Part shown: in pieces, positions 1 through 64,000 of the stretch
How positions within the stretch are numbered: position 1 is the stretch's first letter
Layout: each line of letters starts with the position of its first letter
From: Actinosynnema sp. ALI-1.44
GTDB taxonomy: Bacteria; Actinomycetota; Actinomycetes; Mycobacteriales; Pseudonocardiaceae
Assembly: GCF_001984155.1 (NCBI RefSeq)
Contig: NZ_MTQO01000047.1
Coordinates: 62,001 to 126,000 of the forward strand
Direction: 5' to 3'
Length of the DNA: 64,000 bases
Program-made: the position numbers and the translations under genes
The notes under the pieces: generated by a model
Seen by the model: only the letters and a program-made list of their open reading frames with translations
What the model was told of the DNA's origin: nothing
The model's database searches: none

Positions 1-1164
1 GCGGAAGTCGTCGGACCCCATCACGCCCGCCGTGCGCTTGCCCAGCGCCACCAGCTGTGCGCCGGTCAGGGTCGCGGTCTCGATCAGGTAGTCCGGGTTG
101 TCCTCGCCCGCGCGCACGATCGCGTCGGCGAGGATCAGCCTTCCTTCCGCGTCGGTGTTCAGCACTTCCACCGTCTTGCCGCCATACATCGTCAGCACGT
201 CGCCGGGCCGGTAGGACGTTCCCGACGGCATGTTCTCCGCGATCGGCACGGTCGCGATCACCTCGAGCGGGTACTTCAGCTTCGCCGCGAGCACGACCGA
301 CGCCACGACCGCCGCCGCGCCGGACATGTCGGAGGTCATCTCCTCCATGTTGGCCGGGGGCTTGAGCGAGATACCGCCCGTGTCGAACGTGATGCCCTTG
401 CCGACCAGCGCGACCTTCTTCGACGCCTTCGGTCCCTTGTAGGACAGCCGCACGAGGCGCGGCAGCCGCGAGGAGCCGCTGCCCACGCCGAGGATGCCGC
501 CGAAGCCGCCCCTGCGCAGCGCCTTCTCGTCGAGCACCTCGACCGTCAGGCCCGCCGCTTCGCCCAGTTTGGCCGCGCGGTCGGCGAAGGAGGCGGGGAA
601 GAGGTCGTTGGGCGGGGTGTTGATCAGGTCACGGGCCGTCGACACCGCTTCCGCGATCGCCGTCGCGGCCTTCAGCGTCGCCTTGTTCTCCTTGGAGTTC
701 TCCGCCGCGAAGTCGACACGGCCGACCGGGCCGTCGCCCGCGTCGGACTTGTACTCGGTGAAGGTGTACGCACCGAGCACGGTTCCTTCGACCGCTGCCT
801 GCAAGTCCACCTGGGACAGCAGGTTGTGCGCGCGCTTCACACCCGACAGCGCACGGGCCGCCGCGCCCGCCGCACGACGGACCTGCTCCGAGGTCGGGTC
901 CTGCTTGCCGAGGCCCACTGCCAGCACCACACCGGCCTTGAGCTTGCCGAGCGTCGGCAGCTTCACGACCTCTTCCGCCTTGCCGGTCGCACCGAGGCTG
1001 GTCAGCACGTCGACGAGCGAACCGTCGAACGCGGCGTCGACGGCATCGGCACCCGGTGCGAGGGTGAAGCCATCGCCGTCCTGCTGCACTGTCCCGACCA
1101 CCACGACGTCGGCGGTGATATCAGCGGCTGCTTGTTCGGACAGGGCTAGTTTGGGGGCGGTCAC
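1..1164 (-). CDS. pepA: Leucyl aminopeptidase (M17), C-terminus cut by window edge
   Basis: Cytosolic two-metal M17 aminopeptidase that removes N-terminal residues, leucine preferred, in peptide turnover. 388 residues are visible; the family is about 500, so roughly the last 110 lie outside the window. The metal-binding stretch GKGITFDTGG is near residues 255-264 and the family signature NTDAEGRL near 333-340; both are intact. The chosen start is GTG at 1164 (MTAPKLAL), six bases after a GAGGAG ribosome-binding site; no longer extension is convincing. It is divergent from the APC transporter at 1307. Orthologous position to pepB (Rv2213) of M. tuberculosis, next to gcvT and ilvE. Confidence 0.95.
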   Translation of the reverse strand, partial: MTAPKLALSEQAAADITADVVVVGTVQQDGDGFTLAPGADAVDAAFDGSLVDVLTSLGATGKAEEVVKLPTLGKLKAGVVLAVGLGKQDPTSEQVRRAAGAAARALSGVKRAHNLLSQVDLQAAVEGTVLGAYTFTEYKSDAGDGPVGRVDFAAENSKENKATLKAATAIAEAVSTARDLINTPPNDLFPASFADRAAKLGEAAGLTVEVLDEKALRRGGFGGILGVGSGSSRLPRLVRLSYKGPKASKKVALVGKGITFDTGGISLKPPANMEEMTSDMSGAAAVVASVVLAAKLKYPLEVIATVPIAENMPSGTSYRPGDVLTMYGGKTVEVLNTDAEGRLILADAIVRAGEDNPDYLIETATLTGAQLVALGKRTAGVMGSDDFR

Positions 1165-1306
1165 GGGCTACTCCTCGTCGGGCTTGTTTAGTGACGCATG
1201 CTAACGACCACCGGCGGCCTTGTGACCCGCCAGGGTGATGGAGAAAACGAGTGAACCAAGTGGCCCGCTGTTCCGGTACACCGGCCCCGTCTGACACTGT
1301 GTCCAG

Positions 1307-2548
1307 GTGCAACGAGCCGTGTCGGACCGGCTGAGGGCCACCGCCGGGATCATCCCCGGCCTGTCGGGGATGCTCGGTGCCGGGCTGCTGGTCGCCGTCT
1401 CGCCCGCGGCAGCGGCTGCGGGTACCTGGCTGCTGGCCGGTGCCGTCGTCGCGTTCCTGGCTGCCCTGTGCAGCGCTTTCTCCACATCCGACCAGTCGCG
1501 CCGGTTCGTCGGCGTGGGCGGCGGCTACCTGTACAGCCGCCACCAGCTGGGGCTTCTGCCCGGCCGGATGGCCGGGAGTGCCGCGCTGGTCGGTCGCATC
1601 GTGGCCGGTGCCGCGATCGCGGGCACGTTCGGTGTGTACGTCGTACCGGAGCAGCCGGTCGTGGCGGCGATCGTGGTGAGTCTCGTCGCCGCTGTCGCCG
1701 ACGCGTTCGGGGTCCGCCCGTCCCGTGGCGTGGCCATCGCCGTAATGGTGATCACGCTCATCGGTATGGCGTTGTTCATAGCTGTGGCGTTCGCCATCGC
1801 GCCACCACCGCCGTTGCCGTTACCCGCCGATGTCGCGGGTGCGGACGACGCCAGTGGCCTGCTCGCCGCTGCCGGGGCGATGTTCTTCGGCTTCCTGGGG
1901 TTCGAGTACGTCACTTCCTCGTCCGAGCAGGAGTACTCGGCCCGTCAGTTGCACGTCGCCGTCCCGGTGATCATGGTCGGCACCCTCGCCGTCACCGTCG
2001 CCGTCGGCAGCGCCGCGTTGCACCAGCTGGGCGGACCGCGGCTGGCGCTGTCACCCGCGCCGCTGATGGACGCGCTCGCCGCCGCCGACGCGTTGTCACT
2101 CCAGCCACTGATGGCTGGTGTCGCCGGGATCGCCACGGCGTACGGGCTGTTGTTGGCGATCGGGTCGATCCGGCGCACGCTCAGCGCGATGGCCGAGTTC
2201 TCCGACGTACCACCCGCGCTGGCGATCGTCGGCTCACGCGGGGTGTCCGCCCCCGCCGCCTGCCTGAGTGGTGCCGCCGTGGCCGTCGCCGCCGGTCTGC
2301 TGAACCCGCCGCAGGCGATCGGCATCGCCGCGTGCCTGCTGCTGTTCTACTACGCGTTCACCAACGCCGCCGCCCGCCTGTTGCTGCCGTCGGACCGGGC
2401 GTGGCCGCGCCGGGCGGCGTGTTTCGGGCTGGGTCTCTCGGTGCTCATCGGGATGAACATGTCGGTGAAGTACCTGGCTGTCGTGGTGCTCGTGATGGTC
2501 GTCGGCTGTGTCGCGGGCGCCGTCACCTCCAGGTACGCCCGAAAGTAG
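1307..2548 (+). CDS. APC-superfamily amino acid/polyamine permease
   Basis: Integral membrane protein of 413 residues, almost wholly hydrophobic, with about 10-12 predicted membrane spans. The N-terminal [14 protein letters not shown] stretch matches the unwound first helix typical of the APC superfamily, which moves amino acids, polyamines or related organic cations by proton or solute exchange. The substrate cannot be read from sequence. Start is GTG at 1307; another in-frame GTG at 1319 (SDRLRATAG) would fit equally and neither has a clear ribosome-binding site. It ends 28 bases before gcvT, so co-transcription is possible, although gcvT carries its own probable -10 element. Confidence 0.75.
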
Positions 2549-2576
2549 GTGCGGGCGCGCTGTAACGTTCGCTGGC

Positions 2577-3665
2577 GTGACTGAGCAGCTGCTACGAGGG
2601 CCCTTGCACGACCTGCACGCGAGCCTAGACGCCACCTTCGCCCCGTTCGGGGGCTGGGAGATGCCGATCCAGTACAAGACCGGTGTGGTCGCCGAGCACA
2701 CGGCGGTCCGTGAGGACGTGGGCATCTTCGACGTGTCGCACCTCGGCAAGGTCCGCGTGACCGGACCGGGTGCGGCCGACTTCGTCAACCGGTGCCTGAC
2801 CAACGACCTGAACCGGATCGCACCGGGCAAGGCCCAGTACACCCTGTGCTGCACCGAGACCGGCGGCACGGTCGACGACATCATCGTCTACCTCGTCGGC
2901 AGCGAGGACGTGTTCCTCGTGCCGAACGCGGCCAACACCGCCGAGGTCGCCCGCATGCTCATCGCCGCGGCGCCCGAGGGCATCTCAGTCACCGACGAGC
3001 ACCGCGACCACGCCGTGCTGGCCGTGCAGGGCCCGCGTTCGGCTGAACTGCTCGACGGACTCGGACTGCCCACCGAGCTGGAGTACATGGCCTACCGCGA
3101 CGCGGAGTGGCGTGGCATCAACGTGCGCGTGTGCCGCACCGGTTACACCGGCGAGCACGGCTACGAGCTGATCCCCGCATGGGGCGACGCGCCGGTCGTG
3201 TGGGAGGCGCTGCGTGAGGCGGGCGCCACGGCCTGTGGCCTGGGCGCGCGTGACACGTTGCGTACCGAGATGGGCTACCCGCTGCACGGTCACGAACTGT
3301 CGCTGGAGATCAGCCCGGTGCAGGCCGGGTCGACGTGGGCGGTGGGCTGGAAGAAGGACGAGTTCTGGGGCCGCGAGGCGCTCGTGGCCGAGCGCAAGGA
3401 GCCCGCGCGGCGGCTGCGCTGCCTGCGTGCGCTGGAGCGCGGTGTGCCGCGGCCGGACATGGCCGTGCTGGACGCCGACGGCAAGCAGATCGGCGTGACC
3501 ACGTCAGGCACGTTCTCCCCGACGCTCAAGACCGGTATCGCGCTCGCCCTGATCGACACTTCGGCGGATGTCGACTTCGGTACCGAGGTCACGCTGGACG
3601 TGCGGGGACGGAAACTGCGGTTCGAGGTCGTGAAGCCGCCGTTCGTGCAGACGAACGTGCGCTGA
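2577..3665 (+). CDS. gcvT: Glycine cleavage system T protein (aminomethyltransferase)
   Basis: Tetrahydrofolate-dependent aminomethyltransferase that takes the aminomethyl group from the lipoylated H protein, releasing ammonia and forming 5,10-methylene-THF. 362 residues, the normal family length. The N-terminal block [21 protein letters not shown], the FDVSHLGK motif and the [12 protein letters not shown] block are family hallmarks, followed by the C-terminal GcvT barrel ([18 protein letters not shown]). Start is GTG at 2577. There is no ribosome-binding site, but TAACGT at 2563-2568 is placed as a -10 box for a leaderless message. The genes for the P and H proteins are not in this window. 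Confidence 0.95.
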
Positions 3666-3678
3666 GTGCGCCCGGGGC

Positions 3679-3969
3679 CTACGTGGCGGCGATCGTGACG
3701 ATGAACAACAGGACGGCGAGGACGAGGGTGAGCACGAACGGGCCGCCCTCGACGTCGCGCGGGAAGAACTTCTTGTTGTGCTTCTTGCGCCACCACAGGG
3801 CCCACCACAGCGCGCCGAGCAGGCCGAGGATCGCGCCGAAGAAGCTCAGCCACGCGTAGCCGAGCAGCACGAGCAGGCCGAGGCCGAACGGCATCAGCGC
3901 GCCGACGATCGCGACGCGGAAGTCGGATCCGGTCCCAGCGGACACGGCGTTCTCACCACTGTTCACCAC
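3679..3969 (-). CDS. Small conserved membrane protein
   Basis: 96-residue protein with about three hydrophobic segments (near residues 18-36, 40-58 and 78-95), separated by a very basic WWRKKHNKKFF loop that should face the cytoplasm. No enzymatic motif is present and the function is unknown. Start is taken as the GTG at 3969; a second GTG is immediately downstream at 3966. It is convergent with gcvT, whose stop lies only 13 bases away, leaving no room for a separate terminator. Hydrophobic profile and codon use match the surrounding genes, so it is probably real. Confidence 0.65.
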   Translation of the reverse strand: MVNSGENAVSAGTGSDFRVAIVGALMPFGLGLLVLLGYAWLSFFGAILGLLGALWWALWWRKKHNKKFFPRDVEGGPFVLTLVLAVLLFIVTIAAT

Positions 3970-4133
3970 GGCGCCATCCTAGTCGCGGCGCCGTGGCGGA
4001 CAGTTCGGATTGGTGCCTAATTCGATGCCAATCCGCGCCGGGCCGCCCGATTCCCAGGTGTACCCGAAAGTAGGACGTCCGATCCTCGGGATGACGACTT
4101 TCTCGCGGCGCTGACGCCGACTAACGTGCACCC

Positions 4134-5225
<1,092 letters not shown>

Positions 5226-5229
5226 AACT

Positions 5230-5275
5230 CTCGTGAGTGTTTTCCGGGGTTCCAACCCCGGAAACCACTCACGAG
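5230..5275. terminator. Long bidirectional hairpin between ilvE and the 70-aa gene
   Basis: Outer arms CTCGTGAGTG and CACTCACGAG plus inner arms around CCGGGGTT/AACCCCGG form a stem of about 22 bp with a two-base loop and one mismatch. It sits between convergent genes, and the TGA stop of the minus-strand gene lies inside its right arm. The same outer arms recur at 57372-57416. Confidence 0.85.
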
Positions 5276-5481
5276 CTGTGCAGGGACATTGGGCCGTAGA
5301 CCTCGGCTTCGCCGTGCAGCAGCGTCACGCGGTCGACCCCGGCGGCCAGCAGGTCCTGCCAGGACTGGCTGAGCCAGTCCTCCGCCTCGGTCTGGCCACC
5401 GAACAGGGGCTCGTCGCCCGGGACGTCCCGGCCGCCCGCGTCCTGGCAGCGCCATCGGTAGTCCACATCCACCGCCTTCAC
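5269..5481 (-). CDS. Small conserved actinobacterial protein
   Basis: 70-residue acidic protein (MKAVDVDYRWRCQDAGGRDV at the start, then GQTEAEDWLSQSWQDLLAAGVDRVTLLHGEAEVYGPMSL in substance), with no signal peptide or membrane segment. The pattern of an EAEDWL helix followed by a VTLLHGE strand suggests a compact alpha/beta fold seen in small uncharacterised actinobacterial proteins. No function can be assigned. It is divergent from cobU, and its stop codon overlaps the hairpin arm at 5269-5275. Length, codon use and a clean ATG start support a real gene. Confidence 0.6.
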   Translation of the reverse strand: MKAVDVDYRWRCQDAGGRDVPGDEPLFGGQTEAEDWLSQSWQDLLAAGVDRVTLLHGEAEVYGPMSLHSS

Positions 5482-5528
5482 CGGTAGCTTTGGGCCGAGG
5501 CTATGTCACCCGGCTACGTGAGGGACAC

Positions 5529-6056
5529 GTGACGCGCAGGACACTGGTTTTGGGCGGGGTACGCTCCGGCAAGTCGGCGCACGCGGAGGGCCTGCTGCCC
5601 GCCGACGAAGAGGTCCTGTACGTGGCCACCGGCCGCAGGGACCCGACCGATCCGGAGTGGACGGCCCGGATAGACACGCACATCGCCCGGCGGCCGCACA
5701 CGTGGCGGACCGTCGAGGCGTCACGGGAACTCGCCGACGTGGTGCGCGCGGCGAAGGGCTGGACGCTGGTCGACGACATCGCCACGTGGCTGACCGGGGT
5801 GATGGACGCGGCAGGCGCGTGGGAAGGCGCGGGGCTCGACCTGGTCCGCCGGGAGGGCGCGATGCTGGTGGAGGCCGTCGCCGCGACCGAGGCCCGCGTC
5901 GTGCTGGTGTCGTCGGAGGTCGGGCTGGGCGTTGTCCCGCACACGCGCTCTGGCAGGCTCTTCCGTGACGAGCTCGGCGCCCTCAACACCGCGTTGGCGC
6001 AACGCTGTGACGAGGTCCTCCTGCTCGTGGCCGGTATACCGATGCGGTTGCGTTGA
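5529..6056 (+). CDS. cobU: Adenosylcobinamide kinase / cobinamide-phosphate guanylyltransferase
   Basis: Bifunctional enzyme of the nucleotide-loop assembly of coenzyme B12: it phosphorylates adenosylcobinamide and then transfers GMP to give adenosylcobinamide-GDP. 175 residues from GTG 5529, the usual length. The P-loop GGVRSGKS is at residues 9-16; [11 protein letters not shown]-type and [10 protein letters not shown] blocks follow as in the family. A GAGGG ribosome-binding site lies seven bases before the chosen GTG; an extension to 5490 would add 13 residues ahead of the P-loop strand and is less likely. First gene of cobU-cobT-cobS. No cobalamin riboswitch was recognised upstream. Confidence 0.93.
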
Positions 6057-6069
6057 TGGAGGTTCCGGG

Positions 6070-7176
6070 GTGTTCCCGTACGTTTCCCCACCCGACGAGT
6101 CGGCCAAGCGGGACGCGCTGGCCAGGCAGGACCAGCTGACCAAACCCGCGGGCGCGTTGGGCAGGCTCGAGGAGCTCGGGGTGTGGGTGGCGGCGTGCCA
6201 GGGCGTCTGCCCGCCGAAGCCGTTCACCCGGCCCAGGGTGGTGGTGTTCGCGGGTGACCACGGCGTCGCGGCCAAGGGCGTGTCGGCGTACCCCAGTGAG
6301 GTCACCGCGCAGATGGTGGCGAACTTCCTCGCCGGTGGTGCGGCGGTGAACGTGCTCGCGGCGACCGCCGGTGCGACGGTCCGGGTCGTGGACATGTCGG
6401 TCGCGGTGCGGACGGCCGCGCCGGAGCAGGTGACGGAGTTCAAGGTCAGGCAGGGTTCCGGGTCCATCGACCACGAGGACGCGCTCACCGAGGACGAGGT
6501 CAAAGCGGCGGTCGAAGCGGGCAAGACCATCGCCGACCAGGAAGTCGACGGCGGCGCGGACCTGCTGGTCGCCGGCGACATGGGCATCGGCAACACGACC
6601 CCGGCCGCGGTCATCGTCGCGGCGCTGACCGGCGCCGAGCCGGTCGCGGTGGTCGGCAGGGGAACCGGCATCGACGACCGGACGTGGATGCGCAAGACGG
6701 CCGCGATCCGGGACGCGCTGCGCCGCGCCCGCAAGGTCAGCGCGGACCCGGCGGCGCTGCTGCGCACGACGGCCGGAGCGGACATCGCCGCGATGGCGGG
6801 ATTCCTCGCCCAGGCGGCGGTTCGCAGGACACCGGTGATCCTCGACGGCGTGGTGTCGGGCGCGGCGGCCCTCGTCGCGGAGGAGCTGGCCCCGGGCGCC
6901 CGCCTGTGGTGGGTCGCGGGCCACCAGAGCACCGAGCCGTCGCACAAGCTGGCCCTCGAACAGCTGGGCCTGGAGCCGTTGCTGGACATGAACATGCGCC
7001 TCGGCGAAGGCTCGGGTGCGTTGACCGCGCTGCCGCTGGTGGCGATGGCGGCCAGGATCCTGGCGGAGATGGCGACGTTCCAGGACGCCAACATCTCCGG
7101 CCCGGCCGACGCCGCCCGTCCGGCCGACACGGACACCTCCGCCCCAGCCGACCTCTCCGACCCAGCCGACGCCTAG
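6070..7176 (+). CDS. cobT: Nicotinate-nucleotide-dimethylbenzimidazole phosphoribosyltransferase
   Basis: Makes alpha-ribazole phosphate, the lower-ligand precursor of cobalamin, from nicotinate mononucleotide and dimethylbenzimidazole. 368 residues from GTG 6070, eight bases after GGAGG (6058-6062); an upstream continuation of the frame lies inside cobU and is not credible. Family motifs: [33 protein letters not shown], and [16 protein letters not shown], which carries the catalytic glutamate. The last 25 residues are a low-complexity PAD-rich tail ([11 protein letters not shown]) beyond the normal end of the enzyme. Its stop TAG overlaps the cobS start (TAGTG), so the pair is translationally coupled. 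Confidence 0.95.
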
Positions 7177-7889
7177 TGCTGCTCGCCTTCTCCTGGCTGA
7201 CGGTGCTGCCGCTGCGGCCAGGGCGGGTCGACGCGGCCGGGGCACGCCGGGCGATCGCCGTGGCGCCCCTGGTCGGGGTGGTTCTTGGCCTGCTCGTGGC
7301 GGCCGTGCTGCAGGGGGCGCACGGCCTGCTCGGCGGGTTTCTGTGCGTGGGCCTGGTGGCGTTGGCGACGCGGGGAATGCACCTCGACGGTCTGGCCGAC
7401 ACCGTGGACGGCCTCGGGTGCTACGGGCCGCCGGAGCGCGCTTTGGCCGTGATGAAGGACGGCGGCGTCGGCGCGTTCGCCGTGGTGGCCCTCGTTGTCG
7501 TGCTGGGCCTGCAATCGGTTGCGCTCGCGACTGCCCACTGGGGAGCGGTCGTGCTGGCGTTCGCCGCGGGGCGTGCCTCTTTCGCGTGGTGCTGCCGCCG
7601 GGGAACGCCTGCGGCCCGTCCGGACGGGCTCGGGGCGCTGGTCGCCGGGTCCCAGTCGGTGTACGTGCCTGCCGGGTGGTTCGTTTTCCTCACCGCCGCG
7701 GCGGTTCCTGCCGTTCCGGACCGCCTGTGGGCCGGGCCGCTCGCTGTGCTGCTCGCCGCCGCCGCGCTGGCGGTGTTCACCGCGCACATCCGCAGGCGGT
7801 TCGGTGGCATCACCGGCGACGTCCTCGGCGCGGCGTGTGAGCTGACAGTCACGGTGATCCTGGTCGTCTGTGCGCTGGCGAGCAGCTGA
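7176..7889 (+). CDS. cobS: Adenosylcobinamide-GDP ribazoletransferase (cobalamin synthase)
   Basis: Membrane enzyme joining adenosylcobinamide-GDP and alpha-ribazole (phosphate) to form adenosylcobalamin (phosphate). 237 residues with about six to seven membrane segments. The metal/substrate motif HLDGLADTVDGLG, the MKDGGVGAF block, and GGITGDVLGA near the C-terminus are the family landmarks. Start GTG 7176 overlaps the cobT stop; a longer reading of the frame into cobT has no support. It completes the cobUTS nucleotide-loop operon. A 61-bp gap with a possible leaderless promoter separates it from the aldo/keto reductase. Confidence 0.94.
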   Translation: MLLAFSWLTVLPLRPGRVDAAGARRAIAVAPLVGVVLGLLVAAVLQGAHGLLGGFLCVGLVALATRGMHLDGLADTVDGLGCYGPPERALAVMKDGGVGAFAVVALVVVLGLQSVALATAHWGAVVLAFAAGRASFAWCCRRGTPAARPDGLGALVAGSQSVYVPAGWFVFLTAAAVPAVPDRLWAGPLAVLLAAAALAVFTAHIRRRFGGITGDVLGAACELTVTVILVVCALASS

Positions 7890-7950
7890 CCTGGGCGGAC
7901 TTGGGGGACACGGTTAGCGTTGCGAACGAATTTGGCGTTAAGTTGTCGGC

Positions 7951-8937
7951 ATGGAGTTTCGGAGGCTTGGCCGCAGTGGACTGACGGTCAGTGAGATCTC
8001 GTACGGCAACTGGATCACGCACGGCTCGCAGGTCGAGGAGGAGCAGGCGGTCGCCTGCGTGCGGGCGGCGCTCGACGCCGGGATCACCACGTTCGACACC
8101 GCCGACGTCTACGCCAACACCGCCGCCGAGTCGGTGCTGGGGCGGGCGCTTGCCGGGCAGCGGCGGGAGAGCCTGGAAATCCTCACCAAGGTCTTCTGGC
8201 CGACGGGCCCCAAGGGGCCCAACGACAGCGGCCTCGGCCGCAAGCACATCATCGAGTCGGCCAACGCGTCGCTCAAGCGGCTGCAGACCGACTACGTCGA
8301 CGTCTACCAGGCGCACCGGTTCGACCGCACGGTCCCGCTCGAGGAGACCATGCTGGCGTTCGCCGAGCTGGTCAGGCAGGGCAAGGCGCTCTACATCGGT
8401 GTGTCGGAGTGGACCGCCGAGCAGATCACCCAGGGCGCCGCGCTGGCCCGTGAGCTGCGGGTGCCGTTCATCTCCAACCAGCCGCAGTACTCCATGCTGT
8501 GGCGGGTGATCGAGTCGCAGGTCATCCCCGCGTCCGAGCGGGAGGGCCTCGGCCAGATCGTGTTCTCGCCGATCGCGCAGGGCGTGCTGACCGGCAAGTA
8601 CCTGCCCGGCCAGCCGGTTCCCGAGGGGTCGCGGGCCACCGACGAGTCCGGCAAGAACTTCGTCGGTCGCTGGTTGCGGGACGACGTGCTCGAGCGCGTC
8701 CAGCAGCTCAAGCCGCTGGCCGCCGAGGCCGGGCTGAGCCTGGCCCAGTTCGCCGTCGCGTGGGTGCTGCAGAACAAGAACGTCTCGTCGGCCATCATCG
8801 GCGCCTCCCGGCCCGAGCAGGTCACCGAGAACGTCAAGGCGTCCGGTGTCGTGCTGGAGCAGGGCCTGCTGGACAAGATCGACGCGGTCCTCGACGACGT
8901 CGTCACGACCGACCCGAGGCTCACCCAGACCCCGTGA
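7951..8937 (+). CDS. Aldo/keto reductase (Kv-beta/YghZ-like)
   Basis: NADPH-dependent oxidoreductase of the aldo/keto reductase superfamily, 328 residues, (beta/alpha)8 barrel. The catalytic tetrad can be traced: Asp and Tyr in FDTADVYANTAAE, Lys in EILTKVFWP, His in DVYQAHRFDR. The NADP-binding end IGASRPEQVTENVKASG is intact. Overall layout matches the potassium-channel beta-subunit-like group rather than metabolic xylose-type reductases; the substrate is unknown. TAAGTT at 7939-7944, six bases before the ATG, suggests a leaderless start. It ends at a strong hairpin, so it is probably monocistronic. Confidence 0.88.
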   Translation: MEFRRLGRSGLTVSEISYGNWITHGSQVEEEQAVACVRAALDAGITTFDTADVYANTAAESVLGRALAGQRRESLEILTKVFWPTGPKGPNDSGLGRKHIIESANASLKRLQTDYVDVYQAHRFDRTVPLEETMLAFAELVRQGKALYIGVSEWTAEQITQGAALARELRVPFISNQPQYSMLWRVIESQVIPASEREGLGQIVFSPIAQGVLTGKYLPGQPVPEGSRATDESGKNFVGRWLRDDVLERVQQLKPLAAEAGLSLAQFAVAWVLQNKNVSSAIIGASRPEQVTENVKASGVVLEQGLLDKIDAVLDDVVTTDPRLTQTP

Positions 8938-8942
8938 GCCGA

Positions 8943-8975
8943 AACCGGCCCGTGCGTGACTCGCACGGGCCGGTT
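8943..8975. terminator. Terminator hairpin after the aldo/keto reductase
   Basis: A perfect 14-bp GC-rich stem (AACCGGCCCGTGCG and its complement) with a five-base loop lies just after the stop at 8937 and before the convergent DUF3043 gene. No long U tract follows, as is common in actinomycetes; it could serve both strands. Confidence 0.8.
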
Positions 8976-8999
8976 CACCGGGAAGAACTGACTGGAAAC

Positions 9000-9644
9000 T
9001 CAGCGGGGGATGGCGTCGCCGGGCTTGAGGCGGGGCTTGGGCACCCGCAGCTTGCGGATCTGGCTCGCCCGCACGAACGCGTACCAGCCGATCGACGCGC
9101 CCCGGACCGTCTCCTTCGGGAACCTCTCCCTGACCAGCTTGGTCACCCTGCGGCCGTTGATGACGCCCTCGAGGATCATCATGATCAGCATCGCCAGGCA
9201 CACGAGCGTCGCGTAGTTCTGCACGATCGGGTTGGGCATCAGCAATGCGACGAACACCACAATTGCCAGCGGCATGAAGAGCCCGAGCAGGTTGCGGCGC
9301 GAATCCACCAGGTCACGCACGTAGGCCTTGACCGGGCCGCGGTCACGCGGCATCAGGTACTTGTCGTCGCCCGCCATCATCCGCTCACGGCGCTCCGCGG
9401 TGGCGGCGCGGCGCTCGTCCTTGGACGGGCGAGTCTGCTTCGCGCGGCGCATGGCCTCGCGCGTGGTCTGCGGAGCGGGCGCGACCGGGCCGCGCCTGCG
9501 GGCCTCCGCGTCGCGGCGCTTGGGCGTCGGCTTGCCCTTGCCCGCCGTGAACGCGCGGTTCGCGGGCTCCTCGACATCGACCCCTGTCTCCTCGACAGCG
9601 GCGGTGTCGGCCTTGTCATCTGAATTGCGGCGCAGGAACCTCAC
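9000..9644 (-). CDS. DUF3043 family membrane protein
   Basis: 214-residue actinobacterial protein: a charged, disordered N-terminal half rich in Arg/Lys/Ala (KRRDAEARRRGP, KDERRAATAERRERM), then two hydrophobic helices near residues 125-165 (LLGLFMPLAIVVFVALLM and ATLVCLAMLIMMILEGVI), then a basic cytoplasmic tail ending KPRLKPGDAIPR. The PNPIVQNYA turn between the helices is typical of DUF3043. Function unknown; the orthologue at this position in M. tuberculosis is thought to be Rv2206. Start is GTG 9644 (RFLRRNSDD); the upstream frame has no support, and a TAACCT box just before it suggests a leaderless start. Divergent from erpA. Confidence 0.85.
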   Translation of the reverse strand: MRFLRRNSDDKADTAAVEETGVDVEEPANRAFTAGKGKPTPKRRDAEARRRGPVAPAPQTTREAMRRAKQTRPSKDERRAATAERRERMMAGDDKYLMPRDRGPVKAYVRDLVDSRRNLLGLFMPLAIVVFVALLMPNPIVQNYATLVCLAMLIMMILEGVINGRRVTKLVRERFPKETVRGASIGWYAFVRASQIRKLRVPKPRLKPGDAIPR

Positions 9645-9826
9645 GTCCACTAGGTTATGACAAGCCCCGACCGGCTGGTTCGCCGGATGCGCCACGTCGC
9701 GCGGCAGGTGCGGTGGTGCCGTGCGACCACGCGTCAAGGCGACTGCCCCCGAACGTGTGTCACCATGGAATAAGACACCACGGCGATGTGTTCGCACCGC
9801 TGTAGTCGGATCTTCAAGGGAGTGTC

Positions 9827-10192
9827 ATGACGACCGCGCAGGAGAACACGACCGAAGCGGCGACCACGCACGGCGTGACGTTGTCCGAGAACGCCGCGAG
9901 CAAGGCCAAGGCACTGCTCGAGCAGGAAGGTCGCGACGACATGCACCTGCGGATCGCCGTCCAGCCAGGGGGCTGCGCCGGTCTGCGGTACCAGCTGTTC
10001 TTCGACGAGCGCTCGCTCGACGGCGACCTCTACCGTGACTTCGACGGCCTCAAGGTGGCCGTCGACCGGATGAGCGCCCCGTACGTCGAGGGTGCCGTCA
10101 TCGACTTCGTGGACACCATCGAGAAGCAGGGCTTCACGATCGAGAACCCGAACGCCACCGGCTCGTGCGCCTGCGGCGACTCGTTCCACTGA
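9827..10192 (+). CDS. erpA: A-type iron-sulfur carrier / insertion protein
   Basis: HesB/IscA-family protein that delivers Fe-S clusters to target enzymes. 121 residues. The three conserved cysteines are present: one in QPGGCAGLRYQ and two in the C-terminal SCACGDSF. An N-terminal extension of about 15 residues (TTAQENTTEAATTHG) precedes the domain. ATG 9827 follows an AAGGGAG ribosome-binding site; TAAGAC at about 9763-9768 is a candidate -10. It is isolated from isc/suf genes, as is usual in actinobacteria (orthologue Rv2204c). A strong hairpin follows. Confidence 0.93.
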   Translation: MTTAQENTTEAATTHGVTLSENAASKAKALLEQEGRDDMHLRIAVQPGGCAGLRYQLFFDERSLDGDLYRDFDGLKVAVDRMSAPYVEGAVIDFVDTIEKQGFTIENPNATGSCACGDSFH

Positions 10193-10216
10193 GCCCCACG
10201 GGCGACAAAAGCGACA

Positions 10217-10250
10217 AAAGGGCCGCTGCCGTACTCGGCAGCGGCCCTTT
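10217..10250. terminator. Terminator hairpin after erpA
   Basis: Inverted repeat AAAGGGCCGCTGCC/GGCAGCGGCCCTTT, 14-bp perfect stem with a six-base loop and a short T run at the end. It lies between the convergent erpA and 60-residue genes and can act on both strands. Confidence 0.9.
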
Positions 10251-10281
10251 CGCGCCCTGTCAGACGATCTCGGCGGACGGG

Positions 10282-10464
10282 TCAGACGTACTCGTCGAGG
10301 TCCTTGACCTGTGCGTGGCAGCCCTCGGTGACCTCCCACGCCGGTGCCAGCCGCTGCGGCGGGAATCCCTGAGCCGGGGACTGCCGGACGGATGGCGGGA
10401 TGTCGGCGCAGTCGGCGATCAGCTCGTCGATCGAATCGGCCTCGGTGATGTTCACAGACCTCAC
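10282..10464 (-). CDS. Small conserved hypothetical protein
   Basis: 60-residue acidic protein (MRSVNITEADSIDELIADCA at the N-terminus; ends AQVKDLDEYV). A helical SIDELIADCADIPPSV stretch is followed by a proline-rich segment. No recognised domain. GTG 10464 is used; the GTG at 10455 (VNITEAD) is an alternative. A position between erpA and the adenosine kinase-like gene, divergent from the latter, is compatible with the small gene found there in related actinomycetes. Evidence is limited to context and coding-like composition. Confidence 0.5.
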   Translation of the reverse strand: MRSVNITEADSIDELIADCADIPPSVRQSPAQGFPPQRLAPAWEVTEGCHAQVKDLDEYV

Positions 10465-10495
10465 GTTATTGAGGGGAAAACGAACTTCCCATGCT

Positions 10496-10507
10496 TACCG
10501 CTCGGTA
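10496..10507. promoter_or_regulatory. Short palindrome TACCG-CT-CGGTA in divergent promoter region
   Basis: Five-base inverted arms separated by two bases, lying between the divergently read 60-residue gene (start 10464) and the kinase gene (start 10619). This shape resembles operators of many TetR-family repressors. No TetR gene is nearby, so the role is inference. Confidence 0.35.
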
Positions 10508-10618
10508 GTGTGGTGTGGCAGCCGGTGAACCACCCGCACGGGTGGCGATGTCGTGTGTCCTGCCGAGGCGGGACACTGGTGGCTGACGTCGTCGCTCGCA
10601 CAAGACAGGAGGGCTGAA

Positions 10619-11596
10619 GTGCCCGTTGCCGTATCCGGAAGTATCGCAAGCGATCACTTGATGCACTTTCCGGGACGCTTCGCCGAGCAGGTCCTGCCGG
10701 AACAGATCCACCGGCTCTCGCTCAGCTTCCTCGTTGACGACCTCCAGGTCCGCCGCGGTGGGATCGGCGCGAACATCGCCTTCGGAATGGGCGTGCTCGG
10801 CTGCAACCCCGTCCTCGTCGGCGCCGCGGGCAAGGACTTCGACGACTACCGCTCGTGGCTGGAGCGGCACGGCGTCGACTGCCGGGGAGTGCACATCTCC
10901 GAGACGGCGCAGACCGCGCGGTTCGTCTGCACGACAGACGAAGACATGTCCCAGATCGCCTCGTTCTACGCGGGCGCGATGGCCGAGTCCCGGCAGATCG
11001 AGATCAAGCCGATCGTCGACCAGGTCGGCGAGCTCGACCTGGTGATGATCAGTCCGGACGACCCGGACGCGATGATCAGGCACGCACAGGAGTGCCGCCA
11101 GCGCGGCTACACCTTCGCCGTCGACCCGTCGCAGCAGCTGGCCAGGATGAACGGCGAGCAGGTCCGCGAGTTCCTCGTCGGCGCCAAGTACCTGTTCAGC
11201 AACGACTACGAGTGGGAGCTGCTGCTCAAGAAGACCGGTTGGACCGAGGCCGAGGTGCTCGACAAGGTCGGCATGCGGATCACCACGCTCGGCGAGAAGG
11301 GCGCGGAGATCATCGACCGCAAGGGCCCGGTCGTGCACGTGACCGCCGTGCCCGAGCTGGCCAAGGCCGACCCGACCGGCGTCGGCGACGCGTTCCGCGC
11401 CGGGTTCCTCGCCGGGCTGTCCCACGGCCTCGACCTGGAGCGGGCCGCGCAGCTGGGCTCCTACATCGCTGTGCTCGTCCTGGAGACGATGGGCCCGCAG
11501 GAGTGGACCTTCGACGCCGCCGAGGCCGTGACGCGGATCAGCGGCGCGTTCGGCCCGGAAGCGGCGCAGGACATCGCGGCGATCCTGCCGTCATGA
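10619..11596 (+). CDS. adoK: PfkB-family carbohydrate/adenosine kinase
   Basis: Ribokinase-fold kinase of 325 residues, closest in character to the mycobacterial adenosine kinase AdoK/CbhK (Rv2202c), which makes AMP from adenosine. Substrate-side block GSIASDHLMHFPGRF and GGIGANIAFGMGVLG at the N-terminus; the ATP/catalytic signature DPTGVGDAFRAGFLAG, with its catalytic Asp, is near residues 255-270. Start GTG 10619 has a perfect GGAGG site six bases upstream, and the longer frame is rejected. The stop overlaps the next start (ATGA), so the XdhC-like gene is translationally coupled. Sugar specificity could still be broader than adenosine. Confidence 0.85.
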   Translation: MPVAVSGSIASDHLMHFPGRFAEQVLPEQIHRLSLSFLVDDLQVRRGGIGANIAFGMGVLGCNPVLVGAAGKDFDDYRSWLERHGVDCRGVHISETAQTARFVCTTDEDMSQIASFYAGAMAESRQIEIKPIVDQVGELDLVMISPDDPDAMIRHAQECRQRGYTFAVDPSQQLARMNGEQVREFLVGAKYLFSNDYEWELLLKKTGWTEAEVLDKVGMRITTLGEKGAEIIDRKGPVVHVTAVPELAKADPTGVGDAFRAGFLAGLSHGLDLERAAQLGSYIAVLVLETMGPQEWTFDAAEAVTRISGAFGPEAAQDIAAILPS

Positions 11597-12057
11597 CAGA
11601 CCCCTCCTGCGACGTGGCGCACGGCAGGGTCGTGCCGGAGGTCGAGCACCGCGGCCTGGTCGCGGTGTTCGACACACCGGTGGCCCGGCACCTCGTGCGC
11701 TACGCGCAGGACCTGGGGTTCTCCGCTTTCGTCCACGAGCCGTCCGAGGCGCTGCCGGAGTTGGACGGCACCTACGACGTCGTGGTGACCGACCACCACC
11801 GCGACGAGCTGGGCACCGTGTTGCGTGACGTGCTGGCGTACCCGGTCAGGTGGGTCGGCGTGATGGGCAACCCCCGCCACGAAGGCCCGCACGTGCAGGC
11901 GCTCAAGGCGCTGGGCGTGCCCGACGAGCAGATCAAGCGGGTGCACCGCCCGGTCGGCCTGAACATCGGGTCGCGCACCCCGCCCGAGATCGCCGTCGCG
12001 ACGATCGCGGGCCTGGTGGCGGACCGCAACGCCCGCCCCGGCGGCTTCGACTTCTGA
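11593..12057 (+). CDS. Stand-alone XdhC C-terminal (Rossmann) domain protein
   Basis: 154-residue protein matching only the C-terminal NAD(P)-like Rossmann domain of XdhC/CoxF proteins, which mature molybdenum hydroxylases. The signature RWVGVMGNPRHEGPHVQAL and the diagnostic VGLNIGSRTPPEIAVATIAG are clear; the N-terminal XdhC/CoxI domain with its conserved cysteine is absent. No molybdenum hydroxylase gene is in the window. It is coupled to the kinase gene through ATGA at 11593-11596. The job is therefore uncertain; a purine-related link with the upstream adenosine kinase is possible but not shown. A palindromic terminator follows. Confidence 0.75.
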   Translation: MTDPSCDVAHGRVVPEVEHRGLVAVFDTPVARHLVRYAQDLGFSAFVHEPSEALPELDGTYDVVVTDHHRDELGTVLRDVLAYPVRWVGVMGNPRHEGPHVQALKALGVPDEQIKRVHRPVGLNIGSRTPPEIAVATIAGLVADRNARPGGFDF

Positions 12058-12066
12058 GGCGCACGG

Positions 12067-12094
12067 AAAAGGGGCCCCAGCTGGGGCCCCTTTT
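12067..12094. terminator. Perfect 28-bp palindromic bidirectional terminator
   Basis: A continuous perfect palindrome with arms AAAAGGGGCCCCAG and CTGGGGCCCCTTTT lies between the converging XdhC-like and asnB genes. The A and T tracts on its flanks give an intrinsic terminator in both directions. Confidence 0.93.
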
Positions 12095-12100
12095 TCATGG

Positions 12101-14026
12101 TCAGAGACGAACGGGGTAGTGCGGCTCGGGGACCTGCGGGCGGATCCGGCCCTCGACGAAGATGCCGTACCAGATCATGAACACCAGCAGCGCCCACAAC
12201 CGGCGGCTGTGGTCGATCTCGTTGCGGCGGTGCTCCTCGAGCATCTCCAGGATGGCGGCCTTGTCCAGGAACGGGTCGGTTCCGGAGTCGCGGATGATGC
12301 CCGCGGCCCACTCGTAGAGCTCCTCACGCAGCCAGTGCCGCACCGGCACCGGGAAACCCAGCTTGCGCCGGTTGAGCACGTGCGCGGGCACGATGTCGCG
12401 CATCGCGGCACGCAGCGCGTACTTCGTGGTCTCCTTGGTGATCTTCTCTTCCAACGGGATGCGGGACGCGACCTTGAAGACCTCGGTGTCCAGGAACGGC
12501 ACCCGCAGCTCCAGCGAGTTGGCCATGGTCACCTTGTCGGCCTTGACCAGGATGTCGCCGCGCAGCCACGTGAACAGGTCGACGTGCTGCATCCGGGTCA
12601 CCGGGTCCCAGTCGCGCGAGGCGCGGTAGTGCGGCGCCGTCACGTCCATGTGGCCGATGGCCGGGTTGAACGTCCGCAGCACGCGCCGGATCTGGTCGTC
12701 GCGGAAGATCCGGGCGTTGCCGTAGTAGCGCTCTTCCAGCGACAGCGCGCCGCGGCGCAGGAAGTCCTTGCCGCGCTTGCCTTCCGGCATCTTCGTCGAC
12801 AGGTTGCCCATCGCCTTGCGCAGCGCGCCCGGCACCTTCTCGAAGGCCGCGAGGGAGATCGGCTCGCGGTAGATCGTGTAACCGCCGAACAGCTCGTCCG
12901 CGCCCTCGCCGGACAGCACGACCTTCACGTACTGCCTGGCCTCGCGGGCGATGAACCACAACGGCACCAGCGCCGGGTCGGCCACCGGGTCGTCCAGGTA
13001 CCACACGATCAGCGGCAGGTACTCCATCACTTCCTGCGCCGACACCGTGCGGACCACGTGCTTCACGCCGATCGCCGCCGCGGACTCCGCCGCCACGTCC
13101 ACCTCGGAGTAGCCCTGGCGCTCGAACCCGGTGGTGAACGTGATCAGGTCCGGGTTGTGCTGCTTGGCCAGCGCCGCGATCGCGGTGGAGTCGATGCCGC
13201 CGGACAGGAACGAGCCGACCGTCACGTCCGCGCGCATGTGCTTGGCGACCGAGTCGCGCATCACAGCGGCGATGTCCGAGTGCAGGCGGCCGGACTCGTA
13301 CTGGCTGACCGACAACGGCTGGAACACCGGGTCGAAGTACCGGTTGGTGGTCATCGTGCCGTCGTGCGTGACCCTGAACGACGTGCCGGACTCGATCCGC
13401 CGGACCGTGTCGTGCATGGTCTCCGGCTCCGGCACGTACTGCAGTACGACGTAGTGCTGCAACGCGGTCTTGTCGATCCGCGGCGACACGCTCAGTGCGC
13501 GGCTGAGCGCGAGCAGGCTCTTCTTCTCGCTGGCGAACGCCATCCCGCCGGGGCCGGAGGTGTAGAACAGCGGTTTGATGCCGAACGGGTCACGCGCGCC
13601 GAACAGTTCGCCCTTGTACGAGTCCCAGATCAGGAAGGCGAACATGCCGCGGAAGCGCTTCACCACATCGGGGCCGTAGAAGTGGTACGCGGCCACCATC
13701 GCCTCGGCCTCGCCGTCCGTGGCGAACTTCAGGTTGAACTCGCGCTTGAGGTCCGCACGCAGCTCGAGGTAGTTGTACACCTCGCCGTTGAACAGGATGG
13801 TGTACCGGTTCGGCGCGTCCACCGGGCCCCAGTGCAGCGGCTGGTGGGAGTGCGCGATGTCGACGATCGACAACCGGTTGAACCCGAAGATGACCCCGCG
13901 GTCGGCCCAGGTACCGCTCTCGTCGGGACCGCGGTGCCGCTGGCAGCGCAGCGCGGCGTCGACCGCGGCGCGGGCCGTGTCGGCGTCGAGTTCGGAAGGG
14001 CAGACCAGGCCAAGCAGACCGCACAC
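12101..14026 (-). CDS. asnB: Asparagine synthetase, glutamine-hydrolysing
   Basis: Forms asparagine from aspartate, glutamine and ATP. 641 residues: N-terminal class II glutaminase (about 1-215) with the nucleophile Cys2 directly after the start (MCGLLGLV), then the synthetase domain with the ATP pyrophosphatase loop SFLSGGIDSTAIAAL and the SGEGADELFGGY block. The need for Cys2 fixes the GTG start at 14026. Orthologue of Rv2201, which in M. tuberculosis also sits beside ctaC; relatives at this locus have been linked to amidation of cell-wall components in some actinomycetes, which is an alternative role. Divergent from ctaC. Confidence 0.93.
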   Translation of the reverse strand: MCGLLGLVCPSELDADTARAAVDAALRCQRHRGPDESGTWADRGVIFGFNRLSIVDIAHSHQPLHWGPVDAPNRYTILFNGEVYNYLELRADLKREFNLKFATDGEAEAMVAAYHFYGPDVVKRFRGMFAFLIWDSYKGELFGARDPFGIKPLFYTSGPGGMAFASEKKSLLALSRALSVSPRIDKTALQHYVVLQYVPEPETMHDTVRRIESGTSFRVTHDGTMTTNRYFDPVFQPLSVSQYESGRLHSDIAAVMRDSVAKHMRADVTVGSFLSGGIDSTAIAALAKQHNPDLITFTTGFERQGYSEVDVAAESAAAIGVKHVVRTVSAQEVMEYLPLIVWYLDDPVADPALVPLWFIAREARQYVKVVLSGEGADELFGGYTIYREPISLAAFEKVPGALRKAMGNLSTKMPEGKRGKDFLRRGALSLEERYYGNARIFRDDQIRRVLRTFNPAIGHMDVTAPHYRASRDWDPVTRMQHVDLFTWLRGDILVKADKVTMANSLELRVPFLDTEVFKVASRIPLEEKITKETTKYALRAAMRDIVPAHVLNRRKLGFPVPVRHWLREELYEWAAGIIRDSGTDPFLDKAAILEMLEEHRRNEIDHSRRLWALLVFMIWYGIFVEGRIRPQVPEPHYPVRL

Positions 14027-14188
14027 TCTCTTGAGAACCTTCCATTCGAGTGGTGTTGGAATGGCCAGTATGCCCGGACACGGAACGTGGGCGACGCGCC
14101 CCGGCCCCTGATCCGCGTCACATATGTCGCTGAGCTACGCTCCCGCAGGAGCAATCGCTGCAAGTCGCGGCAAGGAGGAGAGCGAACG

Positions 14189-15121
14189 GTGAGCCAAGAG
14201 GAGCGCTCGCGCAAGCGCAGGCTGGCCAAGGTCATCGGGCTGGTCGGCCTGGTCGCGTTCGCGGTGACCGGCTGCTCGACCGACGAGGTGCTGCGGTTCG
14301 GCTGGCCCGTCGGTGTCACCGAGCAGGCCGAGGACATGCGCAAGCTGTGGACCGGGTCGGTGATCGCGTCGCTGGTCGTCGGTGTGATCACGTGGGTGTT
14401 GATCCTGTGGCCGGTCGCGTTCCACCGCAAGAAGTCCGACAAGCTGCCCAAGCAGACGCAGTACAACAACGCGCTCGAGCTGATCTACACGGGTGTGCCG
14501 GTCATCATCGTCGTCGTGCTGTTCGTCTTCACCGCGAGCACCGAGAACAAGGTGCTCGCCGAGACCGACAAGCCGGACGTGAAGGTCGAGGCACTCGCCT
14601 TCCAGTGGAACTGGGACTTCAGCTACAAGGAGGTCGGCGGCAGGAAGCCGACGGCACCGGGTGGCGGCGAGATCCACACCGTCGGCAGCAGCAGGGAGAT
14701 CCCGCTGCTGGTCCTGCCAGCCGGGCGCACGGTCGAGTACCAGCTGCGGTCGCGTGACGTGATCCACTCGTTCTACGTGCCGGAGATGCACTTCAAACGG
14801 GACGTCTTCCCGTACCCGGAGAAGAACAACCAGGACAACACGTTCCAGAACAAGATCGCCCGCCCCGGTTCGTTCGTCGGCCGGTGTGCCGAGCTCTGCG
14901 GCTCGTACCACGCCTTCATGAACTTCGAGGTCCGCGCGCTGCCAGGCGAGCAGTTCGACCAGTTCATCAGCCTGCGTGGCCAGACCAACCCGAGCACGGG
15001 CGCGCCGTACACCACGTCCGAGGCGCTGACCCAGATGAACTGCGGCCAGTTGTGTGCTCCGTACGCGACGACCACGTCCCCGTTCAACACCGACCGCACC
15101 GCGCGGACGGCGTCGGGCTGA
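14189..15121 (+). CDS. ctaC: Cytochrome c oxidase subunit II (aa3 type)
   Basis: Receives electrons from the cytochrome bc1 complex through its CuA centre and passes them to subunit I. 310 residues from GTG 14189, with AAGGAGGAG nine bases upstream. The N-terminal lipoprotein-type signal ends in AVTGC; two membrane helices follow (near 50-72 and 92-112), then the extracytoplasmic cupredoxin domain. All CuA ligands can be seen: His in DVIHSFYVPEMHF, and CAELCGSYHAFM with both Cys, His and Met. The frame is open far upstream through asnB, but only this start gives a proper signal peptide. Subunit I (ctaD) is not in the window. Confidence 0.96.
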   Translation: MSQEERSRKRRLAKVIGLVGLVAFAVTGCSTDEVLRFGWPVGVTEQAEDMRKLWTGSVIASLVVGVITWVLILWPVAFHRKKSDKLPKQTQYNNALELIYTGVPVIIVVVLFVFTASTENKVLAETDKPDVKVEALAFQWNWDFSYKEVGGRKPTAPGGGEIHTVGSSREIPLLVLPAGRTVEYQLRSRDVIHSFYVPEMHFKRDVFPYPEKNNQDNTFQNKIARPGSFVGRCAELCGSYHAFMNFEVRALPGEQFDQFISLRGQTNPSTGAPYTTSEALTQMNCGQLCAPYATTTSPFNTDRTARTASG

Positions 15122-15140
15122 GGGGCAGGGGAGAGAACCA

Positions 15141-15539
15141 ATGAAGGTCGAAGCCAAGATCTTCCACATCTGCACGTCGTTCTTCTTCGTGGCGGCGATC
15201 CTCTACGGCCTGTGGGCCAAGGAGGTGGTCGGCATCGTCGGGCTGACGCTGACCGGTGGCCTGTCGCTGATCGTCGGCAGCTACTTCAGCTTCGTGGCCC
15301 GCCGCGTCGAAGAGCGCCCAGAGGACAACCCGGACGCCGAGGTCAGCGACGGTGCCGGTGAGCTGGGCTTCTTCAGCCCGGGCAGCTACTGGCCGGTGGG
15401 TGTGGCCGCGTCGGCGGCACTGACCGGGTTCGCTCTGGCTTTCTTCCACATCTGGTTGATCGTGATCGGCATGGTGCTGATCTTGATCACCGTTGGTGGG
15501 CTGGTGTTCGAGTACCACACTCAGCCTGACAAGGACTGA
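15141..15539 (+). CDS. ctaF: Actinobacterial cytochrome c oxidase subunit IV
   Basis: 132-residue membrane protein specific to actinobacterial aa3 oxidases. Four hydrophobic helices in two pairs (about 8-28, 32-52, 85-105, 108-126) with a charged loop between (RRVEERPEDNPDAEVSDGAG). The conserved GFFSPGSYWPVGVA block precedes the third helix. ATG 15141 follows a GGGGAGAG site; it is 19 bases after ctaC and certainly in the same operon. Orthologue of Rv2199c. A wobble-rich hairpin follows. Confidence 0.94.
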   Translation: MKVEAKIFHICTSFFFVAAILYGLWAKEVVGIVGLTLTGGLSLIVGSYFSFVARRVEERPEDNPDAEVSDGAGELGFFSPGSYWPVGVAASAALTGFALAFFHIWLIVIGMVLILITVGGLVFEYHTQPDKD

Positions 15540-15555
15540 CTTTTCTTTCGGCTCT

Positions 15556-15582
15556 GGGCTTCCCGCCTGTGGTGGGAGGCCC
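15556..15582. terminator. Probable terminator after ctaF
   Basis: GGGCTTCCCGCC-TGT-GGTGGGAGGCCC can form a 12-bp stem with G-U pairs in RNA, 16 bases after the ctaF stop. It lies in the 229-bp gap (15540-15768) between the convergent ctaF and trpD; nothing else was recognised in that gap. Confidence 0.65.
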
Positions 15583-15768
15583 TTTGCCGTTGGTTTGAGG
15601 GTTCAAGATTTCCCTCGCCGGGGGCTGACCTCTGGGCAGGAGGTCTTCGCGTCGTGTTCTTCCCGGCGCATGTTTTATGACCCCCGAAGCACCACTCTGC
15701 GCTTGCGCGCACGCCGCCTGCTCTGCACTTGCGTGCGAGCCGTTGTGGTTTGCACCTCGTCGTGCGGT

Positions 15769-16809
15769 CTACTTGGCCAGGGCCGCCGACAGCGCCGCCC
15801 AGCGGTCCAGCAGGGCCGTCGCCGCGCCCGAATCAACCGCGTCGGCGACTTGGTCCATTCCGGCGCGGAGATCGGCCGTCAGATCGTCCGTGAAGCCCCG
15901 ATACGCGGCCACCGCGCCCGCGGCGTTCAACAGCACGGCATCGCGCACGTGGCCCTTTTCCCCCGCGAGCATCCGGCGCACCACTTCCGCGTTGTGTGCC
16001 GCGTCGCCGCCGCGCAGGTCTGCTGGTGTCGCCAGGGGGACGTCAAATGTAGCCGGATCGATACGTTCGGTCCGGACCTTGCCGCCCTCGACCACTCGCG
16101 CCGTGGTCGTCGCGCAGGTGGTGATCTCGTCGAGCCCGTCGTCTCCACGCACGAGCAGCACCGACGCCCCACGGGCGGCGAACACCTCCGCCATCACGGG
16201 GGCGAGCCGCTCGAACGCGCAGCCGATCAGTCCCGCCGCGGGCTGCGCCGGGTTCGTCAGCGGCCCCAGTGTGTTGAACGCCGTGGGGATCCCCAGCTCA
16301 CTGCGGACGGGACCGGCGTGCCGCAGCGCCGGGTGGTAGACGGGCGCGAAGCAGAAGCCGATGCCCAGTTCCTCGACACAGCTGAGCACTCCCGCCGGGC
16401 CGAGGCCGATCGCTATGCCCAGCAGTTCCAGCACGTCCGCCGTGCCCGCCTTGGACGACGCGGACCGGTTGCCGTGTTTGACCACCGGCACCCCGGCCGC
16501 CGCCGTCACGAGCGCGCTCATCGTCGAGATGTTCACGCTGCCGGACCGGTCGCCGCCTGTGCCGACCACGTCCACCGCGCGGGCGGCCAGCGGTACGCGG
16601 GTGGCGTGCTCGAGCATCCCGGCCGCCATTCCGGCGATCTCGGCTGGTGTCTCGCCCTTGCCGCGCAGTCCCACCGCGAACCCCGCTATCTGCGCGTTCG
16701 TGGCGTTGCCGGACATGATCTCGTTCATCGCCCACGCGGTGTCTTCGGCGGTCAGGTCACCGCCGTCGACTAAGTGGTTGAGCAGCGCAGGCCAGGTATC
16801 GCGCCGCAT
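15769..16809 (-). CDS. trpD: Anthranilate phosphoribosyltransferase
   Basis: Second step of tryptophan synthesis: anthranilate + PRPP to phosphoribosyl-anthranilate. 346 residues from ATG 16809, the standard length. The PRPP-binding [19 protein letters not shown], the [18 protein letters not shown] block and the anthranilate-pocket [16 protein letters not shown] are all intact. A longer frame exists upstream but is antisense-like coding of the receiver gene. It begins five bases after the stop of the receiver-like gene, so the two form an operon. The remaining trp genes are elsewhere, as in M. tuberculosis (Rv2192c). Confidence 0.95.
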
Positions 16810-16814
16810 CCGGC

Positions 16815-17225
16815 TCAGCCCCGGACGACGGGCAACTTGTGCGAGCGCAGCACGTCCGCGACCGTCTCCGCCGCCGTCAGCGGGTCGAGCGGGTGCACGA
16901 GCACGGCGTCCGCCTGCGACCAGGTGGCCAGCCAGCGGTCGTCCTTCCGGCGGACCGCGATCACGATCGGCGGGCAGTCCTCGATCTCGTGCTTGAGCTG
17001 GCGGCACAGGCCCATTCCGCCGGTCGGCTGCGCCTCCCCGTCGAGGATCGCCAGGTCACAGTCGCCCTCGTCCATGTGGTAGATCACGTCGGCGACCGTT
17101 TCCGCCTCGACGAACGTCACCCTGCCGAGGTCGGCCGCGGGTCGGCGGCCGACTGCTGTGATGATGCTCTCGCGCACCTGGGGGCGGTGGCTGAAGACAA
17201 GGATCGTCAGCGGCTGCGTGCTCAT
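16815..17225 (-). CDS. Degenerate response-regulator receiver-like protein
   Basis: 136-residue single-domain protein with the receiver-type alternation of strands and helices: [20 protein letters not shown] (strand 1), CDLAILDGE (strand 3) with D62 at the phospho-acceptor position. The acidic pair normally following strand 1 is replaced by FSHR, and the conserved Lys-Pro of strand 5 is HPLDP (H111). So phosphorylation is doubtful and it may act as a pseudo-receiver or interaction module. No histidine kinase nearby. It is the first gene of an operon with trpD and divergent from ctaE. Function unknown. Confidence 0.75.
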
Positions 17226-17354
17226 ATCTTCAGCGCCCTCCGGCTACTCACCAGTCCTGTTCACGACCTTGCTGATGCTATCGCCAGCGGCCCGCGACAC
17301 GCCCCACGGCCCAACCGGTACCCGACCGGGCGAGGTGAATATCCGCAAGCCATA

Positions 17355-17984
17355 ATGCGTCGCGTGACAACAGCAGCGCCTTCGATCAGCCAGCGTGTGC
17401 ACTCGCTGAACCGGCCGAACATGGTCAGTGTGGGCACCATCGTGTGGCTGTCCAGTGAGCTGATGTTCTTCGCCGGGCTGTTCGCCATGTTCTTCACGGT
17501 GAAGGCGCAGAACTCCACGGGTCACTGGCCGCCCCCGCTCACCCCCGGCGGTGAGCCGATCCACCTGAACCTGCCGTTCGCCACGCCGTTCACGGTGATC
17601 CTGATCCTCTCGTCGGTCACCTGCCAGCTCGGTGTGTTCGCCGCCGAGAAGGGCGACGTGTTCGGGCTGCGGCGCTGGTACACCCTCACGCTGGTGATGG
17701 GCGCGATCTTCGTGGCCGGTCAGGCGATCGAGTACGTGAACCTGATCCACGAGGGTGTCACCATCCCCTCCGGCGGGTTCGGCACGGTCTTCTACCTGAC
17801 CACCGGTTTCCACGGTCTGCACGTGATCGGCGGTCTGATCGCCTTCGTGTACCTGCTGATCCGCACCCGGATGAGCAAGTTCACGCCCGCTCAGGCCACC
17901 GCCGCGATCGTGGTCTCGTACTACTGGCACTTCGTCGACATCGTGTGGATCGGCCTCTTCGCCGTGATCTACATCGTCCCCTGA
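17355..17984 (+). CDS. ctaE: Cytochrome c oxidase subunit III
   Basis: Five-helix subunit III of the aa3 oxidase, 209 residues if started at ATG 17355. Landmarks: [20 protein letters not shown] at the N-terminus, [16 protein letters not shown], and [19 protein letters not shown] at the end. An in-frame GTG at 17364 (TTAAPSIS) is a strong alternative, because CATAAT at 17351-17356 would place the transcript start exactly there, giving a leaderless message; the mycobacterial homologue has a similar short N-terminus. First gene of ctaE-qcrC-qcrA-qcrB, encoding parts of the bc1-aa3 supercomplex. Confidence 0.95.
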
Positions 17985-18044
17985 CACGGTCGCCACACCG
18001 GATAACCGAAACCCGAACTGACTCCAGCAAGGTTGCCCATCACC

Positions 18045-18893
18045 ATGACGAGTAAGAAGGCGGAAGCCGCCGGGGAGAGCAAGGCGACGCGCAAGCAAGC
18101 CCGCTCCTCCAAGCGGCGTCGGCGGATCTCCGGACTGCTCGCGTTGTTCGTGGCTCTGATCGGTGTCGGCGCGTTGTACAGCGCGATCGCCCCGGAGCCG
18201 CAGACAGCCAACGCTTCGCAGGACCCGGCGTTGATCCGCAAGGGTGAGCAGATCTACAACAACACCTGCATCACGTGCCACGGCGAGGGCGCGCAGGGCG
18301 TGAAGGACCGCGGCCCCAGCCTGATCGGCATCGGTGAGGCGGCTGTGTACTTCCAGACCTCCACCGGCCGGATGCCGATGGCCGCGCAGACCGCCCAGGC
18401 CGAGCGCAAGCCACCGAAGCTGTCGCCGGAAGAGATCGACGCGGTGATCGCGTACATCGAGTCCAAGTCGGCCGGCGCCAACCCCGGGCCCAAGCTGCCC
18501 GAGGAAAAGGGCGAGAAGCTGCGCGGGGACAACCCGGCGCGCGGTGGCGAGCTGTTCCGGATGAACTGCGCCTCCTGCCACAACTTCACCGGTCGCGGCG
18601 GTGCGTTGTCCTCCGGCAAGTTCGCCCCGGAGCTCGACCCGGCGACCGAGGAGCAGCTTTACGCGGCGATGCTGTCCGGTCCGCAGAACATGCCCAGGTT
18701 CTCCGACCGCCAGCTGTCGCCGGAGGAGAAGAAGGACATCATCGCGTACGTCAAGTCGGTGACCGACGGGAACAACAACCCAGGTGGTGCGCCCATCGGC
18801 GGGATCGGCCCGCAGTCCGAGGGACTGATCGCGTTCATCGTGGGTATGGCGGCGCTGATTGGCATCACGTTGTGGATCGGAGCCAAGTCGTGA
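18045..18893 (+). CDS. qcrC: Cytochrome bc1 complex diheme cytochrome c subunit
   Basis: Carries electrons from the Rieske protein directly to CuA of the oxidase, replacing soluble cytochrome c in actinobacteria. 282 residues from ATG 18045: a basic N-terminus (SKRRRR), one membrane helix (about 29-48), two cytochrome c domains with heme motifs CITCH and CASCH, a C-terminal anchor helix (SEGLIAFIVGMAALIGITLW). Axial Met candidates are in GRMPMAAQ and PQNMPRFS. A TTG at 18033 adds four residues and is less likely. The stop overlaps the qcrA start. Confidence 0.96.
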   Translation: MTSKKAEAAGESKATRKQARSSKRRRRISGLLALFVALIGVGALYSAIAPEPQTANASQDPALIRKGEQIYNNTCITCHGEGAQGVKDRGPSLIGIGEAAVYFQTSTGRMPMAAQTAQAERKPPKLSPEEIDAVIAYIESKSAGANPGPKLPEEKGEKLRGDNPARGGELFRMNCASCHNFTGRGGALSSGKFAPELDPATEEQLYAAMLSGPQNMPRFSDRQLSPEEKKDIIAYVKSVTDGNNNPGGAPIGGIGPQSEGLIAFIVGMAALIGITLWIGAKS

Positions 18894-20080
18894 GCGAGCA
18901 GAACAAAGAAGGCCTGCCGACCGAGGCCGAGCTCGCCGAGATGGACCGCGACCAGCTGCTCAAGCTGGGCGGCAAGCTCGACGGGGTCGAGTTCGCCGAG
19001 TACACCGACCCGTGGCCGGTCAAGGGCACCAAGGCGGAGAAGCGCGCCGAGCGCGCCGTCGCCGCCTGGTTCACCCTCGCCGGGCTGGCCGGGCTGGCGT
19101 TCATCGGCGTGTTCCTCTGGTGGCCGTGGGAGTACGTCCCGCCCACCAACGACGAGCACTGGCTGTACCTGCTGTACACCCCGCTGCTCGGCCTGACGCT
19201 GGGTCTGTCGATCCTCGGTGTCGGCGTCGGTGTGGTCATGTACGCGAAGAAGTTCCTGCCCCACGAGGTGGCGATCCAGCAGCGGCACGAAGGTCCGTCG
19301 TCCGAGGTGGACCGGCAGACGTTCGTGGCGCACCTGGCCGACGCGGGCGACCGCAGCACCATCGCCCGCCGGTCGATCATCAAGCGTTCCGCCCTGTTCG
19401 GCGCGGGTGCGTTCGGGCTGGCCACGGCCGCGTTGCCGCTGGGCAGCCTGATCCACAACCCGCACAAGGAGTCGGCCAACGAGAACGGCCTGTGGCACAC
19501 CGGGTGGCTGGCGAAGGACGGCGAGCGCGTCTTCCTGCGCCGCGACACGGGCGACGCGCACGCCCTCGAGCTGGTCAAGCCGGAGGACCTGGACGCGGGC
19601 GCGATGGAAACGGTGTTCCCGTTCCACGCGCCGAAGACCTCGTCCGGCGGCGTCGACTACGCCAAGCTGGAGGGCATGCTGGCCGGCACCGAGCGGGTCG
19701 ACGAGCACGCCCTGGTCGAGGCGCTGCGCCGGTCGGACAACCCGGTCATGCTCATCCGCCTGCGTCCCGACGACGCCAAGCGGGTGGTCAAGCACCAGGG
19801 CCAGGAGGACTACAACTTCGGCGACTTCTACGCGTACACGAAGATCTGCAGTCACCTCGGTTGCCCGACCTCGTTGTACGAACAGCGGACCAACCGGATC
19901 CTGTGCCCGTGCCACCAGTCGCAGTTCGACGCGTTGCAGTACGCCAAGCCGATCTTCGGCCCGGCCACCCGCAAACTGGCGCAGCTGCCCATTCAGGTCG
20001 ACACTGAGACGGGTTACCTTTACGCCAGGTCGGACTTCAACGAGGCAGTAGGACCGGCCTTCTGGGAGCGGAAGTCATGA
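18890..20080 (+). CDS. qcrA: Cytochrome bc1 complex Rieske iron-sulfur subunit
   Basis: 396 residues. The N-terminal half has three membrane helices (near 60-80, 96-120 and 165-185), the extended actinobacterial architecture; the C-terminal half is the periplasm-side Rieske domain. Ligands of the 2Fe-2S cluster are in [10 protein letters not shown] and CPCHQSQFD (Cys and His from each), with the disulfide cysteines in the same loops. GTG 18890 overlaps the TGA of qcrC; the slightly longer frame is not needed. Coupled by ATGA to qcrB. Confidence 0.96.
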
Positions 20081-21744
20081 GCGGACTCACGACGCCAACC
20101 AAACAGGCCAACCCCGCGGCGAAGTTCGCCGCGGCGGCGGGCAACTGGGCCGACGACCGGCTGCACGCCGCTGGTGGCCTGCGCAAGCAGATGAACAAGG
20201 TCTTCCCGACGCACTGGTCGTTCCTGCTCGGTGAAGTCGCGCTGTACAGCTTCATCGTCCTGCTGCTGTCGGGTACGTACCTCGCGCTGTTCTTCGACCC
20301 GTCGATGCAGCACGTCGAGTACCAGGGCGCGTTCACCAACCTGCGTGGTCTGGGGATGTCCCGGGCCTACGAGACGGCGCTGAACCTGTCGTTCGAGGTG
20401 CGTGGCGGTCTGTTCGTCCGCCAGGTGCACCACTGGGCGGCGCTGCTGTTCATGGCCGCGATCGTGCTGCACATGTTCCGCGTGTTCTTCACCGGTGCGT
20501 TCCGGCGCCCGCGTGAGACCAACTGGGTGATCGGCATCCTGCTGTTCATGCTGGGCGCGATCGAGGGCTTCGCGGGCTACTCGCTGCCGGACGACCTGCT
20601 CTCCGGCGCCGGTCTGCGGATCATGTCGGGCCTGATCCTCTCGCTGCCGGTGATCGGCACCTGGGTGAACTGGCTGCTGTTCCGGGGCGAGTTCCCCGGC
20701 GAGGAAGTCATCCCGATGCTGTACACCGCGCACATCCTGCTGGTGCCCGGCATCCTGTTGGCGCTGGTCGCGGTGCACGTCGGCCTGGTGTGGTACCAGA
20801 AGCACACGCAGTTCCCCGGTGTGCTCAAGAAGGAGACCAACGTCGTCGGCGTGCGGATCATGCCGTACTTCTCGCTCAAGGGCGGCGGCTTCTTCGCCAT
20901 CGTCGTCGGCGTCATCGCCATGCTCGGTGGCCTCTTCCAGATCAACCCGATCTGGAACTTCGGGCCCTTCAACCCGGCGCACATCTCGGCCGGCACGGTG
21001 CCCGACTGGTACATGGGCTGGACGGACGGCCTGATCCGGTTGTGGCCCGCGTGGGAGATCTACCTCGGGGACTACATGATCCCGGCCGCGTTCTTCCCGT
21101 TCATGCTGGGCCTGCCGTTGCTGACCGGGATCGCGGCGGTCTACCCGTGGATCGAGAAGAAGTTCACCAAGGACTACGCGCACCACAACTTGCTGCAGCG
21201 TCCGCGTGACGTGCCGGTCCGCACCTCGCTCGGTGCCATGGCCATCACGTACTTCATGGTCTCGCTGCTGTCGGCCGCGAACGACGTCCTGGCGGAGAAG
21301 TTCGACATCTCGTTGAACGCGACGACCTGGATGGGCCGGATCGGACTGCTGGTGCTGCCGCCGCTGGCGTACTTCATCACGTACCGGATCTGCCTCGGCC
21401 TGCAGCACGCGGACCGCGAGGTCCTGGCACACGGTGTAGAGACGGGCATCATCAAGCGGCTGCCGCACGGTGAGTTCATCGAGCTGCACCAGCCGCTGGG
21501 CCCGGTCGACGACCACGGCCACCCGATCCCGCTGGCGTACCAGGGTGCCGCTGTGCCGAAGAAGATGAACAAGCTCGGCTCGGCCGGACGGCCGGTCAAG
21601 GGCACGTTGCTGGCCCCGGACCCGGTCGAGGAGACCAAGGCCCTGGAGGCGGCTCGCGCTGCCCAGCACAACGGGCACGGCACGAACGGGCACGGCACGA
21701 ACGGCCACGGTGCCGCCGGAGGCGGCGGGCCGGTCGAGCACTGA
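20077..21744 (+). CDS. qcrB: Cytochrome bc1 complex cytochrome b subunit (main copy)
   Basis: Membrane subunit that oxidises menaquinol and holds hemes bL and bH; target of telacebec in mycobacteria. 555 residues, eight core helices. The bis-His ligands appear as paired motifs [15 protein letters not shown] and [16 protein letters not shown]; the Qo-site loop reads VPDWYMGW. The C-terminus carries a hydrophilic tail with a short NGHGT repeat ([20 protein letters not shown]) not found in the second copy. Translationally coupled to qcrA by ATGA at 20077. A hairpin terminator follows, ending the ctaE-qcrCAB operon. Confidence 0.97.
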
Positions 21745-21767
21745 CCTGACCTGGCGCAACACCTCTC

Positions 21768-21807
21768 AGGACCCCCTTTCGGGCGATTTCGCCCGGGAGG
21801 GGGTCCT
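21768..21807 (+). terminator. Terminator of the ctaE-qcrCAB operon
   Basis: AGGACCCCC...GGGGGTCCT outer arms with inner CGGGCGA/TCGCCCG form a stem of about 16 bp with one bulge region, 23 bases after the qcrB stop. It separates qcrB from the paralogous second copy, implying that the latter has its own promoter. Confidence 0.85.
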
Positions 21808-21816
21808 GCCGCGTCC

Positions 21817-21830
21817 GGGACCTAGGTCCC
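21817..21830. promoter_or_regulatory. 14-bp palindrome GGGACCTAGGTCCC, DosR-box-like operator
   Basis: A perfect palindrome 60 bases before the start of the second qcrB. It differs by one symmetrical base from the core GGGACTNNAGTCCC of the mycobacterial DosR/DevR hypoxia box. CAGAAT at 21855-21860 is a possible -10; a transcript start near 21867 would put the palindrome centre near -43, the usual place for a class II activator. Binding by a DosR-type regulator is inference. Confidence 0.55.
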
Positions 21831-21889
21831 TAGGGTGCGGGTGCCCGGCGGCCACAGAATGGTGATCAGGCGAAGCCTGGGGAGGCGCC

Positions 21890-23464
21890 ATGAGTGGCCT
21901 GACGACACCGACCAAGGGTCCGAATCCGGCGGCCAAAGCGGCCGCGGCGGTGGGGAACTGGGCTGACGACCGGCTGCACGCGGCCGGTGGCCTACGGCGT
22001 CAGTTCAACAAGGTGTTCCCGACGCACTGGTCGTTCCTGCTCGGTGAGGTGGCGCTGTACAGCTTCATCGTCCTGCTGCTGTCGGGTACGTACCTCGCGC
22101 TGTTCTTCGACCCGTCGATGCAGCACGTGGAGTACCAGGGGTCGTTCACGAACCTGCGTGGCGTGCAGATGTCCCGCGCCTACGAGTCCGCGTTGAACAT
22201 CTCCTTCGAGGTACGCGGTGGCTTGTTCGTGCGCCAGGTGCACCACTGGGCCGCGTTGCTGTTCATGGCAGCGCTCGTGTTGCATATGTTGCGGGTGTTC
22301 TTCACCGGCGCGTTCCGGCGCCCGCGTGAGACCAACTGGGTGATCGGGATCGTGCTGTTCCTGATCGGCACGATCGAGGGGTTGACCGGGTACTCGCTGC
22401 CCGACGACCTGCTCTCCGGCGCGGGGATCCGGGTCACCTCCGGGCTGATCATGTCCATCCCGGTGATCGGGACCTGGCTGAACTGGCTGCTGTTCCGCGG
22501 TGAGTTCCCCGGTGAGGAGTTCATCCCGTTCATCTACACCGCGCACATCCTGATCATCCCCGGCCTCATCCTCGCGCTGGTGGCCGTGCACGTCGGGCTG
22601 GTGTGGTACCAGAAGCACACGCAGTTCCCCGGCCACCTCCGCAAGGAGTCCAATGTGGTCGGTGTGCGGATCATGCCGTACTTCTCGCTCAAGGGCGGCG
22701 GCTTCTTCGCCATCGTGGTCGGCGTGATCGCCTTGCTGGGCGGCCTGTTCCAGATCAACCCGATCTGGAACTTCGGGCCCTTCAACACCGCGCACATCTC
22801 GTCGGGCATCGTGCCGGACTGGTACATGGCGTGGACGGACGGTCTGGTCCGGCTGTGGCCCGCGTGGGAAATCTCGTTGTGGGACTACACGATCCCGGCC
22901 GCGTTCTTCCCGTTCATGCTGGGCCTGCCGTTGCTGACCGGGATCGCGGCGGCCTACCCGTGGATCGAGCGGAAGTTCACGAAGGACTACGCGCACCACA
23001 ACTTGCTGCAGCGTCCGCGTGACGTGCCGGTCCGCACCTCGTTGGGTGCCATGGCGATCACGTACTTCATGGTGATGCTGCTGTCAGCGGCCAACGACGT
23101 GTTCGCGGAGAAGTTCGACATCTCGTTGAACGCGACCACGTGGATGGGCCGGATCGGACTGTTGGTGCTGCCGCCGCTGGCGTACTTCATCACGTACCGC
23201 ATCTGCCTCGGCCTGCAGCACGCGGACCGCGAGGTGCTCGCACACGGAGTCGAGACGGGCATCATCAAGCGACTGCCACACGGCGAATTCATCGAACTGC
23301 ACCAGCCGCTGGCGGACCGCCCACTGGTCTACCAGGGCACGGCCGTGCCCAAGAAGATGAACAAGCTCGGCTCAGCCGGACGCCCGGTCGCGGGCACACT
23401 GCTGAGCCCGGACCCACTCGACGAGACCAAGGCGTTGGAGCGCGCCCGCTCAGAGCGAACCTAG
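21890..23464 (+). CDS. qcrB2: Second cytochrome b subunit (qcrB paralogue)
   Basis: 524 residues, co-linear with the qcrB product over the whole membrane domain and nearly identical in long blocks. Heme-ligand pairs ([31 protein letters not shown]) and the quinone-loop VPDWYMAW are retained, so it should be functional. Differences cluster in helix segments after the first heme pair (LTGYSLPDD versus [18 protein letters not shown] versus MSGLILSLP), and the His/Gly-rich tail is missing. It has a GGGGAGG site before ATG 21890, its own upstream region with a palindrome, and no companion qcrC or qcrA. Probably an alternative cytochrome b used under different conditions; DNA composition matches its neighbour, indicating local duplication. 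Confidence 0.93.
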
Positions 23465-23499
23465 CCGACTCTCCTGGCGATGGTCGACCGAACGCGCAG

Positions 23500-24267
23500 T
23501 CAGCGGATGTCGCAGTAGGGGTACAGCTGAGTACGGCTGTCGTCGACGGGCGGGATGGCTTTGCGGGGGATGACCCACGTTTCCCGGCCGAAGCTCGAGC
23601 AGGCCCCGGTGACCACCGTGTACTGCCGGGTGCCGCCGACGACGGTTCCGTTGGCGTCGCGGAAAACGGCTGCCGGATTCGCACCCCACAACGGGCGGCA
23701 CGCGACTGACTGCGGCACAAACCGGATCTCCGTGCTGTGTGCGACTTGGGGATCCTTGCGAACGGTCTGCCGATACTCGGCGGTGACTGGTCCGAAGTCG
23801 TCTCCCAACGCGTCGACAGCCAGCCACTGAGAGGTCCGCGTCTCGGTCACGAACTTGGTCACTCGCAGTTCGCTGGCCCTGGCCGGGCTGATCGTCATCC
23901 CGACACCGATCCGCTGGCCCGGCATGATGATGGGGATCTCATCCGTGGCCTTCTCGTAACCGGTGATCTCCGCGCCTCGCGCGTCAAGGAGCCGAAGAGT
24001 GACCTGTGTGTGATACGCGATCCGGTCGTGCGGGTTCTCCAGCACCACGCCGAGACTCACCGAGTTGAATTCGTCCACCGGTTGTGTGAACCCCTGGTCG
24101 ATCACGTGCAGACCGCCCGGAGACGCGTCGGCCGAGCCCTCGTTCGGCGGCACCGCCTCAGGGATGTCGCACGACGCCCCGAACCACCTGGAGCCGAGCA
24201 AGACAGCCGTGGCCGTCCCCACAACGGCCACAACCACGATCACGATCCACCGTTGACGTCGTGTCAC
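23500..24267 (-). CDS. Membrane-anchored extracytoplasmic protein of the T7SS-like operon
   Basis: 255 residues: one N-terminal anchor helix (about 7-25, WIVIVVVAVVGTATAVLLG), then an exported region. Four cysteines (in SCDIPEAV, VACRPLWG, GACSSFG and the near-terminal YCDIR) could form two disulfides. The middle (VSLGVVLENPHDRIAYHTQV ... EIPIIMPGQRIGVGMTI) looks like an Ig-like FxLYD-type beta domain. No catalytic motif. Its GTGA start overlaps the stop of the preceding YbaB-like gene, making it the last gene of a four-gene operon. Function unknown; an outside-facing partner of the WxG proteins is a guess. Confidence 0.75.
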   Translation of the reverse strand: MTRRQRWIVIVVVAVVGTATAVLLGSRWFGASCDIPEAVPPNEGSADASPGGLHVIDQGFTQPVDEFNSVSLGVVLENPHDRIAYHTQVTLRLLDARGAEITGYEKATDEIPIIMPGQRIGVGMTISPARASELRVTKFVTETRTSQWLAVDALGDDFGPVTAEYRQTVRKDPQVAHSTEIRFVPQSVACRPLWGANPAAVFRDANGTVVGGTRQYTVVTGACSSFGRETWVIPRKAIPPVDDSRTQLYPYCDIR

Positions 24268-24755
24268 GTGAAGTACCTGAGTTTGAGATCGCGTATACCT
24301 GCCTGGTAGCTGTCGGCCAGATCCTGGACAGCCTCGTGGAGCCGGGCGGCGAACTCGCTCTCGTTCAGTTCACGGATCGTTCCCCGGACAATGTGGACTT
24401 CCAGATTCTGCATTCCCACCACCGAGAGCGTCACGCGCCCGTCCTGAGAACGTCCGCTCGACTCCATGGCGGCACGGGCCGCGATGAAGTCCCGGTCATT
24501 CTGGGTCTCCGGTCCTGCCGCGTTGAGGAAGGACTCGTCGAGTTCAGCGCGGTACTTCCGGATCCACTCCACGTAGAGCAGCCGGCCCATACTCGCGAGG
24601 AGGTGTTCCAGAGTGCGTTCGGTCATCCACTCGTAGACGCTCTCGCCGAACGAGATCGAGACTTCCTTGCGGTTGCGCAGGTCGGCGTAGATTTCCGACC
24701 CGGGGGCCTGGACTCTCAGGCGGATGCTGTCCAGCCGGTCGGCGAGTGAGTCCAT
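24264..24755 (-). CDS. YbaB/EbfC-like protein
   Basis: 163 residues from ATG 24755 (MDSLADRLDSIRLRV). The C-terminal half, GRVTLSVVGMQNLEVHIVRG followed by LNESEFAARLHEAVQDLADSY, has the strand-strand-helix pattern of the YbaB/EbfC nucleoid-associated family; the N-terminal half (YEWMTERTLEHLLASMGRLL) is helical and extra. YbaB-like genes often accompany WXG100/T7SS-type gene clusters in actinomycetes. It may bind DNA or act as a small dimeric adaptor; assignment is from pattern only. It follows the WxG gene by one base and overlaps the next gene by four. Confidence 0.65.
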   Translation of the reverse strand: MDSLADRLDSIRLRVQAPGSEIYADLRNRKEVSISFGESVYEWMTERTLEHLLASMGRLLYVEWIRKYRAELDESFLNAAGPETQNDRDFIAARAAMESSGRSQDGRVTLSVVGMQNLEVHIVRGTIRELNESEFAARLHEAVQDLADSYQAGIRDLKLRYFT

Positions 24756-24756
24756 G

Positions 24757-25686
24757 TCAGCTCGCCTCACCCATCTGGTCGGCCCCGGTCATGGGGCGTC
24801 CACGGCCGTCCGCCAGTGCGGGTCGATTGGCGACCAGGAGCGCACGGTTCGCGCCGACCAGGTCGCCTACCGCGGTCAGTGCGGGCGCGATCCCCGGAAC
24901 GCCACCGTTGCCCTTGGTCTCGACGTCACGGATGAGGTCTGCCAACGCGTTGAGAGCTTGTTTCATCGCATTGGTGATCTGGACAGCCGTTTCGCCCGCG
25001 TACTGCTTCTCCGTGTTCGAGGGCGGCGCAGCCGCGGCTACCTGAGCCGCGGCGCCTACAGCGGTGACCGCGATCGGCGCGGCGGTGCCTGCGGTGAGCA
25101 AGGACGCGCCGACCGCCGCTACCGACGCGACCACAGTGAAGCCGATGGTCCAAGCGTTCTTGTTGCTACAAGCGGCGTTGTCCAGCGCGTCCATGGTCGT
25201 GTGCGCGATCTTGTCCACGTCGTCGCGGGCCTTCGCCCACATGGATTGGTGTGCTTCCAGGGACGCCTTCAGGACACTGGCCAGGATGAACTGGTTGCGG
25301 GCGACAGGCGGAAACGTGTCCAGGAAGTTCTGCTTGAAGGCCATCGCGGCTTTGCCGGTCCAGTCCTCCAGGTAGTCACTCGCGGTGGTCATGTTGGCCA
25401 GGACGACATTGGCCAGGTAGATGTCGTTGGTGACCGGGTCCTTGTTCTCGCCGCTGGACAGTTTTCGCAGTACTACCTTGAGATCGTCGATCAGAGGCTG
25501 ATAACCAGCGGGTTCGGGCATGTCGGCGAACGGCCGGAACAGCTCGGGGATGTCGCGGTAATAGCCCTCGACGCCGCCGCGAGCATACTCGGGATCCGTT
25601 TCGTTGTTCGTTACGGCACGTTTTATCGCTTTCTGCTGAATGGCGGCGGCGTGCGTCATGAGTTCGTCGAAGCTCATCCGCTTCAC
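24757..25686 (-). CDS. WxG-motif protein, putative type VII secretion substrate
   Basis: 309 residues. A WTG motif at 109-111 in YLEDWTGKAAMAFKQNFLD matches the helical turn of WXG100-type proteins; flanking regions (60-170) are predicted helical. Residues about 178-220 are a long Ala/Gly/Val-rich hydrophobic stretch (FTVVASVAAVGASLLTAG) that could insert in a membrane. The C-terminus is disordered. GTG 25686 overlaps the stop of the upstream gene (GTGA); ATG 25677 (SFDELMTHA) is the alternative start. No toxin signature was recognised at the end, so it need not be a polymorphic toxin. Confidence 0.7.
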   Translation of the reverse strand: MKRMSFDELMTHAAAIQQKAIKRAVTNNETDPEYARGGVEGYYRDIPELFRPFADMPEPAGYQPLIDDLKVVLRKLSSGENKDPVTNDIYLANVVLANMTTASDYLEDWTGKAAMAFKQNFLDTFPPVARNQFILASVLKASLEAHQSMWAKARDDVDKIAHTTMDALDNAACSNKNAWTIGFTVVASVAAVGASLLTAGTAAPIAVTAVGAAAQVAAAAPPSNTEKQYAGETAVQITNAMKQALNALADLIRDVETKGNGGVPGIAPALTAVGDLVGANRALLVANRPALADGRGRPMTGADQMGEAS

Positions 25687-26090
25687 CCCTGGTCCGGTTT
25701 GGGCTCACCGACTGTTTGACGCAGGCGGTCGAGCTCCGTCTTGGCACCATGGTCCGTGGCCGCGTACTGTTCCACCGCCTGGCTCAACGCGTCGGCCGTG
25801 TCGGTGAGGCTGACATCCGTCTCAGTCAGGAACTTGGCCAGATCACCTTGCAGTGTGGCCCAAGCGCTGTGCACAGGCCCGAGGGAATCCCCGAACCGGT
25901 CGGGCCTGCGCATGACGCCGTCGAGGTTGGTCAGCACCGCGTTCAGTTTGCTCGTGGCCTCGCGGTATTCGGCAGCCACTGACGGCAGGTTGTCCTTCGC
26001 GACTACCAGAAGCTTGTAAAGATCAGCTCCGAGTTCCGCTCCGTGTGTCCCCACATCGTCCCCCTGGAGTCGAGTGACGTCGTGGGACAT
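25683..26090 (-). CDS. WXG100-like / EspC-like helical protein with YxxxD signal
   Basis: 135 residues, wholly helical in character, with a tryptophan turn (GPVHSAWATLQGDLAKFL, about 71-88) between two long helices. A C-terminal YAATD at 109-113 fits the general type VII export signal YxxxD/E. Size and layout match small secreted partners such as EspC or WXG100 proteins. First gene of the four-gene operon; ATG 26090. The 237 bases upstream (26091-26327), of lower GC than average, hold its promoter and no other gene that I could support. T7SS core genes are not in the window. Confidence 0.7.
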   Translation of the reverse strand: MSHDVTRLQGDDVGTHGAELGADLYKLLVVAKDNLPSVAAEYREATSKLNAVLTNLDGVMRRPDRFGDSLGPVHSAWATLQGDLAKFLTETDVSLTDTADALSQAVEQYAATDHGAKTELDRLRQTVGEPKPDQG

Positions 26091-26327
26091 GTTCCCGGAC
26101 TGCTTGGGTCACCGCATCGAACGTCGCGGCAATTCACCGAAATGCAGTATCCGCTGTGTCGTACACCGCGAGGTTTCTTTGATCTCTTCATGCGAACGAC
26201 TCGTTGCGGAAACCGGCGTTCCCGTTTGGGCGTGCCGGAGCTGTCTTTCGGGCATCCGCTGTTCGCGAAACGCGATGGGACATGCGGAAACTGGAAGAAG
26301 TGTCACCTACTTCGCGACCCGCGACAG

Positions 26328-26609
26328 CTACGCGTCCGCGCCGATCGAGAAGGCGGCCTCGGTGTCCTGCCGGGAGTAGGACCGGAACGCGATGTGCGTG
26401 TCGGTCGCGACCACGCCGGGGATCTTGCTGATCCGGCCGGGGATCAGCTCGGCGAGATCCTCGTGCCTGGCCACGCCCATGATGGCGATCAGGTCGACGT
26501 CACCGGCGCACGAGTACACCTCGGTGACGCCTTCGACGTCGGCGATGGCCTGCGCGGTCTCGGGAATCGAGTCCGCATTCACCTGGATCATCACGATCGC
26601 CTTGATCAC
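26328..26609 (-). CDS. Stand-alone Lrp/AsnC ligand-binding (RAM) domain protein
   Basis: 93 residues covering only the effector-binding domain of Lrp/AsnC regulators: MIKAIVMIQVNADS, then VEGVTEVYSCAGDVDLIAIM and IPGVVATDTHIAFRSYS. The DNA-binding winged helix is absent, so it likely oligomerises and senses an amino acid or modulates a full-length regulator. ATG 26609 has a GGAGG-type site in the bases just upstream. It is read in the same direction as the cupin gene upstream of it, 30 bases apart, which could be one transcript. Confidence 0.88.
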   Translation of the reverse strand: MIKAIVMIQVNADSIPETAQAIADVEGVTEVYSCAGDVDLIAIMGVARHEDLAELIPGRISKIPGVVATDTHIAFRSYSRQDTEAAFSIGADA

Positions 26610-26639
26610 GGCGTGTCCTCCCTGGTCGGTGCCACCAGC

Positions 26640-27026
26640 CTAGACGGCCACGTGTCCCGTGGTGACGTCGACGTGGTCCGGTACCTCGTCGTGCTGGTCA
26701 CCGACTGACAGCGTGCCGGTCGGCTCGACCAGCAGGACCGACGCGCCCAGCTTGGCCGAGGGCTTGTGGAACGTGCCGCGCGGCACCACGAACACCTGGC
26801 CCCGCTGGAGTGCGACGGTGCGTTCGCCTGCCGGTTCACGCAGGCCGATCTCGATCTCGCCGTCGAGGACGAGGAAGAACTCGTCGGTGTTCTCGTGCAC
26901 GTGCCAGACGTGCTCACCGGCGAACTTGGCGATCCGGATGTCGTAGTCGTTGAGGTAGGCCACGATCCGCGGGCTCCACGCGTCCTCGAAGCTCTCGAGG
27001 GCGGTCTTCAGGTCGATCGGATTCAT
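26640..27026 (-). CDS. Single-domain cupin protein
   Basis: 128 residues from ATG 27026 (MNPIDLKTALESFEDAW). Both cupin motifs are clear: HVWHVHENTDEFFLVLDGE gives two His and one Glu as metal ligands, and VPRGTFHKPSA gives the third His. Small cupins of this kind include dioxygenases, isomerases and binding proteins; the substrate cannot be told. Divergent from the GlxA-like AraC regulator with only 53 bases between starts, so that regulator probably controls it. Confidence 0.85.
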   Translation of the reverse strand: MNPIDLKTALESFEDAWSPRIVAYLNDYDIRIAKFAGEHVWHVHENTDEFFLVLDGEIEIGLREPAGERTVALQRGQVFVVPRGTFHKPSAKLGASVLLVEPTGTLSVGDQHDEVPDHVDVTTGHVAV

Positions 27027-27079
27027 GGCGTCGATCCTGATCCCTGGCACCCGGACCGGGGGAGTGCTAGGAATCGCAT

Positions 27080-28045
27080 ATGGCGCAAGAATCCTCGCAC
27101 CGGGTGGCGGTGATCGTCGACGAGGGCTCGAACCCGTTCGAACTGGGCGTGGCGACCGAGCTGTTCGGCCTGCGCAGGCCCGAACTGGACCGGCCGTGGT
27201 ACTCGTTCTCGCTGTGCGCGCCGGAGCCCGGGATCCGGATGCACCTCGGCATGTTCACGATGACCGGGGTGTCGGGAATGGACGCCGTCGACGAAGCGGA
27301 CACCGTGATCGTGCCGAACCGCCCTGACCCGCTCAACGGCCCGGGGGCACCGGTGCTCGCGGCGATCGCCCGCGCGGCGGACCGGGGTGCCCGCCTGGTC
27401 AGCTTCTGCACGGGCGCGTTCAGCCTCGCGGCCGCGGGTGTCCTCGATGGACGCCGCGCGACCACGCACTGGCAGTGGGCGGACGAATTCGCGAACCGCC
27501 ACCCCGCTGTCCACCTGGAACCAGACGTGTTGTTCGTCGACGACGGCGACATCCTGACGGCCGCGGGCAGCGCGGCGGCACTGGACCTCGGCCTGCACCT
27601 GATCCACCGCGACCACGGCGCGGAGGTCGCCAACGCGGTGAGCCGCCGTCTGGTGTTCACGGGCAGGCGGGACGGCGGGCAGCGGCAGTTCGTCGAACGC
27701 CCGATTCCCGATGTGCCGGACACTTCTCTCGCCCCGGTGCTGGAATGGGCCCGGTCCCGGCTGGAGCAGCCGTTGACCGTGGCCGACCTGGCGTCCCGCG
27801 CCGCCGCCAGCCAGGCGACGCTGCACCGCCGTTTCCGCACCGAGTTGGGCACCACCCCGTTGGCGTGGCTGACCGGAGAACGAATCACCTTGGCCTGTCG
27901 GCTGATCGAACGGGGTGAGCTGCGTCTGGAACTGGTGGCCAGGGAGAGCGGGTTCGGCACGGCCGCGAACCTGCGTGCCCAGTTGCGTCGGCACACGGGC
28001 CTGAGCCCGTCGGCTTATCGCCGCCGGTTCGGGCCGGGCGCCTAG
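27080..28045 (+). CDS. GlxA-family AraC-type transcriptional regulator
   Basis: 321 residues: N-terminal DJ-1/PfpI-like amidotransferase-fold sensor domain (about 1-190, with ARLVSFCTGAFSLAAAGVLDG as the nucleophile-elbow region, Cys retained) and a C-terminal AraC double helix-turn-helix (about 215-315; DLASRAAASQATLHRRFRTE and ESGFGTAANLRAQLRRHTG). This arrangement is typical of GlxA/FtrA regulators. It starts at ATG 27080, back to back with the cupin gene. Its TAG stop overlaps by three bases the stop of the convergent NYN gene. Confidence 0.9.
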   Translation: MAQESSHRVAVIVDEGSNPFELGVATELFGLRRPELDRPWYSFSLCAPEPGIRMHLGMFTMTGVSGMDAVDEADTVIVPNRPDPLNGPGAPVLAAIARAADRGARLVSFCTGAFSLAAAGVLDGRRATTHWQWADEFANRHPAVHLEPDVLFVDDGDILTAAGSAAALDLGLHLIHRDHGAEVANAVSRRLVFTGRRDGGQRQFVERPIPDVPDTSLAPVLEWARSRLEQPLTVADLASRAAASQATLHRRFRTELGTTPLAWLTGERITLACRLIERGELRLELVARESGFGTAANLRAQLRRHTGLSPSAYRRRFGPGA

Positions 28046-29385
28046 ACCCGGCCGAGACGGGCCAGCAGCACAGCTGACGGCACCGGGTGCGCTCCACGCC
28101 GTCGCACGGAATCCGCCACGGCTCGGTCGGACGTCACCACGACCACCGGGCGACCCTCGGGCTCAGCGGCGACCAACGCGCGGATGACGTCGTCGGCGAG
28201 CACGCCCGGGTCGCTGAACAGCACCCGCACACCACGCGGCGCCGCTGACGGTACCGCGACCACGCCCGCGCCGTCGAACACCAGCGTCACCTCTGCCGAC
28301 GTGCGCGCCGCCAACGCCGACAGCTGGTGGGTGAGGCGTTCGCGCTGGTCGGCCAACGGCAGGTCCGGGTAGCCCGTTTTCGTGACGTTGTACCCGTCCA
28401 CCACGAGGTGCACCGACGGCAGCGCCAGCAGCCTGTCCAACGCCGCCGGGTCCTCGACGCGGCCGACTGTGCCCTGTGCCGCTGTCGCCCCTCGGACCAG
28501 GTCGGCGGGGCGGGGGCCGCCGCCACCGAGGGCCAGTTCCCGGCGCAGGCCGGTCACCGCTCCGTCCAATGTGTCCACCAGGAGGGCCAGGCGCACCTCG
28601 TCGGCCTGCCTGGCCTCTCTGGCCGACTGGCGCGCCACCTCGGCGTCCGCTTCGGCGCGGCGTGCCTTCTTGCGCTCGAACTCCGCGCGGTCGCGTTCCC
28701 GGTCGCGCTGGCCCGTCAGGTCCGCTATCTGGGCCGCCACCTCGGTGCGCAGCCGTTCCATCTCGTTCTGCGCCGCCAGGGCCGCGTCCTTGGCCTCGCG
28801 CAGCTTCACGCCCTGCTCGCGCAGACGTTTGCGCAGCCGGTCCAGCTCGACCTCGGTGTCCGCCCGGACCACCTCGGCCGCGCCCTGCGCCACCTCCAGC
28901 TTGCCGATGGTCTGCTTGAGCTCGTTCTCCAGGCGGTCTGCCCTGGTCAGCGCCGCGTCGCGCTCGGCACGCAACACCGCGTCACCCGCGCGCCGCGAGA
29001 CCAGCTCCAGGTAGTGCACGGCTGTCTCGTCGCCGAGCAGAACGGCCGCGGCCGCCGCCGAGGCGGGTTCGGCGCCGCTGACCTCCAGCGCGCCGGGCCG
29101 GTGCTCACGGCACCATTCGACCACCGCCGTGCGGAAACTCGTCGAGCTGCGCAGCGCCGCCATGATCGACGCGCCGCCGAGACGGGCGCGCTTGGCCGGG
29201 GCGAACTTCGCCACCGCGCGCAGCGACTGGGGGATGTCCACCCGGTTGAGGCCGCTGATGGCTTCCGCGCCGATTTCGGCAAGGCGGGACCGCACGGCGT
29301 CGGGGATGCCGTCCCAGTCCACCTCGGACGTCTCGACGAGCTCGTCCATCGGCTCGTCGTTCTCGTCCCGTTCGTGCGGCGCCAT
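28042..29385 (-). CDS. Coiled-coil NYN (PIN-like) RNase domain protein
   Basis: 447 residues. An N-terminal helical region (1-120), a long charged coiled coil (about 130-255, rich in Arg/Glu/Ala), then a YacP-like NYN nuclease domain (about 300-447). Acidic catalytic candidates are in VHLVVDGYNVTKTGYP, VTLVFDGAG and VVVVTSDRAVAD. NYN proteins of this type cut structured RNA; a role in rRNA or mRNA turnover is inferred. GTG/ATG choice: ATG-type start at 29385 gives an acidic N-terminus (ERDENDEPMDELVE). Its stop overlaps that of the AraC regulator on the other strand. Confidence 0.85.
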   Translation of the reverse strand: MAPHERDENDEPMDELVETSEVDWDGIPDAVRSRLAEIGAEAISGLNRVDIPQSLRAVAKFAPAKRARLGGASIMAALRSSTSFRTAVVEWCREHRPGALEVSGAEPASAAAAAVLLGDETAVHYLELVSRRAGDAVLRAERDAALTRADRLENELKQTIGKLEVAQGAAEVVRADTEVELDRLRKRLREQGVKLREAKDAALAAQNEMERLRTEVAAQIADLTGQRDRERDRAEFERKKARRAEADAEVARQSAREARQADEVRLALLVDTLDGAVTGLRRELALGGGGPRPADLVRGATAAQGTVGRVEDPAALDRLLALPSVHLVVDGYNVTKTGYPDLPLADQRERLTHQLSALAARTSAEVTLVFDGAGVVAVPSAAPRGVRVLFSDPGVLADDVIRALVAAEPEGRPVVVVTSDRAVADSVRRRGAHPVPSAVLLARLGRV

Positions 29386-29683
29386 CTCTCCAGGTTAGTT
29401 GGCTGAGTCCGAATTGACCCGCCGGGACCCCGGCTGGACCAACCAGGTCCGGCCGCGGCCCATCCTGGTGGGGCTCGGGCAATCCGGCCCTGGTTCGGCC
29501 GCGCCGGTCGTTGACGCTCCGCACCACGCCCGACACCGCCCCAGCCACGCTGGTCAGCAGGTCAGAGCGTAGATGTCGGTCGCGTGGGGTGGAGTGGCAA
29601 CGACCGGCTTCCGGCGGCCGAACCCGTCCGAGCGAAGCGAGGACATCCAACACTGTCGGTGGTCGGCTCTAGTGTGCCGCCTG

Positions 29684-31390
29684 ATGAACACGCAGCTGTC
29701 GTTCGACGAACTCGGCACGCCGTTGCGGACCACCACCTTCGTGGTGTTCGACCTGGAAACCACGGGTGGCAGCGCCGAGCAGGACATGGTCACGGAGATC
29801 GGCGCGGTCAAGGTCCGCGGCGGGGAGGTGATCGGCGAGTTCGCCACGCTCGTCGACCCGGGCAGGGGCATCCCACCGGAGATCGTGGCGCTCACCGGCA
29901 TCACCGACGCCATGGTCTACCAGGCGCCGCCGCTGGACGAGGTGCTCCCGGCGTTCCTGGAGTTCGCGGCGGGCGCGGTGCTCGTCGCGCACAACTCGGG
30001 CTTCGACGTCAGCTTCATGAAGGCCGCGTGCCGACGGCACGGCTACCACTGGCCCCGGCCCGCGGTCGTCTGCACGGCGCGTCTGGCCAGGCGTGTGCTG
30101 AGCAAGGAGGAGGCGCCGAGTTGCCGCCTGTCGGCGCTGGCCGCGCTGTTCCAGGCGAGCACCACGCCCAACCACCGCGCGCTGGCGGACGCGCGAGCGA
30201 CCGTGGACGTCCTGCACAGCCTGCTGGAACGAGTCGGGTCGGTCGGCGTGCAGTCGCTGGAGGAACTGCTCGACTACATCCCTGAGGTCACGCCGGAACA
30301 GCGGCGCAAACGAACCCTCGCGGCGGACCTGCCGACGGACCCCGGCGTGTACATGTTCCGCGGGCCGCGTGAGGAGGTGCTGTACGTCGGTACGGCGTCG
30401 AACCTGCGCAGACGCGTCCGGCAGTACTTCACCGCGAGCGAGACGCGTCGTCGGCTGCGTGAGATGGTCGGCCTCGCGGTGCGGGTGGACTCGGTGACGT
30501 GCGCGCACGCCCTCGAAGCGGAAGTGCGGGAGTTACGGCTGCTCGCGGCGCACAAACCCATGTACAACCGTCGCTCCCGCAACAAGCACCAGGCTTGGTG
30601 GCTGACGCTCACCGACGAGGCGTTCCCACGGTTGTCGGTCGTACGCATGCCCCGAGACGGCGCATTAGGGCCGTTCCGGTCGCACCGCGCGGCGGAAGGC
30701 GCGGCAGTCGCGCTCCAGGAGGGCACGGGCATACGACCCTGCACGCAACGAATCCCGGTGCGGTCCCCCAAGGGCACGCCGTGCCTGTTGGCGGAAATCG
30801 GCCGTTGCGCCGCGCCGTGCGCCGGGCACCAGACGGTCGCCGAATACCGGCCTTATGTGGAGGCGGTACACAGTCTCGTCGCCGGCCAGCGCGTCGACGC
30901 CCTGTGGCGCGCCGCCGCCCGGCTGTCGCAGTTGGCGGACGCGCAAAGGTTCGAGCAGGCAGCGGAGGGCCGTGATCGTCTAGCGGTGCTCGTCCGCACG
31001 CTCGACCGCGGCCAACACCTCGCGGCTCTCGCGTCGATCACCGAGCTCATCGGCGCACGCCCGGACGGCACAGGCGGTTGGGACTTCGCGGTCGTGCGGC
31101 ACGGTCGGCTGGCATCAGCAGGCAACGCGCCACGGGGCGTACCGCCGATGCCTGTGGTCGAGATGCTTGTGGCGTCCGCGGAGACTGTGATCCCGTCCGC
31201 CGGGCCGCTGTACGGTGCCCCGCACGAGGAGGTCGCCGCAGTCCTGCGTTGGCTGGAGCGCCCCGGCACCCGGATGGTCCGGTGCACGTCACCGTGGGCA
31301 GTGCCCGCCGCGTCGGCCGCGAGCTGGCGGCCATGGCTGCACAGGGTCGACTCGGCCTGGGGCGCCAATCACGCCCCGCGGTCCGACTGA
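29684..31390 (+). CDS. DEDDh exonuclease fused to UvrC-like GIY-YIG region
   Basis: 568 residues. Residues about 15-185 form a DnaQ-type 3'-5' exonuclease: [17 protein letters not shown] and [10 protein letters not shown] supply the DEDDh residues. Residues about 215-300 form a GIY-YIG nuclease ([20 protein letters not shown]), followed by a UvrC-like stretch with a Cys pair region ([10 protein letters not shown]) and a UVR-like helical segment. Orthologue of Rv2191; probable role in DNA repair by dual incision or resection, from domain content. ATG 29684 follows TAGTGT (29671-29676) closely, suggesting a leaderless message. The 298-bp gap before it holds no other gene that I can support. Confidence 0.9.
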
Positions 31391-31405
31391 TCCCGATGAT
31401 CTGCG

Positions 31406-31617
31406 ATCACCACCAGAAAACAGCGCCTCGTCAGCGAGGACGCCGACCTCCACCGCGATCCCGCATCGCGAAGCCTGGCCGCTCCACCCCTGCCGCGAGA
31501 CGTCGGGTCGATGACCGCGATCAGGACTTTGGTGATCCCGGCATCGATCAGGGCTTGATGGCATGGCGGAGTACGCCCATGGTGGTTGCAGGGTTCCACC
31601 GTCACGACAGCCGTTCC
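31406..31617 (-). pseudogene. ribD: Decayed ribD (riboflavin deaminase) fragment
   Basis: Reading the minus strand gives [20 protein letters not shown] followed by [17 protein letters not shown], the zinc-binding core of the RibD pyrimidine deaminase domain with its PCxxxGxxPPC cysteines. After [10 protein letters not shown] the frame breaks by one base and continues as [19 protein letters not shown], which is again RibD-like. An in-frame stop lies a few codons upstream, and the HAE zinc motif and the reductase domain are missing. About 210 bp remain. It lies in the 380-bp gap between the exonuclease gene and the GH95 gene, at the left edge of the carbohydrate island. Confidence 0.8.
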
Positions 31618-31691
31618 ACATCCGATCTATCTTGCCCTCGGCGGACGAGAAGCTGTCTACCTGGCGCTTCACCTCCCTGAACGGGCGGGTG

Positions 31692-31720
31692 TTGACGCGC
31701 TGAAAAGGTTTCCATACCCT
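31692..31720 (+). promoter_or_regulatory. Probable promoter of the GH95-lyase-GH27 operon
   Basis: TTGACG (31692-31697) and TACCCT (31715-31720) are 17 bases apart, a good vegetative-type -35/-10 pair, 50 bases before the GH95 start. The spacer contains GAAAAGGTTTCC, which could be a regulator site. Inference from pattern only. Confidence 0.5.
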
Positions 31721-31770
31721 CACCGGGAGCTAGACATCCGATCTTTCGGGCGACTCAGTGTGGAGTGCGG

Positions 31771-34545
31771 ATGGAGATCTCTCGCCGGGGGCTGCTGGGT
31801 GGCGCTGTCGCCGGGACCGTGTTGGGGGCGTTGCCCGCGAGTGCCGACGCCGCGCAGGAGATCGACTGGGCGCGGTTTCTCGGCTCGTGCGACATGGTGT
31901 GGCAACGGGTGCCGAGGGCTTGGTACGAGGGACCGTTCCTGGGCAACGGTTTCCTCGCCGTCGCCCTGTATCGGGAGCCGGGGGTCAATGCCGTTCGGAT
32001 CACCGTCGACCACAGTCGCGTCCAGGATCATCGGCCGGAGTTCGGCAACGAGTGGGGTGTCGCGCGGCTTCCCGTCGGCAAGTTGCTGCTGACGCCCCAG
32101 GGCACCATCACCGGGGTCGACTGGCGGCTTGACCTCTGGAACGCGGAACTCACCGGCGCCATCAGAACCGACGAGGGCGACGTCCGGATCCGGTTGTTCG
32201 TGCACGCCGAGACCGATCTGCTGAGTCTGGAGGTCGACGGCGAGCACACGCTCGCATTCGAACCCGCCGAGGCCTTGAGCCCGAGGACCATTCGCGAACC
32301 GCCGCCCGTGAACTTCCCGCGCAACCCCAAGCCGGTGACCACCACTGAGCGGGACATCACCGTCGTCACGCAACCGATGGTCGCGGGTGGACAGACGGCG
32401 ACAGCTTATCGTAAGCGCGGCAACACTTTCCTGCTGTCTGTGCAGCACTCATACCCACAGACGACGGCCGAGGCCGATGTCAGGAAAGCCGTGCGGTTCG
32501 CCGCGCCGGACCGGTTGCTCCGGCAGCAACACAGGGACTGGTGGCACGCCTTCTACCGAAAGAGCTTCCTGTCCATCCCCGACCAGCTCCTGCAGAGCTT
32601 CTACTGGATCCAGCTCTACAAGATCGCTTCCGCTTCCCGGAGCAACGGCCCGATCATGGCCACCACCGGGCCGTGGATCGAGCCGACGCCATGGCCGTCG
32701 CTGTGGAACAACCTCAACGTCCAGCTCGAGTACTGGCTCGCGTACGGCTCCAACCACCTCGAACTCGACCCGATCCCACGCACGGTCCAAGCCACGCAGA
32801 AGATCCTCATCGACGCGCTCAGGCCGCAGTTCCGCGGTGACTCGATGGGCTTGCGGCGCAGCACCGACGCCCAGTTCGACGACGCGGGCTACGTCGGCGC
32901 CCCCGGATTCTCCGCCGACCCGGAAATCGGCGACCTGCCGTGGTTGCTGCACAACGTGTGGCTGCACTACCGGCACAGCATGGACGACCGGGTCCTCGCC
33001 ATCCTGTTCCCGACGTTGCGCCGGGCCATGAACTACTACCTGCACTTCCTGGCCAAGGGGATGGACGGCCGCCTGCATCTCGCGCCCACGTTCTCACCGG
33101 AGTACGGCACCGCTCCCGACTGCAACTACGACCTGGCGTTGATCCGGTGGAGCTGCCGGACTCTGCTGGAGACCAAGCCGGACGACCCGCTCGCGCCGAA
33201 GTGGCGGGAAGTGCTGCGCGATCTCGTCGACTACCCGGTCGACGCCGACGGCTTCATGGTGGGGGCCGGTGTGCCGTTCGCCAAGTCGCACCGGCACTAC
33301 TCGCACATGCTCGCGGTGTATCCGCTGTACCTGGTCAGCGCCGAGTCGGGGCAGCGGGACCTGATCGAGCGCTCGCTCAAGCACTGGATCAGCTTCGAAG
33401 GCGCGTTGCGCGGGTACAGCTTCACCGGCGCGTCCTCGATCTCCGCCGGGCTCGGCCGCGGTGACGACGCGCTCAAGCACCTGCGGGAGTTCGTCGCGCG
33501 GTTCGCCCAGGCGAACACGATGTACTTCGAGGCGGGCCCGGTCATCGAAACGCCGTTGTCGGGCGCGCAGTCGGTACACGACATGCTCTGCCAGAGCTGG
33601 GGTGGTGTCATCCGGGTCTTCCCGGCCGTACCCACCGGGTGGCGGGATGTCGCACTGCGGGATTTCCGGACCGAGGGGGCCTTTCTCGTCACCGCGTCGA
33701 TGAAGGACGGCCGCACCGAGTTCGTCTCGGTGCGCAGCCTGGCCGGGCAGCCGCTCAAGCTCAAGGCAGGCATCCCGGACCCGGAGGTCCACGGCACGCG
33801 CAAGTGGCACCAGGACGCTGACGGCACCCTCGTCATCGACCTCGCCCAGGGGCAGGAAGTCCTGGTCCACGCGAAGGGCCGGAAACCGGACCTGGCGATC
33901 AAACCGGTGCCCATCAGTACACCGGCCCGGCCGTGGGGTCTGCCCCCGCTGCCGAACCAGGGCACAACCGTCACTGTCGACCTGGCAGCCGTCCTCAACA
34001 ACGATGCCTTCACCAACGAGTTCCACATGGGCGACGGGGACTTCGACGGTGCGGGCAACACCTACCCGGCCGCGCAGCTGCCGCAGACCGGGCAGGCCAA
34101 CGACGACGGGATCCCGTTCGAGTTCGTCAACGGCAACGAAGGCGCCCCGAACAACATCGTTCCGCAAGCCCAGACGATCCAGCTCCCGCCGGGCAAGTAC
34201 ACGACCGTGCACCTGCTCGCGGCCAGCGACAACGGTAACACCGACCGGACAGTGACCATCAACTACGCAGACGGGGCGGCGAACGCTCCGCTGCGGATCA
34301 CCGACTGGCGCACGGCACCGGCGTTCGGTGAGACGGAAGCCCTACGCACCAACCAGATGCACACCCGCACCGGCCCGTCACCCACCCGGCTGGCGATCTT
34401 CCACCAGAAGATCACGCTCGACCCGGTGCGTGACCTGGTCTCGATCACCCTGCCCGCGGCCGCCACCCCGAGGCCGCACATCTTCGCCATCACCCTGCAG
34501 AAGAAGTCCTCCGCCGCCCCTGCTGAAGGAGGAGATCACCGATGA
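31771..34545 (+). CDS. Exported GH95-type alpha-L-fucosidase-like glycosidase
   Basis: 924 residues from ATG 31771. A twin-arginine signal (SRRGLLGGAVAGTVLGALPA) directs folded export. Then the GH95 beta-domain (to about 250), the (alpha/alpha)6 catalytic barrel (about 260-600) and a C-terminal beta domain. Family landmarks: WNNLNVQLEYW (Asn pair), APTFSPEYG (candidate acid Glu), HRHYSHMLAVYPLYL and FPAVPTGW. An extra C-terminal module from about 720 (FDGAGNTYPAAQLPQTG ... NYADG) resembles carbohydrate-binding domains of exported actinobacterial glycosidases. The substrate may be fucose or galactose linked; GH95 includes both. Stop overlaps the next start (ATGA). Confidence 0.82.
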   Translation: MEISRRGLLGGAVAGTVLGALPASADAAQEIDWARFLGSCDMVWQRVPRAWYEGPFLGNGFLAVALYREPGVNAVRITVDHSRVQDHRPEFGNEWGVARLPVGKLLLTPQGTITGVDWRLDLWNAELTGAIRTDEGDVRIRLFVHAETDLLSLEVDGEHTLAFEPAEALSPRTIREPPPVNFPRNPKPVTTTERDITVVTQPMVAGGQTATAYRKRGNTFLLSVQHSYPQTTAEADVRKAVRFAAPDRLLRQQHRDWWHAFYRKSFLSIPDQLLQSFYWIQLYKIASASRSNGPIMATTGPWIEPTPWPSLWNNLNVQLEYWLAYGSNHLELDPIPRTVQATQKILIDALRPQFRGDSMGLRRSTDAQFDDAGYVGAPGFSADPEIGDLPWLLHNVWLHYRHSMDDRVLAILFPTLRRAMNYYLHFLAKGMDGRLHLAPTFSPEYGTAPDCNYDLALIRWSCRTLLETKPDDPLAPKWREVLRDLVDYPVDADGFMVGAGVPFAKSHRHYSHMLAVYPLYLVSAESGQRDLIERSLKHWISFEGALRGYSFTGASSISAGLGRGDDALKHLREFVARFAQANTMYFEAGPVIETPLSGAQSVHDMLCQSWGGVIRVFPAVPTGWRDVALRDFRTEGAFLVTASMKDGRTEFVSVRSLAGQPLKLKAGIPDPEVHGTRKWHQDADGTLVIDLAQGQEVLVHAKGRKPDLAIKPVPISTPARPWGLPPLPNQGTTVTVDLAAVLNNDAFTNEFHMGDGDFDGAGNTYPAAQLPQTGQANDDGIPFEFVNGNEGAPNNIVPQAQTIQLPPGKYTTVHLLAASDNGNTDRTVTINYADGAANAPLRITDWRTAPAFGETEALRTNQMHTRTGPSPTRLAIFHQKITLDPVRDLVSITLPAAATPRPHIFAITLQKKSSAAPAEGGDHR

Positions 34546-35306
34546 ACACCATGAACCGACGGACAGCGCTGGCACTCGGCGTGGGCGCATCGCTCGCGTT
34601 GGGCACCGGGACGGCAGCGGCCGCGTCGTGGCAGCTCAAGTGGAGCCCGGATCCGGCCAAGAACGGCCTGAACGCGTTCGAGGGCCTGGAAGACGACCGG
34701 GCCAAGTCGCACCCCGGTGTGAAGCACATCTACGTCGAAGGCGACCACTGGCGGTTCGACATGCACACAGGGGACCGGGACGGCTCGGACCGGCAGCGCA
34801 ACGAGTGCAAGGGCATGCGTCAGAACGGCAACGCACTGAAGATCAACAAGGACACCACGTGGCGGCTGGCCTACCAGGCGTTCTGGCCCAGCTCGCTGAC
34901 CGCGACCACCAGGTTCACCCACATCATGCAGATGAAGGTGCAGGACGTCGGTGGTCCGTTGTGGACGCTTACGCCCCGCCAGAAGAGCAAGCCGACGCTG
35001 ACGGTGTTGACGCTCAAGGACAACGACGCCAACACCGAGCACGTCCTGTGCGACTACGAGCAGTTGCAGAACAAGTGGATCGACATCGAGTTCGAGTTCA
35101 AGGCGGCCAACAGCGGTGGCTACCTCGCGTGGACAGTCAAGGACGGCTCGACGGTCAAGGCCAGTGGCCGCACCACGGACGTGGACCTCTGGCGTGACAA
35201 GAACTACCTGCGCCCCAAGTGGGGCATCTACCGCAGCATCGAGAGCTCCGGCCTGCGCAACACATACCAGTTGACCCGCAACTACCGCGCTTACCAGCTC
35301 GTCTGA
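34542..35306 (+). CDS. Exported polysaccharide-lyase-like (jelly-roll) protein
   Basis: 254 residues with a twin-arginine signal (NRRTALALGVGASLALGTGT, cleaved after TAAAA). The mature part looks like a concanavalin/heparin-lyase-I-type beta jelly roll: the GSDRQRNECKGM segment resembles the catalytic Arg/Glu strand of PL7/PL13/PL20 lyases, FTHIMQMKVQDVGGP follows, and WGIYRSIESSG is near the end. Family assignment is by pattern; it could also be a non-catalytic binding protein. Coupled by ATGA to GH95 and followed 11 bases later by the GH27 gene, so all three are one operon. Confidence 0.6.
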   Translation: MNTMNRRTALALGVGASLALGTGTAAAASWQLKWSPDPAKNGLNAFEGLEDDRAKSHPGVKHIYVEGDHWRFDMHTGDRDGSDRQRNECKGMRQNGNALKINKDTTWRLAYQAFWPSSLTATTRFTHIMQMKVQDVGGPLWTLTPRQKSKPTLTVLTLKDNDANTEHVLCDYEQLQNKWIDIEFEFKAANSGGYLAWTVKDGSTVKASGRTTDVDLWRDKNYLRPKWGIYRSIESSGLRNTYQLTRNYRAYQLV

Positions 35307-35317
35307 GGAGGCACGGG

Positions 35318-37279
35318 GTGAAAAGACTTGTCGCACTGGCGGTCGGGCTGGCCTTCGTGGTCGTCCCGCCCGCTCCCGCGTCGGCGCTGCCGGACGGGCA
35401 GGCGCTGACACCGCCGATGGGGTTCAACAACTGGAACGCCACCGGCTGCGCGATCGACGAGAACCTGATCAAGGACACCGCGGACTTGTTCGTCCGGCAG
35501 GGCCTGAAGGACGCGGGCTACCAGTACGTCAACATCGACGACTGCTGGGCGGCGCCGGAACGCGACGCCAACGGCAGGCTCACACACCACCCGCAACGGT
35601 TTCCCAGCGGTATCAAAGCGATCGCCGACTACGTGCACGCGCGTGGCCTGAAGCTGGGGATCTACACGAGCGCGGGCACCATGACGTGCGCGAAGACCAT
35701 GCCCGGTGCGCTTGGCCACGAGGAGGTCGACGCGCAGACGTTCGCGGACTGGGGCGTGGACTACCTCAAATACGACAACTGCAACAACCAGGGCGTGGAT
35801 GCGAAGCAGCGCTACACGAAGATGCGGGACGCGTTGCGGAAAACCGGCCGCGACATCGTCTACTCGCTCTGCGAGTGGGGCGAGAACAAGCCGTGGGAGT
35901 GGGGCGCCGACGTCGGGCACCTGTGGCGGACCACCGGCGACATCACCGACACCTGGCCCAAGGTCGTCGAAATCCTCAAGAAGAACGCGCCGCTGGCGCC
36001 GTACGCCAAACCCGGCGCCTGGAACGACCCGGACATGCTGGAGGTCGGCAACGGCGGCATGACCGGCACGGAGTACCGGTCGCACTTCAGCCTGTGGGCG
36101 ATGATGGCCGCGCCGCTGCTGATCGGCGCCGACCTGCGCAAGATCTCCCCGGAGAACCTGGACATCCTGCGTAACAAGGAAATCATCGCGCTCGATCAGG
36201 ACAGGCTCGGTGTTCAGGGACGCGTAGTGTCCCAGATGGACGGTAAATGGGTGTTCGTGAAGCCGCTGGCCAACGGCGACACGGCGGTCGCGTTGTTCAA
36301 CGAGAACGCCACCGCCACGAAGATCGGCACCTCGGCGTCGGCGCTCGGCCTGCCGCGCCGACCGGGATACGTGGTCCGCGACCTGTGGCAGCACAAGGAC
36401 TTCCAGACCGCGGGCGACATCACCTCGGTCGTCCCGGCGCACGGCACGGTCGTCTACCGGGTGTCCGGCAGGAACTGGTGGTCCGCCGACCCGTTGGTGA
36501 GCTCGGGCTTGGAACTCGGCGCGGCCACGCCGGGCATCCCGGCCAGGATCATCCCACCGGGACAGGCGTTCGAGGTCACGGTCAGCGCGACCAACCACGC
36601 GGTGCTGCCGGTGATCAACCCGCGTCTGCGGCTGTCCGTCCCGTCCGGCTGGCGCGTGGAGGTCCTGTCCCAGCAGCGGAAGCTGGTGCTCACCTCGGGC
36701 GAGTCGATCTCCGGGCGGTGGCGGATCACCCCGGCCGCGACGACCGGGAAACCCGAGCTGACCAGCGGCGTCGACTACGGTGGCGGCAGTGTCACCACGA
36801 CGACCGACCTGATCGTCCCGCCGGAGATACCACGCGGCACGTCCGCGCTCGGTGACGTGCCGTCGGCGTGGGAAAGCGGCGGGTACGGCCCGGTCGAACG
36901 GGACATGTCCAACGGCGCGTGGAAACCCAAGGACGGGAAACCGTTGACCATCAACGGAAATGTCTACGCCAAGGGAATGGGGGCGCACGCGCCGACCGAG
37001 ATCGTCTACTACCTCGGCGGCCGCTGCTCGGCCGTGACGTCGATCGTCGGCATCGACGACGATCGCAACGACGCCAACAAGGTCGGCTCGGCCTCGTTCG
37101 AGATCTGGGCCGACGGCACCAAGGTCGCCGACAGCGGCGTCCGGACCTGGCGGGACGACCCGATCTCGATCAGCGGTGCGTTGCGGGGCGCCAAGTTCCT
37201 GCGCCTGGTGGTCACCGACGGCGGTGACGGCGTGAGCTACGACCGTAGCGACTGGGCCACACCTACGCTGGCCTGCTGA
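35318..37279 (+). CDS. Secreted GH27 alpha-galactosidase with NPCBM domain
   Basis: 653 residues with a Sec signal peptide (KRLVALAVGLAFVVVPPAPA, cut near ASA-LP). The GH27 barrel (about 30-300) has the nucleophile Asp in DYLKYDNCNNQG and the acid/base Asp in GAWNDPDMLEVGNGG; the substrate loop NIDDCW is present. A C-terminal beta domain follows, then an Ig-like linker and an NPCBM-type carbohydrate-binding module (about 515-650, YAKGMGAHAPTEIVYYLGG). Hydrolyses terminal alpha-galactose from oligosaccharides or galactomannan. GTG 35318 has a GAGGAGG site; a longer frame runs into the lyase gene and is rejected. Confidence 0.93.
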   Translation: MKRLVALAVGLAFVVVPPAPASALPDGQALTPPMGFNNWNATGCAIDENLIKDTADLFVRQGLKDAGYQYVNIDDCWAAPERDANGRLTHHPQRFPSGIKAIADYVHARGLKLGIYTSAGTMTCAKTMPGALGHEEVDAQTFADWGVDYLKYDNCNNQGVDAKQRYTKMRDALRKTGRDIVYSLCEWGENKPWEWGADVGHLWRTTGDITDTWPKVVEILKKNAPLAPYAKPGAWNDPDMLEVGNGGMTGTEYRSHFSLWAMMAAPLLIGADLRKISPENLDILRNKEIIALDQDRLGVQGRVVSQMDGKWVFVKPLANGDTAVALFNENATATKIGTSASALGLPRRPGYVVRDLWQHKDFQTAGDITSVVPAHGTVVYRVSGRNWWSADPLVSSGLELGAATPGIPARIIPPGQAFEVTVSATNHAVLPVINPRLRLSVPSGWRVEVLSQQRKLVLTSGESISGRWRITPAATTGKPELTSGVDYGGGSVTTTTDLIVPPEIPRGTSALGDVPSAWESGGYGPVERDMSNGAWKPKDGKPLTINGNVYAKGMGAHAPTEIVYYLGGRCSAVTSIVGIDDDRNDANKVGSASFEIWADGTKVADSGVRTWRDDPISISGALRGAKFLRLVVTDGGDGVSYDRSDWATPTLAC

Positions 37280-37280
37280 A

Positions 37281-37317
37281 ACGGTTCCTCCCCGGCCGAC
37301 AGCCGGGGAGGAACCGT
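37281..37317. terminator. Bidirectional terminator between GH27 and GH13 genes
   Basis: Perfect 16-bp inverted repeat ACGGTTCCTCCCCGGC / GCCGGGGAGGAACCGT with a five-base loop, directly after the GH27 stop and 11 bases before the end of the convergent GH13 gene. Confidence 0.92.
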
Positions 37318-37327
37318 GCAGGGTTGT

Positions 37328-38953
37328 TCAGAGAGTCCGCAGCCAGACGGCGGTGTCCGGGGGCAGGTGGTCCCCGGGCACCGGCCCACTGGCCAGGATG
37401 ATCGACTCGTGCCGGGGCAGCGGCACCGGCTCGGCGGCGAGGTTCACCACACACGTGAACCCCGGTTCACGGCTGAACGCGATCACGTCGGCCAACGACA
37501 CGACCCAGTGCATCTCGCCGTCCCCCAGTGCCCGCTCGTCCCGCCGGATTCGTAAAGCCCTGCGGTACAGCGAAAGCATCGAGTCCGGGTCCGCCGCCTC
37601 GGCCTCCGCCGTGTACGCCGCCCACTCCGCGGGCTGCGGCAGCCACGCGCCGCCGGTGCCGAACGAGAACGGGGGAGCGGCCGACCCCCACGGGATCGGC
37701 ACCCGGCAGCCGTCCCTGCCCGGGTCGGCGTGTTTCGTGCGCTCGAACACCGGGTCCTGGCGCAGCTCGTCCGGGATGTCCTCGATCTCCCACAGCCCCA
37801 GCTCTTCGCCCTGGTAGACGTACACGCCCCCGGGCAACGCCATGGTCAGCAACGCCGCCGCGCGGGCCCGTCTGGTGCCCAGGTCACGGTCGACCGGGGT
37901 GCCGTGCCGCCGGTCGGCGAACTCGAACCCCGTGTCGCCGGACCGGCCGTACCGGGTGACGTGCCTGGTCACGTCGTGGTTGGACAGCACCCAGGTCGGC
38001 GGGGCGCCGACCGGCCGGTGGGAGTCCATACTGGACTGGATCACCTCGCGCAGCCGCTTGGCGTCCCACGGGCACGACAGGAAGTCGAAGTTGAACGCCG
38101 AGTGCAGTTCGTCCGGCCGCAGGTAGCGGGCGAACCGGACCGGGTCGGGCAGCCACATCTCGCCGACGAAGATCCGCTCGCCCGGATAGGAGTCCGCGAT
38201 CTCACGCCACGCGCGGTAGACCTCGTGCACGCCGTCCATGTCCGAGAACGGCAACGGGCCGCCTGCCACGCCGTGCACGTCGGGCAGTTCCGGGTCCTTG
38301 ATCAGCCCGTCGGCCACGTCGATGCGCAGCCCGTCGACGCCGCGGTCGAACCAGAACCGGATGATGTCGCGGAACTCCGCGTGCACCTCGGGGTTGGTCC
38401 AGTTGAAGTCCGGCTGGCGCGAGCTGTAGAGGTGCAGGAACCACTCGCCGTCCGCGACCCTGGTCCACGCGGGCCCGCCGAACCTCGACTGCCAGTCGTT
38501 CGGCGGCAGTTCGCCGTGCTCGCCGCGACCGGGCCGGAACCAGAACCGGTCCCGCTCGGGTGATCCCGGCCCCGCCGCCACCGCGGCCGCGAACCACGGG
38601 TGCTCGTCCGAGCAGTGGTTGGGCACGATGTCGATGATGATCCGGATACCCAGCGCGTGCGCCTCCGCGATCAGCAGTTCCGCCTCGTCGAGCGTGCCGA
38701 ACGACGGGTCGATGTCCCGGTGGTCCGACACGTCGTAGCCGCCGTCGTCCATCGGCGACGGGTACCACGGGCAGAACCAGATCGCGTCGATGCCCAGGTC
38801 CGCGAGGTACGGCAGGCGCGAGCGGACGCCGGCGAGGTCGCCGATCCCGTCACCGTTGCCGTCGGCGAAGCTGCGGAGGTACACCTGGTAGATCGCCGCG
38901 CCACGCCACCAAGCGGTGGGCGTGTCCGGGGAGAGGTCATTGGAAACGGACAC
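37328..38953 (-). CDS. GH13 alpha-glucosidase (oligo-1,6-glucosidase type)
   Basis: 541 residues, no signal peptide, so cytoplasmic. Four GH13 conserved regions are visible: IIIDIVPNHCSDEHPWF, GVDGLRIDVADG with the nucleophile Asp, RIFVGEMW with the acid/base Glu, and WVLSNHDVTRH. The calcium-site loop FADGNGDGIGDLAG marks the oligo-1,6-glucosidase/alpha-glucosidase group. It should hydrolyse the alpha-glucosides imported by the ABC transporter encoded just upstream. GTG 38953 is chosen, with a GGAGGAAC-type site. Last gene of the binding protein-permease-permease-GH13 cluster, 33 bases after the permease. Confidence 0.92.
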   Translation of the reverse strand: MSVSNDLSPDTPTAWWRGAAIYQVYLRSFADGNGDGIGDLAGVRSRLPYLADLGIDAIWFCPWYPSPMDDGGYDVSDHRDIDPSFGTLDEAELLIAEAHALGIRIIIDIVPNHCSDEHPWFAAAVAAGPGSPERDRFWFRPGRGEHGELPPNDWQSRFGGPAWTRVADGEWFLHLYSSRQPDFNWTNPEVHAEFRDIIRFWFDRGVDGLRIDVADGLIKDPELPDVHGVAGGPLPFSDMDGVHEVYRAWREIADSYPGERIFVGEMWLPDPVRFARYLRPDELHSAFNFDFLSCPWDAKRLREVIQSSMDSHRPVGAPPTWVLSNHDVTRHVTRYGRSGDTGFEFADRRHGTPVDRDLGTRRARAAALLTMALPGGVYVYQGEELGLWEIEDIPDELRQDPVFERTKHADPGRDGCRVPIPWGSAAPPFSFGTGGAWLPQPAEWAAYTAEAEAADPDSMLSLYRRALRIRRDERALGDGEMHWVVSLADVIAFSREPGFTCVVNLAAEPVPLPRHESIILASGPVPGDHLPPDTAVWLRTL

Positions 38954-38986
38954 GGGGGTTCCTCCCTGTGATGGCTGCTTGGGTTG

Positions 38987-39856
38987 TCAGCCCTTGACGC
39001 TGCCCGCGGTCAGGCCGGCCAGGATGTGCCGCTGGAAGAACAGGAACAGCAGCACCATCGGCACGCTGGCCAGCACGAGCCCGGCGAGCAGGATGTTGAG
39101 CGGCATGTCGATCTCCATCCGCTGCAGCGCCACCGAGAGCGTCTGCCTGGTCGGATCGGGGAACACCAGCAGCGGCCAGATGAAGTCCTTCCACGCGGCC
39201 ACGACGGCCAGGATCGACACCACGGCGATGATCGGCTTGGCGATCGGCAGCACGATCCGCACCAGGATGCGGAGCTGACCGGCGCCGTCGAGCACGGCCG
39301 CTTCGAGCAGCTCGCCGGGGATCTGGTCGAAGAACCGCTTCAGCAGGTAGATGTTGAACGCGTTCGCGGCGGCGGGGAACCAGATCGCGGTCGGCGAGTT
39401 GATCAGGTTGACACCGAAGATCGGCAAGTCGGTGATCGTGACGTACGTCGGCACCAGCAGCGCGGACGCGGGCACCATCAGCGTGGCCAGCATCAGCGCC
39501 AGGATCTTGTTGCCCAGAACCGGCCGCAGCTTCGACAGGGCGTACGCGGCCGGGACGTCGACCGCCAGCTGGACCAGCCACGCGCCCAGCGCGACGAGCA
39601 CGGTGTTGCCGAAGTACTTCAGCAGGTCCAGCCGTTGCCACGACTCACCCCACACATCGGGGTGCCACTGCTCCGGCAACAACGTCGGTGGCGTGCGGAC
39701 GAGCTCGGCCGGTGCCTTCATCGCGCCGGTGATGGCCCAGTACAAGGGAAACACGAACGCCAGCAGGAACAGCAGCATGACGACGGTGAAGACCAGCCAG
39801 TAGATCGCCTTGCCGCGCCCGCTGCGCAGCTGGGTCGGCGAGACCAGGGTACGCAT
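38987..39856 (-). CDS. Sugar ABC transporter permease (MalG type)
   Basis: 289 residues with six membrane helices. The EAA loop that contacts the ATPase reads EAAVLDGAGQLRILVRIVLP. The N-terminus MRTLVSPTQL follows ATG 39856, whose A overlaps the TGA of the preceding permease (TGATG), so the two are translationally coupled; a much longer upward reading of the frame is antisense to the other permease and rejected. Belongs to the CUT1 family importing di- and oligosaccharides. Confidence 0.93.
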   Translation of the reverse strand: MRTLVSPTQLRSGRGKAIYWLVFTVVMLLFLLAFVFPLYWAITGAMKAPAELVRTPPTLLPEQWHPDVWGESWQRLDLLKYFGNTVLVALGAWLVQLAVDVPAAYALSKLRPVLGNKILALMLATLMVPASALLVPTYVTITDLPIFGVNLINSPTAIWFPAAANAFNIYLLKRFFDQIPGELLEAAVLDGAGQLRILVRIVLPIAKPIIAVVSILAVVAAWKDFIWPLLVFPDPTRQTLSVALQRMEIDMPLNILLAGLVLASVPMVLLFLFFQRHILAGLTAGSVKG

Positions 39857-40821
39857 CAGTCCTCGCTCCTCGTCCTGGTCAGTCGCAGGTACACGCCGGC
39901 GAAGATGCCCAGTGCCACCAGCAGCAACAGACTCATCGCGCTCGCCGATCCGAAGTCGTTGTACGTGAACGCATAGCGGTACAACAACAACAGCACGGTG
40001 ACCGTGGAGTCCTCCGGTCCGCCACCGGTCATCACGTACGGTTCCGTGAACACCTGCATCGTGGCAACGACCTGCAACAGCAACAACACCATCAGCACGA
40101 ACCGGGTCTGCGGGATCGTCACGTGCCACAGGCGTTGGAACAACCCGGCGCCGTCCAGTTCGGCCGATTCGTAGAGCTCACCGGGGATGGTCTGCAACGC
40201 GGCAAGGTAGATCAGCGTGGTCGAGCCCATGTTGGCCCATGTGGACACGATAACCAACGAAACCATTGCCGTGCTTGAAGAATCCAACCATGCGCTGTCC
40301 GGCAGGCCGACCGCGCCGAGCGCGGCGTTGGCCAGCCCGGGGCCCGGGTTGTAGATCCACTTCCACAGCATCGCCACGACCACCGGCGGCAGCATCACCG
40401 GCAGGTACACCGCGACGCGGAAGAACGCCTTGGCGTGCCGCAGTTCGTTGAGCAGGACCGCGGTCACGAACGGCACCGCGAAGCCGAGCAATAACGCGAT
40501 CGCGGTGAACTGCAGCGTGTTCAGCCATGCCGTGGCGAACAGCGGGTCGGCGAACAGCCGGGCGAAGTTGTCGAATCCGACCCACTTCGGCGGGTCGACG
40601 AAGTTGACCTCCTGGAAGGACAACAGGACTCCGCGCACGATCGGGTACCAGGAGAACAGAGCGAAGACCACGAGCGCCGCGGCCAGCAACCCGTACGCCG
40701 TCAGGTTGTCGTTGATCTTGCGCCGCAACCTGGTCGTCGTCCTCACCGCGGGCGGGGCCTCGACCGGCCACTGGGGGGAGCCGGTCGAGGCCGGTGCCTC
40801 ACTTGACTTGAGCGAGGGCAC
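39856..40821 (-). CDS. Sugar ABC transporter permease (MalF type)
   Basis: 321 residues: about 30 hydrophilic residues, then six membrane helices. The EAA loop is ESAELDGAGLFQRLWHVTIP. GTG 40821 lies inside the last codons of the binding-protein gene (23-base overlap); an in-frame GTG at 40746 would drop 25 residues and is possible. Partner of the MalG-type permease. No ATP-binding subunit is encoded nearby, as is usual for actinomycete CUT1 systems that share an MsiK-type ATPase. Confidence 0.92.
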   Translation of the reverse strand: MPSLKSSEAPASTGSPQWPVEAPPAVRTTTRLRRKINDNLTAYGLLAAALVVFALFSWYPIVRGVLLSFQEVNFVDPPKWVGFDNFARLFADPLFATAWLNTLQFTAIALLLGFAVPFVTAVLLNELRHAKAFFRVAVYLPVMLPPVVVAMLWKWIYNPGPGLANAALGAVGLPDSAWLDSSSTAMVSLVIVSTWANMGSTTLIYLAALQTIPGELYESAELDGAGLFQRLWHVTIPQTRFVLMVLLLLQVVATMQVFTEPYVMTGGGPEDSTVTVLLLLYRYAFTYNDFGSASAMSLLLLVALGIFAGVYLRLTRTRSED

Positions 40822-42175
40822 TGTTGACCTTGGCTTCCGCTTCGGACAGCAGGTGGTCGACGGTGGCGTCCTTGTTGGTCAGCACGCCCTGCATCACGTT
40901 GTCCAGCGCGGCGTAGATCTGCTGGGCGTTCGGCGGTTCCAGGTTGCCCTTGAGCTTGGTGTTGCCGTCCAGGTAGGACGCGAAGTTCTTCTCGGGCACG
41001 TTGGCGTACTTGGTTTTCAGCTCGGACTGCTTGGCGCGCGTGTCGCCGGTGTAGATGTCCGGCGTCGGGGTCGCGGGCAGGCCGATCGGCTGCTTCTCGT
41101 CCAGGTACTGCTTGATCCGCGGCTCGATCCGGTCCGGTGCGAGGTACTTCCAGTCGATCCACTTCAACCCGGCCTTGATCTTGTCCGGCGACGCCTTCGG
41201 GTTGATCATGTAGCCCTCGCCGCCGAGCAGGGTGCCCTGCCCGCCGGGCATCGCGGCTACGCCGTAGTCGTCGTACTTGCCCTTGAACTCCTTGACCAGG
41301 ACGGGGACGTTGTCCGGTGCGCCGAGGTACATGCCCAGCTGGCCCGCTCCCATCAGGCGCTGCACGTCCGTGGCCTCAAGCAGTTGCTTGTCGCCCATGG
41401 CGTTGTCGGTCCAGCGCATCTCCTTGAGCAACCGCAGGGCCTCCTTGACCTTGGCGTTGTTGAAGTCAGCCGTCCATTTCCCGCCTTCCTGCCTGGCGAT
41501 CTGGCTGCCCATGGCATACGCCCAGGTGACGAGGTGCCAGCCGCCCTGGTTGTTCTTGCTCAGGTCGGCGAACCCGACGGTGCCGTTGCCCAGCGCCGCG
41601 ATCTTCTGCGCGGCCGTGCGCACCTCGTCCCAGGTGGCCGGTGGCTTGTCCGGGTCGAGTCCGGCTTTGGTGAACAGCGCCCGGTTGTAGAGCAGGCCCA
41701 TCGAGTAGTTGGCCGTCGGCAGGCCGTAGACCTTGCCGTTGCGGTCTTTGAAGATGTCGAGCAGCGCCGGTTGCAGCTGCTTGATCACCGCCATGTCCTT
41801 GACGTGGTCGGTGATGTCGGCGGCCTGCCTGCGGGCGATGATGCTCGCCGGGTCGGTGAAGTAGACGTAGTAGACGTCTTCCAGCTGGCCGCCCGCGAGT
41901 TTCGCGGAGAACGTCTTGGGGTCCATGAACCCCTCGTGCGGGACGATGTCGATGTCCGGGTTGAGCTTCTCGAACTCGGCCACGTCCGCGTCGAAGATCC
42001 TGCGTTCGACCGCCTGGCTGCTCGGCGGCTGGCCGGTGACCGTGATGGCCACCTTGCCGCTGCCGGTCTGCTGGTTCGATGACTCGCTCCCGCAGGCCGG
42101 CAGGCCTAATGCGGTGATGACGACAAGAACTGCCGCCCTGCGGGCAAGGGTTCTCTGCATGGCAAGCCGCCCCAT
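40799..42175 (-). CDS. Sugar-binding lipoprotein of the ABC transporter
   Basis: 458 residues, family 1 extracellular solute-binding protein. The signal ends in the lipobox LPAC (VLVVITALGLPAC), so it is lipid-anchored outside the membrane. The mature part has the two-lobe pattern with FEKLNPDIDIVPHEGF early and WKYLAPDRIEP late. ATG 42175 (GRLAMQRTL) has GGAAG upstream; ATG 42160 (QRTLARR) is an equally usable start for the signal peptide. It heads the transport cluster, and the region before it holds two CGCAA sites that may be bound by the LacI regulator. Confidence 0.92.
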   Translation of the reverse strand: MGRLAMQRTLARRAAVLVVITALGLPACGSESSNQQTGSGKVAITVTGQPPSSQAVERRIFDADVAEFEKLNPDIDIVPHEGFMDPKTFSAKLAGGQLEDVYYVYFTDPASIIARRQAADITDHVKDMAVIKQLQPALLDIFKDRNGKVYGLPTANYSMGLLYNRALFTKAGLDPDKPPATWDEVRTAAQKIAALGNGTVGFADLSKNNQGGWHLVTWAYAMGSQIARQEGGKWTADFNNAKVKEALRLLKEMRWTDNAMGDKQLLEATDVQRLMGAGQLGMYLGAPDNVPVLVKEFKGKYDDYGVAAMPGGQGTLLGGEGYMINPKASPDKIKAGLKWIDWKYLAPDRIEPRIKQYLDEKQPIGLPATPTPDIYTGDTRAKQSELKTKYANVPEKNFASYLDGNTKLKGNLEPPNAQQIYAALDNVMQGVLTNKDATVDHLLSEAEAKVNSALAQVK

Positions 42176-42232
42176 CTCAGCTTCCGATGACGCTGTGTGA
42201 TGGCGCTCACCTTAAGAGACGTGAACGAGTAT

Positions 42233-42260
42233 CCGCAATATGTCGATGAAATTTCGCAAC
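42233..42260. promoter_or_regulatory. Paired CGCAA half-sites before the binding-protein gene
   Basis: CGCAA at 42234-42238 and 42255-42259 are 21 bases apart, two helical turns. The same half-site and its complement TTGCG/TTGCA occur upstream of the lacI-type gene. They are candidate operators for that repressor; not proven. Confidence 0.4.
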
Positions 42261-42271
42261 TAACGAACAGC

Positions 42272-43279
42272 TTACCGAGCAGCTGGCGCGGTCGACCCCC
42301 TGACGACGAGTTCCGGCTCGAACAGCAGCTCCTCGTCGGTCACCGACGAGCCGTTGATCTGCATGGTCAACAGGTCGACCGCGGCCCGGCCCATCGCCTC
42401 GATCGGCTGGCGGATGGTGGTCAGCGGCGGGTCGACGCAGTTCATGAACGCCGAGTCGTCGTACCCGATCACCGACACGTCCTGCGGGACCGACAGCCCC
42501 TGGCGGCGCACCGCGCGGATCGCGCCGAGCGCCTGCGGGTCGCTGGCGCACACGATGCCCGTGATCCCCCGTTTCACCAGGCGCGCCGCCGCGGCCTGGC
42601 CGCCTTCCAGCGAGAACATCGCGTGTTCGAACCAGTCCGGCTCGACGGCCAGGTCCGCCGCCTTGGCCGCCGCGGCGAACGCGTCCTGCTTGCGCTGGGA
42701 CGGCACGTGGTCGCTGGGGCCGAGGACCATGCCGACCCTGGTGTGCCCCAACGAGACCAGGTGGGTCAGCGCCTGTTCGGCGGCCACCGCGTCGTCGCAG
42801 GACACCCGGGGGAAACCGAGGTGCTCGATGGCCGCGTTGATCAACACGGTCGGCAGGTTGCGTTCGGTCAGCCTGCCGTAGTGGTCGTGGCCCTGGTCGG
42901 CCTGCGCGTACAGGCCACCGGCGAACACCACGCCGGACACGTGCTGCTGCAACAGCAACTCGATGTAGTCGGCCTCGGAGACCCCGCCTGCCGTGCGGGT
43001 GCACAGCACCGGCGTGAACCCCTGCTGGGCCAGCCCGTTGCCGATGATCTCGCCGAACGCGGGGAAGATCGGGTTCTGCAGCTCGGGCAGCACGAGCCCG
43101 ACCAGCCGGGCCCGTTCGCCGCGCAGCTGCGTCGGCCGCTCGTAGCCCAGCACGTCCAGCGCGGTCAGCACGGCGGTCCGGGTGCTCTCCGAGACACCCG
43201 GCTTCCCGTTGAGCACCCGGCTCACGGTCGCCTCGCTCACGCCGACCTTGCGGGCGACTTCGGCAAGTCTTCGCGTCAT
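42272..43279 (-). CDS. LacI-family transcriptional regulator
   Basis: 335 residues. The N-terminal LacI helix-turn-helix (RRLAEVARKVGVSEATVSRVLNG, residues 3-25) with hinge helix is followed by a periplasmic-binding-protein-like sensor core (LVGLVLPELQNPIFPAFGEI ... VIGYDDSAFMNCVDPPLTTI). It is likely a sugar-responsive repressor of the adjacent transporter/GH13 genes and possibly the exported glycosidase operon. ATG 43279 sits seven bases after TATAGT (43293-43288), suggesting a leaderless message. Divergent from the VanY gene. Confidence 0.93.
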   Translation of the reverse strand: MTRRLAEVARKVGVSEATVSRVLNGKPGVSESTRTAVLTALDVLGYERPTQLRGERARLVGLVLPELQNPIFPAFGEIIGNGLAQQGFTPVLCTRTAGGVSEADYIELLLQQHVSGVVFAGGLYAQADQGHDHYGRLTERNLPTVLINAAIEHLGFPRVSCDDAVAAEQALTHLVSLGHTRVGMVLGPSDHVPSQRKQDAFAAAAKAADLAVEPDWFEHAMFSLEGGQAAAARLVKRGITGIVCASDPQALGAIRAVRRQGLSVPQDVSVIGYDDSAFMNCVDPPLTTIRQPIEAMGRAAVDLLTMQINGSSVTDEELLFEPELVVRGSTAPAAR

Positions 43280-43282
43280 GAC

Positions 43283-43327
43283 CGCAACTATATGACAATC
43301 CTTGCAGGCTGTTTGCGGCCATTTGCA
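43283..43327. promoter_or_regulatory. Array of TTGCA/TTGCG half-sites upstream of the LacI gene
   Basis: TTGCA (43302), TTGCG (43313) and TTGCA (43323) are direct repeats spaced 11 and 10 bases, with a complementary CGCAA at 43283-43287. They overlap the likely -35 and -10 of the lacI-type gene, as expected for autoregulation. Role inferred from spacing and gene context. Confidence 0.45.
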
Positions 43328-43374
43328 GTCACGTTCACCGGATCAGGGCGTTACGAACCAGCGGCCCGGCCGTT

Positions 43375-44979
43375 GTGCCTGGTGTGCGAGTAGGTGCGGG
43401 ACTGCTGGCTGTGGCCGTGTTGCTGGGTGCGCAGCCGCAGGAAGAGGCGGGTGTCGCGCCAGGTACCGCAGTGCCCGACACGCGGCCGGGCGAGGCGTTC
43501 GCGGACCCAATTGTCGCGCAATTGCAGCGCACGGCATCAGACGTGCAACGTGAACTCGGCTCGCTCGCCAACGACATCCACACGGCTGAGCAAGCCGTGC
43601 GCGAGTCGTCGGCCGGGTTGGACACGGCACGCGCCGCCCGCGAAGAAGCCGACGCCGCCGTACGGGCGCGTCAGGCGGACATGGACCGTTACGCCGCGGC
43701 GCTGCTCGCCGCGCACGGCCGTCCCAACCAGTTCAAGGTGTTCCTGCTGGCCCGGTCCCCGGCGGACTTCCTCGGCGGCTCCAGCCTGATGGCCCGTGTG
43801 CAGGAAGCCGAGACCGAAGAACTGACCGGCGCCATTCGACGCCACCAGGCCGCCGTGCGTGCCGAAGAGGCGGCATCCGCCGCGGTGAAGAACGCCACGG
43901 ACCGCAAGGCGGACCTGGACCGTCGCAACGGCGACGCCACCAACCGGGCGGCGGCGCTCACCGGTGAGTTCCGGGCGAAACTCGCCGCGACCAACTCCGC
44001 TGTCGTGGCGCTGCAACAAGCGCAACGCACCCGCAACGAGCAGACAGCGGCGAACTGGCGCGCCTACACCGACAAACTGGCCGCTGCGGGCATCAAGCCT
44101 GGCGCAAGCGCCACGGAAGTCGCGCTGCCGTCGGGCGAGCGTCTGCAAGTCATGCCGGAGAGCACGATCCGCGCGGTGACAGCCGCCGTCGGGGCGCTGG
44201 GCAAGCCGTACGCGCCGCAAGGCGACGGCCCGGACGCCTACTCGTGCGACGGACTGACCCGCTCCGCCTTCGGCCTGCGGGGCTCCGCGGCCGAGCAGAT
44301 GGCCGTGCTGCAGCCCGTCACCGACCCGCGGCCGGGTGACCTGGTGTTCATCGGGCCGGAGCGCTACGGCGTGCAGAGCGTCGGCGTGGTGCTGGACCCG
44401 CGCACGATGATCACCGCCGACGCCCGGCTCGTCAGTGTCGTCGTGTCGGACATCCCGCCGTCCGTGCTCGGTTACGCACGACCATCGTCGCCTCGTCGTC
44501 CCGCACAACCCGTCCCCCAGCGCACGGACACCGGGCTGGTGTGGCGATGCGGGGGAGTGGACCTGCCCACGGGTGGGTGGAGTGGCTATCCCAACGGGCT
44601 CATCCCCGCGTCCGCGTTGTGCCCCATCGGCGTAGGCACCCACCGGTTGCGGTGTGACGCCGCGTTCTCGTTCCAGGGACTGTCCGCCGCGTTCGGTTCG
44701 GCGTTCGGGCGGCCGTTGTGCGTGACGGACTCGTACCGCACGTTCGAGGAGCAGGTCCGGCTGTACGGCGTGAAACCCGCGTTGGCCGCGGTGCCAGGGA
44801 CCAGCAACCACGGCTGGGGCCTCGCGGTCGACCTTTGCGGCGGCGCCCAGTCGTTCGGCACGGCCGAGCACGCGTGGCTGCGTGCCAACGCGGGCCGGTT
44901 CGGCTGGCGCAACCCGCCGTGGGCCCAGCCGGGGCGTGGCCGGGAGGAACCGTGGCACTGGGAATTCGGCAGCGGCTGA
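43375..44979 (+). CDS. Secreted VanY-type carboxypeptidase with coiled coil and degenerate NlpC/P60 domain
   Basis: 534 residues. A short N-terminal signal (AGLLAVAVLLGA), a coiled-coil domain (about 45-235), an NlpC/P60-like domain (about 262-375), and a C-terminal VanY D-Ala-D-Ala carboxypeptidase (about 405-532). The P60 part keeps Cys291 (YSCDGL) but the catalytic His position in YGVQSVGVVLDP is Ser335, so it is probably inactive. The VanY part keeps its zinc and catalytic residues: TDSYRTFEEQ, SNHGWGLAVDL and EPWHWEF. GTG 43375 or GTG 43384 can serve as start. Expected to trim peptidoglycan stem peptides at the cell surface, with the coiled coil as a regulator as in RipC-like proteins. 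Confidence 0.85.
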   Translation: MPGVRVGAGLLAVAVLLGAQPQEEAGVAPGTAVPDTRPGEAFADPIVAQLQRTASDVQRELGSLANDIHTAEQAVRESSAGLDTARAAREEADAAVRARQADMDRYAAALLAAHGRPNQFKVFLLARSPADFLGGSSLMARVQEAETEELTGAIRRHQAAVRAEEAASAAVKNATDRKADLDRRNGDATNRAAALTGEFRAKLAATNSAVVALQQAQRTRNEQTAANWRAYTDKLAAAGIKPGASATEVALPSGERLQVMPESTIRAVTAAVGALGKPYAPQGDGPDAYSCDGLTRSAFGLRGSAAEQMAVLQPVTDPRPGDLVFIGPERYGVQSVGVVLDPRTMITADARLVSVVVSDIPPSVLGYARPSSPRRPAQPVPQRTDTGLVWRCGGVDLPTGGWSGYPNGLIPASALCPIGVGTHRLRCDAAFSFQGLSAAFGSAFGRPLCVTDSYRTFEEQVRLYGVKPALAAVPGTSNHGWGLAVDLCGGAQSFGTAEHAWLRANAGRFGWRNPPWAQPGRGREEPWHWEFGSG

Positions 44980-45047
44980 CGGGCGGCTGACGGGGACGGA
45001 AAGAACAAGACTGTTTCTTCGCAGGTCAGCCAGGCACCCTCGACGGC

Positions 45048-46970
45048 GTGTCCGCACAGGTAGACCTGGAACAGGCCCATCTCACCGTCCTCTACGACCG
45101 GCTCGACGAACTGCGCGCCGAAGCCGTCCGGCACCTCGCCACGGCGCAACCGGCCGAACGCGCCTACTGGGCCGGTGAGGCCGCCCGGCTGGAATCCGTT
45201 GCCGACGGTCTTTGCTTCGGCCGGGTCGACCTGACCGACGGCAGCAGGCTCTACATCGGCCGAGCGGGGCTGTTCGAGGACGACGAACCGCTGCTGATCG
45301 ACTGGCGCGCCCCCGCGGCGCGGCCGTTCTACACAGCCACGGCAGCGGCGCCCGAGGGCGTGCGGCTGCGACGGCGGATCACGACCCGGGGCCGCACGGT
45401 CGTCGACGTGAACGACGAACTACTCATCGCCGGCGCGGTCGGCGAGCAGGACCTGGCTGGTGACGCGGCGTTGCTGGCCGCCGTGAGCGCGGGCCGCACC
45501 GAGCACATGGCGGACATAGTCACGACCCTCCAGGCCGAACAGGACAGGATCATCCGTGACCCCTACGCCGGTGTCCTGGTGGTGCAGGGCGGGCCGGGAA
45601 CGGGCAAGACAGCCGTCGCGCTGCACCGGGTCGCGCACCTGCTCTACACCCGGCCGCACCTGCGCACCCGCGGCGTCCTGGTGATCGGGCCCAGCACGTT
45701 GTTCCTGGACTACATCGGACAGGTGCTGCCCGGCCTCGGCGAGAACAGCGTGGTGACCGCCACCATCGCCGACCTGTACCCGGGCACGCCGATCGACCGG
45801 CCCGCCACACCCGAGGAGGCCCGACGCAAAGGAAGCGCGCGGGCGGCCGAGGAACTCGCGGCGGCCGTGCGCGGCAGTGTCCGGGTGCCCGGCGAGCCGG
45901 TGGACGTCCTGTTCGAACAGGAAACGCTGTCGCTGTCGCCCGTGGACTGCCGCCGGGCGGTCGACCGGGCTCGGCACGCGGGCCTGCCGCACAACCAGGC
46001 GCGGCTGGTGTTCCACCGTGAGGTTGTCGCGGTGCTCGCCGACCGTCTCGCAGCGCGGTTGGAGGCCGTGACGCTAACCGAGAGCGGTGAGGCCATCGAC
46101 GGCGGCGACCCCGACGGACGGCTGAGCGCGGCGGACTTGCGGGCGCTGGAGGCGGCGGGTGTCATCGTCGACTGGACGGACACCGCGCCCCGGAGCCTGC
46201 TGGACGACACGGACGTGGCACGGCTGCGGGACGCCCTGCTCGCCGACGCCCGCCTCCAGGACACGTTGGACGTGATCTGGCCGCCGTTGGCCGTGACCGG
46301 TCTGGTGCCGGGGCCGTGGTCGCCTGCGGACATCCCGTTGCTCGACGAGGCAGCCGCCCTGATCGACGCCTGTGACGGCACGACCTACGGGCACATCGTG
46401 GTGGACGAGGCACAGGAGCTGTCGGAGATGGCGTGGCGGATGCTGATGCGCCGTTGTCCCAGCCGGTCCATGACGGTCGTGGGTGATCTGGCCCAGACAA
46501 GCGACCCGGCCGGGGCGACAGCGTGGCAAGACGTGCTCCAGCCGCATGTGGCCGACCGGTGGAAGCAGGCCGAGCTGACCGTCAACTACCGCACACCGGC
46601 CGAGATCATGGCCGCCGCCAACGACGTGCTCGCCGCGCACCAGCCGGGCGTCCGGCTGGCCACCTCGGTCCGGTCGACCGGGGTGCCACCGCTCGACGTG
46701 ACGGGAAGCCTGGACGTGGTCGGCGAACTGGTCGCGCGACTGCCGGGACGAGTGGCCCTCATCACACCGGAACGGCATCTGACGCATGTGGCGCACCACG
46801 GTGCGGACGCTGTGGTGCTGACACCCGGACAAGCCAAAGGGCTGGAGTTCGACTCGGTGGTCGTGGTGGATCCGGACGGGATCGTCGACGGCGCTCCGCG
46901 TGGCCGCAATGACCTGTACGTGGCCATGACCCGGCCGACGCACCGACTGGCAGTTCTACGTCTTCGGTGA
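45048..46970 (+). CDS. HelD/HelR-like UvrD-superfamily ATPase
   Basis: 640 residues. N-terminal helices (LTVLYDRLDELRAEAVRHLA) would form the antiparallel coiled coil that enters the RNA polymerase secondary channel. SF1 helicase motifs: Walker A GGPGTGKTAVALHR, Walker B VVDEAQELS, VGDLAQTSDP, VNYRTPAEI, KGLEFDSVVVVDP and YVAMTRP. HelD proteins dismantle stalled RNA polymerase; the HelR group gives rifamycin tolerance. It is shorter than most HelD (about 700-740). I found no rifamycin-associated element in the 68 bases before GTG 45048, so inducible HelR behaviour is not supported by the promoter. Confidence 0.85.
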   Translation: MSAQVDLEQAHLTVLYDRLDELRAEAVRHLATAQPAERAYWAGEAARLESVADGLCFGRVDLTDGSRLYIGRAGLFEDDEPLLIDWRAPAARPFYTATAAAPEGVRLRRRITTRGRTVVDVNDELLIAGAVGEQDLAGDAALLAAVSAGRTEHMADIVTTLQAEQDRIIRDPYAGVLVVQGGPGTGKTAVALHRVAHLLYTRPHLRTRGVLVIGPSTLFLDYIGQVLPGLGENSVVTATIADLYPGTPIDRPATPEEARRKGSARAAEELAAAVRGSVRVPGEPVDVLFEQETLSLSPVDCRRAVDRARHAGLPHNQARLVFHREVVAVLADRLAARLEAVTLTESGEAIDGGDPDGRLSAADLRALEAAGVIVDWTDTAPRSLLDDTDVARLRDALLADARLQDTLDVIWPPLAVTGLVPGPWSPADIPLLDEAAALIDACDGTTYGHIVVDEAQELSEMAWRMLMRRCPSRSMTVVGDLAQTSDPAGATAWQDVLQPHVADRWKQAELTVNYRTPAEIMAAANDVLAAHQPGVRLATSVRSTGVPPLDVTGSLDVVGELVARLPGRVALITPERHLTHVAHHGADAVVLTPGQAKGLEFDSVVVVDPDGIVDGAPRGRNDLYVAMTRPTHRLAVLRLR

Positions 46971-47023
46971 TGATCGGCTAGCCCGTCCAAACCTGTCAGT
47001 GGTGACCGCTATGGTTGCGTCAG

Positions 47024-47043
47024 TCGATCGAACATACGATCGA
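47024..47043. promoter_or_regulatory. Palindrome TCGATCG-N6-CGATCGA upstream of small CxxC gene
   Basis: Perfect seven-base inverted arms with a six-base spacer, 22 bases before the start at 47066. The inner part, TCGAAC-ATAC-GATCGA (47028-47043), matches the actinobacterial LexA box TCGAAC-N4-GTTCGA at all but one base. It may be an SOS operator or a site of another dimeric regulator. Confidence 0.5.
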
Positions 47044-47065
47044 ATGACTGGCATGGGAGCTGGAC

Positions 47066-47266
47066 ATGGTCGTCGACTGCGACAGCTGTGAAGTGCGGGG
47101 AAAGGCTTGCCAGGAGTGCGTTGTCAGTGTCCTTCTCGGTCCGCCGAGCACGGTCGAGCTGGACTCGTCCGAGCGTCGCGCGATCGACGTCCTCGCGGGC
47201 GCGGGAATGGTTCCCAAGCTCCGGCTGATCCCGATCACCCCGGTGAACACGCCCGAGGTCGCCTGA
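47066..47266 (+). CDS. Small double-CxxC protein
   Basis: 66 residues. Two CxxC pairs at the N-terminus, C5xxC8 and C15xxC18 (VDCDSCEVRGKACQECVV), form a possible four-cysteine zinc or Fe-S knuckle; the rest is a helix (SSERRAIDVLAGAGM) and a strand-rich tail (PKLRLIPITPVN). The type is common and conserved in actinomycetes without known function. ATG 47066 has GGGAGC six bases upstream. A palindrome resembling a LexA box precedes it. It follows the HelD-like gene by 95 bases and precedes the NlpC/P60 gene. Confidence 0.75.
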   Translation: MVVDCDSCEVRGKACQECVVSVLLGPPSTVELDSSERRAIDVLAGAGMVPKLRLIPITPVNTPEVA

Positions 47267-47664
47267 TCGGGCGGTAAACGGTACCCACCAAGCGGTGAAC
47301 GGCGGCACAGCGTGGTGACCTGGGCTGTTGTCGTCGTCACATCGGGCGGTCCGCACTGCTCCGTTGGGGTTTGACGGTCACTCAACCGAGTTTTTTCGCC
47401 GAGCCGCTGGACGGGTGCCGCCTCCTTTCGTAACCTGTCCGAGATCTCGCGGCCCCCGGTCACCCACCAAGGGTGATGACGCGAGAACGCCGCCGGGTCA
47501 GTTCGTCGGGAACTGAACCGGACCCCCACCGGTTTGGGAGCAATGCCGGAGCACAGAGTGCGTGTCCACTCGCTTGTCCGGCCGCTCGCCGAGGGTGCCC
47601 CCGCGCCCCAGCGAGCGTTGTCCCTTCCCTCGGCGGTAGCGGAAACGAAGGAGACACGCGCGAC
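47267..47664 (+). promoter_or_regulatory. Long structured leader region of the NlpC/P60 gene
   Basis: 398 bases without a gene that I can support. It contains a TTGACG (47371-47376), a hairpin GTCACCC-ACCAA-GGGTGAT near 47459-47477, and a second hairpin TCAGTTC-GTCGG-GAACTGA near 47501-47519, then a third G/C-rich inverted segment. Genes of this type in actinomycetes are often under a c-di-AMP (ydaO) riboswitch; some pieces here (GGGTGA, GTCAG) are reminiscent, but the conserved core was not recognised, so this is only a suspicion. The region ends with AAGGAGA, the ribosome-binding site. Confidence 0.45.
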
Positions 47665-48720
47665 GTGGCGTCGCAAAGACTCAAGCGCGGCATGCGTGGA
47701 GCACTGACAGCGTCCGCCGTCATCGCGATGGTCAGCACCATCCCCGCTCCGGCGATCGCGCAACCTCCCGCCCAGAACAACGAATCCGAAGCGCTCAAGA
47801 AGTTCCGCGAGTTGTCGGCCCAGTCCGAGGTCATCAACGAGGAATTCAACAAGGCGACGGACGACAAGAACGCCAAGCAGGCGGAGCTGGACAAGGCGAC
47901 CGCGGACCTCGCGGCGGCCAACCAGGCCAAGACCACCGCGGCGGCGACCGAGACCCAGTACCGCGGTCAGGTGGAGGAGCTGAGCTCCGCGTCCTTCCGC
48001 GGTGCCCGGTTCAACAAGCTGTCCGCCCTGCTGACCGGTACCTCCGCCGAGGACTTCCTCGACCGCTCGTCGGCGCTGAACGTGCTGGCGGCGGACAACA
48101 ACAAAGCGCTCACCGAGCTGCACAAGGCCGTCACCACCGCGACGGAGTCCGAGACCAAGGCCGCGGACGCCCAGAAGCGCGCCGCCGAGGCTCGGGACGC
48201 GGCGGCCAAGCTGCAGGCCGAGATCGACAACCGCCGCCGGGCCCTGCAGACGCAGATCGACGAGGTCAAGGCGGCGCAGGCGAAGCTCACCAAGGCTGAG
48301 ACGGACAAGCTGAAGGGACCCGCCGACAACGGCGTGTACATCGGCCCGCCCGGCTCCGCCGGTACGGCCATGAACGCCGCGCTCAGCCGCCGTGGCGACC
48401 CCTACGTGTGGGGTGGGTCGAAGCCGGGTGGTTTCGACTGCTCCGGTCTGATGATGTGGGCCTACGCCCAGGCGGGCGTCAGCCTGCCGCGCTCCAGCCG
48501 CGCTCAGTACGGCGTCGGCAAGCCGGTCGCCAGGGACGCGTTGCAGCCCGGTGACCTGCTGTTCTACGGCGGCAGCGCGGGTTCGATCCACCACGTCGCC
48601 ATGTACATCGGCGGTGGCAGGATCGTGCACGCGTCGACGACCGGTACCCCGGTCAAGACCGAGACGTCCGTCGAGGGCGGCGGTCGTGACTACTTCGGTG
48701 CCAAGCGCGTGGTCGGCTGA
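47665..48720 (+). CDS. Secreted NlpC/P60 peptidoglycan endopeptidase (RipC-like)
   Basis: 351 residues from GTG 47665, which follows AAGGAGA by 11 bases; the longer frame is non-coding leader. A signal peptide (ALTASAVIAMVSTIPAPAIA) is cut near residue 33, a long Ala/Lys/Glu coiled coil follows (about 40-215), then a C-terminal NlpC/P60 domain with nucleophile Cys in GGFDCSGLMMWAY and His in SIHHVAMYIGGG. It should cut D-Glu-mDAP bonds in stem peptides during division. Position matches Rv2190c. A strong terminator follows. Confidence 0.93.
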   Translation: MASQRLKRGMRGALTASAVIAMVSTIPAPAIAQPPAQNNESEALKKFRELSAQSEVINEEFNKATDDKNAKQAELDKATADLAAANQAKTTAAATETQYRGQVEELSSASFRGARFNKLSALLTGTSAEDFLDRSSALNVLAADNNKALTELHKAVTTATESETKAADAQKRAAEARDAAAKLQAEIDNRRRALQTQIDEVKAAQAKLTKAETDKLKGPADNGVYIGPPGSAGTAMNAALSRRGDPYVWGGSKPGGFDCSGLMMWAYAQAGVSLPRSSRAQYGVGKPVARDALQPGDLLFYGGSAGSIHHVAMYIGGGRIVHASTTGTPVKTETSVEGGGRDYFGAKRVVG

Positions 48721-48739
48721 CGCCGAGCATCTCTTGACC

Positions 48740-48774
48740 GAGACCCCTGGCCGGTGGTGCGGGCCAGGGGTCTC
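48740..48774 (+). terminator. Terminator of the NlpC/P60 gene
   Basis: GAGACCCCTGGCC / GGCCAGGGGTCTC, a perfect 13-bp stem with a nine-base loop followed by TCATTTT. It lies 20 bases after the stop and isolates the next gene. Confidence 0.9.
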
Positions 48775-48810
48775 GTCATTTTGGGTGACCGGGGCAATAC
48801 GATCTCAGGT

Positions 48811-50151
48811 GTGGCCCGGTTGCGCGCCTTGCTGGTAGCCGGAGTGGCGGTCGCGCTGCTCGGCGGTCTCGCCCTGGTCACAGCCCCACCGTGGCGGCAG
48901 GAAGCCGTCCAGCCGCCGCCGGCGACGACCCAGTCGTCCACGCCGCCCAACCAGGCCGCCGTCGTCCCGCCCCCGTCAGGTGATCGAGCCCAAGCGGCGC
49001 AGTCCATGTTGCGCTCGCGCGCTGAGGCCTTGGGCAAGCGGGACGAGAGGGCCTTCATGGCCAGCGTCGACCCGGACGCCGAGCCCGCGTTCCGCGATGC
49101 GCAACGCGCCCTGTTCGCCAACCTCGCCAACGTGCCGTTGCGGGAGTGGTCCTACACCCTGCAGCCGCTGCGGTCGCTGGATCCGTCCGTGCTGCCGAAC
49201 GTCCCCGGAGCGCAGGAGTTGTGGGCGCCGGAGATCGACCTGGTGTACGCGCTGCGTGGCGCCGATCCGTCGCCGACCCACCGCCCGATGGGCTACCTGC
49301 TGGTCAAACGCGCGGACTCGTGGTTCATCCGGTCGGACACCGACCTGCTGGGCGTCGGCAGGCGGACCTGGCGCGGGCCATGGGACTTCGGGCCGTGCTT
49401 GGTGATCACGACCGCGCGGGGCGTGGTGCTCACGCACCCCGCGCGGGAGGCGATGGCCAAACGGGTCGCGGCCGAACTGGACGGCGCGGTCCAGTCAGTG
49501 GCCGGGGTGTGGCCGACCGGGTGGTCACAGCAGGCCGTCGTGGTGCTGCCGGACTCGAACGAAGAGATGAAGGCACTGGTCGGCCCCAACTTCCCGGTCG
49601 AGTCCGTTGTGGCGGTCTCGGTCGCCGACCGGGTGGACACCGACCGCGGTGCCGCCGAGGGACAGCGGGTGGTGATGAGCGCGACCTCGGCCGACGCGTT
49701 GTCGGTGACCGCGTTGCGGATCGTGCTGCGGCACGAGTTCACCCACATCGCCGCCCGTGGTTCCACTGTGGACGGTTCGCCGATGTGGGTGCTCGAGGGG
49801 TTCGCCGACTACGTCGGCTACCGCGACAGCGGCATCCCGCTCGCCCAGGCCGCGCCCGACCTGAACGCGTCCATGCTGACCAGCGGCCCGCCCGGCAGGC
49901 TGCCGTCCGACGAGGAGTTCCGCGGCCAGGGGCGCACACTGGACATGGCCTACCAGAAGTCCTTCTCGGCCGCCCGGTTCGTCGCGGACAAACTCGGCGA
50001 GGACAAGCTGGTCGAGCTGTACCGGGTGCTGGCCAAGACGGGCCGGGTCGGCCAGGACAAAATCGACAACCTGCTGGTCTCGGTGATCGGGCTGAACACG
50101 GAGCAGTTCGTCGCGGGCTGGCAGGAGTACCTGCGCGAGACCCTCGGATAG
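48811..50151 (+). CDS. Membrane-anchored HExxH-type metalloprotease
   Basis: 446 residues. One N-terminal helix (ALLVAGVAVALLGGLALVTA) anchors it, followed by a Pro/Thr-rich linker (about 35-65), an NTF2-like middle region with PEIDLVYALRG, and a C-terminal peptidase domain with the zinc motif HEFTH (in RIVLRHEFTHIAARG) and the downstream Glu in WVLEGFADYVGYRD, as in gluzincins. The substrate is unknown; it faces outward. GTG 48811 lies seven bases after TACGAT (48798-48803), a probable leaderless start. Ten bases separate its stop from pimB'. Confidence 0.85.
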   Translation: MARLRALLVAGVAVALLGGLALVTAPPWRQEAVQPPPATTQSSTPPNQAAVVPPPSGDRAQAAQSMLRSRAEALGKRDERAFMASVDPDAEPAFRDAQRALFANLANVPLREWSYTLQPLRSLDPSVLPNVPGAQELWAPEIDLVYALRGADPSPTHRPMGYLLVKRADSWFIRSDTDLLGVGRRTWRGPWDFGPCLVITTARGVVLTHPAREAMAKRVAAELDGAVQSVAGVWPTGWSQQAVVVLPDSNEEMKALVGPNFPVESVVAVSVADRVDTDRGAAEGQRVVMSATSADALSVTALRIVLRHEFTHIAARGSTVDGSPMWVLEGFADYVGYRDSGIPLAQAAPDLNASMLTSGPPGRLPSDEEFRGQGRTLDMAYQKSFSAARFVADKLGEDKLVELYRVLAKTGRVGQDKIDNLLVSVIGLNTEQFVAGWQEYLRETLG

Positions 50152-50160
50152 GGTGCTCGC

Positions 50161-51315
50161 GTGGCTCGGACCCTTCTGGTGACCAACGACTTCCCGCCGA
50201 GGCCCGGTGGCATCCAGGCCTACCTGCAGGCACTGGCGACCAGGCTGCCCGCCGAGGAGTTGGTCGTGTACGCGCCGTCGTGGGACGGCGCGGAGGCGTT
50301 CGACGCCGCCATGCCCTTCCCGGTGGTCCGTCACCCGACTTCGCTGATGCTGCCGACGCCGGACGTGGCCAAGCGCGCCAAGGAAATCCTGCGTGCGGAG
50401 GCGTGCACCTCGGTGTGGTTCGGTGCCGCGGCCCCGTTGGCGTTGCTCGGCCCGACGCTGCGCGAGGCGGGAGCGCGGCGAGTCGTCGCCTCCACCCACG
50501 GCCACGAGGTCGGCTGGTCCATGCTGCCGGGATCCCGCCAGGCGTTGCGCCGCATCGGATCCACCGCGGACGTGATCACCTACGTCAGCAAGTACACCCG
50601 GTCCCGGTTCGCGGCGGCGTTCGGCCGGTACGCGGCGCTGGAGTTCCTGCCGTCCGGTGTGGACACCGGGCTGTACCGCCCGGACCCGGCGGGGCGTGAG
50701 CTGATCCGCAAGCGCCACACCCTTTCCGACCGGCCGACGGTCGTCTGCGTGTCCCGGCTGGTGCCCCGCAAGGGCCAGGACATGCTGATCAGGGCACTGC
50801 CCGCGATCCGCCGCCAGGTCCCCGGCGCCGCGCTGCTGCTCGTCGGCGGCGGCAGGCACGCCGAGCACCTCACCGCGTTGGCCAGGAGCACCGGCGTCGA
50901 AGACAGCGTGGTGCTGACCGGATCCGTGTCCTGGGAGGAACTCCCGGCGCACTACGTCGCCGGTGACGTGTTCGCCATGCCCTGCCGCACCCGCGGCGGC
51001 GGACTGGACGTGGAAGGCCTGGGAATCGTGTTCCTCGAGGCGTCCGCGTGCGGATTGCCCGTGGTGGCGGGGAATTCGGGCGGCGCGCCGGAAACCGTCC
51101 GGGAAGGCGTCACCGGGCACGTCGTGGACGGCCGCAGCGTCGAGCAGATCGCCGACCGGGTGGGCGCGCTGCTGGCCGACCCGGCCGCAGCGGCCGCGAT
51201 GGGCCAGGCGGGTCGCCAGTGGGTGTCGTCGGCCTGGCGGTGGGACACGCTGGCCAGCCGCCTGTCCACCCTGCTGTCCGGCGAGCACACGCGGCTCTCG
51301 CCCTTCCGCCGCTAG
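50161..51315 (+). CDS. pimB: GDP-mannose-dependent PIM mannosyltransferase (PimB')
   Basis: GT4-family glycosyltransferase that adds the second mannose to phosphatidylinositol monomannoside, an early step to PIM and lipoglycans. 384 residues, two Rossmann lobes. The N-terminal acceptor loop NDFPPRPGGIQAYL and the C-terminal nucleotide-sugar block EGLGIVFLEASACGLPVV (the E-x7-E motif) are intact; VSRLVPRKGQDMLI marks the start of the second lobe. GTG 50161 is used. Orthologue by sequence and place of Rv2188c. Followed by two copies of a short repeat. Confidence 0.9.
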   Translation: MARTLLVTNDFPPRPGGIQAYLQALATRLPAEELVVYAPSWDGAEAFDAAMPFPVVRHPTSLMLPTPDVAKRAKEILRAEACTSVWFGAAAPLALLGPTLREAGARRVVASTHGHEVGWSMLPGSRQALRRIGSTADVITYVSKYTRSRFAAAFGRYAALEFLPSGVDTGLYRPDPAGRELIRKRHTLSDRPTVVCVSRLVPRKGQDMLIRALPAIRRQVPGAALLLVGGGRHAEHLTALARSTGVEDSVVLTGSVSWEELPAHYVAGDVFAMPCRTRGGGLDVEGLGIVFLEASACGLPVVAGNSGGAPETVREGVTGHVVDGRSVEQIADRVGALLADPAAAAAMGQAGRQWVSSAWRWDTLASRLSTLLSGEHTRLSPFRR

Positions 51316-51320
51316 CCGGA

Positions 51321-51374
51321 CGCAACGAAGGCCACTTTGGGTGCGCTTTTGGCTACGAAGGCCACATTGGTTGC
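51321..51374. repeat. Two tandem copies of a 24-bp interspersed repeat
   Basis: Units at 51321-51345 (one or two bases diverged) and 51353-51374 share the core ACGAAGGCCAC-A/T-TTGG. The same unit appears as a perfect inverted pair at 60640-60692. Here it lies between the convergent pimB' and ROK genes. Confidence 0.85.
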
Positions 51375-51387
51375 ACAACGCCTGCCG

Positions 51388-52341
51388 TCAGCGCCTGCCG
51401 TTGGCGACGTCCCTGGCCAGGGTCGCGGCGCCGACCAGACCGGCGTCGTCGCCCAGCTGAGCGGTGCGGATCCGGGCCAGCGGGCGGTAGCCGGAACCGG
51501 TGACCAGGTCGCGGTAGATCTCGCGGGCGTCGTCGAAGAACAGCGGCGCCGACTCGGACACGCCCCCGGCGATCACGATGACCTCCGGGTCGTAGATGTC
51601 CGCGACCAGTGCGAGGCCCTCACCCAGCCACCGGGCCAGCTCAGCCATCGCACGCAACGCCACGGGGTCCCCGTCGCGTGCGGCACCGGCGACTTTCCGG
51701 CCGGTGATGGACCGCGCATCACCCGCGGCCTCCCGCGCGAGCACCGTCGACTGGCCGGGATGCCCGGCGAGCAGCTCGATCGCGGTCGCGCTCAACGCCG
51801 TGCCGCTGCAATACCGCTCCCAGCAGCCTGACTTGCCGCACGAACACGGCCTGCCGTTCGGGACGACCCGCAAATGCCCCAGTTCGGGCGCCACACCGTG
51901 CGCGCCGCGGAAGATCCTGCCGTCCAACAAGAGGCCACCGCCGATACCGGTGCCGATGGCGATCAGCGTGGCGACCTTCGCGCCCCGCGCCGCGCCGTAG
52001 CGGTACTCGGCCAGCGCCGCCGCGTTGGCGTCGTGTTCCAGCACCACCGGCAGGTCGATCTTGCGGGAGATCCGGTCGGCCACGTCGGCCCGGCGCCACG
52101 CCAGGTGCGGCGCGAACATCACCGTCTTGAGGTCCGTGGCCACGAACCCGGCGACGGCCAGGCCCACCGCGGAGACGGCGTGCCGCGCGGTCAGCGAGGT
52201 GATCACCGACACCACCGCGTCGTTCAGCGCCTCCGCGCCGGACGGCGTGCCCACTCGGGCGGTGTCCAGGATCGTGCCGCGCTTGTCGACGACACCAGCT
52301 CGCACGCTCGTCCCGCCGACATCGACACCGACCGTCAGCAT
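51388..52341 (-). CDS. ROK-family glucokinase
   Basis: 317 residues. ATP-binding GVDVGGTSVRAGVVD at the N-terminus, catalytic Asp in VVLEHDANAAALAEYRYG, and the ROK zinc motif CSCGKSGCWERYCSG (Cys residues plus the His in GVAPELGHLRVV). Most such actinomycete enzymes are ATP-dependent glucokinases, which also affect carbon repression; N-acetylglucosamine or other sugars are possible. ATG 52341 overlaps the stop of the upstream gene by one base (TGATG), in a run of coupled genes from the ArsA-like ATPase downward. Confidence 0.88.
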   Translation of the reverse strand: MLTVGVDVGGTSVRAGVVDKRGTILDTARVGTPSGAEALNDAVVSVITSLTARHAVSAVGLAVAGFVATDLKTVMFAPHLAWRRADVADRISRKIDLPVVLEHDANAAALAEYRYGAARGAKVATLIAIGTGIGGGLLLDGRIFRGAHGVAPELGHLRVVPNGRPCSCGKSGCWERYCSGTALSATAIELLAGHPGQSTVLAREAAGDARSITGRKVAGAARDGDPVALRAMAELARWLGEGLALVADIYDPEVIVIAGGVSESAPLFFDDAREIYRDLVTGSGYRPLARIRTAQLGDDAGLVGAATLARDVANGRR

Positions 52342-52718
52342 CAGTCGTTTCCGGGGCGTCGCGAGCGGCGGAGTTGGATGTGCTGCACGGGCCTATTCTC
52401 GCGCCGTTTCGGTTCAGGCGCGCGGCCGGGACGCCCCGGCGGGCGGAAACCGGGCATGTGCGGCACACCGGGCTCCCACCGGTCGGCGAGCACGGCACGC
52501 AGCAGCGCCACGATGTCGGCGGCGCGGTCCAGTGTCGTCGCGGCCAGGTCGTTGGGCTCGCCACGCACCAGCGCCCCGATGGCACACAGTGGACACTTGT
52601 CCGCCGGGCCGTCGTGCTCGGCCGCGACCTGGTCGAGGTACGGACCGAGCCGTTCGGCCACCGCGTCGAGCAGCAGCACGATCTCTTCGAGCAGCCGCGT
52701 TCCCGGCTCCGCGCTCAC
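52341..52718 (-). CDS. Small conserved actinobacterial protein
   Basis: 125 residues. A helical N-terminus (RLLEEIVLLLDAVAERLGPYL) is followed by a CPLCAIGALVRG motif with a CxxC pair, then another helix, and a basic Pro/Arg-rich tail (GFRPPGRPGRAPEPKRRENR). It resembles by position and size Rv2183c. Function unknown. GTG 52718 overlaps the stop of the ArsA-like gene by four bases; its own stop overlaps the ROK start. Confidence 0.75.
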   Translation of the reverse strand: MSAEPGTRLLEEIVLLLDAVAERLGPYLDQVAAEHDGPADKCPLCAIGALVRGEPNDLAATTLDRAADIVALLRAVLADRWEPGVPHMPGFRPPGRPGRAPEPKRRENRPVQHIQLRRSRRPGND

Positions 52719-53875
52719 GGCGTGGCCCCGGCGAACTGCAGCAGCAGGCCGTCACCGTCCACAGAGGCATCCGCGACCTCGTAGCGCCGCAACACCGCCG
52801 GCAACGGCACCAGTCTGCGCATGCCGTCCACTGTGATCGCCAAGTCGTCACCGACTCTCGCCAGGTTCACATCGGACTCGTCGGTCAACGGTATCGCGAC
52901 CCGCAGTACGTATCCGGTGCCCTCCGGGCGGATCTGCAGCAACGACGGCGGGCGGGAGGTGGTGGTGCCCAACGGATCCGCCCGGCCGTAGAGCTCGTCG
53001 GCCAGCGACCCCAACGCCTCGAGGCCGACCGGTTCGGCCGCGCGGTGCTCGACGACGTGCAGGTCGATCGGTATGGACGCCTTCAGCTCGGCCAGCACCG
53101 TGTCCTGCTCGCCGCGCCTCGTCCGCAGCCACGTGGCCGCCGGGCCGCGCCGCAGGCCCGCCTTGGGCACCAGCCGGTTGGCGATCATCCCGTCGACCCG
53201 GATGTCCCGCAACGCCAACGCCGCCAATGTCCGCTTGCTCTCGGCCACCACCAGCCGCTCCGGCGTCAGCACCAGCCGCACGCCGGTGACCTGGGGATCG
53301 GCCAGGATGTCCCGCAGTTCCGCCAGGTGCGCGGCGAGCCTGCCGACCGCGTCGACCCAGCCCTGCCTGCCCACACCGGAGACCATTCCCCTGACCGAAC
53401 GGGCCGGGAACGCGCGCTGCAGGTAGGTCGCGATCGCGTCGGGCAATGCCAGCAGCCGCAACGTCTCCGCGGTCGGCCCGCAGTCCACCACGATCGCGTC
53501 CCACTCGCCGGTCCTGGCCAGCCGCGCCACCTCGGTCAACGCCAGCAGCTCGTCGAGGCCGGGTACGACCGTGAGCTCCTCGGCGTCCAGCTCGTCCACG
53601 CCCGCACCGGCCAGCACGGCCCGCAGCTGCTCACGCAGCTCGCCCCACGCCGAGTCGACCAGGCCGCGGCTGTCCACGTGCGACGCGTGCAGCCGGGTGT
53701 CCACTAGGGAGGGTTCACCGGACAGCCTCGTGCCGAACGCGTCGGCGAGCGAGTGCGCGGGATCGGTGGACACGACAAGAGTCTCGCGCCCACTCGCGGC
53801 CAGCCGCACAGCGGTGGCCGCCGCGAGGGTGGTCTTTCCCACCCCGCCCTTTCCGGTGAACAGCAGGATCCGCAA
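52715..53875 (-). CDS. ArsA/GET3-like P-loop ATPase
   Basis: 386 residues. The deviant Walker A FTGKGGVGKTTLAAA is at residues 6-20, switch motif STDPAHSLADAFG follows, and IVVDCGPTAETLRLLALP is the Walker B/A' region. The C-terminal part is an unusual beta-rich extension (IPLTDESDVNLARVGDDLAI) as in bacterial ArsA-like proteins such as Rv2184c. Not an arsenite pump here: no arsB or cysteines for metalloid binding. Start is TTG 53875, the only in-frame start giving the P-loop its first strand. Operon with the SRPBCC gene upstream. Confidence 0.88.
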   Translation of the reverse strand: MRILLFTGKGGVGKTTLAAATAVRLAASGRETLVVSTDPAHSLADAFGTRLSGEPSLVDTRLHASHVDSRGLVDSAWGELREQLRAVLAGAGVDELDAEELTVVPGLDELLALTEVARLARTGEWDAIVVDCGPTAETLRLLALPDAIATYLQRAFPARSVRGMVSGVGRQGWVDAVGRLAAHLAELRDILADPQVTGVRLVLTPERLVVAESKRTLAALALRDIRVDGMIANRLVPKAGLRRGPAATWLRTRRGEQDTVLAELKASIPIDLHVVEHRAAEPVGLEALGSLADELYGRADPLGTTTSRPPSLLQIRPEGTGYVLRVAIPLTDESDVNLARVGDDLAITVDGMRRLVPLPAVLRRYEVADASVDGDGLLLQFAGATP

Positions 53876-53883
53876 GGCGGTGG

Positions 53884-54324
53884 TTACAACCCTTCGGCGC
53901 GGCGCTTGAGGTCCTTCAGCGCGATGTCCATGATCATCTTCTCGGCCTTGCGGCGGAACATGCCGATCATCGGCACAGCCAGCTGGACCGACAGCGTGTA
54001 CGTCACCTTCGTCGCGTCGTCACCGTGTGGTTCGAGCAGGTACCGGCCGCGCTGCGAGCGCTGCATCTGGCCCTTGACCAGGTGCCAGTCCACCGACAGG
54101 CCGTCGGTGGCCCACTCGTACTCCAGGGTGTAGGTGTCCTTGAACATCCCCGCGTCGATGACGAACCGGACCTGGGTGGCCTGCCCGTCGGCGTCCTCGG
54201 CGAGGACCTCGGTCTCTTTCACCGCCCCTGTCCACTCCGGGTACGCGGCGAAATCGGCGATCACGCCCATGATCGTGTCCGCGTCTGCCTCTACGGTGAT
54301 GGACTGGGTGGACTCGTCGGCCAT
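53884..54324 (-). CDS. SRPBCC (polyketide cyclase/START-like) protein
   Basis: 146 residues forming a single helix-grip lipid-binding domain: SITVEADADTIMGVIADFAAYPEWTGAVKE at the start in substance, a central beta sheet, and a long C-terminal helix (RKAEKMIMDIALKDLKRRAE). Orthologue in place of Rv2185c (TB16.3). It probably binds a hydrophobic ligand; no catalytic residues are evident. It ends eight bases before the ArsA-like gene, so they are co-transcribed. Confidence 0.88.
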   Translation of the reverse strand: MADESTQSITVEADADTIMGVIADFAAYPEWTGAVKETEVLAEDADGQATQVRFVIDAGMFKDTYTLEYEWATDGLSVDWHLVKGQMQRSQRGRYLLEPHGDDATKVTYTLSVQLAVPMIGMFRRKAEKMIMDIALKDLKRRAEGL

Positions 54325-54351
54325 GCCGGGCAGGCTACCTGGTTGGTTCGC

Positions 54352-55140
54352 TCACCAGGTGAGCACGTGCGGCACTTCTGTGCGCTGGAAGTGACCGACG
54401 TTGATGCAGTCGGTCGACGCGAACCGCGTCCGCGCAGACAGCGGTTGGTGCACGTGACCGAACAGCGACCACCGCGGCCGTTGTTCCACGATCAGATCAC
54501 GCAGCGCGTAGGACCCCAGTTCGGCGCGTCGCGCCACGACGTCGTAGGTGAGTTCCGGCACAGCGGGTGGGATGTGCGAGCACAGCACGTCCACATCCGT
54601 GAGCTTGCCGACAGAAGCGTTGTAGTCGTCCTCGGTGCGCAGGTAGGGAAACCACGCTCCGGAACGGCGCACACGGCCGCCTGGGGAGAGCAGCGCGCCG
54701 CCGACGAACCCGAACCGCAACCCACCGATCTCCGCCACGTCGCCGTCCAGCGCGGTGAGGCCGTCACGGGCGAACCGCGGCCACAGGTCCGGCACGTCGA
54801 CGTTGCCCGGCGTGGCGTACGTGGGCACGGTCATCGCCGCGAACAACCGCGTGTACTGCTCGAAAAGGGCTTCCTGCACGACATCCGCGGCGTTCTCCAG
54901 GCTCGCCCACAACGAGCGGGCGTACTCCGCGAGCTCCTTGAGCTGGCGGTTGCGGCGCAACCGCGCGAACTCCGCCACCTTCTCCGCGCCGAACACGCGG
55001 CCGAGGATGCCGCCGCCGTGGTCGTGGTAGTCGACGAAGTCGATCAGGTCGCCGAGCACGACGAGCGCGTCGGCGCCGTCACCTGCCCTCGCCAGAGCCT
55101 CCGAGTTGCCATGGACATCGGAAACCACGTGGACGCGCAC
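54352..55140 (-). CDS. Calcineurin-like metallophosphoesterase
   Basis: 262 residues. Metal-binding motifs in order: VVSDVHGN (Asp, His), VLGDLIDF (Asp), TPGNVD (Asn; His of GNHE replaced by Val), CSHIPP (His) and FGHVHQP (His pair). Typical dinuclear phosphoesterase; the substrate is unknown. GTG 55140 as start. It is inserted between the two SRPBCC genes compared with the remembered M. tuberculosis order and ends 28 bases before the next gene. Confidence 0.87.
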   Translation of the reverse strand: MRVHVVSDVHGNSEALARAGDGADALVVLGDLIDFVDYHDHGGGILGRVFGAEKVAEFARLRRNRQLKELAEYARSLWASLENAADVVQEALFEQYTRLFAAMTVPTYATPGNVDVPDLWPRFARDGLTALDGDVAEIGGLRFGFVGGALLSPGGRVRRSGAWFPYLRTEDDYNASVGKLTDVDVLCSHIPPAVPELTYDVVARRAELGSYALRDLIVEQRPRWSLFGHVHQPLSARTRFASTDCINVGHFQRTEVPHVLTW

Positions 55141-55149
55141 GACTTCACT

Positions 55150-55533
55150 CTACGGTTTCGGTTCGGGCGGGACACCCGGCCTGCGACCGTCCTCGAGCAC
55201 GACCTTCAGATCGAACGCGATGTTCTTGGCCGCGAACTGCCGCCGGGTCGTCTCACGCCTGATCTCACGCGCCCCGGCGGCCCCCGGCAGGTCGGCCCGC
55301 AGGAAGTAGTGCAGCACCGTGCCGTCGAGCACCGGTTCGAGCCAGACCTCCATCGTCCCGGTCAGCGCACCCCGCACGGTCCACCGCAGGCCCTCGTCAC
55401 CGCGGTCGGCGTACACCTCGAGGGTGAGATCCGGCCACATCCTTCGCCAGCCGTCCCGGTTGACGAAGGCGGCCTTGACCACGGGCGGTGGCACGGCCAG
55501 GAAGGTCTCGTCGACGACGTCCACTGCAGGCAC
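55150..55533 (-). CDS. SRPBCC-like protein
   Basis: 127 residues with a START-like pattern: VDETFLAVPPPVVKAAFVN, then WRRMWPDLTLEVYADRG, and a C-terminal helix (REIRRETTRRQFAAKNIAFD). Orthologue in place of Rv2186c. It is divergent from fadD15 with only 41 bases between starts and is read in the same direction as the phosphoesterase gene that follows by nine bases. Ligand unknown. Confidence 0.8.
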   Translation of the reverse strand: MPAVDVVDETFLAVPPPVVKAAFVNRDGWRRMWPDLTLEVYADRGDEGLRWTVRGALTGTMEVWLEPVLDGTVLHYFLRADLPGAAGAREIRRETTRRQFAAKNIAFDLKVVLEDGRRPGVPPEPKP

Positions 55534-55574
55534 GCGTGCATAGTGTCACGAGAGCTGTACTAAATTCATGTGAC

Positions 55575-57371
55575 GTGCGGGAATACAGTGCGCCGGGCAC
55601 GATCTCGGTGACCGGGGAAGAGAACCTGACCGACATGGTCTGGGCCAACGCCGACCGCTTCGGCGACGCGGTCAGCTTCCGCCGCCTGGTCGACGGGTCG
55701 TGGGTGGACGTGACGGCACGCGAGTTCGCGGCGCACGTCCTCGCGGTCGCGAAAGGACTGATCGCGACGGGTCTGCGGCCGGGTGACCGGGTGGCCCTGC
55801 TGTCGAAGACGCGGTACGAGTGGTCGCTGCTGGATTTCGCGATCTGGACAGCGGGCTGCGTGACCGTCCCGATCTATGAGACGTCGTCGGCCGAGCAGGT
55901 CGAGTGGATCCTGACGGACTCCGGCGCGCGGGCGATGGTCGTGGAGACCGACAGCCACCGGGCGCTGGTCGACGGCCTGGTCGACCGGCTGCCCGAGCTG
56001 ACCCGCGTCTGGCAGCTCGACGCGGGCCCGGACCTCGCACCCGCGGTGGACGAGCTGACCGCGCTCGGCGCCGACGTCGACGAGGACGTCGCCCACGCAC
56101 TGCACCGCGGGGTGCGCGCGGACGCCGTGGCCACCCTGGTCTACACCTCCGGCACCACCGGCAGGCCCAAGGGCGTCGAGCTGACCCACCGCAACCTGCT
56201 CGCCGAGGTGCGCGCGGACATCAAGGCCTTCCCGCAGCTGCTGAAATCGGGCAACTCGATGCTGGTGTTCCTGCCACTGGCGCACATCTTCGCCAGGGCG
56301 ATCTCCATCTGCTGCGTGTACGCCCGGACCACGCTCGGCCACCTGCCGGACGTCAAGACGCTGGTCAAGGACCTCGGCACGTTCCGGCCGACGTTCGTCG
56401 TGGCAGTTCCGCGCGTGTTCGAGAAGGTGTACAACACCGCCAAACAGCGCGCGCACGCCGAAGGCAAGGGCAAGATCTTCGACGTGGCCGAGGCGCTGGC
56501 CATCGACTACAGCCGCGCCGCGGGCAAACCCGGGATGGCGCTGCGCGCCAAGCACTTGGTGGCCGACCGGCTGGTGTACGGCAAGCTGCGCCTCGCGCTC
56601 GGCGGCCGCTGCGAGGCGGCGATCTCCGGCGGCGCGCCGCTGGGGGAGCGGCTCGCGCACTTCTTCCGCGGCATCGGCGTGCCGGTGTTCGAGGGGTACG
56701 GGCTGACCGAGACGTCCGCCGCGATCGCGGTGAACACCGACGCGGACTTCAAGGTCGGCACGGTCGGCCGCCCGGTCGCGGGCGCGTCCGTGCGCATCGC
56801 CGACGACGGCGAGGTGCTGCTGTCCGGCGACATGGTGTCCACCGGCTACTGGCACAACGCCGAGGCGAGTGCCGAGTCGTTCAAGGACGGCTGGTTCCAC
56901 ACCGGTGACCTCGGCACGCTGGACACCGACGGGTTCCTGGCGATCACCGGTCGCAAGAAGGAGATCATCGTGACCGCGGGCGGCAAGAACGTCGCGCCCG
57001 CGGTGCTCGAGGACCGGATGCGGATCCACCCGCTGATCAGCCAGTGCCTGGTCGTCGGCGACCGCAGACCGTTCATCGGCGCGCTGATCACCCTCGACGA
57101 CGAGTACTTCGAGTCGTGGAAAACCCGCAACGGCAAGCGCGGCACGGTCGCCGACCTGGCCGACGACGAGGACCTGCGCGCGGAGATCCAGGCGGCGGTG
57201 GACGACGCGAACAAGGCGGTCTCGCGTGCCGAGTCGATCCGCAGCTTCTCGGTGCTGCCGCGCGACTTCAGCGAGGAACGCGGCGAGATCACGCCGAGCC
57301 TCAAGCTGCGCCGCGAAATCATCACCACCGAATACGCCGACCGCATCGAAGCGATCTACGCACGTCACTGA
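55575..57371 (+). CDS. fadD15: Long-chain fatty-acid-CoA ligase (FadD15-like)
   Basis: ANL-superfamily AMP-forming ligase that activates fatty acids with CoA. 598 residues. A3-type loop TLVYTSGTTGRPKGVELTH, then YGLTETSAAIAVNTD, and the C-terminal GRKKEIIVTAGGKNVAP hinge with the catalytic Lys further on. GTG 55575 is preceded by TAAATT (55561-55566), a probable -10 of a leaderless transcript; the longer frame overlaps the divergent SRPBCC gene. Orthologue in place of Rv2187. Followed directly by a large hairpin. Confidence 0.93.
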   Translation: MREYSAPGTISVTGEENLTDMVWANADRFGDAVSFRRLVDGSWVDVTAREFAAHVLAVAKGLIATGLRPGDRVALLSKTRYEWSLLDFAIWTAGCVTVPIYETSSAEQVEWILTDSGARAMVVETDSHRALVDGLVDRLPELTRVWQLDAGPDLAPAVDELTALGADVDEDVAHALHRGVRADAVATLVYTSGTTGRPKGVELTHRNLLAEVRADIKAFPQLLKSGNSMLVFLPLAHIFARAISICCVYARTTLGHLPDVKTLVKDLGTFRPTFVVAVPRVFEKVYNTAKQRAHAEGKGKIFDVAEALAIDYSRAAGKPGMALRAKHLVADRLVYGKLRLALGGRCEAAISGGAPLGERLAHFFRGIGVPVFEGYGLTETSAAIAVNTDADFKVGTVGRPVAGASVRIADDGEVLLSGDMVSTGYWHNAEASAESFKDGWFHTGDLGTLDTDGFLAITGRKKEIIVTAGGKNVAPAVLEDRMRIHPLISQCLVVGDRRPFIGALITLDDEYFESWKTRNGKRGTVADLADDEDLRAEIQAAVDDANKAVSRAESIRSFSVLPRDFSEERGEITPSLKLRREIITTEYADRIEAIYARH

Positions 57372-57416
57372 TCGTGAGTGGTTCGGCCGGTTCTAACCGG
57401 AGAAAACACTCACGAG
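57372..57416. terminator. Bidirectional hairpin after fadD15, sharing arms with the ilvE hairpin
   Basis: Outer arms TCGTGAGTG and CACTCACGA with inner CCGGTT/AACCGG. The nine outer bases of each arm equal those of the hairpin at 5230-5275, but the inner arms differ. It lies between the convergent fadD15 and a membrane protein gene. Confidence 0.85.
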
Positions 57417-57417
57417 G

Positions 57418-57978
57418 TTAGACCTGGGCGCCGTTGTCGTTGTCGTCGTCCGGGGTGTTGTTCTGGCGGATCCGCAGCACCACCAGGCCGATCCCCACCG
57501 CGGCTGAGACCAGCGCGATCGGCGTGGCCACCCGCGTGGCCAGGCCGATCGCACCCGGTGCGACCAGCAGGAACAGTGCGATCAGCATCAGCACCAGGGC
57601 GAGGATCGTCAACGGGCTCGGCTTGGGGATGGGCGGCGGCTCCGGCGGGACGTAGTGGTCGTCGTCCGAGCTCCACGCCCAGTCCATCTCGGTCTCGTGG
57701 CCGCGCCAGCCCGCTGTCGCCGGTGCGGCGATCTCCGGCAGATCCGGCTCGTCGACCGGCGGTTTGGCGGTTTTGTCTTGCTTTCCGGGCGTTTCGACGT
57801 CCAGTTCGGCCGTGGTGTCCGCGCTGTCGGTGCTGGTCGCGCCGCTCGCGCCGGGCGCACCGGCCTCACGGTCCAGGTCTGCCTGCACCGACGAGCCGAG
57901 GCCTTCGCGTTCCAGGTCGGCGACGATCTGCGCGAAGGCGGCGTCGACGTCCTCCGGGCCGTCGGACCCGCCCTTCAT
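57418..57978 (-). CDS. Conserved membrane protein with acidic N-terminus
   Basis: 186 residues from ATG 57978, which has GGGAGGG six bases upstream; an in-frame GTG at 58020 would add 14 residues. N-terminal 110 residues are acidic and disordered (EDVDAAFAQIVADLEREG, then Ser/Thr/Asp-rich), then a Pro-rich linker (PPEPPPIPKPSP) and two membrane helices (TILALVLMLIALFLLVAPG, ATPIALVSAAVGIGLVVL). The DAAFAxIVADLE start is conserved among actinobacterial relatives. Function unknown. Convergent with fadD15. Confidence 0.75.
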   Translation of the reverse strand: MKGGSDGPEDVDAAFAQIVADLEREGLGSSVQADLDREAGAPGASGATSTDSADTTAELDVETPGKQDKTAKPPVDEPDLPEIAAPATAGWRGHETEMDWAWSSDDDHYVPPEPPPIPKPSPLTILALVLMLIALFLLVAPGAIGLATRVATPIALVSAAVGIGLVVLRIRQNNTPDDDNDNGAQV

Positions 57979-58207
57979 GACGCCCTCCCGAGCACCCGAT
58001 TCCTCCTCAAGCTCAACCACCTACAGCCATCGTCGCACGGACCCCGGTGGGGTTGGCCAGTTACTTGTGGCTCTTTTGCGCGTTGTTATCCGGGACAACG
58101 AGCGAGGACGAGGATGGCGATCCTTGCGTTGTGCTGGGCTGGGCACAGTTCGTAGGCTGTCCGATGGTCTGTCGGTGGTGGTTCAGGGGCAGGAGGCGCT
58201 CTACCCG

Positions 58208-58966
58208 GTGCTGTACTTCGTGATGAAACACATCCTGCTCGGGCCGATCCTCAAGCTGTTCTTCCGCCCGGAGGCCGAGGGGCTGGAGAACATCCCGAAG
58301 CGCGGCGGCGCGATCCTGGCGAGCAACCACCTCGCGGTCTCGGACTCGTTCTTCATGCCGCTGGTGATCCCCAAGCGCCGCGTGACGTTCCCGGCGAAGA
58401 TGGAGTACTTCACCGAGAAGGGTCTCAAGGGCGCTTTCAAGAAGTGGTTCTTCACCGGGATGGGGCAGATCCCGATCGACCGCACCGGCGGCTCGGCCGC
58501 GCAGGCGGCGCTGGACACCGGCATCCGCCTGCTGCGTGAAGGCAACCTGCTGGGCATCTACCCGGAAGGCACCCGCTCACCGGACGGCAGGCTCTACAAG
58601 GGCAAGACGGGCCTGGCGCGGATCGCGCTCGAGGCGGGCGTGCCGATCATCCCGGTCGCCATGGTCGGCACGGACATCGCCAACCCGATCGGCTCGAAGA
58701 TGTGGAAGCCGACCAAGATCCGCGTGAAGTTCGGCGAGCCGCTCGACTTCTCCCGCTACGAGGGCCTCAGCGGTGACCGGTTCGTCGAGCGCTCGATCAC
58801 CGACGAGGTGATGTACGCGCTGATGGAGCTCTCCGGCCAGGAGTACGTGGACATGTACGCCGCCAAGGTCAAAGAGGTGCAGGACGCCCCGGTCAAGCCG
58901 GCCGACGGCGTGCCCGAGCAGCGCGGTGAGCGGCAGGACCGCATCCCCGAGACCAAAGCCGGATGA
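58208..58966 (+). CDS. plsC: 1-acylglycerol-3-phosphate acyltransferase (PlsC family)
   Basis: 252 residues. Catalytic NHLAVSDSFF (HX4D) and acceptor motif YPEGTRSPDGRLYKGKTG are intact; FTGMGQIPIDRTGG and VPIIPVAMVGTD complete the PlsC set. GTG 58208 (LYFVMKHILLGP) is chosen because GGAGG lies 12 bases upstream and the mycobacterial homologue (Rv2182c) starts at the same point in alignment from memory; GTG 58175/58178 and ATG 58223 are alternatives. It makes phosphatidic acid or a related acylated lipid. Followed 21 bases later by the RNase AS gene. Confidence 0.9.
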   Translation: MLYFVMKHILLGPILKLFFRPEAEGLENIPKRGGAILASNHLAVSDSFFMPLVIPKRRVTFPAKMEYFTEKGLKGAFKKWFFTGMGQIPIDRTGGSAAQAALDTGIRLLREGNLLGIYPEGTRSPDGRLYKGKTGLARIALEAGVPIIPVAMVGTDIANPIGSKMWKPTKIRVKFGEPLDFSRYEGLSGDRFVERSITDEVMYALMELSGQEYVDMYAAKVKEVQDAPVKPADGVPEQRGERQDRIPETKAG

Positions 58967-58987
58967 TTCACAACTAAGGTTGTCGGG

Positions 58988-59494
58988 GTGCCGAGGTATT
59001 TTTATGACACCGAATTCATCGAGGACGGGGTAACCATCGACCTGGTGTCGATCGGTGTCGTGGCCGAGGACGGCAGAGAGTTCTACGCGGTGTCCACCGA
59101 GTTCGACCCGGCCAAGGCGGGCCAGTGGGTCCGCGAGAACGTGCTGGACAAGCTCCCCGCCCCGGCCGACAAGGCCTGGCGCAGCCGGCAGCAGATCCGT
59201 GAGGACCTGATGGCCTTCCTCAGCCCGCGTGGCGAGAGCGTGGAGCTGTGGGCGTGGTTCGCCGCCTACGACCACGTCGCGCTCGCCCAGCTGTGGGGGG
59301 CGATGCCCGCGTTGCCGCGCCAGTTGCCGCGCTTCACCCGTGACCTGCGCCAGCGCTGGGAGGACGTGGGCAAGCCGCAGCTGCCGAACCCGCCGACGGA
59401 CGCCCACGACGCGCTCGCCGACGCGCGGCACAACCTCGCCCGCTGGAACGTCATCGAGGTCGAGCGGCTGCGCAAAGGCTTCCCGGTCAGGTAA
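58988..59494 (+). CDS. RNase AS, 3'-5' exoribonuclease of the DEDD type
   Basis: 168 residues, equal in length and layout to Rv2179c, an adenylate-specific 3'-5' exoribonuclease. Acidic residues: RYFYDTEFIEDG (Asp, Glu), WFAAYDHVAL (Asp) and AHDALADARHNLA (His/Asp). GTG 58988 is six bases after TAAGGT (58976-58981), a probable leaderless start. Small hairpin CCCGCTT-GTT-AAGCGGG at 59532-59548 follows within the 96-bp gap before the phosphofructokinase. Confidence 0.92.
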   Translation: MPRYFYDTEFIEDGVTIDLVSIGVVAEDGREFYAVSTEFDPAKAGQWVRENVLDKLPAPADKAWRSRQQIREDLMAFLSPRGESVELWAWFAAYDHVALAQLWGAMPALPRQLPRFTRDLRQRWEDVGKPQLPNPPTDAHDALADARHNLARWNVIEVERLRKGFPVR

Positions 59495-59590
59495 AGCCGG
59501 TTCTGTCCGATTCCACGAAGTGGGAGCGTTTCCCGCTTGTTAAGCGGGGGCCGGTTGCTTTACCGATCCAGCCCGTGACACCCTTCACCC

Positions 59591-60616
59591 ATGCGTATAG
59601 GCGTACTCACCGGTGGTGGCGACTGTCCAGGGCTGAACGCGGTGATCAGGGCCGTGACCCGCAAGGGCGTCGAGGCACACGGCTGGGAGATCGTCGGGTT
59701 CCGCAACGGCTGGCAGGGTCCACTCGAAGGCAAGTCGAAGCCCATCGGGCTCGACCAGGTGGAAGACATCCTCACCCGCGGCGGCACGATCCTCGGCTCG
59801 TCGCGCACCAACCCGTACAAGGTCGACGGCGGCGTCGAGAGGATCAGGGCGGTCCTGGCAGACCAGGGCATCGACGCGCTGATCGCGATCGGCGGCGAGG
59901 ACACGCTCGGCGTGGCCAAGCGGCTGACCGATGACGGCATCGGCGTGGTCGGCGTACCGAAGACGATCGACAACGACCTGGGCGCGACCGACTACACGTT
60001 CGGCTTCGACACCGCGGTGCACATCGCGACCGAGTCGATCGACCGGCTGCGCACCACCGCCGAGTCGCACCACCGCGCCCTCGTCTGCGAGGTCATGGGC
60101 AGGCACGCGGGCTGGATCGCGCTGCACTCGGGCCTCGCGGGCGGCGCGAACGTCATCCTGGTGCCGGAGCGGCCGTTCAGCGTCGAGAAGGTCGTCGAGT
60201 GGGTCGAGCGCCGGTTCGAGCGCGAGTACGCGCCGATCATCGTCGTGGCCGAGGGCGCGATGCCGGAAGGCGGCGCCGAGGTGCTCACCAGCGGCGAGAA
60301 GGACGCGTTCGGGCACGTCCGGCTCGGTGGCGTCGGCACGTGGCTGGCCGAGGAGATCGCGCAGCGCACCGGCAAGGAGTCCCGTGCCGTGGTGCTCGGC
60401 CACACGCAGCGCGGCGGCACGCCGACCGCGTACGACCGCGTGCTGGCGACCCGGTTCGGCCTGCACGCCGTGGACGCGGTGGCCGACGGCGACTTCGGCG
60501 TGATGGTGGCGTTGCGCGGGACCGAGATCGTCCGCGTGAAGCTCTCCGAGGCGACCGCCGAGCTCAAGACCGTCCCCCTGGAGCGCTACCAGGAGGCCGA
60601 GGTCTTCTTCGGCTGA
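59591..60616 (+). CDS. pfp: 6-phosphofructokinase, PPi-dependent signature
   Basis: 341 residues, phosphofructokinase family A. Two positions decide the phosphoryl donor: residue 104 is Asp (GGEDT, 101-105) and residue 124 is Lys (VPKTIDND), where ATP enzymes such as that of E. coli have Gly at both. This pair marks PPi-dependent enzymes, as known for the 340-residue enzyme of Amycolatopsis methanolica. Catalytic PKTIDNDL and the fructose-6-phosphate block MGRHAGWIAL are intact. ATG 59591; no clear ribosome-binding site. The reaction is reversible, so it may serve glycolysis and gluconeogenesis. Confidence 0.9.
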   Translation: MRIGVLTGGGDCPGLNAVIRAVTRKGVEAHGWEIVGFRNGWQGPLEGKSKPIGLDQVEDILTRGGTILGSSRTNPYKVDGGVERIRAVLADQGIDALIAIGGEDTLGVAKRLTDDGIGVVGVPKTIDNDLGATDYTFGFDTAVHIATESIDRLRTTAESHHRALVCEVMGRHAGWIALHSGLAGGANVILVPERPFSVEKVVEWVERRFEREYAPIIVVAEGAMPEGGAEVLTSGEKDAFGHVRLGGVGTWLAEEIAQRTGKESRAVVLGHTQRGGTPTAYDRVLATRFGLHAVDAVADGDFGVMVALRGTEIVRVKLSEATAELKTVPLERYQEAEVFFG

Positions 60617-60639
60617 GCCCCACCCCCCGCTTCGGCTGT

Positions 60640-60692
60640 GCAACCAATGTGGCCTTCGTTGCGTTTCCCGCAACGAAGGCCACATTGGTTGC
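60640..60692. repeat. Perfect 24-bp inverted repeat of the interspersed element
   Basis: Arms at 60640-60663 and 60669-60692 are exact complements (core AATGTGGCCTTCGTTGCG) with a five-base loop. It also forms a strong terminator between the convergent pfp and map genes. Each arm is a copy of the unit repeated in tandem at 51321-51374. Confidence 0.95.
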
Positions 60693-60701
60693 CGGGGGGA
60701 C

Positions 60702-61469
60702 TCACGGGTCGGTGAGGATGACGGGGCCGTTCGGGGTCACCGCGATCGTGTGCTCCCAGTGCGCCGCGCGGGTGCGGTCGGAGCTGCGCAGGCCCCAGCC
60801 GTCCGCGTCGGTGGTGAACGTGTCCCTGCCGCCCGCGATGAACATCGGCTCGATGGCGATCACCAGGCCGGCCCGCAGTTTCAGGCCGCGACCGGCTTTG
60901 CCCTCGTTGGGCACGTGCGGGTCCTCGTGCATCTTGCGGCCGACGCCGTGGCCGCCATATCCCGCCAGCAACCCGTAACCGTGCGCTCGGCCGATCCTGC
61001 CGATCGCGTGGGACACGTCACCGAGCCGGTTGCCCACCTTGGCCGCGGCGATGCCCGCGTACAGCGCTTCCCGCGTGTGCTCGCTGAGGCGCGCGTCCTC
61101 TTCGGCCGGTTCGCCGATGAAGAACGTGATCGCCGAGTCCCCGTGGAACCCGTTGACGTGCGCGCCGCAGTCGATGCTGACCAGGTCGCCCTCTTTGAGC
61201 TCGTAGTCGTCCGGGATGCCGTGCACCACCAGGTCGTTGACCGACGCGCAGATCACGCCGGGAAAGGGCGTCGGCGCGAAGTGCGGGTGGTAGTGCAGGA
61301 ACGACGACTTCGCGCCGTTGGCGGCGATCACCTCCGCCGCGACGGTGTCCAACTCGCGCAGTGAGACCCCGGGAGCCGCCGCTTCCTTGGTCGCGCGCAA
61401 CGCGGCGGCCACCACTTTGCCCGCCTCGCGCATCAGCTCTAGTTCCGCGGGTGTCTTGAGTTCGACCAT
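60702..61469 (-). CDS. map: Methionine aminopeptidase, type I
   Basis: Removes the initiator methionine from nascent proteins. 255 residues from ATG 61469, with AGGAGAG upstream; the longer frame is not supported. Metal ligands are all present: Asp in LVSIDCGAHVNGFHGDS (two), His in GGHGVGRKMHE, Glu in IAIEPMFIAG and Glu in AHWEHTIAV. No N-terminal SH3-binding or zinc-finger extension, so it is the simple type Ia form. Not next to secY/infA, so probably one of two map copies in the genome, which is inference. Confidence 0.93.
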   Translation of the reverse strand: MVELKTPAELELMREAGKVVAAALRATKEAAAPGVSLRELDTVAAEVIAANGAKSSFLHYHPHFAPTPFPGVICASVNDLVVHGIPDDYELKEGDLVSIDCGAHVNGFHGDSAITFFIGEPAEEDARLSEHTREALYAGIAAAKVGNRLGDVSHAIGRIGRAHGYGLLAGYGGHGVGRKMHEDPHVPNEGKAGRGLKLRAGLVIAIEPMFIAGGRDTFTTDADGWGLRSSDRTRAAHWEHTIAVTPNGPVILTDP

Positions 61470-61515
61470 CACGCTCTCCTGGGACCAGATAACTATCCCA
61501 GTATTCTTATCACAG

Positions 61516-62430
61516 TCAGCGCCCGGTGTAGCCGACCAGCGCGTCCCAGTCCACGACCGGCTCCGCCAGGCCCCGCTGGGCAAGATACGCCGCCGACTGC
61601 TGCTTGGCCTTGGCGATCCAGTCGTACTCGCCGCCGCCTGCCCCGCGCTCGTCCGGCAGCGCGCCGGGGATCCGCTCCGCGGTGAAGCGCTCGCCGTCGA
61701 ACGAACCGACCACCTGAAGTGTAAGCATGCTGCTCGTGTCGCCACCCGCGCCGAGGCTGTGCCGGTGCCACAACAGGCTCGCCGGTCCCGGCTTGCCCGC
61801 GAACGGCTGCAGCGGGCGAACCCGCAGATCCGCCGTCACCTCGGCGCGGACCGAGTACGGGTGGCCCTGGTCGTCGAACGTCGTGAACACGGCGGTCGGG
61901 TAGCGCTCGATCGCGTCCTTGATCTGCTCGGCCATCGGCGCCGCCTGCGGTGGTGGCGGTTCCAGCGCGCCACCGGCCGGCGTCGCGTCGAAGACGTGCA
62001 CTTGTTCAGGCGTGACGTACACCGGCAGCCGCCAGTAGTACCAATCCATGGCGGCGCGGTAGTCGGGGGAGGCGAACTGGGTGGCGTACTCGGGATTGCG
62101 GGAGAACGTGGCGCTCCAGAAGTCCTCGAGTTCCGCGGTCCCGGCGGCGATCCGCGGCGCTTCGGCCCTGCCCTGCACCAGTACGGCGGTCCCACCGTCG
62201 AGGCCACTGCCGGTCAGGTCGGAGTAGAACAGCGACACCCGGCCGTCGCGCCGGATGTTGAACACCTTCTGCGGGAACGCGAGCGGCGTGGTCAGCACGA
62301 TGTGGTCCTTCCCGGGAACCCAGATCGCCGACATCGGCCGCACCTGCGGCGAGCCGTCCTTGCCGATGGTGGCGAGTTCGACCACCCGCACCTTCGACAG
62401 CACCTCGGACACTCGTGAATCGATCAGCAT
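61516..62430 (-). CDS. Pyridoxamine 5'-phosphate oxidase-fold protein, two domains
   Basis: 304 residues with a tandem of split-barrel (PNPOx-like) halves: the N-terminal half VVELATIGKDGSPQVRPMSA ... RRDGRVSLFYSD is a clear flavin/F420-type barrel, and a second, weaker copy begins at PTAVFTTFDDQGHPYSVRAE. Such proteins in actinomycetes bind FMN, F420 or heme. Substrate unknown. ATG 62430; divergent from the HTH gene at 62493 across 62 bases with an ACCTC/GAGGT inverted pair (62446-62450, 62461-62465). Confidence 0.82.
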   Translation of the reverse strand: MLIDSRVSEVLSKVRVVELATIGKDGSPQVRPMSAIWVPGKDHIVLTTPLAFPQKVFNIRRDGRVSLFYSDLTGSGLDGGTAVLVQGRAEAPRIAAGTAELEDFWSATFSRNPEYATQFASPDYRAAMDWYYWRLPVYVTPEQVHVFDATPAGGALEPPPPQAAPMAEQIKDAIERYPTAVFTTFDDQGHPYSVRAEVTADLRVRPLQPFAGKPGPASLLWHRHSLGAGGDTSSMLTLQVVGSFDGERFTAERIPGALPDERGAGGGEYDWIAKAKQQSAAYLAQRGLAEPVVDWDALVGYTGR

Positions 62431-62492
62431 GGCGTGGACGCTAAAACCTCAACCACGGTCGAGGTCAACGAGCGGGCATTATCATCGGAAGC

Positions 62493-62723
62493 ATGGTTCG
62501 GCCACCACTCACCCCCGAGGACCGCGAACGCGGCGTCCGGCTCGGTGAGGCGCTGCGCGCGGCGCGGGCGGGCCGGACCACGGTGGAGATCGCCGCGGCG
62601 GCGGGCATCTCGGTGGAGACCCTGCGCAAGATCGAACACGGCCGGATCCCCACCCCCGCGTTCTTCACGGTGGTCGCGATCGCCAAGGCGGTCGACCTCC
62701 CACTGGACAAGCTCCCGGGATGA
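62493..62723 (+). CDS. Small Xre-family helix-turn-helix regulator
   Basis: 76 residues that are essentially one HTH domain: RLGEALRAARAGRTTVEIAA, then GISVETLRKIEHGRIPTPAF, the recognition-helix region. ATG 62493 lies seven bases after TATCAT (62480-62485), a likely -10 for leaderless translation. Its stop overlaps the start of the kinase gene (ATGA). It likely autoregulates this operon and perhaps the divergent PNPOx gene. Confidence 0.88.
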   Translation: MVRPPLTPEDRERGVRLGEALRAARAGRTTVEIAAAAGISVETLRKIEHGRIPTPAFFTVVAIAKAVDLPLDKLPG

Positions 62724-63457
62724 ACCTCGAACCGGCGCGAGCCCGGATGCGACGGCGGTTCGGCCCCGAGGCACACGCGTGGATGGACGCGTTGCCCGCC
62801 CGGATCGCGGACTTGGCGCGGCGCTGGGCCCTGACGCCGGGCGAGCCGTACCCCACAGGCAACTCGTCGGTGGCCATCCGCTGCGGTGACGTGGTCCTGA
62901 AACTCTCGCCGCAGGTGGACTTCCTCGCCGAGCAGGCGCGGGTCCTGCGGATGTACGAACCCAGCGGCCGCGTGCCCCGGGTGTTCCAGCACGAGGACGG
63001 CGCGATGGTGATGGAGATCATCGAGCCGGGCACGTTCGTCACCGAGGTACCGCCGCCGGAGGAATTCGCCGCGCTGATGACGGACCTGCACGCGGTCGGT
63101 GATCCCGCGGTCGCCGAACGGGACATGCTCGCCTACACCGAGGAGTTCTTCGACCGCATGGAGAGCCGCGGCGTGGACATCGGTTCGTCACGGCAACTGC
63201 GCGACGAACTCGTCGCCACCCAGGACGATGTCGTTCTGCTGCATGGGGACCTGCATTTCCACAACATCCTCGTCGGCCCGCGCGGGCTGATGGTGATCGA
63301 CCCGAAGGCGTGCGCGGGGGACCGCGCGTTCGACGCGATCGACTACGCGATGGCCGCGCCGGACCGCGTCAAGGAACTGGCGAAAGCCGCCAATCTGGAC
63401 GCTGAGCGAATCGCCGCGTGGCGTCGGATGCTGCACTGGGTAGATTCACCCCTATGA
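62720..63457 (+). CDS. Aminoglycoside/hydroxyurea phosphotransferase-like kinase
   Basis: 245 residues with a protein-kinase-like fold of the APH type. Catalytic loop VVLLHGDLHFHNILVGPRG carries the base Asp and the metal Asn, and VIDPKACAGDRAFD the second metal Asp. The GPRGLMVIDPK form is that of the APH(6)/streptomycin-6-kinase and hydroxyurea-resistance family. The nucleotide-side Lys is in VVLKLSPQVDF. A true antibiotic substrate is not proven; such genes are often intrinsic kinases. Coupled at both ends by ATGA to the HTH and the pentapeptide genes. Confidence 0.85.
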   Translation: MNLEPARARMRRRFGPEAHAWMDALPARIADLARRWALTPGEPYPTGNSSVAIRCGDVVLKLSPQVDFLAEQARVLRMYEPSGRVPRVFQHEDGAMVMEIIEPGTFVTEVPPPEEFAALMTDLHAVGDPAVAERDMLAYTEEFFDRMESRGVDIGSSRQLRDELVATQDDVVLLHGDLHFHNILVGPRGLMVIDPKACAGDRAFDAIDYAMAAPDRVKELAKAANLDAERIAAWRRMLHWVDSPL

Positions 63458-64000
63458 CGGCGATCGAGGGCAAGAAGTTCGACGACGAGGACTGGTACGG
63501 CGAAGAGCTCGACGGCCGCGTCTACCGGAACTGCGCCTTCCACGAAGTGGACATGACCGAGGTCGTCAACACCGGCAGCACCTTCGAGGAATGCACGTTC
63601 GGCAACGTCAAGTTCAACGCCTCGAAGCACTCCAGCGCCGCCTTCGTCAACTGCGTCTTCAAGCGCTGCAACCTTTTCGACACCGAGTTCGACGGGTGCA
63701 AACTCGTCGGCAGCACGTTCGCCGAATGCACCATGCGGCCCATGCGGGTCCGCGGCGGCGACTGGTCGTTCGCGGTGCTGTCCGGTGTGGATCTGCGCAA
63801 CTGCGTGTTCCGCGACGTGCGGATGCGGGAAACGGATCTGACCGCGGCCGACTGCGAGAAAGCCGAATTCCTCAACGTGGACATGGCTTCCGCGCAGCTG
63901 GACCGGATCCGGCTGGTCGGCGCGGACTTGCGCGGCAGTGACCTGTCGTCGCTCAACCCGTTCGACGCCGAGCTGAAAGACGCGATCATCGGGGTCGACC
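63454..64000 (+). CDS. Pentapeptide-repeat protein, C-terminus beyond window
   Basis: 182 codons visible from ATG 63454, overlapping the kinase stop (ATGA). After a short start (TAIEGKKFDDEDWYGEELDG) the protein reads in five-residue steps with Phe/Leu/Met at the centre: NCAFHEVDMTEV, ECTFGNVKFNAS, NCVFKRCNLFDTEFDG, NCVFRDVRMRETDL, GADLRGSDLSSL. This predicts a right-handed quadrilateral beta helix, the fold of MfpA and Qnr, DNA mimics that protect gyrase; many relatives have other roles. The frame remains open at the window edge. Confidence 0.85.
   Translation, partial: MTAIEGKKFDDEDWYGEELDGRVYRNCAFHEVDMTEVVNTGSTFEECTFGNVKFNASKHSSAAFVNCVFKRCNLFDTEFDGCKLVGSTFAECTMRPMRVRGGDWSFAVLSGVDLRNCVFRDVRMRETDLTAADCEKAEFLNVDMASAQLDRIRLVGADLRGSDLSSLNPFDAELKDAIIGVD

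Follow-up and report, generated by a model that had tools for sequence, protein, structure and literature searches.

We propose that qcrB2, a second cytochrome b gene of Actinosynnema sp. ALI-1.44, encodes an alternative cytochrome b of the bcc complex that belongs to a small DosR-type respiratory regulon and is induced when respiration is limited, a reading to which we give a probability of roughly 60%. It builds on the gene itself, its conservation, a common upstream site, regulator genes and residue differences, all obtained by computation. The regulon would be marked by RGGACCTAGGTCCY and comprise qcrB2, cydABDC, the gene of one type II NADH dehydrogenase and ccdA-resB. Once respiration is limited, because oxygen is scarce, the chain is blocked or the quinone pool is over-reduced, a DosR-type regulator, most likely the one encoded beside cydABDC together with a GAF kinase, would occupy the palindrome near -43 and thereby activate qcrB2. 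A back-up set that also includes bd oxidase, NDH-2 and cytochrome c maturation would be switched on, and QcrB2, with its small changes near the quinol-oxidation pocket, would take the place of QcrB1 beside the common QcrC and QcrA subunits. Binding, activation, signal, assembly and benefit are predictions from sequence in this scheme.

The exchange of whole terminal oxidases is well known in bacteria, and a regulated exchange of the catalytic bcc cytochrome b would add a new layer to respiratory switching. The bcc complex is, besides, an antimycobacterial drug target. The common site would furthermore single out a compact respiratory regulon of the Pseudonocardiaceae, for which there are candidate regulators with an input open to direct testing.

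The qcrB2 gene and its upstream region

The window, i.e. the whole stretch of 64,000 nucleotides analyzed here, is located on contig C44 of the 11.7-Mb source genome (G000). It carries a cluster in the order ctaE-qcrC-qcrA-qcrB, in which qcrB1 is the last gene and is followed by the qcrB2 region:

18048–18893, plus strand: qcrC, dihaem cytochrome c subunit, presumed common partner (ORF and tblastn synteny in the genus)
18890–20080, plus strand: qcrA, Rieske subunit, presumed common partner (ORF and tblastn synteny in the genus)
20077–21744, plus strand: qcrB1, ordinary cytochrome b, 555 aa (ORF; NF050120, 745 bits)
21767–21808, plus strand: hairpin 3' of qcrB1, probable transcription boundary (folding energy)
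21817–21830, no strand assigned: palindrome GGGACCTAGGTCCC, candidate DosR-type site (scan of genome and relatives)
21855–21860, plus strand: CAGAAT, probable -10 element with a predicted start at about 21867 (alignment of 8 upstream regions)
21879–21885, plus strand: GGGGAGG, probable ribosome-binding site (sequence; in 7 of 8 aligned upstream regions)
21890–23464, plus strand: qcrB2, second complete cytochrome b, 524 aa (identity, NF050120, tree, residues)

A first, sequence-only reading of this DNA had claimed a second complete qcrB that keeps the haem-ligand histidines and the quinone loop, and both claims hold. The frame is intact over its 524 codons, and the product scores 739 bits in NF050120, the NCBIfam family of actinobacterial QcrB, which is above the cut-off of 500. 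Over all 524 codons compared, QcrB2 and QcrB1 are 88.2% identical at the amino-acid and 86.2% at the nucleotide level. Both copies share the histidines 118/119, 132, 219 and 234 of the haem-ligand helices, which from general knowledge of cytochrome b we take to be haem-binding, as well as PDWY at 309 and SLPDD at 169. QcrB2 resembles the known actinobacterial bcc QcrB in its full length, its haem histidines, its PDWY loop and its score. It differs in being encoded by a second copy in one cluster, preceded by an upstream region of its own, and in a distinct set of residues, many of them near the quinol-oxidation pocket. A loop of about 7 residues that QcrB1 has is absent from QcrB2, and so is the C-terminal tail. 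Judged from their position in the cluster, QcrC and QcrA are presumably common to both QcrB copies. Further downstream, a block of four genes on the minus strand (window 23500–26090) lies between qcrB2 and an AsnC/Lrp gene. Since the AsnC/Lrp gene directly follows qcrB2 on its 3' side in the related genome G002, this block is probably an insertion in the source strain.

The upstream region bears out most of what had been read from it. The terminator proposed behind qcrB1 stands as a structure, a strong 19-bp hairpin (-41.9 kcal/mol, z -6.8); however, no T run follows it in the sequence, and its terminator function is consequently putative. Inverted repeats after qcrB1, read by eye without folding, are also found in relatives. 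The palindrome before qcrB2 is exact. Within CAGAAT, five of six bases (C, A, A, A, T) are invariant across the 8 homologous upstream regions, and if the transcript start is placed from this element, the centre of the palindrome lies about 43 bases before it, in agreement with the distance given earlier; in G001 and G006 this distance shrinks by 2 bases. The one aligned region without the GGGGAGG element belongs to the third qcrB copy of G007.

A common site upstream of respiratory genes

A loose scan of the window alone, with three mismatches allowed, gave 5 matches versus 4.0 expected, which is not above chance. Support for the palindrome consequently comes from the genome and from relatives. 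The sequence-only reading had suggested a genome scan for the same motif, and in the 11.7-Mb genome GGGACCTAGGTCCC occurs exactly at two places and with one mismatch at two more, all four adjoining respiratory genes. Besides the site at qcrB2, one lies between ccsX and ccdA-resB, which are cytochrome c maturation genes, one 80 bases upstream of ndh, encoding a type II NADH dehydrogenase, and one 57 bases upstream of cydA of the bd oxidase; the latter also faces a divergent transporter gene in the source strain and its close kin. Another 26 places show two mismatches, 19 inside and 7 outside genes according to a crude ORF picker, and no clear further target emerged when all of them were read. 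One of the 7 outside genes, GGGACCGATGTCCC (C51:550654; L286 8155), is followed after about 100 bases by a NarL-type regulator gene, which is none of the three DosR-type regulators discussed below. An intergenic GGGACGATCGTCCC (L148 1501), found between a gene of the small multidrug-resistance type and an Fe-S reductase gene as judged by eye, is a possible further member of the regulon.

The genus was surveyed in 8 genomes. In seven of them a second qcrB lies within or close to the cluster, G007 additionally has a third, and the palindrome (GGGACSTASGTCCC) precedes all 8 tandem extra copies of these 7 genomes. Even in G003, where about 7 kb separate qcrB1 from qcrB2, the palindrome stays with qcrB2. 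These 7 kb (L120, 8400 to 15388) are inserted between the qcrB1 hairpin and the qcrB2 palindrome. The three tandem qcrB genes of G007 (L125, G007:C7:481000-500000) occupy 7681–12866, the third being shorter, on a long branch and with a palindrome of its own. One hairpin-like element, CCTCGTGAGTG...CACTCACGAGG, is found repeatedly between genes of G001 and G007 (upstream regions of L118, L125 and L179), in some cases adjoining palindromes. A Kibdelosporangium-type qcrB2 locus with 94% identity was also encountered under the label Rhodococcus rhodnii NRRL B-16535 (L065, JOAA01000010.1), a label that looks wrong.

The other three targets are conserved as well. The site is found upstream of ccdA in 8/8 genomes of the genus (0–2 mismatches), upstream of cydA in 8/8 (0–3 mismatches) and upstream of ndh in all 7 genomes with an orthologue (1–2 mismatches), the eighth being without a close ndh. 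Of 18 ndh paralogues listed, 14 were examined, and none of these shows a site at up to 3 mismatches, although the third one of G001 carries GGGACGGCTGTCCC, whose half-sites are perfect, at -50. Among the longer cydA-type matches, the two second genes (in G006 and G007) have no site. Neither ctaE (7 genomes) nor qcrC (8 genomes) has a site upstream, and a place with 3 mismatches is found 278–303 bases upstream of ctaC in 3 of 5 cases. In a random control of 3000 windows of 320 bp, the best match had exactly 2 mismatches in none and 3 mismatches in 50 windows; matches with 0–1 mismatches came up in 30 windows, drawn from a pool that contains the qcrB2 sites. A chance match is thus rejected by the places in the genome, the recurrence in the genus and the random windows.

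Beyond the genus, the family search drew 60 genomes, and the GenBank-named scan covered the best 80 of 589 matches. The exact GGGACCTAGGTCCY is present in 18 of the 60 family genomes, 16 of which belong to other genera. There, 9 of the 16 exact sites lie upstream of cydA, 2 upstream of ctaA (both in one genus), 2 near the ATP synthase operon (again one genus, with atpB confirmed in L221 only) and 1 beside a hydrolase gene, while 2 have no assigned target. At several loci of other genera (L222, L226, L227, L228 and L233), the cydA palindrome has another conserved element, near GGACC-ACGGGACCTGA, immediately behind it.

The site may not act positively at every target. In 5 of 7 genomes, TATCGT stands directly upstream of the ndh palindrome, and this placement would suit repression rather than activation. 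As the promoter position thus differs between targets, the activation of qcrB2 is something we infer.

Candidate regulators and known systems

At the far end of cydA-cydB-cydDC, the source genome encodes a kinase (376 aa; GAF, HisKA_3 and HATPase domains) and a response regulator (210 aa; receiver and GerE domains) in convergent orientation. The nearest solved relative of the regulator is DevR/DosR (E 2.5e-70, 239 bits), followed by VraR with 148 bits. The DosR recognition helix AEKTVKNYV is unchanged in it, and with this segment Lys179, Lys182 and Asn183 are kept, which contact bases in DosR (PMC4082495). TVKNYV is found in 13 of the 15 cyd-linked regulators detected and TVKNHV in the other 2. 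All 17 site-bearing loci (that of G000, seven more from the genus and nine from other genera) have a DosS-like kinase after cydABDC, and 15 of the 17 a DosR-like regulator within about 1 kb of the kinase; since presence of the site was the criterion for choosing the nine loci outside the genus, this linkage is not a blind test.

The ATPase domain of the kinase is nearest to DevS and DosT, its GAF domain to DosT. While DosS and DosT carry two GAF domains, the 376 residues of the cyd-linked kinase comprise one GAF region. Furthermore, none of the 17 kinases aligns a histidine with the proximal haem ligand of GAF-A (His149 of DosS, His147 of DosT); that of L332 has one histidine about four columns away. 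Consequently, the cyd-linked kinase may sense something other than oxygen. Neither the regulator nor the kinase reached an NCBIfam cut-off. For the hypoxia switch of DosR type that had been suggested from the sequence, this means that the DosR part is supported, by the conserved site common to cydA, ndh and ccdA-resB and by DosR-type regulators, whereas oxygen is no more than a candidate signal, given that the kinase lacks the haem histidine. One might speculate that the cyd-linked two-component system senses the state of the respiratory chain instead of oxygen and switches the bcc complex to a cytochrome b with a retuned quinol-oxidation site, the supercomplex thereby changing its quinol affinity or inhibitor tolerance through one exchanged catalytic subunit, although we regard this specific combination as rather unlikely.

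A genome devoid of DosR-type regulators would have been at odds with the sequence-only reading; at least three with the DosR recognition helix are encoded in the source genome, one of them beside cydABDC. The regulator at C49 is even nearer to DosR than the cyd-linked one (274 versus 239 bits), and its kinase likewise has no histidine at the haem-ligand place, while the third one, at C41, scores 217 bits. With these two as further candidates, the cyd-linked regulator is a probable binder. There is good support for a reader of DosR type at the palindrome and less for any single protein, with linkage favouring the cyd pair.

The M. tuberculosis DosR box is TTSGGGACTWWAGTCCCSAA, with a central TWWA and outer TTS/SAA. 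The GGGAC-N4-GTCCC half-sites and their spacing resemble those of the DosR/DevR regulon of Mycobacterium, and the recognition helix of the cyd-linked regulator is the same. However, the spacer is CTAG here instead of TWWA, and the flanks differ from TTS/SAA. The targets differ as well, being respiratory enzymes rather than the Usp genes of the DosR dormancy regulon; no Usp gene was found within 20 kb of the listed palindromes, and few Usp genes occur. In contrast to DosS and DosT, the kinase is a single-GAF protein without the haem-ligand histidine, and the linkage of the regulator to cydABDC sets it apart from both DosR and OsdR. The latter, from Streptomyces coelicolor, has the consensus AGGGCCGATCGGCCCT, with the same 5-4-5 layout as the qcrB2 palindrome (PMC5069765).

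Could the site be read by another type of regulator, such as CRP/GlxR, HrrA or Rex, with qcrB2 as part of a general respiration regulon? We consider this improbable, although respiratory genes are under such control elsewhere. The targets of Rex reportedly include cyd and atp genes. Aerobic metabolism is controlled by Rex in Streptomyces avermitilis (PMC5355995), and ctaE, cydA and ctaC by HrrA in Corynebacterium (PMC7337898). Moreover, GGGACCTAGGTCCC differs from a CRP-like GTGACCTAGGTCAC at two symmetrical positions only. However, GTGACCTAGGTCAC is separately intergenic at two other places, so the two motifs mark different genes and CRP was rejected as the reader of the palindrome; the pattern GTGA-N6-TCAC of CRP/GlxR is not found at qcrB2, where the palindrome reads GGGA-N6-TCCC. 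The half-site GGGAC with its 4-base spacer has DosR architecture, and the pair linked to cydABDC is of DosR type, which further argues against this alternative. The two CRP-like sites are located at L355 1140 and L348 1062, one of them upstream of a gene that appears Rpf-like by eye.

Among regulators that coordinate bcc-aa3 and bd oxidase genes, HrrSA of Corynebacterium glutamicum is a parallel; it responds to haem (PMC7337898), and the cyd-linked regulator differs in being nearest to DevR, ahead of ChrA, among solved relatives. In M. smegmatis, Crp1 induces cydAB under respiratory inhibition (PMC7739888), likewise a case in which limitation of the main branch brings in a back-up oxidase. In contrast to the system proposed here, the regulator there is a CRP, and a second qcrB is not known to take part. 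Most subscription journals lie outside the coverage of our literature search; within it, the motif string of the palindrome returned only unrelated human papers, a combination of DosR, cydAB and qcrB was not described for the genus or family names, and SCO3948 was not mentioned.

Residue differences and descent of QcrB2

With the loop and the tail excluded, 12 positions differ between every QcrB1 and every QcrB2 of the 7 genomes (37, 158, 161, 165, 166, 182, 183, 188, 320, 329, 396 and 405). The alignment at the quinone sites, proposed earlier as a check, places these differences in a cluster near the quinol-oxidation pocket, while the other quinone site is unchanged at six named residues. Positions 165, 183 and 320 correspond by alignment to Tyr161, Ala179 and Ala317 of M. 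tuberculosis QcrB, which contact menaquinone, Q203 or TB47 (PMC8616580). Contacts are enriched among the difference positions (3/10 versus 18/320, P 0.014), and so are positions within one residue of contacts (7/10 versus 46/320, P 7e-5), in a test that covered 18 of the 22 contacts named, selected with the differences already known, had no control for site variability and counted neighbours that are not independent. Furthermore, a set of 15 single-copy QcrBs from the family varies at most of these positions. In that set, threonine is common at 183, and so are isoleucine, valine or leucine at 320; only leucine 165 (1/15) and serine 329 (0/15) are unusual. Thus, the enrichment is weaker than it looks, given the variation in the family, the post-hoc contacts and the dependent neighbours.

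These differences bear on another explanation, namely that QcrB2 is an inhibitor-proof isoform, made under blockage of the chain, with a quinol pocket that withstands bcc inhibitors released by competitors or by the producer itself, and with the regulon answering blockage instead of low oxygen. It draws on the three positions that match menaquinone, Q203 or TB47 contacts and on a kinase without the DosS-type haem ligand; in addition, the co-regulated cydA encodes bd oxidase, the classic bypass of a blocked bcc complex. However, the contact test lacks a variability control, the residues at 183 and 320 are common in the family, and the equivalent of Thr313 is unchanged. We therefore regard a dedicated resistance isoform as doubtful, and prefer the alternative cytochrome b of a DosR-type respiratory regulon.

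In a tree of 42 chosen QcrB sequences, QcrB2 forms a single clade (100/98) that is sister to the QcrB1 clade of the genus. The branching orders of the two clades are nearly identical and postdate the separation from G005, which is most simply explained by one duplication followed by vertical descent, with QcrB2 arising once in the genus. With dN/dS values of 0.055–0.115 over 21 QcrB2 pairs, compared to 0.023–0.206 over 28 QcrB1 pairs, QcrB2 is under purifying selection. At the same time, the third-position identity between qcrB1 and qcrB2 is patchy, near 1.0 in codons 331–375, and the same-genome dS of G002 (0.279) is below cross-genome values, both of which are signs of gene conversion. A duplicate that is neutral or kept for gene dosage, maintained by gene conversion and with an incidental palindrome, would fit these signs, the repeated duplication of qcrB in the family and the variation of most difference positions there, but it is the least likely of the explanations considered here: separate residue sets, along with the distinct states of the loop and the tail, persist in 7/7 genomes despite conversion, dN/dS is low, and the site stays with the copy, even across the gap in G003 and at the third copy of G007.

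Duplicates of qcrB have arisen several times in the family. G005 has no tandem copy of qcrB and instead an intact orphan elsewhere, without palindrome (L123). That L123 is a broken or moved QcrB2 was rejected, as its frame is open with TAG as ordinary stop and as it groups with orphans of other genera (93/92, tree of 23 chosen rows); it shares several pocket residues with QcrB2. Orphan qcrB genes without qcrC/qcrA neighbours were seen in the genus and in other genera (L068, L084, L092, L101, L113, L123 and L128–L131). Those of other genera were rejected as part of the qcrB2 system, given their varied neighbours and separate duplications in the tree, and the stretches fetched around them contain no GGGACN4GTCCC except for one distant site in L068. 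In QcrB2 as well as in several orphan QcrBs, leucine 165 is accompanied by threonine 183.
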